Below are positions 1-38,804 of a DNA stretch of 38,804 nt, piece by piece. The notes under the pieces were generated by a model. The model ran no database searches. It was given only the letters and a program-made list of their open reading frames with translations, and was not told where the DNA came from. A program made the position numbers and the translations under genes. The DNA lies in assembly GCA_012517325.1 (NCBI GenBank), contig JAAYVF010000062.1, forward strand, positions 1 to 38,804, in the 5' to 3' direction. Source of the stretch: Myxococcales bacterium. Its GTDB lineage: Bacteria > Lernaellota > Lernaellaia > Lernaellales > Lernaellaceae. Each line of letters begins with the position of its first letter. Positions within the stretch are counted from its first letter, which is position 1.

Positions 1-140
1 CAAAGCCCGATGCAAAACGGAAAATCGAAAGGGAACAACCAACTGGACGTGGGTCTATCAGGCCTCGGCTCCGAACTCTACGTAACCAAGGGGACATTTT
101 TGCTGCACAGTTAAGGGGACATATTGCCTAAGTATAAACA
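1..140. repeat. Left copy of 140-bp terminal inverted repeat (IS-end-like)
   Basis: These 140 bases are the exact reverse complement of 38665-38804. Within them AAGGGGACAT occurs twice (88-97 and 113-122) in direct orientation 25 bp apart, as transposase-binding repeats at an IS end often are. The divergence point, right after AAGTATAAACA, is where unique chromosomal sequence begins. No transposase is visible, so the body of the element would lie outside the window. Identity and orientation are seen directly; the IS interpretation is inferred. Confidence 0.8.
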
Positions 141-1736
141 CTCGGCGATGGCGCGATATTCCGCGACGATGTCCCGCGCGGTGCGCGCCTTGGTCAGCGG
201 ATCGACTTCATACAGGCCGTATTGCTTCATGCCCTGGTTCCATTCGTAGTTGTCGATCAGCGACCAGTAAAAATAGCCGCGCACGTCCGCGCCCTGCTCG
301 ATCGCGTACCACAGCCAGCTCAGGTTTTCGACCAGATAGCGCTTTTCCTTGGCCCAGTTGTCGGCGGGGTCGGAGCGGCCGTTGTTTTCGGTGATGTACA
401 CCGGCACGCCGAGCTTTTCGTTGATCAGCACCGCCATCTCGTAAATCCCGCGCGGATAAATCTCGTCGATGCGCATGGTGATCGGGTTGAAGGTCATCAG
501 GGGCGAAAGCCACGGCAGCAGGCTGAACGGCAGGCCCGACACCGTGATGCGCGCGTAATAATTCAGGCCGACGAAATCCAGCCGGTGGGCCAGATCCTCG
601 CGGTAGACGGTCTGGCCGTCGAGGTTTTCGTCGAACCGGCCCAGCGCGACCGCATTGAGAAACACCATGTTCCACAGGTAGAACACATTTTCGGCCGCCT
701 GCCGGTCCAGTTCGCTGTCCGGATCCTTCGGCACGGCCGGCGACATCGCGTACACCACGCCGACCTGATTGTTCACCCCGTCGCCGTCGGCGTCGACCGT
801 GTCATTGGCGCGCACGGCGTCCACCATCCGCGCGTGCCCCTCGATCATCGCCGCCATCACCGTCTTGAATTCGTTGAAGCGCAAAAACAGCGCCGGCGGG
901 TTGCTGCGCGAATCCGACGGATACAGGTAGCCCGGCAGCACCACCGCGAGCGGTTCGTTGAGCGTCGCCCACAGGTCCACCTCGTCGCCGTATTCGCGCG
1001 CCACGAACCCGGCGTACTTGGCGATTTCGGCGACGGTCACGTCCTGGTCGACCCAGCCGCGCGGCGAACAGTTCTTGAAATCCACGTGGCAGCCGACGCC
1101 GTCGTGAATCCACCGCGGCAGCGTGTAGTGATTCAACGTCACCAGCGGCTTCAACCCGCGCTCGCGCAGCGCCGCGAAAACCTGGTGGTAATGGGCGACC
1201 GCCGCCGCATCGGCCACGGCGAGCAGATTTTCATGGCCCGTAACGCCGATCGTCGAAGTCGGAAAAATGCGGCTCCATTCGAGGCCGAGCCGGAAACCGT
1301 TGTGCTTCAGTTCGTCCGCCGCCCGATCCAGATCCGCTTCGTACAGTTCGTAATGGCCCGGGCCGACCGTGGCCGGGTCGCCGCCGACCACGAAAGCCAG
1401 CGGATCGTCCACCGTCGCGGGCGAGGTGACGAATTCGTACCAATCGGAATGGGAGTCGGTGCATTCATCGGGGGACAGGCTCGGGCAGCCCATCTCGATT
1501 TGAAAGCCGGAGGTCGCCGCGCCGAACAGGAAGCCGTCGGGGAATTTCAGCGTCCCGTCGCCGGCATCGTCGTCGCCCGCGTCGTCGTTGTCATCGTTGT
1601 CGTTGTCGTCATCGTCGCCGGGCCCGGCGGCGTCGTCGCCCGCGTCGTCGTCATCCGAATGGCACTGCGTCAGCCCGACGAGCAACGAAATCGCCAGCAA
1701 AACCAACAGCAAACTTTTCGTCCGAAATTCGCTCAC
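111..1736 (-). CDS. GH1 family beta-glycosidase, Asp-rich lipoprotein
   Basis: Predicted retaining glycoside hydrolase family 1 enzyme (beta-glucosidase/beta-galactosidase type), exported and probably membrane anchored. GTG start at 1736 is chosen because a GGGAG ribosome site lies just upstream and the next residues form a basic-hydrophobic signal ending at Cys25 (LTQC; Gln at -1 is atypical for a lipobox). An Asp/Asn/Ala/Gly linker runs to about residue 65, then the barrel starts at FPDGFLFGAATS, typical of GH1. The acid/base Glu261 lies in TLNEP and the nucleophile Glu450 in YITENNG, where most family members read TENG. The final residues (LYLGNMSP) and stop codon are encoded inside the terminal repeat, so the natural C-terminus was probably replaced by the insertion. 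At 541 aa it is longer than a normal GH1 only because of signal and linker. Substrate unknown. Confidence 0.9.
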   Translation of the reverse strand: MSEFRTKSLLLVLLAISLLVGLTQCHSDDDDAGDDAAGPGDDDDNDNDDNDDAGDDDAGDGTLKFPDGFLFGAATSGFQIEMGCPSLSPDECTDSHSDWYEFVTSPATVDDPLAFVVGGDPATVGPGHYELYEADLDRAADELKHNGFRLGLEWSRIFPTSTIGVTGHENLLAVADAAAVAHYHQVFAALRERGLKPLVTLNHYTLPRWIHDGVGCHVDFKNCSPRGWVDQDVTVAEIAKYAGFVAREYGDEVDLWATLNEPLAVVLPGYLYPSDSRSNPPALFLRFNEFKTVMAAMIEGHARMVDAVRANDTVDADGDGVNNQVGVVYAMSPAVPKDPDSELDRQAAENVFYLWNMVFLNAVALGRFDENLDGQTVYREDLAHRLDFVGLNYYARITVSGLPFSLLPWLSPLMTFNPITMRIDEIYPRGIYEMAVLINEKLGVPVYITENNGRSDPADNWAKEKRYLVENLSWLWYAIEQGADVRGYFYWSLIDNYEWNQGMKQYGLYEVDPLTKARTARDIVAEYRAIAECLYLGNMSP

Positions 1737-2040
1737 GATTTTCTCCCGCGGTGAAGAATGGTCGGCGCCCTCTATTTTATCCCCTTCGCCGTCGCGGCCA
1801 ACCCCTTCCCCGGCCCGGCGGCCGCTCCCGGATGAAATACTTGTCGTTTGCCGGGTCAAGGAATAAGATGAAGCCGCAACTTTGAACCGCACACCCGGCG
1901 GAATGTCGTGTTTTTTCGGGACCGCAATCGGAGAACCAACCGGCGATCGTTCACCTGGCGCCATCGGCATTTTCAGGTCCAAAGCAAGGGTTGATTCGAT
2001 TCCATTACCGTTAACAAAAAAGGGTAAAGGAGGAATGACC
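1737..2040. other. Divergent intergenic region without a gene
   Basis: Spacer between the GH1 gene and the Cys-rich lipoprotein gene, which are transcribed away from each other, so it should hold both promoters. I see no convincing -35/-10 pair, hairpin or conserved ORF. A strong AGGAGG ribosome site (2028-2033) sits at its right end. Confidence 0.5.
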
Positions 2041-2379
2041 ATGAGTTGGAAATGGGCCTTGATTCTCGGCGTGGTGGGTCTGCTCGCCATCGGCGTTTTC
2101 GCCGCGTGCGGCGACGACGACGATGACGACAACGATTCCGGTTCGACCGGCGACGACGATGCCGCCGGCTGCACCCAGGAATCGCTTTGCGAAATGGCGG
2201 TCGAATGCGGCCTCGGCTACGACACCGTGGAGGAGTGCCTGGAAGCCGCCGACACCGGCGTCGGGGATTGCGCCGATGCCGCCGGTCTTTTGTCGTGCAA
2301 TTGCGACTGCGGCGACGCTTATGATACCTGCGAGGATTGGAGCGCTTGCGGCACCGAATGCTGGGAAACCTATTGCTGA
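2041..2379 (+). CDS. Small Cys-rich lipoprotein with Asp linker
   Basis: Unrecognised 112-aa exported protein. AGGAGG at 2028-2033 favours the ATG at 2041 over the one at 2035, which would be only 1 nt from the ribosome site. A hydrophobic signal ends in FAAC, and the Cys is followed by G and six Asp, then a short DNSGSTGDDDAAG linker. The remaining ~70 residues contain about a dozen Cys, spaced C-x6-C-x5-C and ending in pairs such as CNCDC, which implies a disulfide-stabilised miniature domain. It is flanked by two other Asp-linker lipoproteins. No catalytic motif is visible; binding, adhesion or a structural surface role is possible but unproven. Confidence 0.75.
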   Translation: MSWKWALILGVVGLLAIGVFAACGDDDDDDNDSGSTGDDDAAGCTQESLCEMAVECGLGYDTVEECLEAADTGVGDCADAAGLLSCNCDCGDAYDTCEDWSACGTECWETYC

Positions 2380-2492
2380 CCGCCGCGCGCGGCTTTGGGG
2401 AAACCGGCCGCGCCGCGCGTTGACGACAAGTGCAAACCCATTAGGCAAAATGGGGCTGAAAAAAAGTCGAGCGTGAAACAGGGAGGGACTTC

Positions 2493-3521
2493 ATGAAAAC
2501 CGGTTTGTATTTCCTTTGGGCGTTGAGCGTCTTGATGCTGGCGACCGGGTTGTTCGTCGCCTGTTCCGGTAATGATGACGACAATGACGACAACGACGAC
2601 GCGGCTGACGACGACGCAGGCGACGACGACGCGGCCGATGACGACGCGGCCGACGACGACGCGGCCGACGACGACGCGGCTGACGACGACGCGGGCGACG
2701 ACGACAACGACGACGCCACGCCGCCGCCGGGTTGCGACACGCTGCAACAAGGTTTGAACGCCGGTTTCATGGTCAACGGCGTTTCGCGCAGCTTCTACAT
2801 CGACTTGCCCGCCGGCGTCGAGGACAACTGGCCCTGGCCGGTGGTCTTCAGTTGGCACGGGTACGGCGACACCGCCGCGAATTTCCGCGGCCTGATCGAC
2901 TATCTGGTCGACAACGACGACATGCCGTTCATCGGCGTGACCATCGAGGACAGCAACATGATCTTCGACTGGGACATCATGGACGGCACGGCGGAAGACA
3001 ACCGCGAGGTACTGTTGTTCGACGCGCTGCTGGCCGAGATCGACAAATGCTGGGGCGTGGATCCCGACCACATTCACACGATGGGCTTCTCGTTCGGCGG
3101 CGGAGTTTCCGACCTCCTGGGCAGCCGGCGCGGCGAGATCATCGCGTCGATCGCGACCTGCTCGGGCGTGTACGGTTCCGACCCGGCCAACGTGATCCCG
3201 TACGCCATCGCCGATTGGCCCGACCTGTCGGTCATCCAGAACAAGTACGTCGAGTTCCGGCTGCACGGCGGCGTCCTGGACAACATGGTGCTGCCTTTCG
3301 GCCAGTACGGCACGAACGACGTCATTTACCTCAACGAGAAGGGGCACGACGCCGTCGAGTGCATCCACCCGTACATTCACAACATGGGTTTCATGTTCAT
3401 GGGGCCGGAGACGTTCATCGAGTTCTTCGCCGACCATCCGTACGGCACGACGGTTTCGCCGTATCAGGACGGCCTGCCGGCGGATTACCCCAACACGTGC
3501 GCGTACAAACCGAAACAGTAA
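2493..3521 (+). CDS. PHB-depolymerase/feruloyl-esterase-like hydrolase, Asp-rich lipoprotein
   Basis: Predicted exported alpha/beta-hydrolase of the poly(3-hydroxybutyrate) depolymerase/LpqC-like esterase class (342 aa). The start has a GGGAGGG ribosome site. Signal peptide ends in FVAC. The linker consists of about seven copies of a 15-nt unit encoding DDDA(A/G), roughly residues 27-80. The catalytic domain shows SWHGYGD (oxyanion region), the nucleophile elbow GFSFGG with Ser200, and a late GHDAVECIHP segment carrying a plausible catalytic His. The family hydrolyses esters of polymers or hydroxycinnamates; the substrate here is not determined. A strong bidirectional hairpin follows the stop codon. 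Confidence 0.82.
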   Translation: MKTGLYFLWALSVLMLATGLFVACSGNDDDNDDNDDAADDDAGDDDAADDDAADDDAADDDAADDDAGDDDNDDATPPPGCDTLQQGLNAGFMVNGVSRSFYIDLPAGVEDNWPWPVVFSWHGYGDTAANFRGLIDYLVDNDDMPFIGVTIEDSNMIFDWDIMDGTAEDNREVLLFDALLAEIDKCWGVDPDHIHTMGFSFGGGVSDLLGSRRGEIIASIATCSGVYGSDPANVIPYAIADWPDLSVIQNKYVEFRLHGGVLDNMVLPFGQYGTNDVIYLNEKGHDAVECIHPYIHNMGFMFMGPETFIEFFADHPYGTTVSPYQDGLPADYPNTCAYKPKQ

Positions 3522-3566
3522 GCCGGACCGGTCGGGAACATCGCCGTTCCGTCAACTCATTCTACT

Positions 3567-3599
3567 AAACGCTGACCGCCGACTCGGCGGTCAGCGTTT
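3567..3599. terminator. Perfect hairpin between convergent genes
   Basis: AAACGCTGACCGCCGA and its exact complement TCGGCGGTCAGCGTTT are separated by one base, a 16-bp inverted repeat. It lies 45 bp after the esterase stop and contains the last codons and stop of the opposite-strand amphi-Trp gene. Probably a two-way transcription terminator, although the T-run is short. Confidence 0.7.
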
Positions 3600-3812
3600 C
3601 CATTTCAATTGAAACTCGATTTCCTCCCCGCCCTTTTCGCGCTCGTGTTCGATGTTGATGATCGCGTCGGGCGGAATGTTGATCCTTTCACCGGCGATCT
3701 GCAGACGAAACGGCCGGCCACTTTCGAGCGCGTCGGCCAACCGGCGCAGCTTGGCGATGAACTGGGTTCGCGGATAGGCTTTTTCGATGTCGCGGGCGCT
3801 TTTTCTTTTCAT
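3591..3812 (-). CDS. Amphi-Trp domain-containing protein
   Basis: A 73-aa protein matching the small amphi-Trp family: a helix with LRRLADALESGRPFRLQIAG, a central strand with INIPPDAIINIEHE, and an ending FQLKWKR in which an alternating hydrophobic/charged strand carries the Trp. Family members are widespread in archaea and some bacteria, but function is unknown. AGGAGG precedes the ATG. The reading frame ends inside the terminator hairpin, so its 3' end and the transcription stop share bases. It follows the ParS-like gene on the same strand by 55 bp and may be cotranscribed with it. Confidence 0.8.
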   Translation of the reverse strand: MKRKSARDIEKAYPRTQFIAKLRRLADALESGRPFRLQIAGERINIPPDAIINIEHEREKGGEEIEFQLKWKR

Positions 3813-3867
3813 CGGCTCCTCCTGTTCCCATTCAATCCGATCCGCTGCGACCCGGGCAAGGAAAAAT

Positions 3868-4209
3868 TCAATCTTTTTGAAACAATCGCTCGATCAATCG
3901 TTTGAGGCGGGGGATTTCGTCCGGATTGCGCAAGAGGTAGGTCGGCGGTCGTTGGCCGAGCGCCGCCTGCGGCGCGCTCATCCAGGATTGCACGCCCGCG
4001 GCCGAATCGCGGTAGAGCGCCGCGATCATTTCCAGGTGATCGAGCGGCAATTCCGGGTAAGTCAGCTTGAGTGTCTGCAAAGTCGCGGCCGTCACGCGCC
4101 AGCGCGGATCGCCCGGCGGGCAGCGTTCCGCCCGGCGATCGACGAACGCCTTGATCTCTTGAAAAAATTCGACTTTCAACCGGGCGGCGACGCCGCGCAG
4201 GCCGTTCAT
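3868..4209 (-). CDS. Small protein with ParS/MbcA-like antitoxin C-terminal domain
   Basis: A 113-aa cytoplasmic protein. Its last ~50 residues (ALYRDSAAGVQSWM, then PQAALGQRPPTYLL, then a Leu-rich helix) resemble the toxin-binding domain of Xre/MbcA/ParS antitoxins, which has a Trp helix, an ALGG-x-P-x-x-LL turn and a terminal helix. The N-terminal half is helical and not recognised. An AAAGG site precedes the ATG. No RES-domain toxin is next to it; the neighbours are the amphi-Trp gene and a lipoprotein. It is either an orphan antitoxin-like regulator or only a structural look-alike. Confidence 0.6.
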   Translation of the reverse strand: MNGLRGVAARLKVEFFQEIKAFVDRRAERCPPGDPRWRVTAATLQTLKLTYPELPLDHLEMIAALYRDSAAGVQSWMSAPQAALGQRPPTYLLRNPDEIPRLKRLIERLFQKD

Positions 4210-4237
4210 CGCACGCGCCTTTCAAACCGGCGGGGCG

Positions 4238-4786
<549 letters not shown>

Positions 4787-4928
4787 CGCCTTCCTCCTTG
4801 AGAGACGTTGATCGTCGTCACCTGTTTGAAAAATCGAGCTGGGGTGAATCGAGCGAAGTGAAAAATCCTGTGCCGGTGAACAGGGTCAGCCTAGCATCGC
4901 CGCCGCCGGGGCGCAAATCGGCGGCGGG

Positions 4929-5960
4929 TCAGGGCAGCGGCGCGAACTCGACGATCACCGGAAAATGATCCGAGGGGAAATGGTCGCCTTCCCGGAAGTG
5001 CGAAATTTCGCCGGACAGCGGCGTGAAGTCGTCCGAGGTCAGAATCCAATCGATGCGCGCGGCCTGGCTCGGCACCTCCGAATCCCACGGATGGGACGAG
5101 CCGGCCTCGGGCAGGCCGAGCGTTACCCAGGGATCGATCAGGTCGCCGGTGACGCCGTGATATTCCAGGTCGCCGGTCAGGATCCGGTAGGCGTCGCTGG
5201 TGCCGGCCAGATTGTTGAAATCGCCGGTGACCAGCACGGGCAGGCCGGGGGCGAGCTCGGCGATTTTTTCGAACAGCAGCGCGGCCGACCGCTGCGCCAC
5301 CTCGTCCTGGTCGGTGTAATCGAAATGCGTGTTGAAATGGACGAAGGAATCGCCGGTCGACGCGTCTTCGAGCCACGCCCAGGTGACGATCCGCGGACAA
5401 CACTGGCTTGAACTGAACACGCTGCCGGGCACGTCGGGCGTGTCGGAAAGCCAAAAAGTGCCGGTGTCCAGCAGGTCGAAACGATCCAGCAGATAGAAGA
5501 TCGCGCAATGTTCCTCGGGAAGGAGCCGGCGTGACTCGCCGACCCACTCGTACCCGGGCACCGTTTCTTGCAGATAATCGAGCTGGAATTTCCAGCCTTC
5601 CTGCGTGCCCATGAGCGCCGGCGTTTCGGACGCGAAGAAATCCGCCGCGATCGACTTGCGCCAGGGCCACGAATCCAGCCCGTCCAGCGCCATGCCGGTG
5701 CGCAGATTGAAGGTGATGACCTTCAGATTTTCCGGCGGCGCGGTGTCGTCGTCATTATCATCGTTATCGTCATTGTCATTGTCGTCGTTATCATCATTAT
5801 CGTTATTGTCATCATTATCATCATTATCATCATCCGCCGCCGGCGGCTCCGCGTCGTCTTCGGAATCGTCGTTTTCGCCGCAGGCGGAAAAAACGAACAA
5901 CAACAGGGCGGTCAGCAAGGCAATCAATCCGATCCGCATTTGTTTTGGTCCCGCGTTCAT
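4929..5960 (-). CDS. Endonuclease/exonuclease/phosphatase-fold lipoprotein
   Basis: A 343-aa exported metal-dependent hydrolase of the DNase I/inositol phosphatase/sphingomyelinase fold. The ATG at 5960 has GAAAGG 8 nt upstream; a later in-frame ATG at 5939 has a poorer site. A signal ending FSAC is followed by an Asp/Asn linker of about 45 residues. The fold motifs come in order: VITFNLR, GTQEG (metal-binding Glu), HFNTHFDYTD (catalytic His), VTGDFNN, RIDWIL and the final SDHFPVIVEF. All key residues are present, so it should be active; whether the substrate is a nucleic acid, lipid headgroup or sugar phosphate cannot be told. It lies 33 bp after the glycosyltransferase gene, probably in one transcript. 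Confidence 0.87.
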   Translation of the reverse strand: MNAGPKQMRIGLIALLTALLLFVFSACGENDDSEDDAEPPAADDDNDDNDDNNDNDDNDDNDNDDNDDNDDDTAPPENLKVITFNLRTGMALDGLDSWPWRKSIAADFFASETPALMGTQEGWKFQLDYLQETVPGYEWVGESRRLLPEEHCAIFYLLDRFDLLDTGTFWLSDTPDVPGSVFSSSQCCPRIVTWAWLEDASTGDSFVHFNTHFDYTDQDEVAQRSAALLFEKIAELAPGLPVLVTGDFNNLAGTSDAYRILTGDLEYHGVTGDLIDPWVTLGLPEAGSSHPWDSEVPSQAARIDWILTSDDFTPLSGEISHFREGDHFPSDHFPVIVEFAPLP

Positions 5961-5992
5961 CGACAAACCTTTCGCCGGCTGCCGGTCCGCAT

Positions 5993-7456
5993 TCAATAAT
6001 CGTCGCCTTTCGGCGGATGAGCCCGGCCGCGGAAATTGACCTCGTGAATGGGAAAACCGTCCCGGACATCGGAATTCATCACCGACGGCGAGGGAATGAC
6101 CCGCACCAGGGATTGAGCCGGCCGATAAATGTTGTAGCCGACCGTCGTCAACCGGCCGGTGATTTGTTGAAATACTCCCGAACTCATTCGCGGATCGTCG
6201 ATCCATCGTTGCGGATCGATCGCGTAGACGGCGTAGGAAAGCACCTCGAGCGTGGCCTTGGTGCCGAACCAGAAACCGTCGAACCAACCGGACAACAAAA
6301 AAGATCTGCCGCCGGCGGTTTGCACCGGGCACTTCTTTCTCGTCCACCGGTGATCGTTGCCCCAGTTATCGACCTGCAGATTCAGGGCGATTTTTCGCCG
6401 TTCCGGAACCGCGCGCCAACAATCCAGGATGACATCGAAAAAGTCGTCGCAAATTTCCACGTCATCCTGAAGAAAAACAAAATATTCCTCCGGGACGTCG
6501 GCCAGCGAGCGGAGGATCCGGTGGTAGGTTTTCCAATAGCCCCGTTTACCGAGATTCTTTTCCGCCTGAAACAACCGGCAACGGCCGCCGAAAGAGTCGA
6601 CCAAGGCCCGGACTGCAGAGTAATCGGCGGTCGAGGCGTCGTCGTAAATGTCGACCCTGACCTCCCAATCCGCCGCTTCCGCGGCGATCTGCCGGAGCAG
6701 CAACGCCAGGTTGGCGGGCCGGTTGTAGGTGGTGATGCAGACCCGCACCGTGCGCGCGGCCGGATTGGGTTCGGGCAACAACCGGGGCGCGAGAAGTGGC
6801 GCCAACAAAGTATATAGATTGCCGCCGGCGGCCAGAATTTTTTCGCTCAGTTGAATCAACGGATAAGGGCCGCGGCAGGCGATTTCGGGCGGAATGACCG
6901 GTGGATCGGGTTCCAGCGGCGTCAGCGGCAATTGCCACAGCTTCGGCCCGGCGAACCAGGAGCCGTCCACCCACCCGGACGTCAGGATTTCCGTCGCGGC
7001 GAATTGTTGGATATTCAGCGTGACCGAACTCCACCAGCGAAGGTAGGTCCGCGGCTCGCGCGGCAGGTTGACGACGGTTTTGTCGGCGTCGGGGATATCG
7101 CGCCAGGCCCGGTCGAGGCGTTCGAAAAACCCGTCGGCGATCGCGCTGTGGTCCTGCAGAAACACCAGGTAATCCGGCTGCGACCGCCGCGCCTCTTCCA
7201 GTACCTCGTTGTAGGTTTGCCAAAGGCCGGCGCGCCCGCGATTATCGCCCCGGCGATAGGCAACGCGGTCCGGGTGCGCGGCGACCAGAGCCAGGACCTC
7301 GCCGTAATCGCAATACGAACCGTCGTCGTATATTTGAATGTGCACCCGCCGGCCGGCGGCTTGCGCCAGCAACTCGCGCAACAACGCCGCCGCCATGCGC
7401 GGGCGATTGAAGGTGGGCAGGAAAACCAGAAAATTCGGGCTGTCCGGCAGGGTCAT
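5993..7456 (-). CDS. Tandem two-domain GT2-like glycosyltransferase
   Basis: A 487-aa cytoplasmic protein made of two homologous GT-A type halves. The first (about 1-235) opens with FLVFLPTFNRP and has IQIYDDGS; the second (about 245-487) opens with VRVCITTYNRP and has VDIYDDAS. Each then has a YLVFLQD/YFVFLQD strand at the usual metal/nucleotide site, but the first reads QDHSAI and the second QDDVEI, so the acidic pair is weakened in the N-terminal half. Later SGWVDGSWF and SGWFDGFWF also match. It looks like an internal duplication with one half possibly specialised or inactive. It probably transfers sugars to a surface glycan; the acceptor is unknown. It sits upstream of the phosphatase-fold gene. 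Confidence 0.8.
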   Translation of the reverse strand: MTLPDSPNFLVFLPTFNRPRMAAALLRELLAQAAGRRVHIQIYDDGSYCDYGEVLALVAAHPDRVAYRRGDNRGRAGLWQTYNEVLEEARRSQPDYLVFLQDHSAIADGFFERLDRAWRDIPDADKTVVNLPREPRTYLRWWSSVTLNIQQFAATEILTSGWVDGSWFAGPKLWQLPLTPLEPDPPVIPPEIACRGPYPLIQLSEKILAAGGNLYTLLAPLLAPRLLPEPNPAARTVRVCITTYNRPANLALLLRQIAAEAADWEVRVDIYDDASTADYSAVRALVDSFGGRCRLFQAEKNLGKRGYWKTYHRILRSLADVPEEYFVFLQDDVEICDDFFDVILDCWRAVPERRKIALNLQVDNWGNDHRWTRKKCPVQTAGGRSFLLSGWFDGFWFGTKATLEVLSYAVYAIDPQRWIDDPRMSSGVFQQITGRLTTVGYNIYRPAQSLVRVIPSPSVMNSDVRDGFPIHEVNFRGRAHPPKGDDY

Positions 7457-7550
7457 GAAAAAATCTCCACCCGGCTGCTGGATCGTTTTTTTAACCAGTC
7501 GAAAAAGAATAGCGCACTTCCCGGCACCATTCCACTCGCTCCGCCCGGAA

Positions 7551-8351
7551 TCAGCAGACCTCGACGGGCGCCGTCGCGCCCCGCCGGTGCCGGCGCGAAA
7601 ACCGCGCGGCGGCCTCGGCGAACTGGCGCACCTTGAGGACGCGGCCCGAATGGTAGGCGATCATCTGGGCCAGCGCCGTCCGCGCCGCCAGGGCGTCGGC
7701 GCGCTCCCATTCCAGCGACAGCGCGGCGGCGAAATCCGCGGCTAGGATCGCTTGCAGGGTCCGGCGCGCCCGGGCCGACAGGCGAATCGAGGAAAGCGAG
7801 GCTTTCTCGGCCGTCACCGCGCCGCCGTGATGCGGTTCGAACGCGACGGTTTCGCTTTCGCCCAGGCGGCGGCCGGTCACGCCGCAGGTGTCGAGGCGCG
7901 GCGCCAGCCCGGCGGCCCGCAGGGTGTGCAATTCGACCACGCGGCCGACGCGATTGGGGTCGGTGCCGCGGCAAAGTTCGGCCAGGCCGCCGGTCAACGC
8001 CGCGAACGCCTGTTCGTCGGCGTGCATTTCGGAGGCGAAGGCGGCCGCGACCTCGGCCAGGTGGCAGCCGGCGGCGTAGAGCATCAAATCCTCGCTCAGC
8101 GGCCGGTAGGCGTCGGCCAACCGGACGGCGTCGAGCAGTTGGATTTCGCTTTTGCGGGCCGTCAGGTCGGCTTCGAGAAAATAGAGCAGATCGAGAATGC
8201 CGCCGAAGCGCTTGAACGACCGGCGCTGGCCCTTGGCGAGGGCCCGCACCAGGCCGTGGCCCGGCGTCAGCAGCACCACCAGGCGGTCGGATTCGCCGAA
8301 CGCGTAGCGGCGCAAAACGATCGCGGGCGTGGTGAAATGCCGGCCGGCCAT
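7551..8351 (-). CDS. recO: DNA repair protein RecO
   Basis: A 266-aa recombination mediator that helps load RecA on SSB-coated DNA in the RecFOR pathway. The N-terminal OB-fold has the typical opening TPAIVLRRYAFGESDRLVVLLT and a basic GQRRSFKRFGG segment; the rest is the helical RecO C-terminal domain. The zinc-type Cys cluster of some RecO proteins is not present; only an isolated DTCGVTG remains. Its ATG is 4 bp past the mgtE stop, implying cotranscription and translational coupling. Confidence 0.9.
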   Translation of the reverse strand: MAGRHFTTPAIVLRRYAFGESDRLVVLLTPGHGLVRALAKGQRRSFKRFGGILDLLYFLEADLTARKSEIQLLDAVRLADAYRPLSEDLMLYAAGCHLAEVAAAFASEMHADEQAFAALTGGLAELCRGTDPNRVGRVVELHTLRAAGLAPRLDTCGVTGRRLGESETVAFEPHHGGAVTAEKASLSSIRLSARARRTLQAILAADFAAALSLEWERADALAARTALAQMIAYHSGRVLKVRQFAEAAARFSRRHRRGATAPVEVC

Positions 8352-8355
8352 CGCC

Positions 8356-9732
8356 CTACAACAGGATGGCGGTGGCGATCAGGAAATACGCCGCCACGCC
8401 GAGGATGTCGATCGTGGTGGTAACGAACGGCCCGCCGGCGATGGCCGGGTCGAGACCGAGGCGGTGCAGAAACAGCGGCATGAACGAACCCAGGAAGGAA
8501 GCCAGCAGCATCGAGGACAACATCCCGAGACCGACGGCCACGCCAAACTGAACGGCGTCGGGCTCGCCCCAGGACAGCAAGGCGCCGGCCACGCCGAGCA
8601 GGACGCCGTAAAGCAGGCCCAAAAACAGGCCGATGATCGTTTCCTTGGCGACGTGCGACAGGATGTGGTGGCTCTCCAGCCGGTTGGTCGCCAAGCCGCG
8701 CACGGTGATCGACGCCGACTGAATGCCGATGTTGCCGCCCATGCCGACGACCACGGGGATGAACGCGGCCAGCGCGGTGACCTGGCCGATCGCCTCGTGA
8801 AAATGCTGAATCACCCGCGAAGCCACCACGCCGCCGAACCAGGCGACGAACAGCCACGGCAGGCGAATTCGGATGCTGCGCAGCGGCGAGGCGGCGGTGA
8901 TTTCCTCCTCGGTGGTGCCGACCATCTTGAGGATGTCCTCGGTGGCCTCGTCGCGCATGACGTCGACTACGTCGTCGACGGTGACGATACCGATGAGCCG
9001 GCGTTCGGCGTCGACGACGGGAATCGCCAGCAGGTTGTAGCGGGCGACGAGCCGCGCTACTTCCTCCTGGTCTTCGTGGGCTTCGACGCTGACCACCTCG
9101 GTGTTCATGATGTCTTGCAGGATGGTTTCGGGAGGCACGGTCACCAGGTCGCGCAGACTGATGACACCGTCGAGCCGGCGGTCTTCGTTGGTGACGTACA
9201 CGTAGAAGACCATTTCGGTTTCGCTGGCTTTGCGCAGTTCGCGGATCGCGTCGCCGGCTTCGGTGGCCTTGGGCAGGGCGACGAAATCGGGGTTCATGAT
9301 GCGGCCGGCGGTGTTTTCGCCGTAGGACAGCAGTTCCTCGACAATGTCGGAATCTTCTTCCTTCATCATTTCGAGAATCTGGTTTTTGCGCTCCTCGTCC
9401 TCGATTTCCTCGAGAATCTGCGCCGCGTCGTCGGTGCTCATTTCCTGGAAGATGGTCGACAGGCGCTCGGGGCTGAGGGTTTCGAGGAAATTGGCCCGCG
9501 CCGATTCCTCCATTTCCGACAGCACGTCGGCGGCCACCTCCGGAGTGGGCAGCATTTCGAACAAAATCAGCGCGTCGTTTTCGTTTAATCCCTGGATGAC
9601 ATTGGCCAGGTCGGCCGCATGGGTTTTTTTGATGATTTTAACGAGGTTGACGGTCGCATGACGGTGGATCAGCCGGCGTATCGTGTCGGTGAGGATGGCT
9701 ATTCGGCGCGTACCGGTATCGATCCGCTGCAT
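8356..9732 (-). CDS. mgtE: Magnesium transporter MgtE
   Basis: A 458-aa Mg2+-gated channel in the inner membrane. The order matches the family: an N-terminal helical superhelix (about 25-135) with repeated Glu-rich helices, two CBS domains (about 144-197 and 206-258), a connecting helix and five C-terminal membrane segments (from about 290). Typical motifs are AGRIMNPDFVAL and, in the pore region, VVVGMGGNIGIQSAS. GGAAAG precedes the ATG. A good sigma-70-type promoter lies 54-82 bp upstream, and recO follows immediately. I see no M-box riboswitch in the short leader. Confidence 0.94.
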   Translation of the reverse strand: MQRIDTGTRRIAILTDTIRRLIHRHATVNLVKIIKKTHAADLANVIQGLNENDALILFEMLPTPEVAADVLSEMEESARANFLETLSPERLSTIFQEMSTDDAAQILEEIEDEERKNQILEMMKEEDSDIVEELLSYGENTAGRIMNPDFVALPKATEAGDAIRELRKASETEMVFYVYVTNEDRRLDGVISLRDLVTVPPETILQDIMNTEVVSVEAHEDQEEVARLVARYNLLAIPVVDAERRLIGIVTVDDVVDVMRDEATEDILKMVGTTEEEITAASPLRSIRIRLPWLFVAWFGGVVASRVIQHFHEAIGQVTALAAFIPVVVGMGGNIGIQSASITVRGLATNRLESHHILSHVAKETIIGLFLGLLYGVLLGVAGALLSWGEPDAVQFGVAVGLGMLSSMLLASFLGSFMPLFLHRLGLDPAIAGGPFVTTTIDILGVAAYFLIATAILL

Positions 9733-10135
9733 CGCTTTCCGTTTCCATCCGTAAAGGCCCTTGTTCCGTCATTTTTTTCATGCCGGTTCTACACGCAAAA
9801 TATTGATTAGTCAATTGATTTTTCATTATTCCACCCGCTTTTCCACGGTCCGTGACGCGGTTCAAATAAATTTGGCCGCGCCCTCCTTCCCGCGTTTACC
9901 GCTTGACCCGCCGGAAGCGAAAGAATATTCTGCCTCCCGGTAAAAATGATACAAACGAGGGTGGATGTTCGTCGTCTTGTCACATCGGGATCGGGTCTAG
10001 GCATCGAATCGTGATTCGTCCGGCGGCCTTTTGCGGGCGCCGGGCCGATCAGCGGTATTCTTCCTTAACCACAATCATTTCCACGCTATTTGTGCGCGCT
10101 CGCTCGCGTCGAAGCGTGATTTGGAGTTTGTCATC
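9733..10135. other. Divergent mgtE/rsgA intergenic region
   Basis: About 400 bp between oppositely oriented genes. The left part is AT-rich and holds the mgtE promoter. The remainder shows no conserved ORF, RNA gene or strong hairpin; short frames here lack ribosome sites and resemble nothing. The rsgA ribosome site (GGAG) is at the right end. Confidence 0.5.
9786..9814 (-). promoter_or_regulatory. Probable mgtE-recO promoter
   Basis: On the minus strand TTGACT (9809-9814) and TAGAAC (9786-9791) are separated by exactly 17 bp, which places a transcription start about 45 nt before the mgtE ATG. This is a consensus match only. Confidence 0.6.
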
Positions 10136-11212
10136 ATGACCGATTATTCGGTTTTCGGCTGGAACGATTTTTTCGCGGAACAATGGCAAAATCAGGCGGC
10201 GCCGGAGTGGTTTCGCGGGCGTATCGCCGCCGAACACAACGGCGTTTACGAAGTCTGGACCGCCGACGCGGCCGGCAGCGCCCTGTTGCCCGGACGGCTG
10301 CGGCAGGAATTGACGGAGGCGGAACTGCCGGCCACCGGCGATTGGGTCGCGCTCGACGCGCCACCGCACCCGGACCGCCCGGCGATGATTCAGCGCGTGC
10401 TCACGCGACGGACGGTCTTTTTGCGCGGCGCCGCCGGACGAAAATCCCAGGCGCAATGTGTCGCGGCCAACGTCGACCTGGTTTTCGTGGTTTGCGGCCT
10501 GGACGAGGACTTCAACCTGCGCCGGATCGAACGTTACCTGACCCGCATTCGGGCCGGCGCCGCGCGGCCGATCGTCGTCCTGAACAAGGCCGATCTGGAC
10601 GATCAGGCCGCTTCCCGGGTGGCGGAAACGAGCGCTCGTTGCCCCGGCGTCGAAATCCTGGCCGTCAGCGCCCTGACCGGTTCGGGTTTGGAGGCCGTTC
10701 GCGCCAAGCTGCTTCCGGGAACGACCGCCGCGCTGGTCGGCTCCTCGGGCGCCGGCAAATCGACGCTGGTCAACGCCCTCTTGGGCGAGGAACTCATGCC
10801 CACCAGTGAAGTGCGAACCCGCGACCATCGCGGCTGCCACACGACCACCCACCGCCAGTTGATCTTGCTGCCCGGCGGCGGGTTGCTGCTGGATACGCCG
10901 GGGATGCGCGAATTGCAGCTCCTCGACGAAAAAGGGCTCGACGAAACCTTCGCGGACATCGAGGAAATCGCCCGCGGCTGCCGCTTCGCCGATTGCCGCC
11001 ACGACACCGAACCGGGTTGCGCGGTCAAAGCCGCCCTCGACGACGGCTCCCTCGACGCCGAGCGGTTCGACCACTACCTGGCTTTGCGGCACGAAGCCAT
11101 GGTCAACGAACGCCGGCACAACGTCCACCAGCAAAGGCAGGCCGAACGCACCTTCAGCAAAATGGCGACGCAGGTTTTGAAACACCACCGGCCCAAACGG
11201 AGCGGCCGGTAA
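10136..11212 (+). CDS. rsgA: Ribosome small subunit-dependent GTPase A
   Basis: A 358-aa circularly permuted GTPase that assists late 30S subunit maturation. The ATG at 10136 follows GGAG at a good distance. An N-terminal OB-fold covers about 20-95. The G motifs come in permuted order: NKAD at 150 (G4), GSSGAGKST at 202-210 (P-loop), TTTHRQL (G2) and DTPGMREL at 253 (G3). The C-terminal zinc knuckle is CRFADCRHDTEPGC. All landmarks are intact. It is monocistronic by context: the upstream gene is divergent and a strong hairpin follows. Confidence 0.94.
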   Translation: MTDYSVFGWNDFFAEQWQNQAAPEWFRGRIAAEHNGVYEVWTADAAGSALLPGRLRQELTEAELPATGDWVALDAPPHPDRPAMIQRVLTRRTVFLRGAAGRKSQAQCVAANVDLVFVVCGLDEDFNLRRIERYLTRIRAGAARPIVVLNKADLDDQAASRVAETSARCPGVEILAVSALTGSGLEAVRAKLLPGTTAALVGSSGAGKSTLVNALLGEELMPTSEVRTRDHRGCHTTTHRQLILLPGGGLLLDTPGMRELQLLDEKGLDETFADIEEIARGCRFADCRHDTEPGCAVKAALDDGSLDAERFDHYLALRHEAMVNERRHNVHQQRQAERTFSKMATQVLKHHRPKRSGR

Positions 11213-11226
11213 AAAACGACCGGGAA

Positions 11227-11258
11227 CCGGCGCCGCGAAACCGCCGGCGCGGCGCCGG
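11227..11258 (+). terminator. GC-rich hairpin after rsgA
   Basis: CCGGCGCCGCG and its exact complement CGCGGCGCCGG flank a 10-nt loop, 14 bp past the rsgA stop. There is no T-run, so it may be a weak terminator or an RNA-stabilising structure. Confidence 0.45.
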
Positions 11259-11350
11259 CCAAATCCGGAAATGGAAAATCGACCATCGTTTTCCCCCGGT
11301 TGCGCTATAATCGCCGCCGTTCGCCGACTTACGCCAAGGAGATCCTCGCA

Positions 11351-12613
11351 ATGAAACGGCCTTTTCACCGGGTGTTGATGCTGCTGGCGGTTTTCGCCGG
11401 ACTGCTCTTCCTGATTTCCTGCGACAACAACGATGACGATGATTCCGCCGACGGCGGCACCGGCAATGACGACGACAATGACGACAACGACGATAATGAC
11501 GATAACGACGACAATGACGACAACGACAACAATGATGACAATGACGACGACGACACCGATACCTTCCCGCCCGGCGAGCAGACGCCGCTTTACGAAAAGG
11601 GACTGATTCTGCCGCCCGATTCGCTCGAATGCATCCCGGAATCCGGCGTCCCGCAACTGAGCTGCAATCATCACGGTTCGACGGTGGCCGAACTGCCCGA
11701 CGGCACGATCGCCGCCGTCTGGTATCACGGCGTCACCGAAGGCTCCGCCGACGCCCGCCTGGTGTGGTCGCGGCTGGAACCCGAGGCCGCCGAATGGACC
11801 TGGCCGGAAGTGCTCTTCGACGACCCCGACCATTCGGAAGGCAACCCGGCGCTGTGGGTCGCCGAGGACGGGACGCTGAACGTCTTTTTCGTGTCGATTT
11901 ACGGCGACGGTTGGTCGCAATCCCACCTGCGGCTGGTGAAGTCGCTCGACGGCGGCGCCAGTTGGTCGGATCCGGTCGATTTGCGCGACCGCTATTGCTG
12001 GATGAGCCGGCACCGGCCGGTGCGACTGGCCGACGGCGACCTGCTCTTGCCGCTCTACAGCGAATGCCTGGCCTATCCGGTTTTCATGCGTTCGACCGAC
12101 GATTTCCAGACCTGGGTCGAGGAGCCCCATTTCGAGCTGTCGTATTACCTGGGCCATCCCGGCCAAATCCAGCCGGCGATGATCCTACTCGGCGACGGCG
12201 GCCTGTCCGCCATCACCCGCGACGGCCTGCCCACGCAGCGCATCAAGCGGATGACCAGCGAGGACAACGGCCACACCTGGTCGGCCAGCCGGATGACCGC
12301 GCTGCCCAACAGCGGCACTTCCGTCGATCAGGTACGGTTGCTCGACGGCCACGTGGTGGTGATCTACAACAACAGCCCGACCGACCGCTTTCCGCTGACG
12401 GCGGCCCTGAGCCTGGACGAAGGCGAGACGTTTCCCGCGATCGCCGACGTGAACGACGAGTGCGAGGATTCCTGCGCTTTCGCCTATCCCTCGATCCTGC
12501 AAAGCCGGCACGACGGTACCATCTGGGTGACGTATTCCTACAACCGGCAGACGATCGGCTGGGTGCACTTCAACGAACGGTGGCTGATCGAAGAGGGGCA
12601 AAAAGCGCGCTGA
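11351..12613 (+). CDS. Sialidase-like BNR-repeat Asp-rich lipoprotein
   Basis: A 420-aa exported beta-propeller of the BNR/sialidase superfamily. AAGGAG precedes the ATG at 11351. A signal ending FLISC is followed by NNDDDD, a short GGTGN break, and then Asp/Asn repeats to about residue 68. The propeller shows Asp-box motifs SLDGGASWS, SEDNGHTWS and the degenerate SLDEGETF, with an N-terminal HHGSTVAELPDGTIAAVWYHG segment typical of BNR sialidase-like proteins. The family includes exo-sialidases and other glycan-acting enzymes; actual sialidase activity is not proven. A TATAAT at 11306-11311 could be its -10 element, but no good -35 accompanies it. It converges on the small lipoprotein gene, with 6 bp between stops. 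Confidence 0.8.
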   Translation: MKRPFHRVLMLLAVFAGLLFLISCDNNDDDDSADGGTGNDDDNDDNDDNDDNDDNDDNDNNDDNDDDDTDTFPPGEQTPLYEKGLILPPDSLECIPESGVPQLSCNHHGSTVAELPDGTIAAVWYHGVTEGSADARLVWSRLEPEAAEWTWPEVLFDDPDHSEGNPALWVAEDGTLNVFFVSIYGDGWSQSHLRLVKSLDGGASWSDPVDLRDRYCWMSRHRPVRLADGDLLLPLYSECLAYPVFMRSTDDFQTWVEEPHFELSYYLGHPGQIQPAMILLGDGGLSAITRDGLPTQRIKRMTSEDNGHTWSASRMTALPNSGTSVDQVRLLDGHVVVIYNNSPTDRFPLTAALSLDEGETFPAIADVNDECEDSCAFAYPSILQSRHDGTIWVTYSYNRQTIGWVHFNERWLIEEGQKAR

Positions 12614-12619
12614 GCGCGG

Positions 12620-13036
12620 TCAGGGTTCGAGCAATTCCCACTTGGCGTTGCGCAGCAGGTATCGGTGCCGAGCCCGTTGCAGGTCGGTGCCGCGCGGCAC
12701 GGGAATTCCCTGGACCAGCGGCGACTCGCGCGTGTCCTCGAACACCGGCAAATCGAAGGCTTCGACCAGCATTCCGGTCACCCGCACCCGGCGCCCCTTG
12801 TCGCCGGCGACGTAATAACCGGGCGGCCAGCCGTCGAGCCCCTCGATGTAGACCGAAAAGCCGTCACCGACCAATTCCGCCCCGAGCTTGCGGTTGACCG
12901 CCCAGCCCTCAACGGTGATCACCTCGCCGACGTTGGCTTGCGAGACGGGTCGCGGCGTCGTCCATTGTTCCATCGTGGCGCAGGCGGCGGCCGCCAGGCC
13001 AAGCAGCACGATCAGAATCGGCAGGCGCGGGTTCAT
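12620..13036 (-). CDS. Small lipoprotein of unknown function
   Basis: A 138-aa exported protein. A signal with lipobox AAAC near residue 19 is followed by ATMEQW, without the Asp linker seen in other lipoproteins here. The mature part has VGEVITVEGWAVNRKLGAEL and GRRVRVTGMLVEA, consistent with a small OB-like beta barrel, and a basic C-terminal tail (QRARHRYLLRNAKWELLEP). No close family recognised. The ribosome site is weak. It converges with the sialidase-like gene. Confidence 0.7.
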   Translation of the reverse strand: MNPRLPILIVLLGLAAAACATMEQWTTPRPVSQANVGEVITVEGWAVNRKLGAELVGDGFSVYIEGLDGWPPGYYVAGDKGRRVRVTGMLVEAFDLPVFEDTRESPLVQGIPVPRGTDLQRARHRYLLRNAKWELLEP

Positions 13037-13114
13037 CGGTGGAACATTGCCCTCGTAAAAAAGGTACGCCGCGGATTATAACAGCTTTCCCGCTTCCCGA
13101 AATCGCCCGAGCGA

Positions 13115-13933
13115 TTAAATGGCCGCGGGTTCCTGGCCCAACACGGCGGCCGACCAGGTATGCAGAAACCGCCCCCGGCGCAGCGCGAACGCCTGAGCCA
13201 AAATGGCGAACACCACCAGGCCGAAAAACCAGCCGAGCAAGTGCACGAAGAGGCTGGCGACGATCGCCAGGCCCAGCGATCCGCCCAGAATCAAACGAAC
13301 GAGCCGGCGCGCCAATTCAAAACGGGTAATTGACGGATCCGCCGCGCGGCCTTGCCCGATCCAACCGGTCATCACCCAGAACAGCACCGGCAATAAAACC
13401 AGCCCCATGCCGTACAGGGTGAGCGCGACGTCCGAAACCAGAAACGAAGCGACGTGCGTCACTTTCCAGCCCAGAAACGATTCCCTCGTCGCCGAGAAGA
13501 ATCGCTGGTAGCCCTTGCCGTCCCACCCGTGCACCAACACGAAGAACATGCAGAAATAGCCGATGACCATCTGCAAGGAAGCGAGGTAGGTCTTGCCGGC
13601 GCGCAACAGTTTCCGCGTCACCCAAAAGCCGAGCATGCCCTGGGTGATGTTCGTGACCGCGAACAGCATCGCGATCCAGGTCGGCAGATTCCGGTCGCCC
13701 GCATGCATGGTTTCCCAACTCGGAAACGCCCACAACAGGCCAAGGCCCGACGGCGCGAAAAACACCGCCAGATAAATCACCGTCACCGTGAAAAAACGAT
13801 TTTCCAGCAACGAAGGAGGCGTCGTGACCGGCGCGGCCGGAGCAGGGGCCGGCTCCGCGGTGAGTTGTCGCGCGGCCGCGTAGGCCAGACCGGCGCCGAT
13901 GGCATAGCTCCAAAAGACATCCACTTGGACCAT
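13115..13933 (-). CDS. Polytopic membrane protein of unknown function
   Basis: A 272-aa inner-membrane protein with about six or seven hydrophobic segments (near 5-22, 48-70, 82-105, 118-136, 158-190 and 222-250). A cytoplasmic or periplasmic Ala/Pro-rich loop (PAPAPAAPVTTPP) follows the first segment. AGGAGG precedes the ATG. Conserved-looking polar positions in membrane segments include the His of VLVHGWDGKG and HVASF, but no known transporter motif is recognised. It is transcribed away from the CDF gene. Confidence 0.7.
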   Translation of the reverse strand: MVQVDVFWSYAIGAGLAYAAARQLTAEPAPAPAAPVTTPPSLLENRFFTVTVIYLAVFFAPSGLGLLWAFPSWETMHAGDRNLPTWIAMLFAVTNITQGMLGFWVTRKLLRAGKTYLASLQMVIGYFCMFFVLVHGWDGKGYQRFFSATRESFLGWKVTHVASFLVSDVALTLYGMGLVLLPVLFWVMTGWIGQGRAADPSITRFELARRLVRLILGGSLGLAIVASLFVHLLGWFFGLVVFAILAQAFALRRGRFLHTWSAAVLGQEPAAI

Positions 13934-14092
13934 TCGAGCCTCCTTTTTCGTTCGTTTCAGTCCGGTGGGAAATATCGGTCGTGATACTCCACCATTTGGC
14001 GGCCCCTTTCGTCAAGCAGAAGCCGAAACCGGGTTTCTTGCGGACGCGCTTTGGCTTGGTATCTAATTCCCCTTCGTGTTAATATGGCCCCC

Positions 14093-15517
14093 ATGTTGAG
14101 ACAAAACGGACCGAATCCGCATCACAACGAGGGGAATCGCGAAAAGCGACTGGTCGCGCTTAGCTCGCTGGTGGCCGCGATCGTTCTGACCTCCCTGAAA
14201 CTCGGCATCGGCCTTTGGACCAACAGCCTGGGCATCTTGTCCGAGGCGCTGCACTCGGGACTCGACCTCGTGGCCGCCGCGATGACCCTCTGGGCGGTGC
14301 GAATCGCCGCCCGTCCCGCCGACCGTGAACATACCTACGGCCACGGAAAGTTCGAGAATTTTTCCGCCCTCGTGGAAACGCTGTTGTTGCTGCTCACCTG
14401 TATCTGGATCTTCAGTGAAAGCTTCCAGCGGTTGTTCGGCCGGGAAGCAGTGCTCGTCGATGCCAACGTCTGGGCCTTTTTGACGGTTTCGATTTCCATC
14501 GTCATCGACTTCACCCGTTCGCGGGCGCTGGGCCGGGTCGCGAAAAAATACCAAAGCCAGGCGCTGGAGGCCGACGCGCTGCATTTCTCGACGGACATCT
14601 GGTCCTCGGCCGTCGTCCTGCTCGGTCTGGCCGGCGTGCTGGCCGCTGATCATTTCGGCCTGCCGTGGCTGCACAAGGCCGATGCCGCCGCCGCGTTGAT
14701 CGTCGCCTTGATCGTCGTGGGCGTCAGTTTCAACCTCGGCAAACGAGCCATCGACGACCTGCTCGACACCGTGCCCCGCGATTTACAGAAAAAAGTCGAA
14801 ACCGCGGTACGCGTCAACGGCGTCCGCCAGGTGCGTCAGGCGCGCATCCGCCGCAGCGGCCCCGAGTTTTTCGCCGACGTCATTTTATCCATCGAGCCCG
14901 ACGCCAGCTTCGAGCGTTCGCATCACATCGCCGACGAGGCCGAAAAGGCCGTGCGGGAACTGCTGCCCAACTCCGACATCACGGTTCACGTCGAACCCGA
15001 AAACGACGAAAAAGAGGGCGTGCCGCTCGACATTCGCCGGTTGGCCCAGCGCCACGGCCTCGACGCGCACGGCATTCAAATTCTGCGGTATCAGGGCGGC
15101 ACCTCGATCGAACTGCACCTGGAAGTCGCCGCCGACCTGTCGGTCGCCAAGGCGCACGAGCAGGCGACGGCGTTCGAAAACGAATTACTGGGCGGCTACC
15201 CGGATTGCGACCGGGTCATCACCCACCTCGAACCGGCCGGAAAACACGGGCAATTGCACTTGGTCGACGCCGACTCGCTGCCGCTGCTCGAACGGCTGGT
15301 GGAGGAATACCTCAAAGAACTAGACTACCCCTGCCGGCCGCACGACATGAAAATCCGGGACGTCGGCGGCGAGTACAACCTGTCGTTCCATTGCAGCGTC
15401 GCGCCGGACACCAAGATCACCGAAGCGCACGAATTGACCGAAAAACTCGAACACCACCTTCGCTTCCGCGTTCCCGAACTGCGCCAGGTTTCCATTCACG
15501 TCGAACCGGAAGACTGA
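14093..15517 (+). CDS. Cation diffusion facilitator with three C-terminal metal-domain repeats
   Basis: A 474-aa inner-membrane divalent-metal/proton antiporter of the CDF family (Zn2+, Fe2+ or Mn2+ export). Six membrane segments fill about 20-225. The metal-site motifs are HSGLD in TM2 and HFSTD in TM5, together with the TYGHGKFENFSAL loop. Instead of one cytoplasmic ZT-dimer domain (~80 aa) there are three in series, ending at VHVEPEN, THLEPAG and IHVEPED; this explains the length against ~300 aa for standard CDFs. The ATG at 14093 is chosen because the preceding residues are not CDF-like, but its ribosome site is poor and an in-frame ATG exists at 14084. Confidence 0.9.
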   Translation: MLRQNGPNPHHNEGNREKRLVALSSLVAAIVLTSLKLGIGLWTNSLGILSEALHSGLDLVAAAMTLWAVRIAARPADREHTYGHGKFENFSALVETLLLLLTCIWIFSESFQRLFGREAVLVDANVWAFLTVSISIVIDFTRSRALGRVAKKYQSQALEADALHFSTDIWSSAVVLLGLAGVLAADHFGLPWLHKADAAAALIVALIVVGVSFNLGKRAIDDLLDTVPRDLQKKVETAVRVNGVRQVRQARIRRSGPEFFADVILSIEPDASFERSHHIADEAEKAVRELLPNSDITVHVEPENDEKEGVPLDIRRLAQRHGLDAHGIQILRYQGGTSIELHLEVAADLSVAKAHEQATAFENELLGGYPDCDRVITHLEPAGKHGQLHLVDADSLPLLERLVEEYLKELDYPCRPHDMKIRDVGGEYNLSFHCSVAPDTKITEAHELTEKLEHHLRFRVPELRQVSIHVEPED

Positions 15518-15573
15518 CCGCCGCGAAAATATGCTAGAGTGCCGGCGAGCAACCAACCGGAAGGCGGCGTTTG

Positions 15574-16569
15574 ATGCGACGGCGAATTCGCCCCCGACAT
15601 TTGCCGATGATCGCGCTGATCGATCTCGCGATCCTGCTGCTGTTGGAACTGGCGGCCGGCCTCTGGTGGCGTTGGGGCCGCGTGCCGCCCGCCGCGGTCG
15701 ATTTCAACCACGTGGAATACCGGACGAGCCGCTTTTTCCAGCGGGATCGCGACCTGTTCTGGCGCTTGCGGCCTTCCAGCCGGATCGAAGGCGAATATCC
15801 GGGCGTCAGGGAAGTGCCGACGGGAATCACGATTAATTCGCTCGGACTGCGCGGCCGCGAAATCGCCCCGGCGCCGCCGCCCGGAATCGTGCGCCTGGTC
15901 TGCCTGGGCGATTCCCACACCTTCGGCTGGCGCGTCGCCGACGACCAGACGTTTCCGGTCGCCCTGGAGCAACTGCTGAACCGCGACGGCCGTTTTCCGC
16001 GGCCGATCGAGGTCGTCAACGCCGGAGTTCCCGGCTATTCGTCTTTTCAGGGCGCGCGTTTTCTGCGGCAGACAGTCCTGCCTCTGCAGCCGCGGGCGGT
16101 GATTCTGGCCTACGGTTCCAACGATGATTTTCAAGCTTTAGGCGGCAACGACGAGGAACTCGCCCGGCGGTTGGCCGGGGCCTTGAAGCAATCGGCGTCG
16201 CCATCCTGGTTCGCCGGGTCATTCCTGATCCGCCTGCTGGCCGAGGAAGTGCACCGCATCAAATACGAAACGGGCGCGGCGCCGCGCCTGCGGCCCGATC
16301 AGACGTGGAAATACACAACCGAGATGATCGAAACCTGCCGTCAGGCCGGGATCGAGGTGCTGCTTTTTCCTACGGGCCGCCTGGATATTCAGGAAAAAGC
16401 GGCCCGCCGGGAAGGCGTTGCCGCGCTCGGCTTCTTCGCGCCGGAGTATCTCGCGCATCAGTCCCAGTACACCTTGCCGCGCGACACCCACCCGAACGCG
16501 GCGGGTTACCGGGCCATCGCCGCCTATCTGGCCGGCCGTCCGGAGTTACGCGAAATTCTGACGAAATAA
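15574..16569 (+). CDS. SGNH/GDSL-family hydrolase with N-terminal membrane anchor
   Basis: A 331-aa protein with one N-terminal transmembrane or signal-anchor helix (about 13-35) and a periplasmic SGNH domain. Catalytic blocks: CLGDSHTFGW with Ser114, the glycine region NAGVPGYSS, YGSND with Asn183, and DTHPNAAGY with Asp304 and His306. This family includes esterases and O-acetyl transferases or deacetylases acting on cell-surface polysaccharides, fitting the glycan theme of neighbours. A GGAAGG ribosome site precedes the ATG. The substrate cannot be assigned. Confidence 0.85.
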   Translation: MRRRIRPRHLPMIALIDLAILLLLELAAGLWWRWGRVPPAAVDFNHVEYRTSRFFQRDRDLFWRLRPSSRIEGEYPGVREVPTGITINSLGLRGREIAPAPPPGIVRLVCLGDSHTFGWRVADDQTFPVALEQLLNRDGRFPRPIEVVNAGVPGYSSFQGARFLRQTVLPLQPRAVILAYGSNDDFQALGGNDEELARRLAGALKQSASPSWFAGSFLIRLLAEEVHRIKYETGAAPRLRPDQTWKYTTEMIETCRQAGIEVLLFPTGRLDIQEKAARREGVAALGFFAPEYLAHQSQYTLPRDTHPNAAGYRAIAAYLAGRPELREILTK

Positions 16570-16631
16570 CATTTTCCGATTTTTCGAGATCCACCCGCTC
16601 GGGGAATAAGGATTTTGGCAAAAAGAAAAAA

Positions 16632-16656
16632 GGGTCGGGCAAATCTGCCTGACCCC
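16632..16656 (-). terminator. Rho-independent terminator of the tRNA pair
   Basis: Read on the minus strand, a GGGTC-GGCA stem with a 4-nt loop is followed by TTTTTTCTTTTT, 15 nt past the tRNA-Leu 3' end. This is a classic intrinsic terminator. Confidence 0.85.
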
Positions 16657-16670
16657 GAATGATCAACGAA

Positions 16671-16755
16671 TGCCGGAGGACGGACTTGAACCGTCACGAC
16701 CGCAAGGATCGGGGGATTTTGAGTCCCCTGCGTCTACCAATTTCACCACTCCGGC
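16671..16755 (-). tRNA. tRNA-Leu (CAA)
   Basis: An 85-nt cloverleaf with acceptor stem GCCGGAG/CTCCGGC and discriminator A. The anticodon stem GGGGA/TCCCC encloses loop CTCAAAA, giving anticodon CAA. It has the long variable arm of class II tRNAs and T-loop GGTTCAAGTCC. The 3' CCA is not encoded. It lies downstream of tRNA-Ala in the same transcript. Confidence 0.95.
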
Positions 16756-16809
16756 GGACGGAGAAAGATCGTTTTAGCGGATCGAAACGAATACGCCATT
16801 CAAATCAAA

Positions 16810-16882
<73 letters not shown>

Positions 16883-16896
16883 GCAAGAGGATGCTT

Positions 16897-16925
16897 TTTA
16901 TACAGAACGAACCGATTTCCGTCAA
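16897..16925 (-). promoter_or_regulatory. Promoter of the tRNA-Ala/tRNA-Leu unit
   Basis: On the minus strand TTGACG (16920-16925) and TATAAA (16897-16902) are separated by 17 bp, about 15 bp before the tRNA-Ala 5' end. The tRNAs therefore need not depend on readthrough from ppiD. Confidence 0.75.
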
Positions 16926-16972
16926 GCCGGAAATCGAAAACGGTCGATTTTCACCCGGTGCCGGTTTCGCCC

Positions 16973-18955
16973 TTAAGACTGCTTTTTACGGCGCGAGTCC
17001 ATCCGTTCTTTCATCAGATCGAGCACCTGCTGATTGCGTTCGATCTGGATGGTCTTTTCCGCCTGTTCCATCCACGCTTGCAAGGTCAATTCGGCTTTGC
17101 GCTGCACCAGTTCCTCGCGGATCTTGCCTTGCTGCGCCGTGAAATCTTCCGGCTTCGGCAGTTGCCGTTCCTTGAGCACCGCGACCGTCACGCCCTTGCC
17201 GCTGACATAGGGCCGGGGCAGGATCGGTTTTTCCGCCGTCAGGTCGAAGGCCGCCACCTGCAGTTCCGGCGCGGCGCCGATTTTCGGAATGGATTTGGCG
17301 TTGCGGGCGAACGGACCGGTTTCATCGACCGTCAGATCCGCGCCGGACGCCACGACCTCCAGCGATTTGCCCGCCTGCAACTGGGCGATCAGCGCCTTGC
17401 CTTTCTCGAGCATGGCTTGTTGTTCCAGCTGGGTCTCCAGGTCTTTGCGCACGTCGGCCTGCACTTCCTCGAACTGGGGCAGATGTTCCGGTTCGACCGC
17501 GGCCAATTGCATGATGTAAACGCCGTTGCCGGCCTCGAGCGGCTGGCTGATTTCTTTTTCTTTCATTTCAAAGACCTGGCGCGTGGCCTGCATGCCGCGC
17601 GGAATGCCGGGCACCGGTTGTTGGGCCGAAAACGCCGAGCTCGTGCCGACTTTCTTGTCTTCGGTTTTGCCGAAGGCGAGCAAATCGGTGTCCGGTTTGA
17701 TCTTGGCGTACAGCTTTTCGGCGTCGGCCTTGGCCAGTTTCAGGCCTTCCTCGGTCTTCAGTTTGTTCTTGATGCGCTCGGTCACGTCGGCCAGCGGAAT
17801 CACGCTCTCCGGCTTCTTCTCGAGCACTTCGATGATGTGGTAGCCGAAGGGCGATTCGACCACTTCGGAAATCTTGTTCGGTTCCAGCGAAAAGGCGGTG
17901 TCCTCGAAGGTCTTGACCATCCGGCCGCGGCCGAACCAGCCCAGATCGCCGTTCTTGTCCTTGGAACCCGGATCGTCGCTGTTGGCCTTCGCCAGCTCGG
18001 CGAAATCGCCGCCGTTCTGTAGTTTCAGCCGCAGGCTTTCCGCCTTGAGGCGGGCGGCTTCCTTCTGGGCGGCGTCAGTCGCGGGCTCGGATTTGATCAG
18101 GATGTGGCGAGCGTGCACCTGTTCGGGCTGCTTGAATTCCTTTTCCTTGTTCGCTTCGTAATATTCCTGCACCTGGGCGTCGGTGAGCGTGACTTCTTTC
18201 TCGTACTCGCCCGCGTCGCAGAGGATGTAATTGATTTTGCGTTTTTCGGGAACCTTGAATTTATCGGGGGCGGCGTCGAAATGCGCCTTGACCTGTTCGT
18301 CGGTCGGCGTGGCGGCGGCCGTTACGTCCTTGGGCATGATCTTGACGAAGCGCAGATCGACCTGATCCGCGCGGGCTTCGAACTCGGACCGGACCTCGTC
18401 GTCGGTCACTTTAACCGAGGCGAAGACCAGTTCGCGCAGTTTCGATGACAACATGCTGCGGCGAATGTCGTTTTCAAATTCCTTCGGCGCGATCTTCTGC
18501 CGGCGCAACATCTGCAGATAACGATCGCGGTCGAACCGGCCGTTGGTGAGAAAACGCCCGTCGCGGTAGATCTGATCGGCGATTTCCTCCGTGGTGACCG
18601 TCAAGCCCATGTTGGCCGCCAGCACTTCCATGACGCGATCGCCGATGAGCTGGTTGAGCGCCATGTTGCCCAGGTCCACCTGGCCGAGCAACATCTCGGC
18701 CATTTCGCCGAAGCGCTTGCGATACATTTCGTCCAGGTACCGCTCCGTCCGGGCCAGCAGGCCGACGCTGATCGGCACGCCGTTGACCTTGGCGGCCCAG
18801 GTCATCTCGTCATTGCCGGAATGGCGACCCATATTGCGCTTGGCGCGCGTCACGTAGGACATCGCGCCGAAACCGATGATAAAACTCAACGCCACCGACA
18901 GCAGCAGAATTTTGATCAACTTCGACTTGCTGTGCCGACGCATGATATCTAGCAT
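16973..18955 (-). CDS. ppiD: PpiD-like periplasmic peptidyl-prolyl isomerase/foldase
   Basis: A 660-aa membrane-anchored chaperone that assists folding of exported proteins near the translocon. The start MLDIMRRHSKSKLIKILLL gives the short cytoplasmic tail and single TM helix (about 13-32) typical of PpiD. A SurA-N-like chaperone region follows (about 50-200), then a parvulin rotamase domain starting at QVHARHILIKSEP and including GDLGWFGRGRMVKTFEDTAF and PFGYHIIEVLEK, and a second, degenerate isomerase-like region. The ATG at 18955 is preferred over an in-frame TTG at 18961 by family alignment; the ribosome site is weak. The gene lies upstream of the tRNAs. Confidence 0.88.
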   Translation of the reverse strand: MLDIMRRHSKSKLIKILLLSVALSFIIGFGAMSYVTRAKRNMGRHSGNDEMTWAAKVNGVPISVGLLARTERYLDEMYRKRFGEMAEMLLGQVDLGNMALNQLIGDRVMEVLAANMGLTVTTEEIADQIYRDGRFLTNGRFDRDRYLQMLRRQKIAPKEFENDIRRSMLSSKLRELVFASVKVTDDEVRSEFEARADQVDLRFVKIMPKDVTAAATPTDEQVKAHFDAAPDKFKVPEKRKINYILCDAGEYEKEVTLTDAQVQEYYEANKEKEFKQPEQVHARHILIKSEPATDAAQKEAARLKAESLRLKLQNGGDFAELAKANSDDPGSKDKNGDLGWFGRGRMVKTFEDTAFSLEPNKISEVVESPFGYHIIEVLEKKPESVIPLADVTERIKNKLKTEEGLKLAKADAEKLYAKIKPDTDLLAFGKTEDKKVGTSSAFSAQQPVPGIPRGMQATRQVFEMKEKEISQPLEAGNGVYIMQLAAVEPEHLPQFEEVQADVRKDLETQLEQQAMLEKGKALIAQLQAGKSLEVVASGADLTVDETGPFARNAKSIPKIGAAPELQVAAFDLTAEKPILPRPYVSGKGVTVAVLKERQLPKPEDFTAQQGKIREELVQRKAELTLQAWMEQAEKTIQIERNQQVLDLMKERMDSRRKKQS

Positions 18956-19065
18956 GGCCAAAACCCCATTAAATAAAGACTTCGCGAACGACGAAAGCTA
19001 CCCCAAGGGCAGGGAAAAATCAACCGCTTCGTCGCGGCTTCCGCAAATGGATTGTTTAACGCTTT

Positions 19066-20574
19066 TTAACCGTTTTCCCGCGGCGCCGGATCGCCGACGC
19101 GGGCGACGATCCGCCGGGCGTATTCGAGCGTGTCGCCGCCCTGCAGGATCGAGGTCAGAACCTCGGGGACCAGAGGCATGAAGCGCGCAAAATGACGGGC
19201 CAGTTGCAGATCCACCCGCTCCAGCACCTGGTCGGTGCCTTGGAATTCGCCGCCGATCTCGCGCTTGCGATTTTTCCAATAGACTTGTTCGTCGTCGTCG
19301 AGGAAGCGAATCACCCCGGCCCAGAACAGCAGTTTCTGCACCGCGTAGATGGTCTTTTGCGTCAACTCGTAACGCGGCAGGCCGGAGGCGCCGAGGCTGT
19401 TTTCGGCATAGGCGCCGAGCAGGAATTCCTCGAGCTCGTATTCGCTGAGCGGGTTGCCCGGGCCGTTGATGCGGAAAATTTCCGCCACGACCGGTTGGGT
19501 GATCTCGCGGTTGTACAGGTAGATCCGCGGCTCCCAAAGCGTCCGCAAATAATCGCTGCGCTTGATGTCCTCGGGCCGGGTCGGAAAAACCGGCGGCGCT
19601 TCGTAACCGCGTTCCTCGAAAACCATCCGCGGCGGCATCGCGCCGAACTGTCGCGGCTCGGGCTCGGCGATCGAAACCACCGTGCGATAAGCCGCTTCGC
19701 TTGTTTCCGGCTCCGGCTCCGGCTCCGGCTCCAATTCGATGTGATGGCTCAAATCGGCATTCAACTCGGCGGCCTCCGCGGCGATCAACGAGGTGGCCGG
19801 CCGTTCTTTGAGGTCGACCTTCATTTCCTGGTAACGCTCGTCGAACGTGACGTTCACCACGTCGCCGCACGCGGCGAGGAACTCGCGGAAATTCCCGAAA
19901 CCCAGATCGGCTTCGTCGAAGGAGGGAGCCAGTTGAATCATCTGCCACCGCAGCCAACGGCCGACGGCCGGCCGGTCGGCGAAGCGGTGCCGCTGCATGG
20001 CGCGCACCAATAGATCCTTGGCTTCCTGAATGTCCATGTCGCCGACCTGCTCCCGCAGGGAGTGCGGATCCTCGACGGCGATGGTGCGGTAAAAACGAAA
20101 GAGATTGCAGGCATGCACGAGGTGTTCGCTGGTGTGCTGCCGCGTCCCGATGCCGACCACCTTCTTGCCGTGCTTGCGCAGGTTGAGGATCAGCCCGGTG
20201 TAATCCGAATCCGACGCCACGATGACGAACGTGGTGATCTGCGGATAGAGAAACAGCGCCTCCATCGCGTCGGCGGTCAGCCGGATGTCGGCCGCGTTTT
20301 TGCGCTGCGTCCCGCGCGTGTAGATTTGCGCCAGGTCGACGTTGTTGCCCAACAGATTGTACATGTGCGGGTTGACGTAGTGCCAGTTCGAGTAAGCCCG
20401 TTTGATCGTCACCCGGCCGATGTTCTGGTCCACGTAATCCAGAACCTTGTTCATCTGAAACGGCTCGTCGCCAGCCTCCTCCACGGTCAATCGCATATTT
20501 TCAAAATCGATGAAAACAGCCGCGACATCCTTGGCGGGATCAAACAACGAGGGTGCTTCGGTGTCATTAAACAT
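19066..20574 (-). CDS. NYN-domain ribonuclease-like protein with LOTUS/OST-HTH domain
   Basis: A 502-aa cytoplasmic protein. The N-terminal NYN (LabA/DUF88, PIN-like) domain shows AAVFIDFENM with acidic D23/E25, NAADIRLTADAM and the conserved VIVASDSDYTGLI; these acidic residues match the nuclease-type metal site. Residues about 182-255 (IQEAKDLLVRAM, then GNFREFLAAC) resemble a LOTUS/OST-HTH RNA-binding domain. An EPEPEPEPE hinge follows, coded by a short tandem repeat, then an unrecognised ~190-aa C-terminal region. The arrangement recalls the animal MARF1/limkain RNA-regulation proteins. AAGGAG precedes the ATG. The RNA target is unknown. Confidence 0.82.
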   Translation of the reverse strand: MFNDTEAPSLFDPAKDVAAVFIDFENMRLTVEEAGDEPFQMNKVLDYVDQNIGRVTIKRAYSNWHYVNPHMYNLLGNNVDLAQIYTRGTQRKNAADIRLTADAMEALFLYPQITTFVIVASDSDYTGLILNLRKHGKKVVGIGTRQHTSEHLVHACNLFRFYRTIAVEDPHSLREQVGDMDIQEAKDLLVRAMQRHRFADRPAVGRWLRWQMIQLAPSFDEADLGFGNFREFLAACGDVVNVTFDERYQEMKVDLKERPATSLIAAEAAELNADLSHHIELEPEPEPEPETSEAAYRTVVSIAEPEPRQFGAMPPRMVFEERGYEAPPVFPTRPEDIKRSDYLRTLWEPRIYLYNREITQPVVAEIFRINGPGNPLSEYELEEFLLGAYAENSLGASGLPRYELTQKTIYAVQKLLFWAGVIRFLDDDEQVYWKNRKREIGGEFQGTDQVLERVDLQLARHFARFMPLVPEVLTSILQGGDTLEYARRIVARVGDPAPRENG

Positions 20575-21100
20575 GTGTGATCTCCTTGATTAAACAATAC
20601 ATGATTAGAAAGAACGCCAAGTTCCATCCGACCCAGTAAACCTAAGTCATCCGGCGGAAGTGTCAACCATTTTCTGTTGCGGCCGCACTGGGGGGCAAAA
20701 CGACTTGTCTCTGGATTTCCAGGAAGAAAAAAAGAGGGAAAAATGTCTATTATGGTTTGATATCAGGCACTTACGAAGCTAGCAGCGGGTGGACAACTGG
20801 TTTTGCAACAATTCCGACTTTGTGCTGTTTTGTGCAGCCGCTGCGCTATACGGCCATATAACCAAAATCCCCGTAAACAAAGAATAAAAACCATAATTTG
20901 GTAGCAACGGGATAAAACCTGGAGCGCGACAGGTCGGAAATATTTCCGACTAGGACGTAAGTGCTTGAGATATAGCGGTAAATCGCGATAAAAATGAGAA
21001 TCGGAATGAAAATCGGAAAAATCCTTCATTCTAAAAAATGAATTAGGCCAATTTGACCAACTGTTAGTTATTATTAGTCTATCTTGTGAATAAACAGCCC
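20575..21100. other. AT-richer intergenic stretch with repeat remnant
   Basis: More than 500 bp with lower GC than the rest of the window. I accept no gene here: a 120-codon minus-strand frame (20763-21125) overlaps the next gene and has no family resemblance. The main content is the inverted-repeat element at 20761-20972. Confidence 0.55.
20761..20972. mobile_element. Possible MITE or decayed IS with imperfect terminal inverted repeats
   Basis: The left end reads TATC-AGGCACTTACG (20761-20775). The reverse complement of the right end (20956-20972) reads TATCTCAAGCACTTACG, giving about 15 matching positions with a 2-nt gap. A perfect 18-bp palindrome GTCGGAAATATTTCCGAC (20933-20950) sits just inside the right end. 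At about 212 bp with no transposase, it fits a non-autonomous or deleted element. The family is not identified and no clean target duplication is visible. Confidence 0.45.
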
Positions 21101-21394
21101 TCACAGCTCCTCCATCCACCACCACCAGTGAGAGCGGGGGAACGATTCACGCCATAATTTGATGGTCTCGAAGCGCTCCTTGTTGCCAATCACCCAATCC
21201 TTTTGCTCGGTCAAGATGCGGCGTAGTTCGGCAAACTCAGTATGGTTGGCTTGCTCGGAAGCCTTTCCTTTGGCCACCATCGAAGAGATGTTCTCAAGCG
21301 CCGGTGGAAAATAAGTATCAAACCGGTCCTCATCAGGCGGCACAAGCGATTGAACCTGCGTTGCGATCGTCGCCGTTATTTTAACCGTAGCCAT
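21101..21394 (-). CDS. Hypothetical protein, second gene of a two-gene operon
   Basis: A 97-aa protein, not recognised. It starts MATVKITATIATQVQSLVPP, has a charged helical middle (EFAELRRILTEQKDWVIGNKER) and ends with an unusual run of four Trp followed by MEEL. No signal peptide or membrane helix. An AAGGA site precedes the ATG, which overlaps the end of the upstream gene by 19 bp, indicating translational coupling. Base composition is less GC-rich than the neighbours, consistent with acquisition by transfer. Confidence 0.65.
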   Translation of the reverse strand: MATVKITATIATQVQSLVPPDEDRFDTYFPPALENISSMVAKGKASEQANHTEFAELRRILTEQKDWVIGNKERFETIKLWRESFPRSHWWWWMEEL

Positions 21395-21978
21395 ATCATT
21401 TGCTTCCTTCTGTTTTCCAGACGTTTATCAAAATCATCGATATAGTTACATGAGCGAATGACGCCTTCCGCGTCCACATCAACCTCCATTGGCGGCGATT
21501 CAGACATATAAACGTACTGCATTTCGCCTGCCCCTGCCTCCGAACCGCGTGGGTAGATCTGTACAAGTATTTCCTTGGCCTGAGCAACCGCGGTGGAGGC
21601 GATGGCGGCGAGATCTCGCTTGGCCTGCTCCTTTAGCGCGTCACCAGCGTTCCTGTCAACCGCAATGCCGAAATCGGGTCCGTGAGCGAAGATATCATGT
21701 TTGGCATCTTGTCGATTGTACGAGAGACCTTCCCTGGTGGCGGCTTTCCGCTTGATATCAGAAGCTCGAAGATAGTGTTCAGCGGGCGTATAGCTACGAA
21801 CACGCTTTTTGTCGCCATCACCGACATGACTGCCATCAACTAAACTTGGAGCGGTAGGCGATTCGAGGATCGCCATCGTCGTCGTCTTGCACCTGTAGTG
21901 GTAGATCGGCAGCCCGAAGTTGTCCGGCAGCGCCTCCGTTTTTCCGGTGTAACGTCCCTTCCACGGCTGGGCGTTCAT
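21376..21978 (-). CDS. Hypothetical protein, first gene of a two-gene operon
   Basis: A 200-aa hydrophilic protein with no recognised family. The ATG at 21978 follows GAAGG closely; an in-frame ATG at 22083 would put the palindromic operator inside the coding region and is not preferred. The N-terminus has MNAQPWKGRYTGKTEALPDN and an isolated YHYRCKTT; the middle is rich in charged residues (YTPAEHYLRASDIKRKAATRE), and a helical Ala/Lys-rich segment follows. It ends overlapping the next gene. It is divergent from the LexA-like gene and shares its control region. It may be a stress-responsive accessory operon; that is inference from position only. Confidence 0.6.
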   Translation of the reverse strand: MNAQPWKGRYTGKTEALPDNFGLPIYHYRCKTTTMAILESPTAPSLVDGSHVGDGDKKRVRSYTPAEHYLRASDIKRKAATREGLSYNRQDAKHDIFAHGPDFGIAVDRNAGDALKEQAKRDLAAIASTAVAQAKEILVQIYPRGSEAGAGEMQYVYMSESPPMEVDVDAEGVIRSCNYIDDFDKRLENRRKQMIWLRLK

Positions 21979-22053
21979 CAGGCCTTCTTTCGTTTTCGCC
22001 GCCAGAGCCGCAGCCGGCCGGCGCCGTTCGCCGCGCCAAACAAAAACAACCGC

Positions 22054-22081
22054 TTGACCCCATACATTTGTATGGTATATC
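22054..22081 (+). promoter_or_regulatory. Promoter with palindromic operator in its spacer
   Basis: TTGACC (22054-22059) and TATATC (22076-22081) are separated by 16 bp, and that spacer is exactly the palindrome CCATACATTTGTATGG (22060-22075): 7-bp perfect arms around TT. A repressor bound there would block RNA polymerase. The site lies between the LexA-like gene and the divergent unknown operon, so both could be controlled from it. Sequence facts are direct; LexA-type regulation is inferred. Confidence 0.65.
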
Positions 22082-22125
22082 ATGGCCGCTGTTGATTGGC
22101 CCGTTGGGCACCAGGGGTTTTGCGC

Positions 22126-22596
22126 ATGAATCCAGTTTTGACTTTGCCGGCTCGCGTTCGCCGTTTAGCCGGGCATGAGCCGGCGGCCGGTTTGCTTCGG
22201 CCGGTCGGTCGCCCGGTAAAAGTGCCGCTCGTCGGCATCATCGCCGCAGGCCGTCCGGTCGATGCGGTCGAGGTGCTCGACGAGGACGCGCTGATCGACA
22301 TCCCGGCTTCCTATTTGTCGACGGGCGAGCATTTCGCGCTACGGGTGGTGGGCGATTCGATGATCGAGGACGGCATCTGCGACGGCGACCTGATCCTCGT
22401 GCGCAAGCAGGACCACGCCGAATCGGGGCAGACGGTGATCGCGCTGACCGAAGGCGAGGCCACGGTAAAAAAGCTTTATTATCATGGCGATCAAGTCGAA
22501 TTGCGGCCGGCCAACGCGGCCATGCAATCGTTTTTTCTGCCGCGCGGGCGCCTGGTCATCCAGGGCTTGGTGATCAGTCTTCTGCGGCGATATTGA
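22126..22596 (+). CDS. LexA/UmuD-type S24 peptidase lacking the HTH domain
   Basis: A 156-aa protein consisting almost only of the self-cleaving LexA C-terminal domain. It shows the VPLVGIIAAGRP cleavage region with the Ala41-Gly42 bond, the nucleophile Ser78 in VVGDSMIEDGICDGDLILV, and the activating Lys115 in EATVKKLY. Full LexA proteins (~200-230 aa) carry a winged helix of about 70 residues ahead of this; here only about 35 residues precede it and an in-frame stop (22093-22095) prevents extension upstream. AGGGG precedes the ATG. It could be a UmuD-like protein, a truncated LexA, or a regulator working with a separate DNA-binding partner. No Y-family polymerase is adjacent. Confidence 0.85.
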   Translation: MNPVLTLPARVRRLAGHEPAAGLLRPVGRPVKVPLVGIIAAGRPVDAVEVLDEDALIDIPASYLSTGEHFALRVVGDSMIEDGICDGDLILVRKQDHAESGQTVIALTEGEATVKKLYYHGDQVELRPANAAMQSFFLPRGRLVIQGLVISLLRRY

Positions 22597-22732
22597 CCGG
22601 CCGGGCGATCGAAAAATGGTTTAAATTCGCCCGAAAACTTCCCCAAAAAATGAATTTCTCCTTTTTTTTCAACAAGTTGTAACATCCTAATGGTTTACTT
22701 TAACTATTTTTTGTAAGTGATTGAAAAATTGC
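22597..22732. other. AT-rich spacer before putative RNA promoter
   Basis: Strongly AT-rich DNA with T- and A-runs after the LexA-like gene. No ORF or hairpin terminator is recognised. It may act as an upstream promoter element or as part of the origin region. Confidence 0.4.
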
Positions 22733-22761
22733 TTGATTTTAACTTTTTGCTTTGTTATAAC
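22733..22761 (+). promoter_or_regulatory. Strong sigma-70-like promoter of putative RNA
   Basis: TTGATT (22733-22738), a 17-bp spacer and TATAAC (22756-22761), embedded in AT-rich DNA. No credible protein start follows, but a structured region does. Confidence 0.6.
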
Positions 22762-22767
22762 CGATTC

Positions 22768-23045
22768 CGTTCACGGGACGGATCGGAAGGATCAGGCACT
22801 CAAAAACGTCATCAGGGGTGATGGTCAGGCGTGTGAGTTCCCTGATCCGGCTCTTTCACAAAAAAGCGTTTTGACGTGCGGCGGCTTCGGCCGCAGGCGG
22901 CGATCCACCTGGGCCCGAAAAAAAATGGGCCGGGTGGGCGCCCGATCAACGAGCCCCCAAGCCCGGCTTCTGCTGGGACCCCATATTGTTCCGGCGCCGC
23001 ATGTGCCGCGTTAAAATTTATGCGGCGCCGGAATCTTCTTTTTTG
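22768..23045 (+). ncRNA. Candidate structured RNA of about 275 nt, family unknown
   Basis: Bounded by a good promoter and a terminator-like hairpin, with several potential stems. GGATCAGG pairs with CCTGATCC, reinforced by ACTCA/TGAGT, and encloses a CATCA/TGATG hairpin. A second stem pairs CCACCTGG-GCCC with GGGCCGGGTGG around an A-rich loop. A third is the 14-bp terminal hairpin. No long frame with a ribosome site exists. It lacks the signatures of SRP RNA (GGAAGCAGCC-type apical loop), RNase P RNA and tmRNA that I would recognise. A novel RNA, a diverged 6S RNA, or an origin-associated transcript are possible. Confidence 0.4.
22989..23033 (+). terminator. 14-bp hairpin followed by T-rich tract
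   Basis: TTCCGGCGCCGCAT (22989-23002) and ATGCGGCGCCGGAA (23020-23033) are perfect complements around a 17-nt loop. TCTTCTTTTTT follows, as in an intrinsic terminator for plus-strand transcription. Confidence 0.6.
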
Positions 23046-23399
23046 GTTGTAGACCCTTTTCGTCGACAAGGCAAATCAAATCCTGAAAAACGATAGGTTT
23101 TTTATCATCGGTAAAAAAAAGAAGGTGCCTTTTTCCTGGTTGGAATCGTTGATATCGTTCGGTTTTCACGTTTATCGGCCAATTGGTTTTATTGTTGCAT
23201 CCTTCCACATCGCTTTTTTTTGATTGGCGACGCACCGGGCGAAACTATCCCGCAAACCGGGTAAAAGAACTCGGTAAAGAGCGGGTACTAAAATTCAAAT
23301 GGCCGGTTGATCGGGTTGGCGACCCCTTTTTCCTGGTTGTTGTACGCCCTCGAAAAATAATGAAATTTTTTACTCCGGGCGACCCGGCGGAATAAATAA
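23046..23399. other. AT-rich intergenic DNA, no supported gene
   Basis: Short overlapping frames on both strands (for example 23011-23235 minus and 23183-23395 plus) have no ribosome site or family resemblance. Most likely part of the origin-proximal non-coding region. Confidence 0.45.
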
Positions 23400-23640
23400 G
23401 CGGGGTTGTCGACAACCTGTGGACAACTTCAAGACCTTTCTTTTCGGGGTGTCGGCGGAGCGCCTGACGAAAACCGGAAATAAAATTATGCATATAAATT
23501 ATAATTTCAAAATCGAGAAAATAACGCTTGAATGACAAGGGGATCGGACATTTGAGAAAAACCATGGGTCCGGGCTGCGGCGCCTTCCCGTTTTTAAGTT
23601 AATTCATTGGAATAAAAATATACTTATCCACAGGTTGTGG
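23400..23640. other. oriC: Likely replication origin (oriC)
   Basis: Directly upstream of dnaA. The palindrome GGTTGTCGACAACC (23404-23417) abuts a DnaA-box variant TGTGGACAA (23418-23426, reverse of TTGTCCACA). An AT-only-like stretch at 23478-23515 could be the duplex-unwinding element, and a perfect DnaA box TTATCCACA lies at 23624-23632. Presence of dnaA, dnaN and nearby parS sites supports an origin. The exact boundaries, and whether the dnaA-dnaN gap also contributes, cannot be fixed by eye. Confidence 0.7.
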
Positions 23641-23922
23641 ATTCGTTTTCCCTTGATTTCCGCTTGGATAAAAAATCGGCAGAAAAAAATAAAAAAACAG
23701 TTGAAACCGTTTGGCCGACTTGCTAGAGATGCACCCCAGGATTTCGGTCCTTCACCTTTCCATCGGAGAATAAAGGCTACCTATCGATGGAAAATCACAG
23801 GTGAATTTGCCACTTTAGTGGCTTTGTTGATTTGGGTCAAGGCGAAAACAAACCAAATCGCTGATAAAGGACATTCGGCTGGCGGGTTCGTATTCCCCGG
23901 TCGGGTTTGGGGTTTTGAAAAT

Positions 23923-25254
23923 ATGGATACGTTGTGGATTCGTACGCTCGAAGCTTTGAAAACTCGTGTCGATTCCAAAAATTTCGCGGCCTGGTTGCAA
24001 CCGCTGACGCAAATCCAAGTCAACAAAACGTATCTGCGACTGGCCGCTCCCAATAAAATGGTCCGTAAATGGTTCATCGAAAATTACCTGGCCATCGCGA
24101 CCGATGCCTTGCGGAACATTGCCGGACGGGAAATCCTCATCGAGGTGGAACTGTCCGAATCGCAAATGACTTTCGATCAAAAAGTCTTTGCCGCGCCGAT
24201 CAAGCCGGAACCGGCCGAAGTCAAGAAGACCAACAATAATTTGCCGAACGAATCCTATACGTTCGACAACTTCATCGTCGGTCCGTCCAACGAATTCGCC
24301 TACTCCGCCAGCTTGAACGTCACCAAATCGCCCGGCCAAGGTATGAATCCGTTGTTCATCTACGGCGGCACCGGGTTGGGGAAAACCCATCTGCTCAATG
24401 CCGTCGGCGTCAAGTTGTTGAAAAAACATAGCGATATGCGATTGATGCTGGTCTCCGCCGAAAAATTCATGAATGAGTTGATCAGCGCCATTCAGGGCAA
24501 GCGAACGACCGCCTTCCACAAAAAATACCGCAACCTCGATGCCCTGCTCATCGACGACGTGCAGATCATCGGCGGCAAGACAGCCACCCAGGAAGAATTT
24601 TTCCATACCTTCAACGCGCTGTACGAGAACGGCGCCCAGATCGTTCTGGCCTCCGACAAATACCCGCGCGAAATACCGATGCTCGAGGAACGCCTGCGCA
24701 GCCGCTTCGGCATGGGGATGATCGCCGACATCCAGGCGCCCGAACTGGAAACCCGCATGGCGATCGTGCGGAAAAAAGCCGCCTGGGAAAACATCACCCT
24801 CAGCGACGAGGTGGCTTTCTACATCGCCAGCCACATCACCAGCAACATCCGCGAACTGGAGGGCGCCTTGCGCCGGGTGGCGGCGTTCGCCGAACTTTAC
24901 AACGGCCAGATCAACCTCGAGGTGGCGCGCAAGGCCTTGCGCAACCTGGTCGGCGACCCGGACCGTCCGATCGGCGTCGAACAGGTTCAAAAAGCGGTTT
25001 GCGAACTGTTCAACGTCAAACAGGCCGAATTGATCGGCACACGCAAACACAAAGCCGTCGCCGAACCGCGACAGGTGGCGATGTACCTTTCCCGGAAATT
25101 GACCCATTCCAGCTTCCCGGATATCGCGAAAAAGTTCGGCAACCGCGATCACACGACCGTGATGTACGCCTGCCGGAAAGTCGAGGATCAAGCTCGTCAG
25201 GATCCGACCCTTTTCGGAATGTTGGAAACCTTGGAAAAGACTCTCCGCAACTAA
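23923..25254 (+). CDS. dnaA: Chromosomal replication initiator DnaA
   Basis: A 443-aa AAA+ ATPase that binds DnaA boxes and opens oriC. The ATG at 23923 gives the family N-terminus (MDTLWIRTLEALKTRVDSKNF, domain I); the frame is open further upstream but that part is not DnaA-like. Domain II is short and Asn/Lys-rich (about 90-105). Walker A GGTGLGKT is at 148-155 and Walker B LLIDD at 208-212. A sensor/arginine-finger region follows (ERLRSRFGMGM). Domain IV has the DnaA signature NRDHTTVMYACRKV from 407. The ribosome site is weak, which is common for dnaA. DnaA boxes upstream suggest autoregulation. Confidence 0.96.
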   Translation: MDTLWIRTLEALKTRVDSKNFAAWLQPLTQIQVNKTYLRLAAPNKMVRKWFIENYLAIATDALRNIAGREILIEVELSESQMTFDQKVFAAPIKPEPAEVKKTNNNLPNESYTFDNFIVGPSNEFAYSASLNVTKSPGQGMNPLFIYGGTGLGKTHLLNAVGVKLLKKHSDMRLMLVSAEKFMNELISAIQGKRTTAFHKKYRNLDALLIDDVQIIGGKTATQEEFFHTFNALYENGAQIVLASDKYPREIPMLEERLRSRFGMGMIADIQAPELETRMAIVRKKAAWENITLSDEVAFYIASHITSNIRELEGALRRVAAFAELYNGQINLEVARKALRNLVGDPDRPIGVEQVQKAVCELFNVKQAELIGTRKHKAVAEPRQVAMYLSRKLTHSSFPDIAKKFGNRDHTTVMYACRKVEDQARQDPTLFGMLETLEKTLRN

Positions 25255-25294
25255 AAGGCCGGTGGATATGCCTGTGGCTTCTTTGTGGAAAATA

Positions 25295-25324
25295 TTGTAT
25301 ACAACCTGTGGAATTCGTTATAAT
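25295..25324 (+). promoter_or_regulatory. Probable dnaN promoter
   Basis: TTGTAT (25295-25300), an 18-bp spacer and a perfect TATAAT (25319-25324). It leaves a leader of about 155 nt before dnaN. Confidence 0.6.
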
Positions 25325-25407
25325 GAGCGGATCAGCACCGGTTGGCGGCGTTTTTTCCACATCGCAACTGACAGGAAAAACCCTTCCATCGGTGTAAGTT
25401 ACGAACG

Positions 25408-25416
25408 TTATCCACG
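25408..25416 (+). promoter_or_regulatory. DnaA box in the dnaA-dnaN gap
   Basis: TTATCCACG differs from the consensus TTATCCACA at the last base. Several weaker TGTGGA elements occur earlier in the same gap (CCTGTGG, TTTGTGGAA), so DnaA may also bind here for origin function or dnaN control. Confidence 0.55.
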
Positions 25417-25485
25417 CAAAATGAAGTGAACTAAATCTACGAAGGATTTAATTCATTTAATCGAAACGAAGAAGGAAGAGAGCCG

Positions 25486-26604
25486 ATGCAATTCACGATC
25501 GCCAAGGAAGAATTGCTCCGTGGCCTGGCGCGGGCGCAAAGCGTCATCGAGAAAAAATCGACCTTGCCCATCCTGTCCAACGTGCTGGTCGAAGCCAGCG
25601 GCAGCGTCGTGACGCTCGTGGCCACCGATTTGGAAGTTGGCGTGAAGAGCCTGTGCGAGGCGGTGGTCGAAACGGAAGGTTCGATCACGGTCAACGCCAA
25701 AAAGCTGTTTGAGATCTGCAAAGAATTGGATACCGACGAGATTCACTTGAAGGTTCTGCCGAACGATTGGGTGGAAATCAGCAGCGGTGCTTTTTCCTCG
25801 CGGTTGGTCGGTTTGAGCTCGGAAGATTATCCGGTTTTGCCGTCGGCCGACGCCGATGTTCAATTCGCGATCAACGGCGCGCTGGTTGGCGAAATGATCG
25901 ACAAAACGCAATTCGCCATCAGCACCAACGAAACGCGCTATTACCTCAACGGCATTTATTTTTTGACGGCGGAAACCGATGCCGGCAAAACCCTGCGCCT
26001 GGTGGCGACCGACGGCCATCGACTGAACATGTGCGAAAAGCCGTTGCCGGCGGAAATCGATTTTTCCATCGACGGCATCATCGTTCCGAAAAAGGGCGTG
26101 GTGGAATTGCGCAAGTTGGTTTCCGAGGCGGAAGGCGATATTTCACTGGGCGTGAAAGAGCGCACCATCATCGCGCGGCGCGCCGACGTGGAACTGATCA
26201 TCCGCCTGATCGACGGCGAATACCCCGATTACCAGCAGGTTGTGCCGAAAAACAACGATAAAGTGATTACCTGCCGCCTGGATCACCTGACCCGCGCCCT
26301 GCGTCGCGTGGCGGTCATGGCGACTGAACTAAATAAAGGAGTTCGGCTTTCGTTGGAACGCGGCGCCCTTGAAATTTCCTGCAACAATCCAAACCTCGGC
26401 ACCGCCGAGGAACGGGTCGAGGCTATTTACGACGGGCCCGGACTCGAAATCGGTTTCAACGCCCGCTATATTCTCGACGTGCTCAATGTGATGAACAGCG
26501 AGGACGTTCTGTTGGAACTGGCCGATTCGCTTTCGCCGTGCATCATGCGTTCGCCCGGCGAGGTCGGCTTCCTGGCGGTGATCATGCCGATGCGGCTGGA
26601 ATAA
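25486..26604 (+). CDS. dnaN: DNA polymerase III beta subunit (sliding clamp)
   Basis: A 372-aa ring-forming processivity clamp for replicative polymerase. Three topologically similar domains of about 120 residues are visible. The N-terminus MQFTIAKEELLRGLARAQSVIEK, the NETRYYLNGIYF segment, the ATDGHRL motif and the C-terminal CIMRSPGEVGFLAVIMPMRL (clamp ending MPMRL) are diagnostic. GAAGGAAGAG precedes the ATG. It lies 231 bp after dnaA in the standard order, but recF and gyrB do not follow; lipoprotein genes do. Confidence 0.97.
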   Translation: MQFTIAKEELLRGLARAQSVIEKKSTLPILSNVLVEASGSVVTLVATDLEVGVKSLCEAVVETEGSITVNAKKLFEICKELDTDEIHLKVLPNDWVEISSGAFSSRLVGLSSEDYPVLPSADADVQFAINGALVGEMIDKTQFAISTNETRYYLNGIYFLTAETDAGKTLRLVATDGHRLNMCEKPLPAEIDFSIDGIIVPKKGVVELRKLVSEAEGDISLGVKERTIIARRADVELIIRLIDGEYPDYQQVVPKNNDKVITCRLDHLTRALRRVAVMATELNKGVRLSLERGALEISCNNPNLGTAEERVEAIYDGPGLEIGFNARYILDVLNVMNSEDVLLELADSLSPCIMRSPGEVGFLAVIMPMRLE

Positions 26605-26619
26605 CGGCAGGTTGAAAAA

Positions 26620-27036
26620 GTGACGGCTTTTCAGTCAGGCGCCAAGCCACTCTTACGACGAGTGGCTTTGTTTTTCTCGGGAAGAATTTTTCTTTTCTGC
26701 CTGGTCGGCCTGTGTGTGTTGATTTTCGGTTGCGTTGGCGACGAAAACCAGAGCGGCAGTGGCGAGGGAATCACGGGCGACGTGGGCGTGGATTGCACCG
26801 TCTTTTGTTATGCCGATTGGTGCAAGGACGACGACCAGGTCGAATGCCGGTCGACTTATTGCGTCGGTCCAATCGACGAAACCTATTGCACGATCATTTG
26901 CGATCTCGATGCGCAATGTCCGGACGGTTACCTGTGCACCGAGGGTTGTCAGACCGAAGTGTCCAAGGAACCGGTTTGTGTCAAGAAAAAGGACTACCAA
27001 TACCTGCAGGAGTTGGGCTACTGCCCCGCGGACTAG
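26620..27036 (+). CDS. Cys-rich lipoprotein of unknown function
   Basis: A 138-aa exported protein with a GTG start 16 bp after dnaN. A basic N-terminus and hydrophobic segment end at lipobox LIFGC (Cys near 38). The mature part begins VGDENQSGSGEG and contains about ten more Cys in pairs such as CTVFCYADWC and CDLDAQCPDGYLC, similar in style to the EGF-like or disulfide-rich secreted modules common in myxobacteria-like genomes. It has no Asp-repeat linker. The following lipoprotein starts 8 bp after its stop, so the two are probably cotranscribed. Confidence 0.75.
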   Translation: MTAFQSGAKPLLRRVALFFSGRIFLFCLVGLCVLIFGCVGDENQSGSGEGITGDVGVDCTVFCYADWCKDDDQVECRSTYCVGPIDETYCTIICDLDAQCPDGYLCTEGCQTEVSKEPVCVKKKDYQYLQELGYCPAD

Positions 27037-27043
27037 GGAGGCA

Positions 27044-29083
27044 ATGGTGAACCGGAAAAAAGGGATTTTGTTTTTATTGCTGATGATTCTGGCGGCGTTC
27101 TGGATCGGTTGCGAAAGCACGACCAGCGACCAGAAAACCTATGACGAAAAACAAATCAAGCTCAATGACGCCGATCGCGACGCGATGGCCGCCTATGTCC
27201 GGAAGTGCCTGGCCGACACTTCCGCCAAACCGGAAGGTTTTTCCGCGGCGCTGACGGGCGATTACAACAAAGACGTTTTCGTCGATATTTTCGCCGCCGG
27301 CACCGAACCGTTGCAGACGCGCGCCCGCGAGGGGAGCGTCGCCGAGTCACTGCGCCGGGCCTGCCAGCAATTGCACGAGAATCCGGCTTTTCCGACCCGT
27401 TTCGGCGCGAAATTGGACCAGGCCCGCCTGGCCATTCATATCATCGACAAGGTAAAAACCCTGCCGTCGCGCGATCTGAAAAAAATCAGCCGCGTCGTCG
27501 AGCCGGGCATTCACGGCCTGATCGTCGACGGCGCGAACGGCCGCCGCGGCTTCCAGGTCGCCGAGGAAGTCCTCTACCAGGGTTGGGGAATGAAGGGCTT
27601 TGGCGACAAGGATCGCGTCATGGGCAAGGCGATGAGCGAACTGCAACTGAAAAAGCTTTGCAAAAACGCCAAGCTCGGCGAAAACGACTGGAAAGACGAG
27701 AAAAAAACCAAGCTCTATTTCTTCACTTCCCATGATTTCGTGGAAGACAAACCGGGCGGCGGCAAGACGCTGGAAACCTACCGCGCCCACAAACTGTATG
27801 CCAAGGAAATCACGCGCAGCCAATTGCTGGAAGCGGCCTGGATGGCGGCGCGCAACCTGGCCTACAACACCAAAGACGACGGCATGATGGGCTATCACCA
27901 ACGCCCGGAAGTCGACCGCTTCGCCAAGGGCTACAACATCGTCCGTCACGCGGGCGCGGTGTGGGGCCTGTTCACCGCTTACAAGGCGACCGGCGACGTC
28001 GAATTGCTCAACGCCGGCCTGCGGGCGTTGAAGTACCTCATTCCCAACATCAAAATCGCCGCCGAGGATCCGAACGTCGCCTATCTCGACTACCAGGGGC
28101 AGTCCATCCTGGGCACCAACGCCCTGACCGCGATGGCGCTGGTGGATATTCCGCCCGAACTGCTGACGCCGGAATGGAAAACGTTGCGCGAAAAGCTGGG
28201 CAACGGCGTCATCGCCTTCCAGGTGGCGGACGGCCAGTTCTACGCGTCCTGGAGCCAGAAATTGAAGGGCGGCCCGGTGCCGAGTCCGCAACCGCGTTAC
28301 TATCCGGGCGAGGCTTTCCTGTCGCTGGTCAGCCTGTACGAGACCGATCCGCAGCCCAAGTGGCTGGCGGCCGCGAAAAAGTGCGCTGAGGCCCAGATGC
28401 GCGAGTGGGACAAAGACCCGAAACAGCAACCCGACGCCTGGGTCGTGCAGGCGATGAGCAAACTGTATCGCATCGAGAAAAACGAAAAGTATCCGCAGTA
28501 CGTCTTCAAAATGGTCAACTGGCACTTCGGCCATCAATGGGGCATGCCGGAAAAACACGAGGGCAAACTGCCCTTCAAAGATTACTTCGGCGGCGCGGAC
28601 AACTCGACTCCGCCGCGCTCCACCCCGACCAGCGCCCGCAACGAAGCCAACGCCGAGGCTTGGCACCTGGCCAAGCTCGTCGGCAACCAGGAAATGACGC
28701 AAAAGCTCGGCGACGCGGTCATGGCTTCCTACTGGCACAACCTCGTCGATCAGTTCATGCCGGAAACGGTTTACTACCTGCCCGCCCCCGAAAAGGCGGT
28801 GGGCGGCATCCGCGGCGCGCTGATCTCCAACGACATCCGGATCGACTACGATCAGCACTTCCTCAGCTCGGCGATCAACGGCCTGGATCTGGCCGAGGAA
28901 CGCTACGGGGTCGGCGAATTCAGCCCGCTGTCCAAGGGTAAGATCCTCGACGTACACAAGCTCGGCCTCAATCCGGCCGAGGCCGCCAAACAGTTGGGCG
29001 GCGCCGCGCCGGCGGCCCCGGCTCCCGCCGCGGCTCCCGCCCCCGCGCCCGAGGCTCCGAAAGCCAAGAAAAAAACCAAGTAA
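27044..29083 (+). CDS. Lipoprotein fusing an AMMECR1-like domain to an alpha/alpha-toroid domain
   Basis: A 679-aa exported protein; GGGAGG precedes the ATG at 27044. Signal peptide ends in FWIGC. Residues about 35-230 follow the AMMECR1 pattern: DVFVDIFAAG, SVAESLRRACQQL, RLAIHII, EPGIHGLIVDGANGRRGF, then LKKLCKNAKLGENDW and TKLYFFTSHDF. The usual RGCIG motif is absent. Residues about 250-620 form repeated helix pairs (AAWMAARNLAYNTKDDGMMGY, IVRHAGAVWGLFTAYKATGD, GEAFLSLVSLYET) typical of alpha/alpha-toroid glycosidase or lyase folds. An Ala/Pro then Lys-rich tail ends it. Function unknown; catalytic residues were not identified. An intrinsic terminator follows. Confidence 0.72.
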   Translation: MVNRKKGILFLLLMILAAFWIGCESTTSDQKTYDEKQIKLNDADRDAMAAYVRKCLADTSAKPEGFSAALTGDYNKDVFVDIFAAGTEPLQTRAREGSVAESLRRACQQLHENPAFPTRFGAKLDQARLAIHIIDKVKTLPSRDLKKISRVVEPGIHGLIVDGANGRRGFQVAEEVLYQGWGMKGFGDKDRVMGKAMSELQLKKLCKNAKLGENDWKDEKKTKLYFFTSHDFVEDKPGGGKTLETYRAHKLYAKEITRSQLLEAAWMAARNLAYNTKDDGMMGYHQRPEVDRFAKGYNIVRHAGAVWGLFTAYKATGDVELLNAGLRALKYLIPNIKIAAEDPNVAYLDYQGQSILGTNALTAMALVDIPPELLTPEWKTLREKLGNGVIAFQVADGQFYASWSQKLKGGPVPSPQPRYYPGEAFLSLVSLYETDPQPKWLAAAKKCAEAQMREWDKDPKQQPDAWVVQAMSKLYRIEKNEKYPQYVFKMVNWHFGHQWGMPEKHEGKLPFKDYFGGADNSTPPRSTPTSARNEANAEAWHLAKLVGNQEMTQKLGDAVMASYWHNLVDQFMPETVYYLPAPEKAVGGIRGALISNDIRIDYDQHFLSSAINGLDLAEERYGVGEFSPLSKGKILDVHKLGLNPAEAAKQLGGAAPAAPAPAAAPAPAPEAPKAKKKTK

Positions 29084-29102
29084 ACGATCGGTCGAAAAAA
29101 AC

Positions 29103-29134
29103 AAAAAAGGCGACGCACCGGCGCCGCCTTTTTT
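29103..29134 (+). terminator. Rho-independent terminator
   Basis: AAAAAAGGCG-A-CGC, loop, GCG-C-CGCCTTTTTT: a stem with one mismatch ending in six T, 20 bp past the fusion-lipoprotein stop. Confidence 0.8.
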
Positions 29135-29270
29135 ATTGTCGACTACCCGAACGCCGATTGTTTTTTTACCGATCACCGGCAACCCTTTTCCGGACAACCC
29201 CTTGCCAATGCCGCGCTTTCTCGGCAAGCTGGGCGCGCGAACGAGCGGTACGATTGTTGGAGTGAATGAG

Positions 29271-31859
29271 ATGGTTCAAGACGAACAACCCAGGGATCTT
29301 TCGAACCGCATCAACCGGATGCGCCGGCGTTACCAGACCGAAAAGCCGGTCATTTCCATTCAGCGGGCGAAATTTTTCACCGAAAAGTGGCGCGAACTCG
29401 AGACCTCCGGCCTGCCGCTGGGCATGCGCGTCGCTTACGCGATCAAGAACGTCTACGAAAAAATGACGCATCATCTCGATCCGGACGACCGGTTGGCCGG
29501 CGCCTGGACCGAGCATTTTCTCGGCTGGCCGATCGACATCGAGCGCGGGCTGTTCAACGATGTGTTGAAGGTCGAACTGAGCAAAAGCACGATGCTCGCC
29601 TACCAGACGCGCGCCTATTCGCGGTTCATGGGTTACCTGGTCCGCCGCCACGGACCCAAGGGCGCGGCGAAGTTGCTGAAAAACAGCGCCGGACTGGGCC
29701 CAACGCCGGTCAACGTCGGCCTCAAGACGCTGCTGGACCGTGAAATCAACGCCTTCGCCATCGACCCGGCCGACAACCGGGTATTGCAGAAGGAACTGTT
29801 GCCCTATTGGCGCGGCCGTTCGGTGGCCGACCGCCTGGCCGAGGAACTGCGCGCGGCCGGCCTGCCCGACGGCGAAATGGCCCGGTTCATCGACGGTGTG
29901 CCCAACACCCCCTCCAAACAGGTGTTCATCGTCGGCGTCGGGGCGTCCATCGCCGCCTACCAGGGCCACCTGGTGCTCGATCACGAAAGCGTTCTGCGCC
30001 TGGGCCTGCTGGAGATGCGGCGCGAAGTCGACGAGCGGCTGGCCGGCCTGGCGGAAACCGACGGCGAGGGGCGCGATTTTCTGTTGTCGCTGGCGATTTC
30101 GCTCGACGGTCTGATGGTGTTCTGCCGCCGGCTGGCCGACCGGATCGAGGAAGCGTTGCTGGCGGAACGCGAGCCGCGGCGCAAGGCCGAACTCGGGCGG
30201 CTGCTGGCGATCTGCCGCCGCGTGCCGCTCCATCCGGCGGTCGATTTTCGCGAGGCCGTGCAGGCGTTGTGGACCCACCGGGTCGCCGTCGAACTGGCGC
30301 ACCCCGACAACGTTCACGCCTACGGCCGGCTCGATCAACTGCTGTATCCGTACTATCACGCCGACCGCGCCGCCGACCGCCTGTCGCGCGAGGAAGCGCG
30401 GGAACTGCTCGAGGAATTGCTTCTCAAGGTCATGGCGCAAAACATCCGGCCGGAATCGAATTTTCTCGGCAATTTTTACCTGCGCTACGAGGGCTCGACG
30501 CCGATCACCCTGGGCGGCCGCCGGCGCGACGGCGCCGACGCGGTCAACGATCTGACCTACCTGTTGTTGGAGGCGGCCGATCGTTCCAAGAGCGTGACCA
30601 GCATCGTCGTGCGGGTTCATCGCGACACGCCCGACGAGCTGTACGGCGCGGTGGCCGACCGCCTCGCCGGCGGCACGGCGAGCTTCTCGTTCATGAACGA
30701 CGAGGTGCTGATCCCGGCCATGGAGCGTTACGGCTACGCGGCCGAGGACGCGCGCGATTACGCCATCACCGGCTGCACGGATCTGCTCGCGCCCGGCAAG
30801 ACCGGCGGTATGGGCTTCGCCGGTTTGCTGCTGGGCCGCCTGCTCGACCTGACGTTGCACAACGGCGACGCCCGGATGCTGCTGGGCCCGATCGCCGGCG
30901 CCGGCCCGCGCACCGGCGAGCCGGATTCGTTCGCCGATTTCGCGGCGCTGCTCAACGCGTTTTTCGTCCAGGCCGACCACCAGGTGAAACTTTGCCTATC
31001 GGCTTCCAACCTGCGTGACCGCGTGTTCGCCGACCTGCTGCCGGCGCCGATGATCTCCGCCTTCATTCGGGGCTGCGCCGACCGCCGCCGCGACGTCACC
31101 CGCGGCGGGGCCGATTACAACCTCACCGGCATCAACATGATCAACAGCCTGGCGAACGTGATCGATTCGCTGTACGTCATCCGGCGGCTCGTGTACGAGG
31201 AAAAACGGTTCTCGCTCGGCGCTTTGGTGCGGGCGACGGACGAAAACTTCGTCGGCCACGAGGCAATTCTCGCCGCGGTGCGGGAAGTGAGTGGCAAGTG
31301 GGGCAACGGCGAGCCGGAGTGCGACGCCCTCGCCCGCGAATTCACCGACCGGCTCTTCGCCCTGGTCGAGAAGCGGTCGACCTTCAAGGGCGGTCCGGTG
31401 GCGCCGTTCCTCAACAGCATGACCTCGCACACCCTCGACGGCCGCCTGTCGCCGGCGACGCCCGACGGCCGCCGGGCCGCGACGCCCTACGCCGCCAGTT
31501 GCAACCCGTACAACGTCGAACGCGCCGGCCTGACCGGCGTGCTGCGCTCGGTCGCCGCGCTAGATTTCACGCGACAGCTCGGCTGCGCCGTCAACATCCG
31601 CCAGCATCCGTCGGCGCTGGGCGCGCACCCCGAAACGCGCCGGAAGTGGATCGACCTCGTGCGGACCTACTTCCGCCTCGGCGGCGCGCAACTTCAGCCC
31701 ACGGTGGCTTCGGCCGACACCTTGCGCGCCGCGCAACGTCGGCCGGACGAGCACCGCGACCTGATCGTCAAGGTCGGCGGCTACAGCACCTATTTCGTCG
31801 ACCTCGGGCGCGAGATTCAGGACGAGATCATCGCCCGCACGGAGCACCAGGCGACATGA
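29271..31859 (+). CDS. Glycyl radical enzyme (PFL-like family), substrate unknown
   Basis: An 862-aa oxygen-sensitive radical enzyme of the pyruvate formate-lyase/glycerol dehydratase superfamily. The ATG at 29271 has GGAG 8 nt before it; an open frame upstream is not enzyme-like. The glycyl-radical loop near the C-terminus is VKVGGYSTYFVDL, with Gly837 as the predicted radical site, followed by LGREIQDEIIARTEH. The thiyl Cys502 lies in ITGCTDLLAPGK. Dehydratase and lyase members normally have Cys-x-Glu here, and this one has Cys-Thr-Asp. It is followed, with a 4-nt overlap, by its radical SAM activase. Pyruvate formate-lyase itself is unlikely because it has two adjacent Cys. The substrate cannot be assigned and no microcompartment genes are near. 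Confidence 0.9.
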   Translation: MVQDEQPRDLSNRINRMRRRYQTEKPVISIQRAKFFTEKWRELETSGLPLGMRVAYAIKNVYEKMTHHLDPDDRLAGAWTEHFLGWPIDIERGLFNDVLKVELSKSTMLAYQTRAYSRFMGYLVRRHGPKGAAKLLKNSAGLGPTPVNVGLKTLLDREINAFAIDPADNRVLQKELLPYWRGRSVADRLAEELRAAGLPDGEMARFIDGVPNTPSKQVFIVGVGASIAAYQGHLVLDHESVLRLGLLEMRREVDERLAGLAETDGEGRDFLLSLAISLDGLMVFCRRLADRIEEALLAEREPRRKAELGRLLAICRRVPLHPAVDFREAVQALWTHRVAVELAHPDNVHAYGRLDQLLYPYYHADRAADRLSREEARELLEELLLKVMAQNIRPESNFLGNFYLRYEGSTPITLGGRRRDGADAVNDLTYLLLEAADRSKSVTSIVVRVHRDTPDELYGAVADRLAGGTASFSFMNDEVLIPAMERYGYAAEDARDYAITGCTDLLAPGKTGGMGFAGLLLGRLLDLTLHNGDARMLLGPIAGAGPRTGEPDSFADFAALLNAFFVQADHQVKLCLSASNLRDRVFADLLPAPMISAFIRGCADRRRDVTRGGADYNLTGINMINSLANVIDSLYVIRRLVYEEKRFSLGALVRATDENFVGHEAILAAVREVSGKWGNGEPECDALAREFTDRLFALVEKRSTFKGGPVAPFLNSMTSHTLDGRLSPATPDGRRAATPYAASCNPYNVERAGLTGVLRSVAALDFTRQLGCAVNIRQHPSALGAHPETRRKWIDLVRTYFRLGGAQLQPTVASADTLRAAQRRPDEHRDLIVKVGGYSTYFVDLGREIQDEIIARTEHQAT

Positions 31860-32764
31860 ACGGCATCGTTTTCGACCTGCAGTACAACGCGCTTCACGAC
31901 GGGCCGGGCATCCGTACGCTGATCTTTCTGAAGGGCTGCCCGCTCGATTGCGCCTGGTGCCACAACCCCGAGTCCAAGGCGCTCGGCCTCGAAATGGCCT
32001 TTTGCCGCGACCGGTGCGTCGCCTGCGGCCGCTGCGTCGAGGTCTGCCCGCGCCAGGCGGTGCATTTGCACGACAAAACGATCCATCGGCTGGCCGATCG
32101 TTGCACGGTCTGCGGCGAATGCGCGGCGGCGTGCCAACAAAAGGCGCTGGAAAAAATCGGGCGCGAAATTTCGGCGGCCGCCGTGGTCGAGGCGGCACGG
32201 CGCGACCGGCCGTTTTACGAGCAGTCGGGCGGCGGCGCGACGTTTTCCGGCGGCGAGCCGACCATCCAGCTGGATTTTCTGCTGGCGGCGGCGCAGGCGC
32301 TTCGCGCCGACGGCATTCACGTCGCTCTCGAGACGTGCGGCCTGTTTCCGGCGGCGCGGCGCGCGGATCTCGCGGCGGCGATCGATCTGTTTCTCTTCGA
32401 CCTCAAGTTGATCGACGACGGCGCGCACCGGCGCTGGACCGGCTCGCCGAACGAAAAGATCCTCGAAAATTTTGCCTGGCTGGCCGCGGCCCTGCCCCCC
32501 GAACGGCTGTGGGCGCGGCTGCCGGTGATTCCGGGCGTCACGGATACGCCCGCCGCCTTGCGGCAACTCGTCGAATACCTGCAATGGACCGGCTTTCGCG
32601 GCCCGGTCCACCTCATGCCCTACAACCGCCTCGCTAAAAACAAATGGGAAAAAATGGGCCGCGGCGACGATTACCGCGACTTCGGCGAACTCGCCCCCGC
32701 CGCCCTCGCCGCCGTGGCGAAACGCTTCGCCGCCGCGGGTTTCGCGGTGACCGTCAGCGAATAA
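31856..32764 (+). CDS. Glycyl radical enzyme-activating radical SAM protein
   Basis: A 302-aa partner that generates the glycyl radical using S-adenosylmethionine and a [4Fe-4S] cluster. The radical SAM motif is C28-x3-C32-x2-C35 (GCPLDCAWCHNP). Two further ferredoxin-like clusters are inserted: C54/C57/C60/C64 and C83/C86/C89/C93; this insert is typical of activases for dehydratase-type enzymes and absent from the activase of pyruvate formate-lyase. FSGGEPTIQ (132-135 GGEP) binds SAM. ATGA overlaps the upstream stop, so translation is coupled. Confidence 0.93.
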   Translation: MNGIVFDLQYNALHDGPGIRTLIFLKGCPLDCAWCHNPESKALGLEMAFCRDRCVACGRCVEVCPRQAVHLHDKTIHRLADRCTVCGECAAACQQKALEKIGREISAAAVVEAARRDRPFYEQSGGGATFSGGEPTIQLDFLLAAAQALRADGIHVALETCGLFPAARRADLAAAIDLFLFDLKLIDDGAHRRWTGSPNEKILENFAWLAAALPPERLWARLPVIPGVTDTPAALRQLVEYLQWTGFRGPVHLMPYNRLAKNKWEKMGRGDDYRDFGELAPAALAAVAKRFAAAGFAVTVSE

Positions 32765-32850
32765 ATTTTCTTCTGGTCCGCGTCAAGTAACGCTAAAATG
32801 AGTTAGTGAAGATCGGCGCCATCCGAAAGGGATCGGGACGGGAGGACCGG

Positions 32851-33516
32851 ATGAAAAAATATTGGTTGGGGTTGGTTCTGATGTTTTTTTGCGTTGGCTT
32901 GGCCTTTGTCGCTTGTCGGCAAACCGACGACGATGACGAAGATGACGCCGGGTCGGGTCCGGATCTGATTTCGGACGATGAGGATGGCGACGACGACGAT
33001 GACGACGATGACGATGATGATGACAATGATGACAATGATGACGACAACGATAACGACGATGACGATACTCCGGGCGATGTCTGGACCGATTCGCTTTCGG
33101 GTTTGCAGTGGCAAAACGGCGATGCTCCCGGCTTGAATTGGGAAAAGGCCAAAAGCCATTGCGCGAATTTGAATTGGGGCGGCTTTGACGATTGGCGATT
33201 ACCGACGGTTTCCGAGCTGCGCAGTTTTATCCGAGGGTGCGACAACACGGCAGCCGGCGGCGCCTGTGGAGTGACGGACGAGTGCCTGGCCTATATGAGT
33301 TGCTGGGATCCGCCTTGTGAAGGTTGCGGCTACTTTGGCGGTCCCGGCCGTGGCGGGCGTTATTGGCCGGCCGAACTGGCCGGTAATGGCTGGATTTATT
33401 GGTCCTCCTCGCAGGTGGTCGAGAATCACGACACGGCGTGGCGGGTCCATTTTACCAACGGCCTGGTTAGCTACAACGACACTACCTATCTCTATTTCGC
33501 TCGTTGCGTTCGCTAG
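32851..33516 (+). CDS. DUF1566 (Lcl-like) domain Asp-rich lipoprotein
   Basis: A 221-aa exported protein; GGGAGG precedes the ATG. A signal ending FVAC is followed by RQT and then two Asp blocks, the second with 12 consecutive Asp plus Asp/Asn repeats (about 24-72). The rest is a DUF1566 domain with SLSGLQWQNGD, NWEKAKSHCANLNWGGFDDWRLPTVSEL split over the canonical strand-helix, IYWSSSQV and YFARCVR. DUF1566 is a C-type-lectin/FGE-like fold found on surface and adhesin proteins such as Legionella Lcl. It overlaps the convergent flavoprotein gene by 35 bp at the 3' end. Confidence 0.83.
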   Translation: MKKYWLGLVLMFFCVGLAFVACRQTDDDDEDDAGSGPDLISDDEDGDDDDDDDDDDDDNDDNDDDNDNDDDDTPGDVWTDSLSGLQWQNGDAPGLNWEKAKSHCANLNWGGFDDWRLPTVSELRSFIRGCDNTAAGGACGVTDECLAYMSCWDPPCEGCGYFGGPGRGGRYWPAELAGNGWIYWSSSQVVENHDTAWRVHFTNGLVSYNDTTYLYFARCVR

Positions 33517-34117
33517 CCGCCAGCCGGCGGCCAAGGCGAAAGGCCTTGTCCAGGTAAGGTTCGACGCCGCGCTTTTCGAGCGCTCCGGCATAGAACGAGC
33601 CGATCGTTTCGGCGTTCAGCGAATCGCGAATGCTGCTCGAAATATAGGGGGTCGCTTCGTCGCAAAAGCGGCGGAAGAACGGCGGCACGACGCCCGCCGA
33701 AACGATGATCGCCGCCCGGCGCGGCTTGGGGTCGCGCGGCAACGGGCAGCCGGTAATGGTCAAAATGCGCCGTTCGGGTTTGGCGAAGGTCCAGCAGACG
33801 CGTTCGAGAAAGGCCGTCAGGATGCCCGGCGGGTAACCCATGTGCACCGGCGTGCCGAAAATCAGGCGGTCGGCCGCCGCCAGTTTTTCGGCGAGGATGT
33901 CCATGTCGTCGCGGATCGCGCAGCGGGCGTAGGGTCCGGGCGCCCGGCTGTCGCGGCAGCTCAGGCAGTTTTTGCAGAACTCGATGCGGTAGTCGAACAG
34001 GTTGATCTTTTCGCCGCGCCCCGCCGGCTCGCGGCTTGCGGCGCCCTCGAGCGCCCGCTCCACCAACCGGTCCGTGCTCTTCCCCTTCCGCCCCGCGACA
34101 ATCGCCAGCAGGTTCAT
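33482..34117 (-). CDS. Iron-sulfur-flavoprotein-type NAD(P)H-dependent FMN reductase
   Basis: A 211-aa flavodoxin-fold redox protein. AAGGAG precedes the ATG at 34117. The N-terminus MNLLAIVAGRKGKSTDRLVE forms the FMN-phosphate loop. C48-x2-C51-x2-C54-x11-C66 then matches the compact cluster motif of iron-sulfur flavoproteins, followed by IRDDMDILAEKLAAAD and FGTPVHMGYPPGILTAFLER (flavin isoalloxazine site). Family members shuttle electrons in anaerobes; the partner is unknown. Its 3' end overlaps the opposing DUF1566 gene. Confidence 0.85.
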   Translation of the reverse strand: MNLLAIVAGRKGKSTDRLVERALEGAASREPAGRGEKINLFDYRIEFCKNCLSCRDSRAPGPYARCAIRDDMDILAEKLAAADRLIFGTPVHMGYPPGILTAFLERVCWTFAKPERRILTITGCPLPRDPKPRRAAIIVSAGVVPPFFRRFCDEATPYISSSIRDSLNAETIGSFYAGALEKRGVEPYLDKAFRLGRRLAASERNERNRDR

Positions 34118-34207
34118 GGCCGACTCCTTGGTTTGGCGACAAAATTGCCAATAAGTCCGTGCGGACAAATAATATCGCGAGTTTCCGAAGATTGCCAAGA
34201 ATGGGGT

Positions 34208-36076
34208 TTATTTATATTTCTTTTTATGCAGATAAATCATCAGCACTTGGAGGGCGGCGGGGGTGACGCCGGGGATGCGGCCGGCCTGGCCGAGGGTGCG
34301 GGGACGGACGGCGGCCAGCTTGCCGGCGATTTCGGTAGAGAGGCCGGGCAATTCGCGATAAGGTAAATCATCAGGAAGTTCAATGGCTTCCGATTCACTG
34401 AGCCGCCGTGCCGATTGTTCCTGCCGGTCGAGGTAGCCGTGATAGTGGATCTGGATTTCGATCTGCTCGATGATTTCTTCGGCGAGCGGCGGTCGCGCCG
34501 AATCGAGCGGCGCCAAGGCCGCGTAATCGAGTTCGTCGCGCCGCAACAACTCAGCCAGCGAGGTCTTGTTGTGAATCGGCGCCGAACCCCTGCTTTGCAG
34601 AAAATCCAGCACGCCGGCCGTCGGGGTGACGAAGGTCTGCGCGAGCCGCGCGGTCTCGGCGGCGATCGCCCGCAGTTTTTCGTCGAGCCGGCGGGATCGC
34701 TCGGCGGACACGAGGCCGAGCGAGGCGGCCAGCGGGGTCAGGCGCTGGTCGGCGTTGTCCTCGCGCAGCAGCAAGCGATACTCGGCGCGGCTGGTGAACA
34801 TGCGATAGGGTTCCTCGGTGCCCTTGGTGACCAGATCGTCGATCAACACGCCGATCATCGCCTGGTCGCGACGCAGGATCAGCGGCTCGCGCCCCCATAT
34901 TTTGTGTACAGCATTGATTGCCGCCACAAGCCCTTGTGCCGCAGCTTCTTCGTAGCCGCTTGTGCCGTTGATCTGGCCGGCGAAAAACAGATTTTCAAGG
35001 CTTTTGACTTCCAGCCACGGGTGCAGGTGGATCGGGTTCAGGTAGTCGTATTCGATCGCGTAGCCGGGGCGGACGATCTCGGCCTTTTCGAGCCCCGGCA
35101 GGCTATGGATCATCGCCGCTTGCACGTCGATCGGCAGGCTGGTGGAGATGCCGTTCGGGTAAACCTCGGTGGTGCCCCGCCCTTCCGGCTCCAGAAAGAT
35201 TTGATGCGCCGCGCGATCGGGGAAACGCACGATTTTATCCTCGATGCTTGGGCAGTAGCGCGCCCCGACACCCTTAATCACTCCGGAATACAAGGGGCTG
35301 CGGTCCAGCCCCTGCCGAATGATATCCCGAGTTTTTTCATTGGTGTAGGTGATGTGGCAAGGAATCTGCTCGACCGGATGCGGCGGGGTTTCGAAACTGA
35401 AAAAGGCCGGCTTTTCGTCGCCCGGCTGCACGGTCAACGGCGAATAGTCGATTGTGGTGCCGTCGAGGCGGGCCGGGGTGCCGGTTTTCAAGCGGCCGAG
35501 CGGCAAGCCAAGCTCGATCAGGTGTTCCGACAGCGAATTGCTGGGCGCTTCGCCCAAACGCCCGCCGGCGAAATGGGTCAAACCGATGTGCAACAGGCCA
35601 CGCAGAAAGGTTCCGGTGGTTAACACGGTCGCGCCGGCCAGATAACGACGACCGGAGCGGCCTTCCGCGCCAAAGACTTTTCGCCCGTCGACCACCAGGC
35701 GTTCGATCGAATCTTGCCGCAGATGAATATTCGGCTCGCGCTCGATGATTTCGCGCATCATCTGGCTATAAGAGGCCATGTCGGATTGACAGCGGCGCGA
35801 CCGGACGGCGGCGCCTTTTTTGGTTCCCAGGCGGCGGAATTGAATCGCCGTGGCGTCGGCCACCTTGCCCATGATTCCGCCAAGGGCATCGATTTCGCAC
35901 ACCAGGTGGCCTTTGGCCATGCCGCCGATGCACGGGTTGCACGACATCCGAGCGATGGCCTCGACATTGGTCGTCACCAGGCCGACCCGCGCCCCTAGCC
36001 TGGCTGCCGCGTGAGCCGCCTCGACCCCCGCGTGGCCGGCGCCGATGACCAGAATATCGAAATGTTCGTCCAGCAT
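34208..36076 (-). CDS. mnmG: tRNA uridine-5-carboxymethylaminomethyl modification enzyme MnmG
   Basis: A 622-aa FAD protein that, with MnmE, modifies U34 of certain tRNAs. Dinucleotide-binding motif VIGAGHAGVEAA is at residues 10-21, the family block SCNPCIGGMAKGH follows, then LKTGTPARLDGTTIDYS and the FAD motif FAGQINGTSGYEEAAAQGLVAAIN. The helical C-terminal domain (LSTEIAGKLAAVRPRTLGQAGRIPGVTPAAL) is complete. MnmG genes are often close to origins and parAB; here a parS site lies just upstream of its start, but mnmE and parAB are not in the window. Confidence 0.96.
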   Translation of the reverse strand: MLDEHFDILVIGAGHAGVEAAHAAARLGARVGLVTTNVEAIARMSCNPCIGGMAKGHLVCEIDALGGIMGKVADATAIQFRRLGTKKGAAVRSRRCQSDMASYSQMMREIIEREPNIHLRQDSIERLVVDGRKVFGAEGRSGRRYLAGATVLTTGTFLRGLLHIGLTHFAGGRLGEAPSNSLSEHLIELGLPLGRLKTGTPARLDGTTIDYSPLTVQPGDEKPAFFSFETPPHPVEQIPCHITYTNEKTRDIIRQGLDRSPLYSGVIKGVGARYCPSIEDKIVRFPDRAAHQIFLEPEGRGTTEVYPNGISTSLPIDVQAAMIHSLPGLEKAEIVRPGYAIEYDYLNPIHLHPWLEVKSLENLFFAGQINGTSGYEEAAAQGLVAAINAVHKIWGREPLILRRDQAMIGVLIDDLVTKGTEEPYRMFTSRAEYRLLLREDNADQRLTPLAASLGLVSAERSRRLDEKLRAIAAETARLAQTFVTPTAGVLDFLQSRGSAPIHNKTSLAELLRRDELDYAALAPLDSARPPLAEEIIEQIEIQIHYHGYLDRQEQSARRLSESEAIELPDDLPYRELPGLSTEIAGKLAAVRPRTLGQAGRIPGVTPAALQVLMIYLHKKKYK

Positions 36077-36086
36077 GATCCCGCCT

Positions 36087-36104
36087 TTGTTTCACGTGAA
36101 ACAA
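36087..36104. promoter_or_regulatory. parS: parS centromere site 1
   Basis: TTGTTTCACGTGAAACAA is a perfect 18-bp palindrome containing the universal ParB site TGTTTCACGTGAAACA. It sits 11 bp upstream of the mnmG start codon, so ParB binding could also affect mnmG transcription. Confidence 0.93.
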
Positions 36105-36159
36105 TACAGGAAAGCGACCAAAAATCAATCGGTTCACGAGTCAAGAAAGAGGCGAATGT

Positions 36160-36282
36160 GGAATGGCGAATGGGGAATGTGGAATGGCGAATGTAAGAGC
36201 GAATGCGAAATGTAAGAGCGGCTTAGCAGCCGCGATACCACCCAGGCCGTAAATAATAATGGGAAATGCGGAATGGCGAATG
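36160..36282. repeat. GAATG-type imperfect repeats between the parS sites
   Basis: GGAATGGCGAATG occurs three times (36160-36172, 36181-36193, 36270-36282), the first two 21 bp apart. Many single GAATG or GAAATG words fill the gap, plus a duplicated ATGTAAGAGCG. The stretch does not look coding. Confidence 0.7.
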
Positions 36283-36317
36283 AGGAATTAGTCAAATGAA
36301 AACGGGCAATTAGCCGA

Positions 36318-36335
36318 TTGTTTCACGTGAAACAA
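36318..36335. promoter_or_regulatory. parS: parS centromere site 2
   Basis: A second perfect TTGTTTCACGTGAAACAA, 231 bp from the first. It overlaps the 3' end of the amidohydrolase-like gene, encoding its last residues (Cys-Phe-Thr) and the TGA stop. Confidence 0.93.
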
Positions 36336-37456
36336 GGCGCCTGGTCGATGACGCAGTACAAGCCCGGCTCTTTTTCGACCGGGAGAAGGAGATCGGCGTT
36401 CGGCACCAGGTGACGAGATGACTCGCGGCAAAGAACTACCCGGCCGTTCAGAATGACCATTTCCAGCGTGTCCCGCCCCAATTCGAAAATCGCCGATTCG
36501 ACCGAATCCGCGCGCCACACGGCAAAATCGGCATAGTGGCCCTCGCGGATTCTACCGGCTGGAATTTGAAAGGCCGAGGCCCCCAAATTGGTCACAGCGT
36601 CCAGTAGTTGGTGGCGATCAAGATGGCCAAGACGATCGGCTCGTTGTAAGGCGGCTAAAAGCCCCTGACCTCCATCACGTCTCGAACCGGCGCCGATCAA
36701 CACTTGCAAGCCGGTTTGTTTCAAGACATCGGCGTTGATCGTCCGACCGAAAACATATTCGTCGGTCAACGGTCGCCAAATCAGAAAAGAACCGGCGGCG
36801 GCCAAATGGCGGCTGCCGTTGGGGGTCAGGGCGACCCCACCGACGGCCATCAGATTCGGCGCCAGCATGCCCCATTCCGAGGCGAGCTGTAACTCTCGGG
36901 ATTTTGCCCTGCTGTCGCCGTCGGCCAAGGAAACAAAGACCGGTTCGCTACGGGCCTGAACAAATTTTTTCGCCGGATTCTTCTCTATAATTAAGGAAGA
37001 GATCCAGGTCGACCAAGGCAGACGGATCGATACCGGAAGTGTATTCGGCCGGCGAGGGCTGGCGACGGTGGTGACGCCGTTTTTCAACGAATCCAAGAAA
37101 CCCGCGTTGAAGCGAATATCTCCCGCTTTGTTTGCCTGCTGAATGATCTCGGCAAATTCGACTTCCAGTTCGTTTTGGCGCTTTTCACGATCCAGATAGG
37201 GGCCCGGTTTGAGTGGCGAAAAGCAATCCTCATCCAGGGGATGTTCGGCATCGATCAAACCGGGCGTGACCAACATTCCATCGAGATCAAGGCTATCGCT
37301 TCGATGGTGATGGGAAAGATTGCCGATTTTTTCGATATGGTTGTCCCGGATCTGAAGATTGGTTTGGACAACACCCTCCGGAGTTGCAAAACGACCGTTA
37401 CTCAGCATAAGTGAATAAGGTCCCTCAACGGATTGTTTTTTTCTCCTAAACCACAT
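36323..37456 (-). CDS. Amidohydrolase-like protein with altered metal-binding motif
   Basis: A 377-aa cytoplasmic protein with amidohydrolase/composite-domain features: an N-terminal small beta domain (LMLSNGRFATPEG, IEKIGN), the junction LVTPGLIDAEHPLDED, and a C-terminal return to the beta domain (GRIREGHYADFAVWRAD, LEMVILNGRVV). Functional members read PGLID-x-H-x-H for the binuclear metal site; here the segment is AEHP, and later His ligands are not evident, so it may be catalytically dead or divergent. The ATG at 37456 overlaps the glycosyltransferase stop by 11 bp, suggesting coupling. The stop codon lies inside parS site 2. Confidence 0.68.
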   Translation of the reverse strand: MWFRRKKQSVEGPYSLMLSNGRFATPEGVVQTNLQIRDNHIEKIGNLSHHHRSDSLDLDGMLVTPGLIDAEHPLDEDCFSPLKPGPYLDREKRQNELEVEFAEIIQQANKAGDIRFNAGFLDSLKNGVTTVASPRRPNTLPVSIRLPWSTWISSLIIEKNPAKKFVQARSEPVFVSLADGDSRAKSRELQLASEWGMLAPNLMAVGGVALTPNGSRHLAAAGSFLIWRPLTDEYVFGRTINADVLKQTGLQVLIGAGSRRDGGQGLLAALQRADRLGHLDRHQLLDAVTNLGASAFQIPAGRIREGHYADFAVWRADSVESAIFELGRDTLEMVILNGRVVLCRESSRHLVPNADLLLPVEKEPGLYCVIDQAPCFT

Positions 37457-38594
37457 TTTTTTTTCTCGCTTGGTGGACTTGTTGGTACACTTGGTATGTG
37501 CGGCGAGCACAATCATCCCAGGAAAATTTTGCGGCCTGTACCGGCCCGAGTTTGGAATACTTCGTTCGATAGGCTTCATCGGTCGCCAAGCGACCCATGG
37601 CTTCCGCGAGGCCTTGTACATCACCAGGATGAACTAATATTCCTGCATTATCAACAACTTCCGGCAAACTTGCCGTCTGGCTGACGATGACCGGCGTGCC
37701 GCATGCCATGGCCTCGAGCGGCGGCAATCCAAAACCTTCATACCACGAAGGATAAACCAAGGCGGTGGCGTTGCCATAAAGGCCGGACAAATCGTCATGT
37801 GGAACCGAGCCGAGCAGTCGCACGCGATCGGCAACATTATATCGCCCGGCTGCGGCAACCAGGTCGCCAGTCAGCCAACCCTCGCCACCCGCCAGCAGAA
37901 GCTCATGCGGCAATGGCTTGTTTTGCAGCATCAGTGAAAAGGCGGCCAGAATATTTTCGATGTTTTTTCGAGGTTGCAAGGTGCCGACAAACAAGAAAAA
38001 CGGCTGTAACAAATCGTAACGAATTTTTATATTTTCTTTGATTTCATTTGTAACATTTTGAAAAATAGATGATAATCCATAATTGATAACAGTTATTTTG
38101 CTATCATCAATGCCGGCTAGTTCCATGATGTCGCGTTTGGTCGAATTTGAAATGGTAATGATGTGATCGGCCAGACGGATGCTGCGTAACCCCACGTACT
38201 GTTTGTAATAGCGCCGCCGAGTGTCGTACATCAAGGGCAGGCGGTAAAAAGCCAGATCATGAACCGTGATGACGATCGGCAGACGCTTGTTGAAAAGCGG
38301 CGCGGCGTGGTCCAGATAGTGAAGCACATCCATTCCGGCCCGCGCCGCTCGGCCAGGTAAAACGAGCTGCTCCCAACAGATCCGCGGAACGCTGCCTTTT
38401 CCGGGCCATTCGGTGGAATCGATCGCTGATTCGGGCTGAAAACGACGAACCTTTTCTTCGCCGTTCAATAGAAAAAGTCGAATGGATTCGTTGGCAGCCG
38501 GGATTTTTGCGAAGGCTTTCAAGAGGTGAAAGGCATAGTTGCCGATACCGGTCTCACGATCGAGCGCTTTTTGGGCGTTGATGCCAATTCGCAA
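37446..38594 (-). CDS. GT4-family glycosyltransferase
   Basis: A 382-aa GT-B fold enzyme that transfers a sugar from a nucleotide-sugar donor, probably to a surface polysaccharide. TTG at 38594 is chosen: it follows GGGAGG, and the protein then begins LRIGINAQKALDRETGIGNYAFHLLKAF, the family N-terminal glycine loop; the frame runs upstream into the terminal repeat but that part is not GT-like. C-terminal hallmarks: FLFVGTLQPRKNIENILAAF, YPSWYEGFGLPPLEAMACG (E-x7-E type motif) and GTPVIVSQTASLPEVV. Its promoter region is only about 70 bp from the repeat, so the insertion may influence expression. Confidence 0.9.
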   Translation of the reverse strand: MRIGINAQKALDRETGIGNYAFHLLKAFAKIPAANESIRLFLLNGEEKVRRFQPESAIDSTEWPGKGSVPRICWEQLVLPGRAARAGMDVLHYLDHAAPLFNKRLPIVITVHDLAFYRLPLMYDTRRRYYKQYVGLRSIRLADHIITISNSTKRDIMELAGIDDSKITVINYGLSSIFQNVTNEIKENIKIRYDLLQPFFLFVGTLQPRKNIENILAAFSLMLQNKPLPHELLLAGGEGWLTGDLVAAAGRYNVADRVRLLGSVPHDDLSGLYGNATALVYPSWYEGFGLPPLEAMACGTPVIVSQTASLPEVVDNAGILVHPGDVQGLAEAMGRLATDEAYRTKYSKLGPVQAAKFSWDDCARRTYQVYQQVHQARKKNVV

Positions 38595-38664
38595 CGCAAG
38601 GCTCCTGCCTCCCTTGATGAATTTTAAACGCTTTGATACAAACTGGCAAGTAAGAAACACTAGA

Positions 38665-38804
38665 TGTTTATACTTAGGCAATATGTCCCCTTAACTGTGC
38701 AGCAAAAATGTCCCCTTGGTTACGTAGAGTTCGGAGCCGAGGCCTGATAGACCCACGTCCAGTTGGTTGTTCCCTTTCGATTTTCCGTTTTGCATCGGGC
38801 TTTG
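38665..38804. repeat. Right copy of 140-bp terminal inverted repeat
   Basis: Exact reverse complement of 1-140, including both direct GGGGACAT words. Unique sequence begins inward of 38665. It implies a second copy of the same element, in the opposite orientation, continuing beyond the window. Confidence 0.8.

Follow-up and report, generated by a model that had tools for sequence, protein, structure and literature searches.

LexA and UmuD are built on a common fold. The LexA repressor (TIGR00498) has a C-terminal domain with a scissile Ala-Gly bond and a Ser/Lys dyad 37 residues apart, and is expressed from a promoter of autoregulation style. The gene analysed here shares these properties and is also orthologous and syntenic with a true LexA, but its product (P0001) has no winged helix-turn-helix (HTH), and its original operator appears to have given way to one of a second LexA type (LexA2). 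UmuD/UmuD', a subunit of DNA polymerase V, is likewise an S24 domain that lacks an HTH and carries a short, cleavable arm at its N-terminus, whereas P0001 derives from LexA, has a pre-cut arm of 41 aa against 24 in UmuD, scores under the UmuD family cutoff and has no adjacent umuC.

In Leptospira, the palindrome of LexA2 occurs only at its own promoter, where LexA2 and the other LexA both bind (PMC3789691). A second LexA of a genome related to ours (G002, same family) resembles this case in that its palindrome, the operator of an extra LexA, is limited to its own promoter within that genome; the Leptospira LexA2 keeps its HTH, unlike P0001. A further system concerns the neighbouring DNA. The MuF polymorphic toxins of temperate phages are accompanied by a small downstream ORF, a proposed immunity gene (PMC5576092). 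The fragment that adjoins our gene has the end of a MuF domain, a C-terminal extension and a small downstream ORF, but keeps the 3' end of the phage gene only, and its C-terminal domain is a putative toxin by likeness.

The locus lies in a stretch of 38,804 nucleotides (the window) from a genome represented by one metagenome-assembled genome (MAG), 96.75% complete. Its features are collected in Table 1.

Table 1 Features of the truncated lexA locus in the window.
Feature	Position	Strand	Evidence or remark
Conserved neighbour, large gene called NYN	19066..20574	-	Divergent from lexA in G002 too; name from sequence reading alone
Stretch between conserved flanks, occupying the place of the G002 lexA promoter and HTH	20618..22219		blastn
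97-aa partner gene (P0003) after the MuF 3' end	21101..21394	-	Homologues after the MuF gene in L069, L073, L068
3' end of phage MuF-like minor head protein gene: MuF domain end and C-terminal extension	21379..22005	-	Homology to longer frames in G003, G191 and to a cassette in G001
-35 box TTGACC	22054..22059	+	Read directly, promoter scan
Operator-like CCATACATTTGTATGG, a perfect 7-2-7 palindrome that takes up the spacer between -35 and -10	22060..22075	+	Palindrome search; same sequence in the G002 lexA2 promoter
-10 box: TATATC at 16 bp, or TATCAT at 18 bp	22076..22083	+	Read directly / promoter scanner
Shine-Dalgarno-like AGGGG, 8 nt before the ATG	22113..22117	+	Read directly
P0001 (156 aa), LexA C-terminal peptidase domain lacking the HTH	22126..22596	+	Profile matches, alignment, structure model
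30-residue N-terminal arm of P0001, replacing the winged HTH	22126..22215	+	Structure model
Scissile A41-G42 of P0001	22246-22251	+	Alignment
Ser78 of P0001	22357-22359	+	Alignment
Lys115 of P0001	22468-22470	+	Alignment

The truncated gene and its product

The reading frame of P0001 is intact from the ATG at 22126 to the stop at 22596. An earlier note on this DNA had given the span as 22054-22596; its end holds, whereas its start is that of the -35 box. P0001 scores 93 bits with Pfam S24 and 120.3 bits with the NCBIfam lexA equivalog (cutoff 110.95), the latter match covering only profile positions 79-201 of 203, while the UmuD family profile reaches 58.2 bits, below its cutoff of 110. In the sequence alignment, A41-G42, S78 and K115 all fall at invariant positions, which bears out the earlier claim that the Ala-Gly bond and the Ser/Lys dyad are kept. 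The Ser-Lys spacing is 37 residues, as in E. coli LexA (S119/K156).

The earlier note had also described the DNA-binding domain as missing, and we agree: a six-frame search with PF01726 (LexA HTH, E<=1) gave no match at C62, the contig that carries P0001, and the lexA profile match starts well inside the model. An HTH concealed by a frameshift can be ruled out as well, because the C-domain begins some 140 bp after the -10 box, which leaves too little room. The structure model of P0001 is of modest quality (mean pLDDT 67), with values below 50 for residues 1-25, which are probably disordered; its structural matches are LexA first, then lambda repressor and UmuD'. From these data, P0001 is predicted to be a peptidase that descends from LexA and lacks a DNA-binding domain; direct operator binding would not be expected.

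The DNA that encodes the arm (22126-22215) has no convincing homologue among 98 genomes, and the source of 22010-22225 could not be traced, just short GC-rich matches being found. No relatives of P0001 occur in viral contigs, leaving a phage origin of the protein unsupported.

HTH-less LexA-like frames are rare in related genomes: nearly all matches listed in a survey of 386 genomes have at least 200 aa. Two candidates were seen elsewhere. One (L053, in G058, from another bacterial lineage) encodes a LexA-like peptidase without HTH, 137 aa from its ATG. The other lies at the contig end of a Planctomycetota MAG (L019, 2944-3307), where an L25-like N-terminus is fused in frame to a LexA peptidase domain behind glmU- and prs-like genes; this could be another LexA without HTH, or else a chimera of the assembly. 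We also considered a kinship between this L25-like N-terminus and the P0001 arm and rejected it, the similarity being too weak and the L019 contig being cut off.

Relation to a full-length lexA

The best homologue of P0001 in G002 is a complete 211-aa LexA with HTH (lexA1), with 71% identity in the C-domain. As in the window, the NYN gene is its divergent neighbour, and blastn aligns two blocks of the locus: positions 231-1038 of L028 correspond to 19810-20617 of the window, and positions 1529-1905 to 22220-22596. In a tree of the C-domain the window gene pairs with the G002 lexA1 (G002_C61) with support of 96/97. Upstream of G002 lexA1 lies AATGTTCGGTATATAACTACCGAACATT, and a sequence like it is absent from the window promoter. 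Given the shared synteny and this pairing in the tree, we read the window gene as the ortholog of lexA1, minus the N-domain and the original promoter and operator. The best explanation would be that promoter, operator and winged HTH of lexA1 were replaced beside the MuF prophage fragment.

The neighbours of P0001 are this fragment, the NYN gene and a dnaA-like gene. The AT-rich intergenic stretch 22597-23924 directly precedes the dnaA-like gene and a dnaN-like gene and contains the DnaA-box-like sequences TTATCCACA at 23624 and TGTGGACAA at 23418; it is a probable oriC adjoining the truncated lexA. Two perfect copies of TGTTTCACGTGAAACA, the parS consensus, stand at 36088-36103 and 36319-36334, just upstream of a GidA/MnmG-like gene (34208-36076), as expected close to a replication origin. 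Elsewhere in the window (29136-32764), a glycyl-radical-enzyme-like gene precedes an activating-enzyme-like one that has ferredoxin motifs.

A probable MuF prophage fragment in place of a damage module

On the other side of the promoter, the earlier note had seen a compositionally distinct, divergent two-gene operon and proposed it as the partner in a damage-inducible module. Both ORFs exist, and their GC content is 53%, whereas the NYN and lexA genes have 61-62%, but the first (P0002, 200 aa, an ORF from 21978) belongs to a longer phage gene, of which it forms the 3' end. In G003 and G191, its homologues are the C-terminal parts of MuF-like frames of 475 aa and 420 aa; in G001, it has a homologous C-terminal cassette. 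Full-length MuF forms occur in G003, while the window holds the 3' end only. Homologues of P0003 lie directly after MuF genes in G003 and G001 (L069, L073, L068; 31-41% identity), a position that suggests an immunity-like role.

This kinship emerged from related genomes only. Searches of P0002 against Pfam, NCBIfam, PHROGs, phages, plasmids, viral contigs and PDB gave nothing convincing, so that the MuF identity of the pair comes from reading its longer relatives, library models staying below significance. In addition, a homologue of the 200-aa protein is missing from G002, where the full-length lexA is syntenic, at odds with a linkage of the pair to S24 peptidases. The pair is thus best taken as a putative prophage fragment between the NYN gene and lexA, and the proposed module is not borne out.

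Homology of the MuF fragment begins at LAAKTK, at window position 22005. Cassette homology likewise starts at two places in G001 (L068 C17 and L074 C9), one of them at a contig start. These start points could possibly mark a recombination boundary of toxin cassettes.

Promoter, palindrome and candidate binders

The palindrome CCATACA-TT-TGTATGG spans the whole 16-bp gap between TTGACC and TATATC, exactly between the two boxes as described earlier, although the promoter scanner prefers TATCAT with 18-bp spacing. A palindrome across the -35/-10 region is frequent in lexA promoters of other phyla, and this feature of SOS boxes, a palindrome overlapping the lexA promoter, is found at the window gene. 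With up to one mismatch allowed, the 5.2-Mb genome has this palindrome in no other promoter, and all four sites with one mismatch lie inside coding frames; among 2.9 million viral contigs it was found in 111 stretches.

Among six class-mate genomes (about 29 Mb), the sole perfect match is CCATACATATGTATGG at G002:C359:1452-1467, which is the promoter of the second, full-length lexA of G002 (lexA2). The sequence CCATACANNTGTATGG is common to the two promoters, and the five remaining relatives have no perfect copy. The G002 LexA2 belongs to a separate LexA clade (support 100/100). Because the sole perfect copy in the relatives sits at a lexA2 promoter, the earlier suggestion that another LexA binds the palindrome gains support. 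A LexA2 gene was not found in this genome, the G002 LexA2 query matching only the LexA at C49 (44%) and the window gene. Our preferred reading of the palindrome is that of a LexA2-type operator ahead of the truncated lexA1.

Promoters of LexA paralogues across G001-G006 (L055, L064, L082) carry markedly different palindromes, AGCAGTCATATGACTGCT, CCATACATATGTATGG and GAAGACAAATGTCTTC, within one clade, which suggests fast operator turnover among the LexA paralogues of this class.

The LexA at C49 is the one complete LexA with a recognised HTH in this genome. Its promoter reads TTGACC-GGTACGAAGGTACGGGG-TACACT and has a TAC-N4-GTA core in common with the window operator, a likeness spotted after seeing both. 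The pattern TTGA..TACN4GTA..TA gave three matches, namely the two source lexA-type promoters and one near an unrelated gene; this does not exceed the reversed control, and no wider regulon was found. The palindrome is not a general SOS box, because the promoters of recA, of the two Y-family polymerase genes and of the remaining lexA (C49) do not have it. The earlier expectation that it would recur at other SOS genes thus fails at these four. Candidate binders in this organism are the C49 LexA and a LexA2 encoded in the few percent that the assembly lacks; it may also be that the site has no binder here.

Discussion

We propose that the window gene is a truncated but intact lexA1 that carries a LexA2-type operator and encodes a UmuD-sized peptidase and dimerisation domain acting as an SOS decoy or dimer partner, and we give this reading a probability of about one half. 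Under it, the promoter would be sigma-70-like with the LexA2-type operator as spacer, and a LexA bound at the palindrome would keep the gene low. Upon DNA damage, RecA filaments would trigger cleavage of the bound LexA and expression of P0001 would rise. P0001 could then cut itself at A41-G42 and dimerise while binding no DNA. Most likely it would compete for RecA filaments or pair with full-length LexA as a non-binding dimer partner; a role as UmuD-like polymerase manager would be less likely. Against this explanation, the window operator may be an orphan, with LexA2 not found here, and neither recA nor the two Y-family polymerase genes carry it. A more ambitious version is rather unlikely: that a LexA paralogue has turned into a LexA-controlled, self-cleaving SOS modulator (decoy or dimer poison), its operator swapped from another LexA, as an independent analogue of UmuD or a feedback anti-repressor.

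Another history is also conceivable, in which a prophage-related rearrangement beheaded lexA1 and the ORF is a transient, functionless leftover. The HTH-less lexA1 comes from a single MAG, no second member of the genus with a persistent HTH-less state having been found; the gene adjoins a phage fragment, the LexA2 that would use the operator was not found, and in the C-domain tree the window branch is about 1.8 times that of G002 (0.24 vs 0.13). However, the ORF, catalytic residues, ribosome site and promoter are intact and the operator is perfect. Between the C-domains of P0001 and its G002 homologue, dN is 0.20 and dS 0.75, codon-position identities are 0.77/0.90/0.57, and relative-rate tests are not significant. 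These values agree with purifying selection acting on the peptidase domain, with some relaxation allowed by the longer branch. Part of this divergence nevertheless predates the loss of the HTH, and most of it could, and for that reason the gene may be a recent relic. Weighing both sides, we regard a relic as somewhat unlikely.

Returning to a functional P0001, it might instead partner a Y-family or ImuB-like polymerase after RecA-triggered self-cleavage, as a UmuD-like manager. Its size and architecture do resemble UmuD (139 aa), UmuD' is among the structural matches, and the genome encodes two Y-family proteins (genes on C97 and C87). This role is nonetheless improbable, for P0001 scores as a LexA and far under the UmuD cutoff, no polymerase gene is adjacent and the operator is absent at both Y-family genes. 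That the palindrome arose by chance or serves an unrelated regulator is very improbable: the window holds ten perfect 7-2-7 palindromes, so a bare one is ordinary, and no recognisable LexA2 was found in the genome, but a perfect one that fills a promoter spacer is expected only about 0.006 times per window, and its sole perfect match in six relatives is also at a lexA promoter.

If the decoy or dimer-partner reading is right, the locus would record the passage from a repressor to a stand-alone damage-response peptidase, a transition seldom caught in the act. Of two related genera, one has an intact, ancestor-like lexA at this chromosomal position and the other a beheaded one, and the apparent operator of one LexA paralogue stands before another. 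Because the intact and the beheaded gene are syntenic and the operator is shared between paralogues, HTH loss and operator exchange become directly testable in two proteins.
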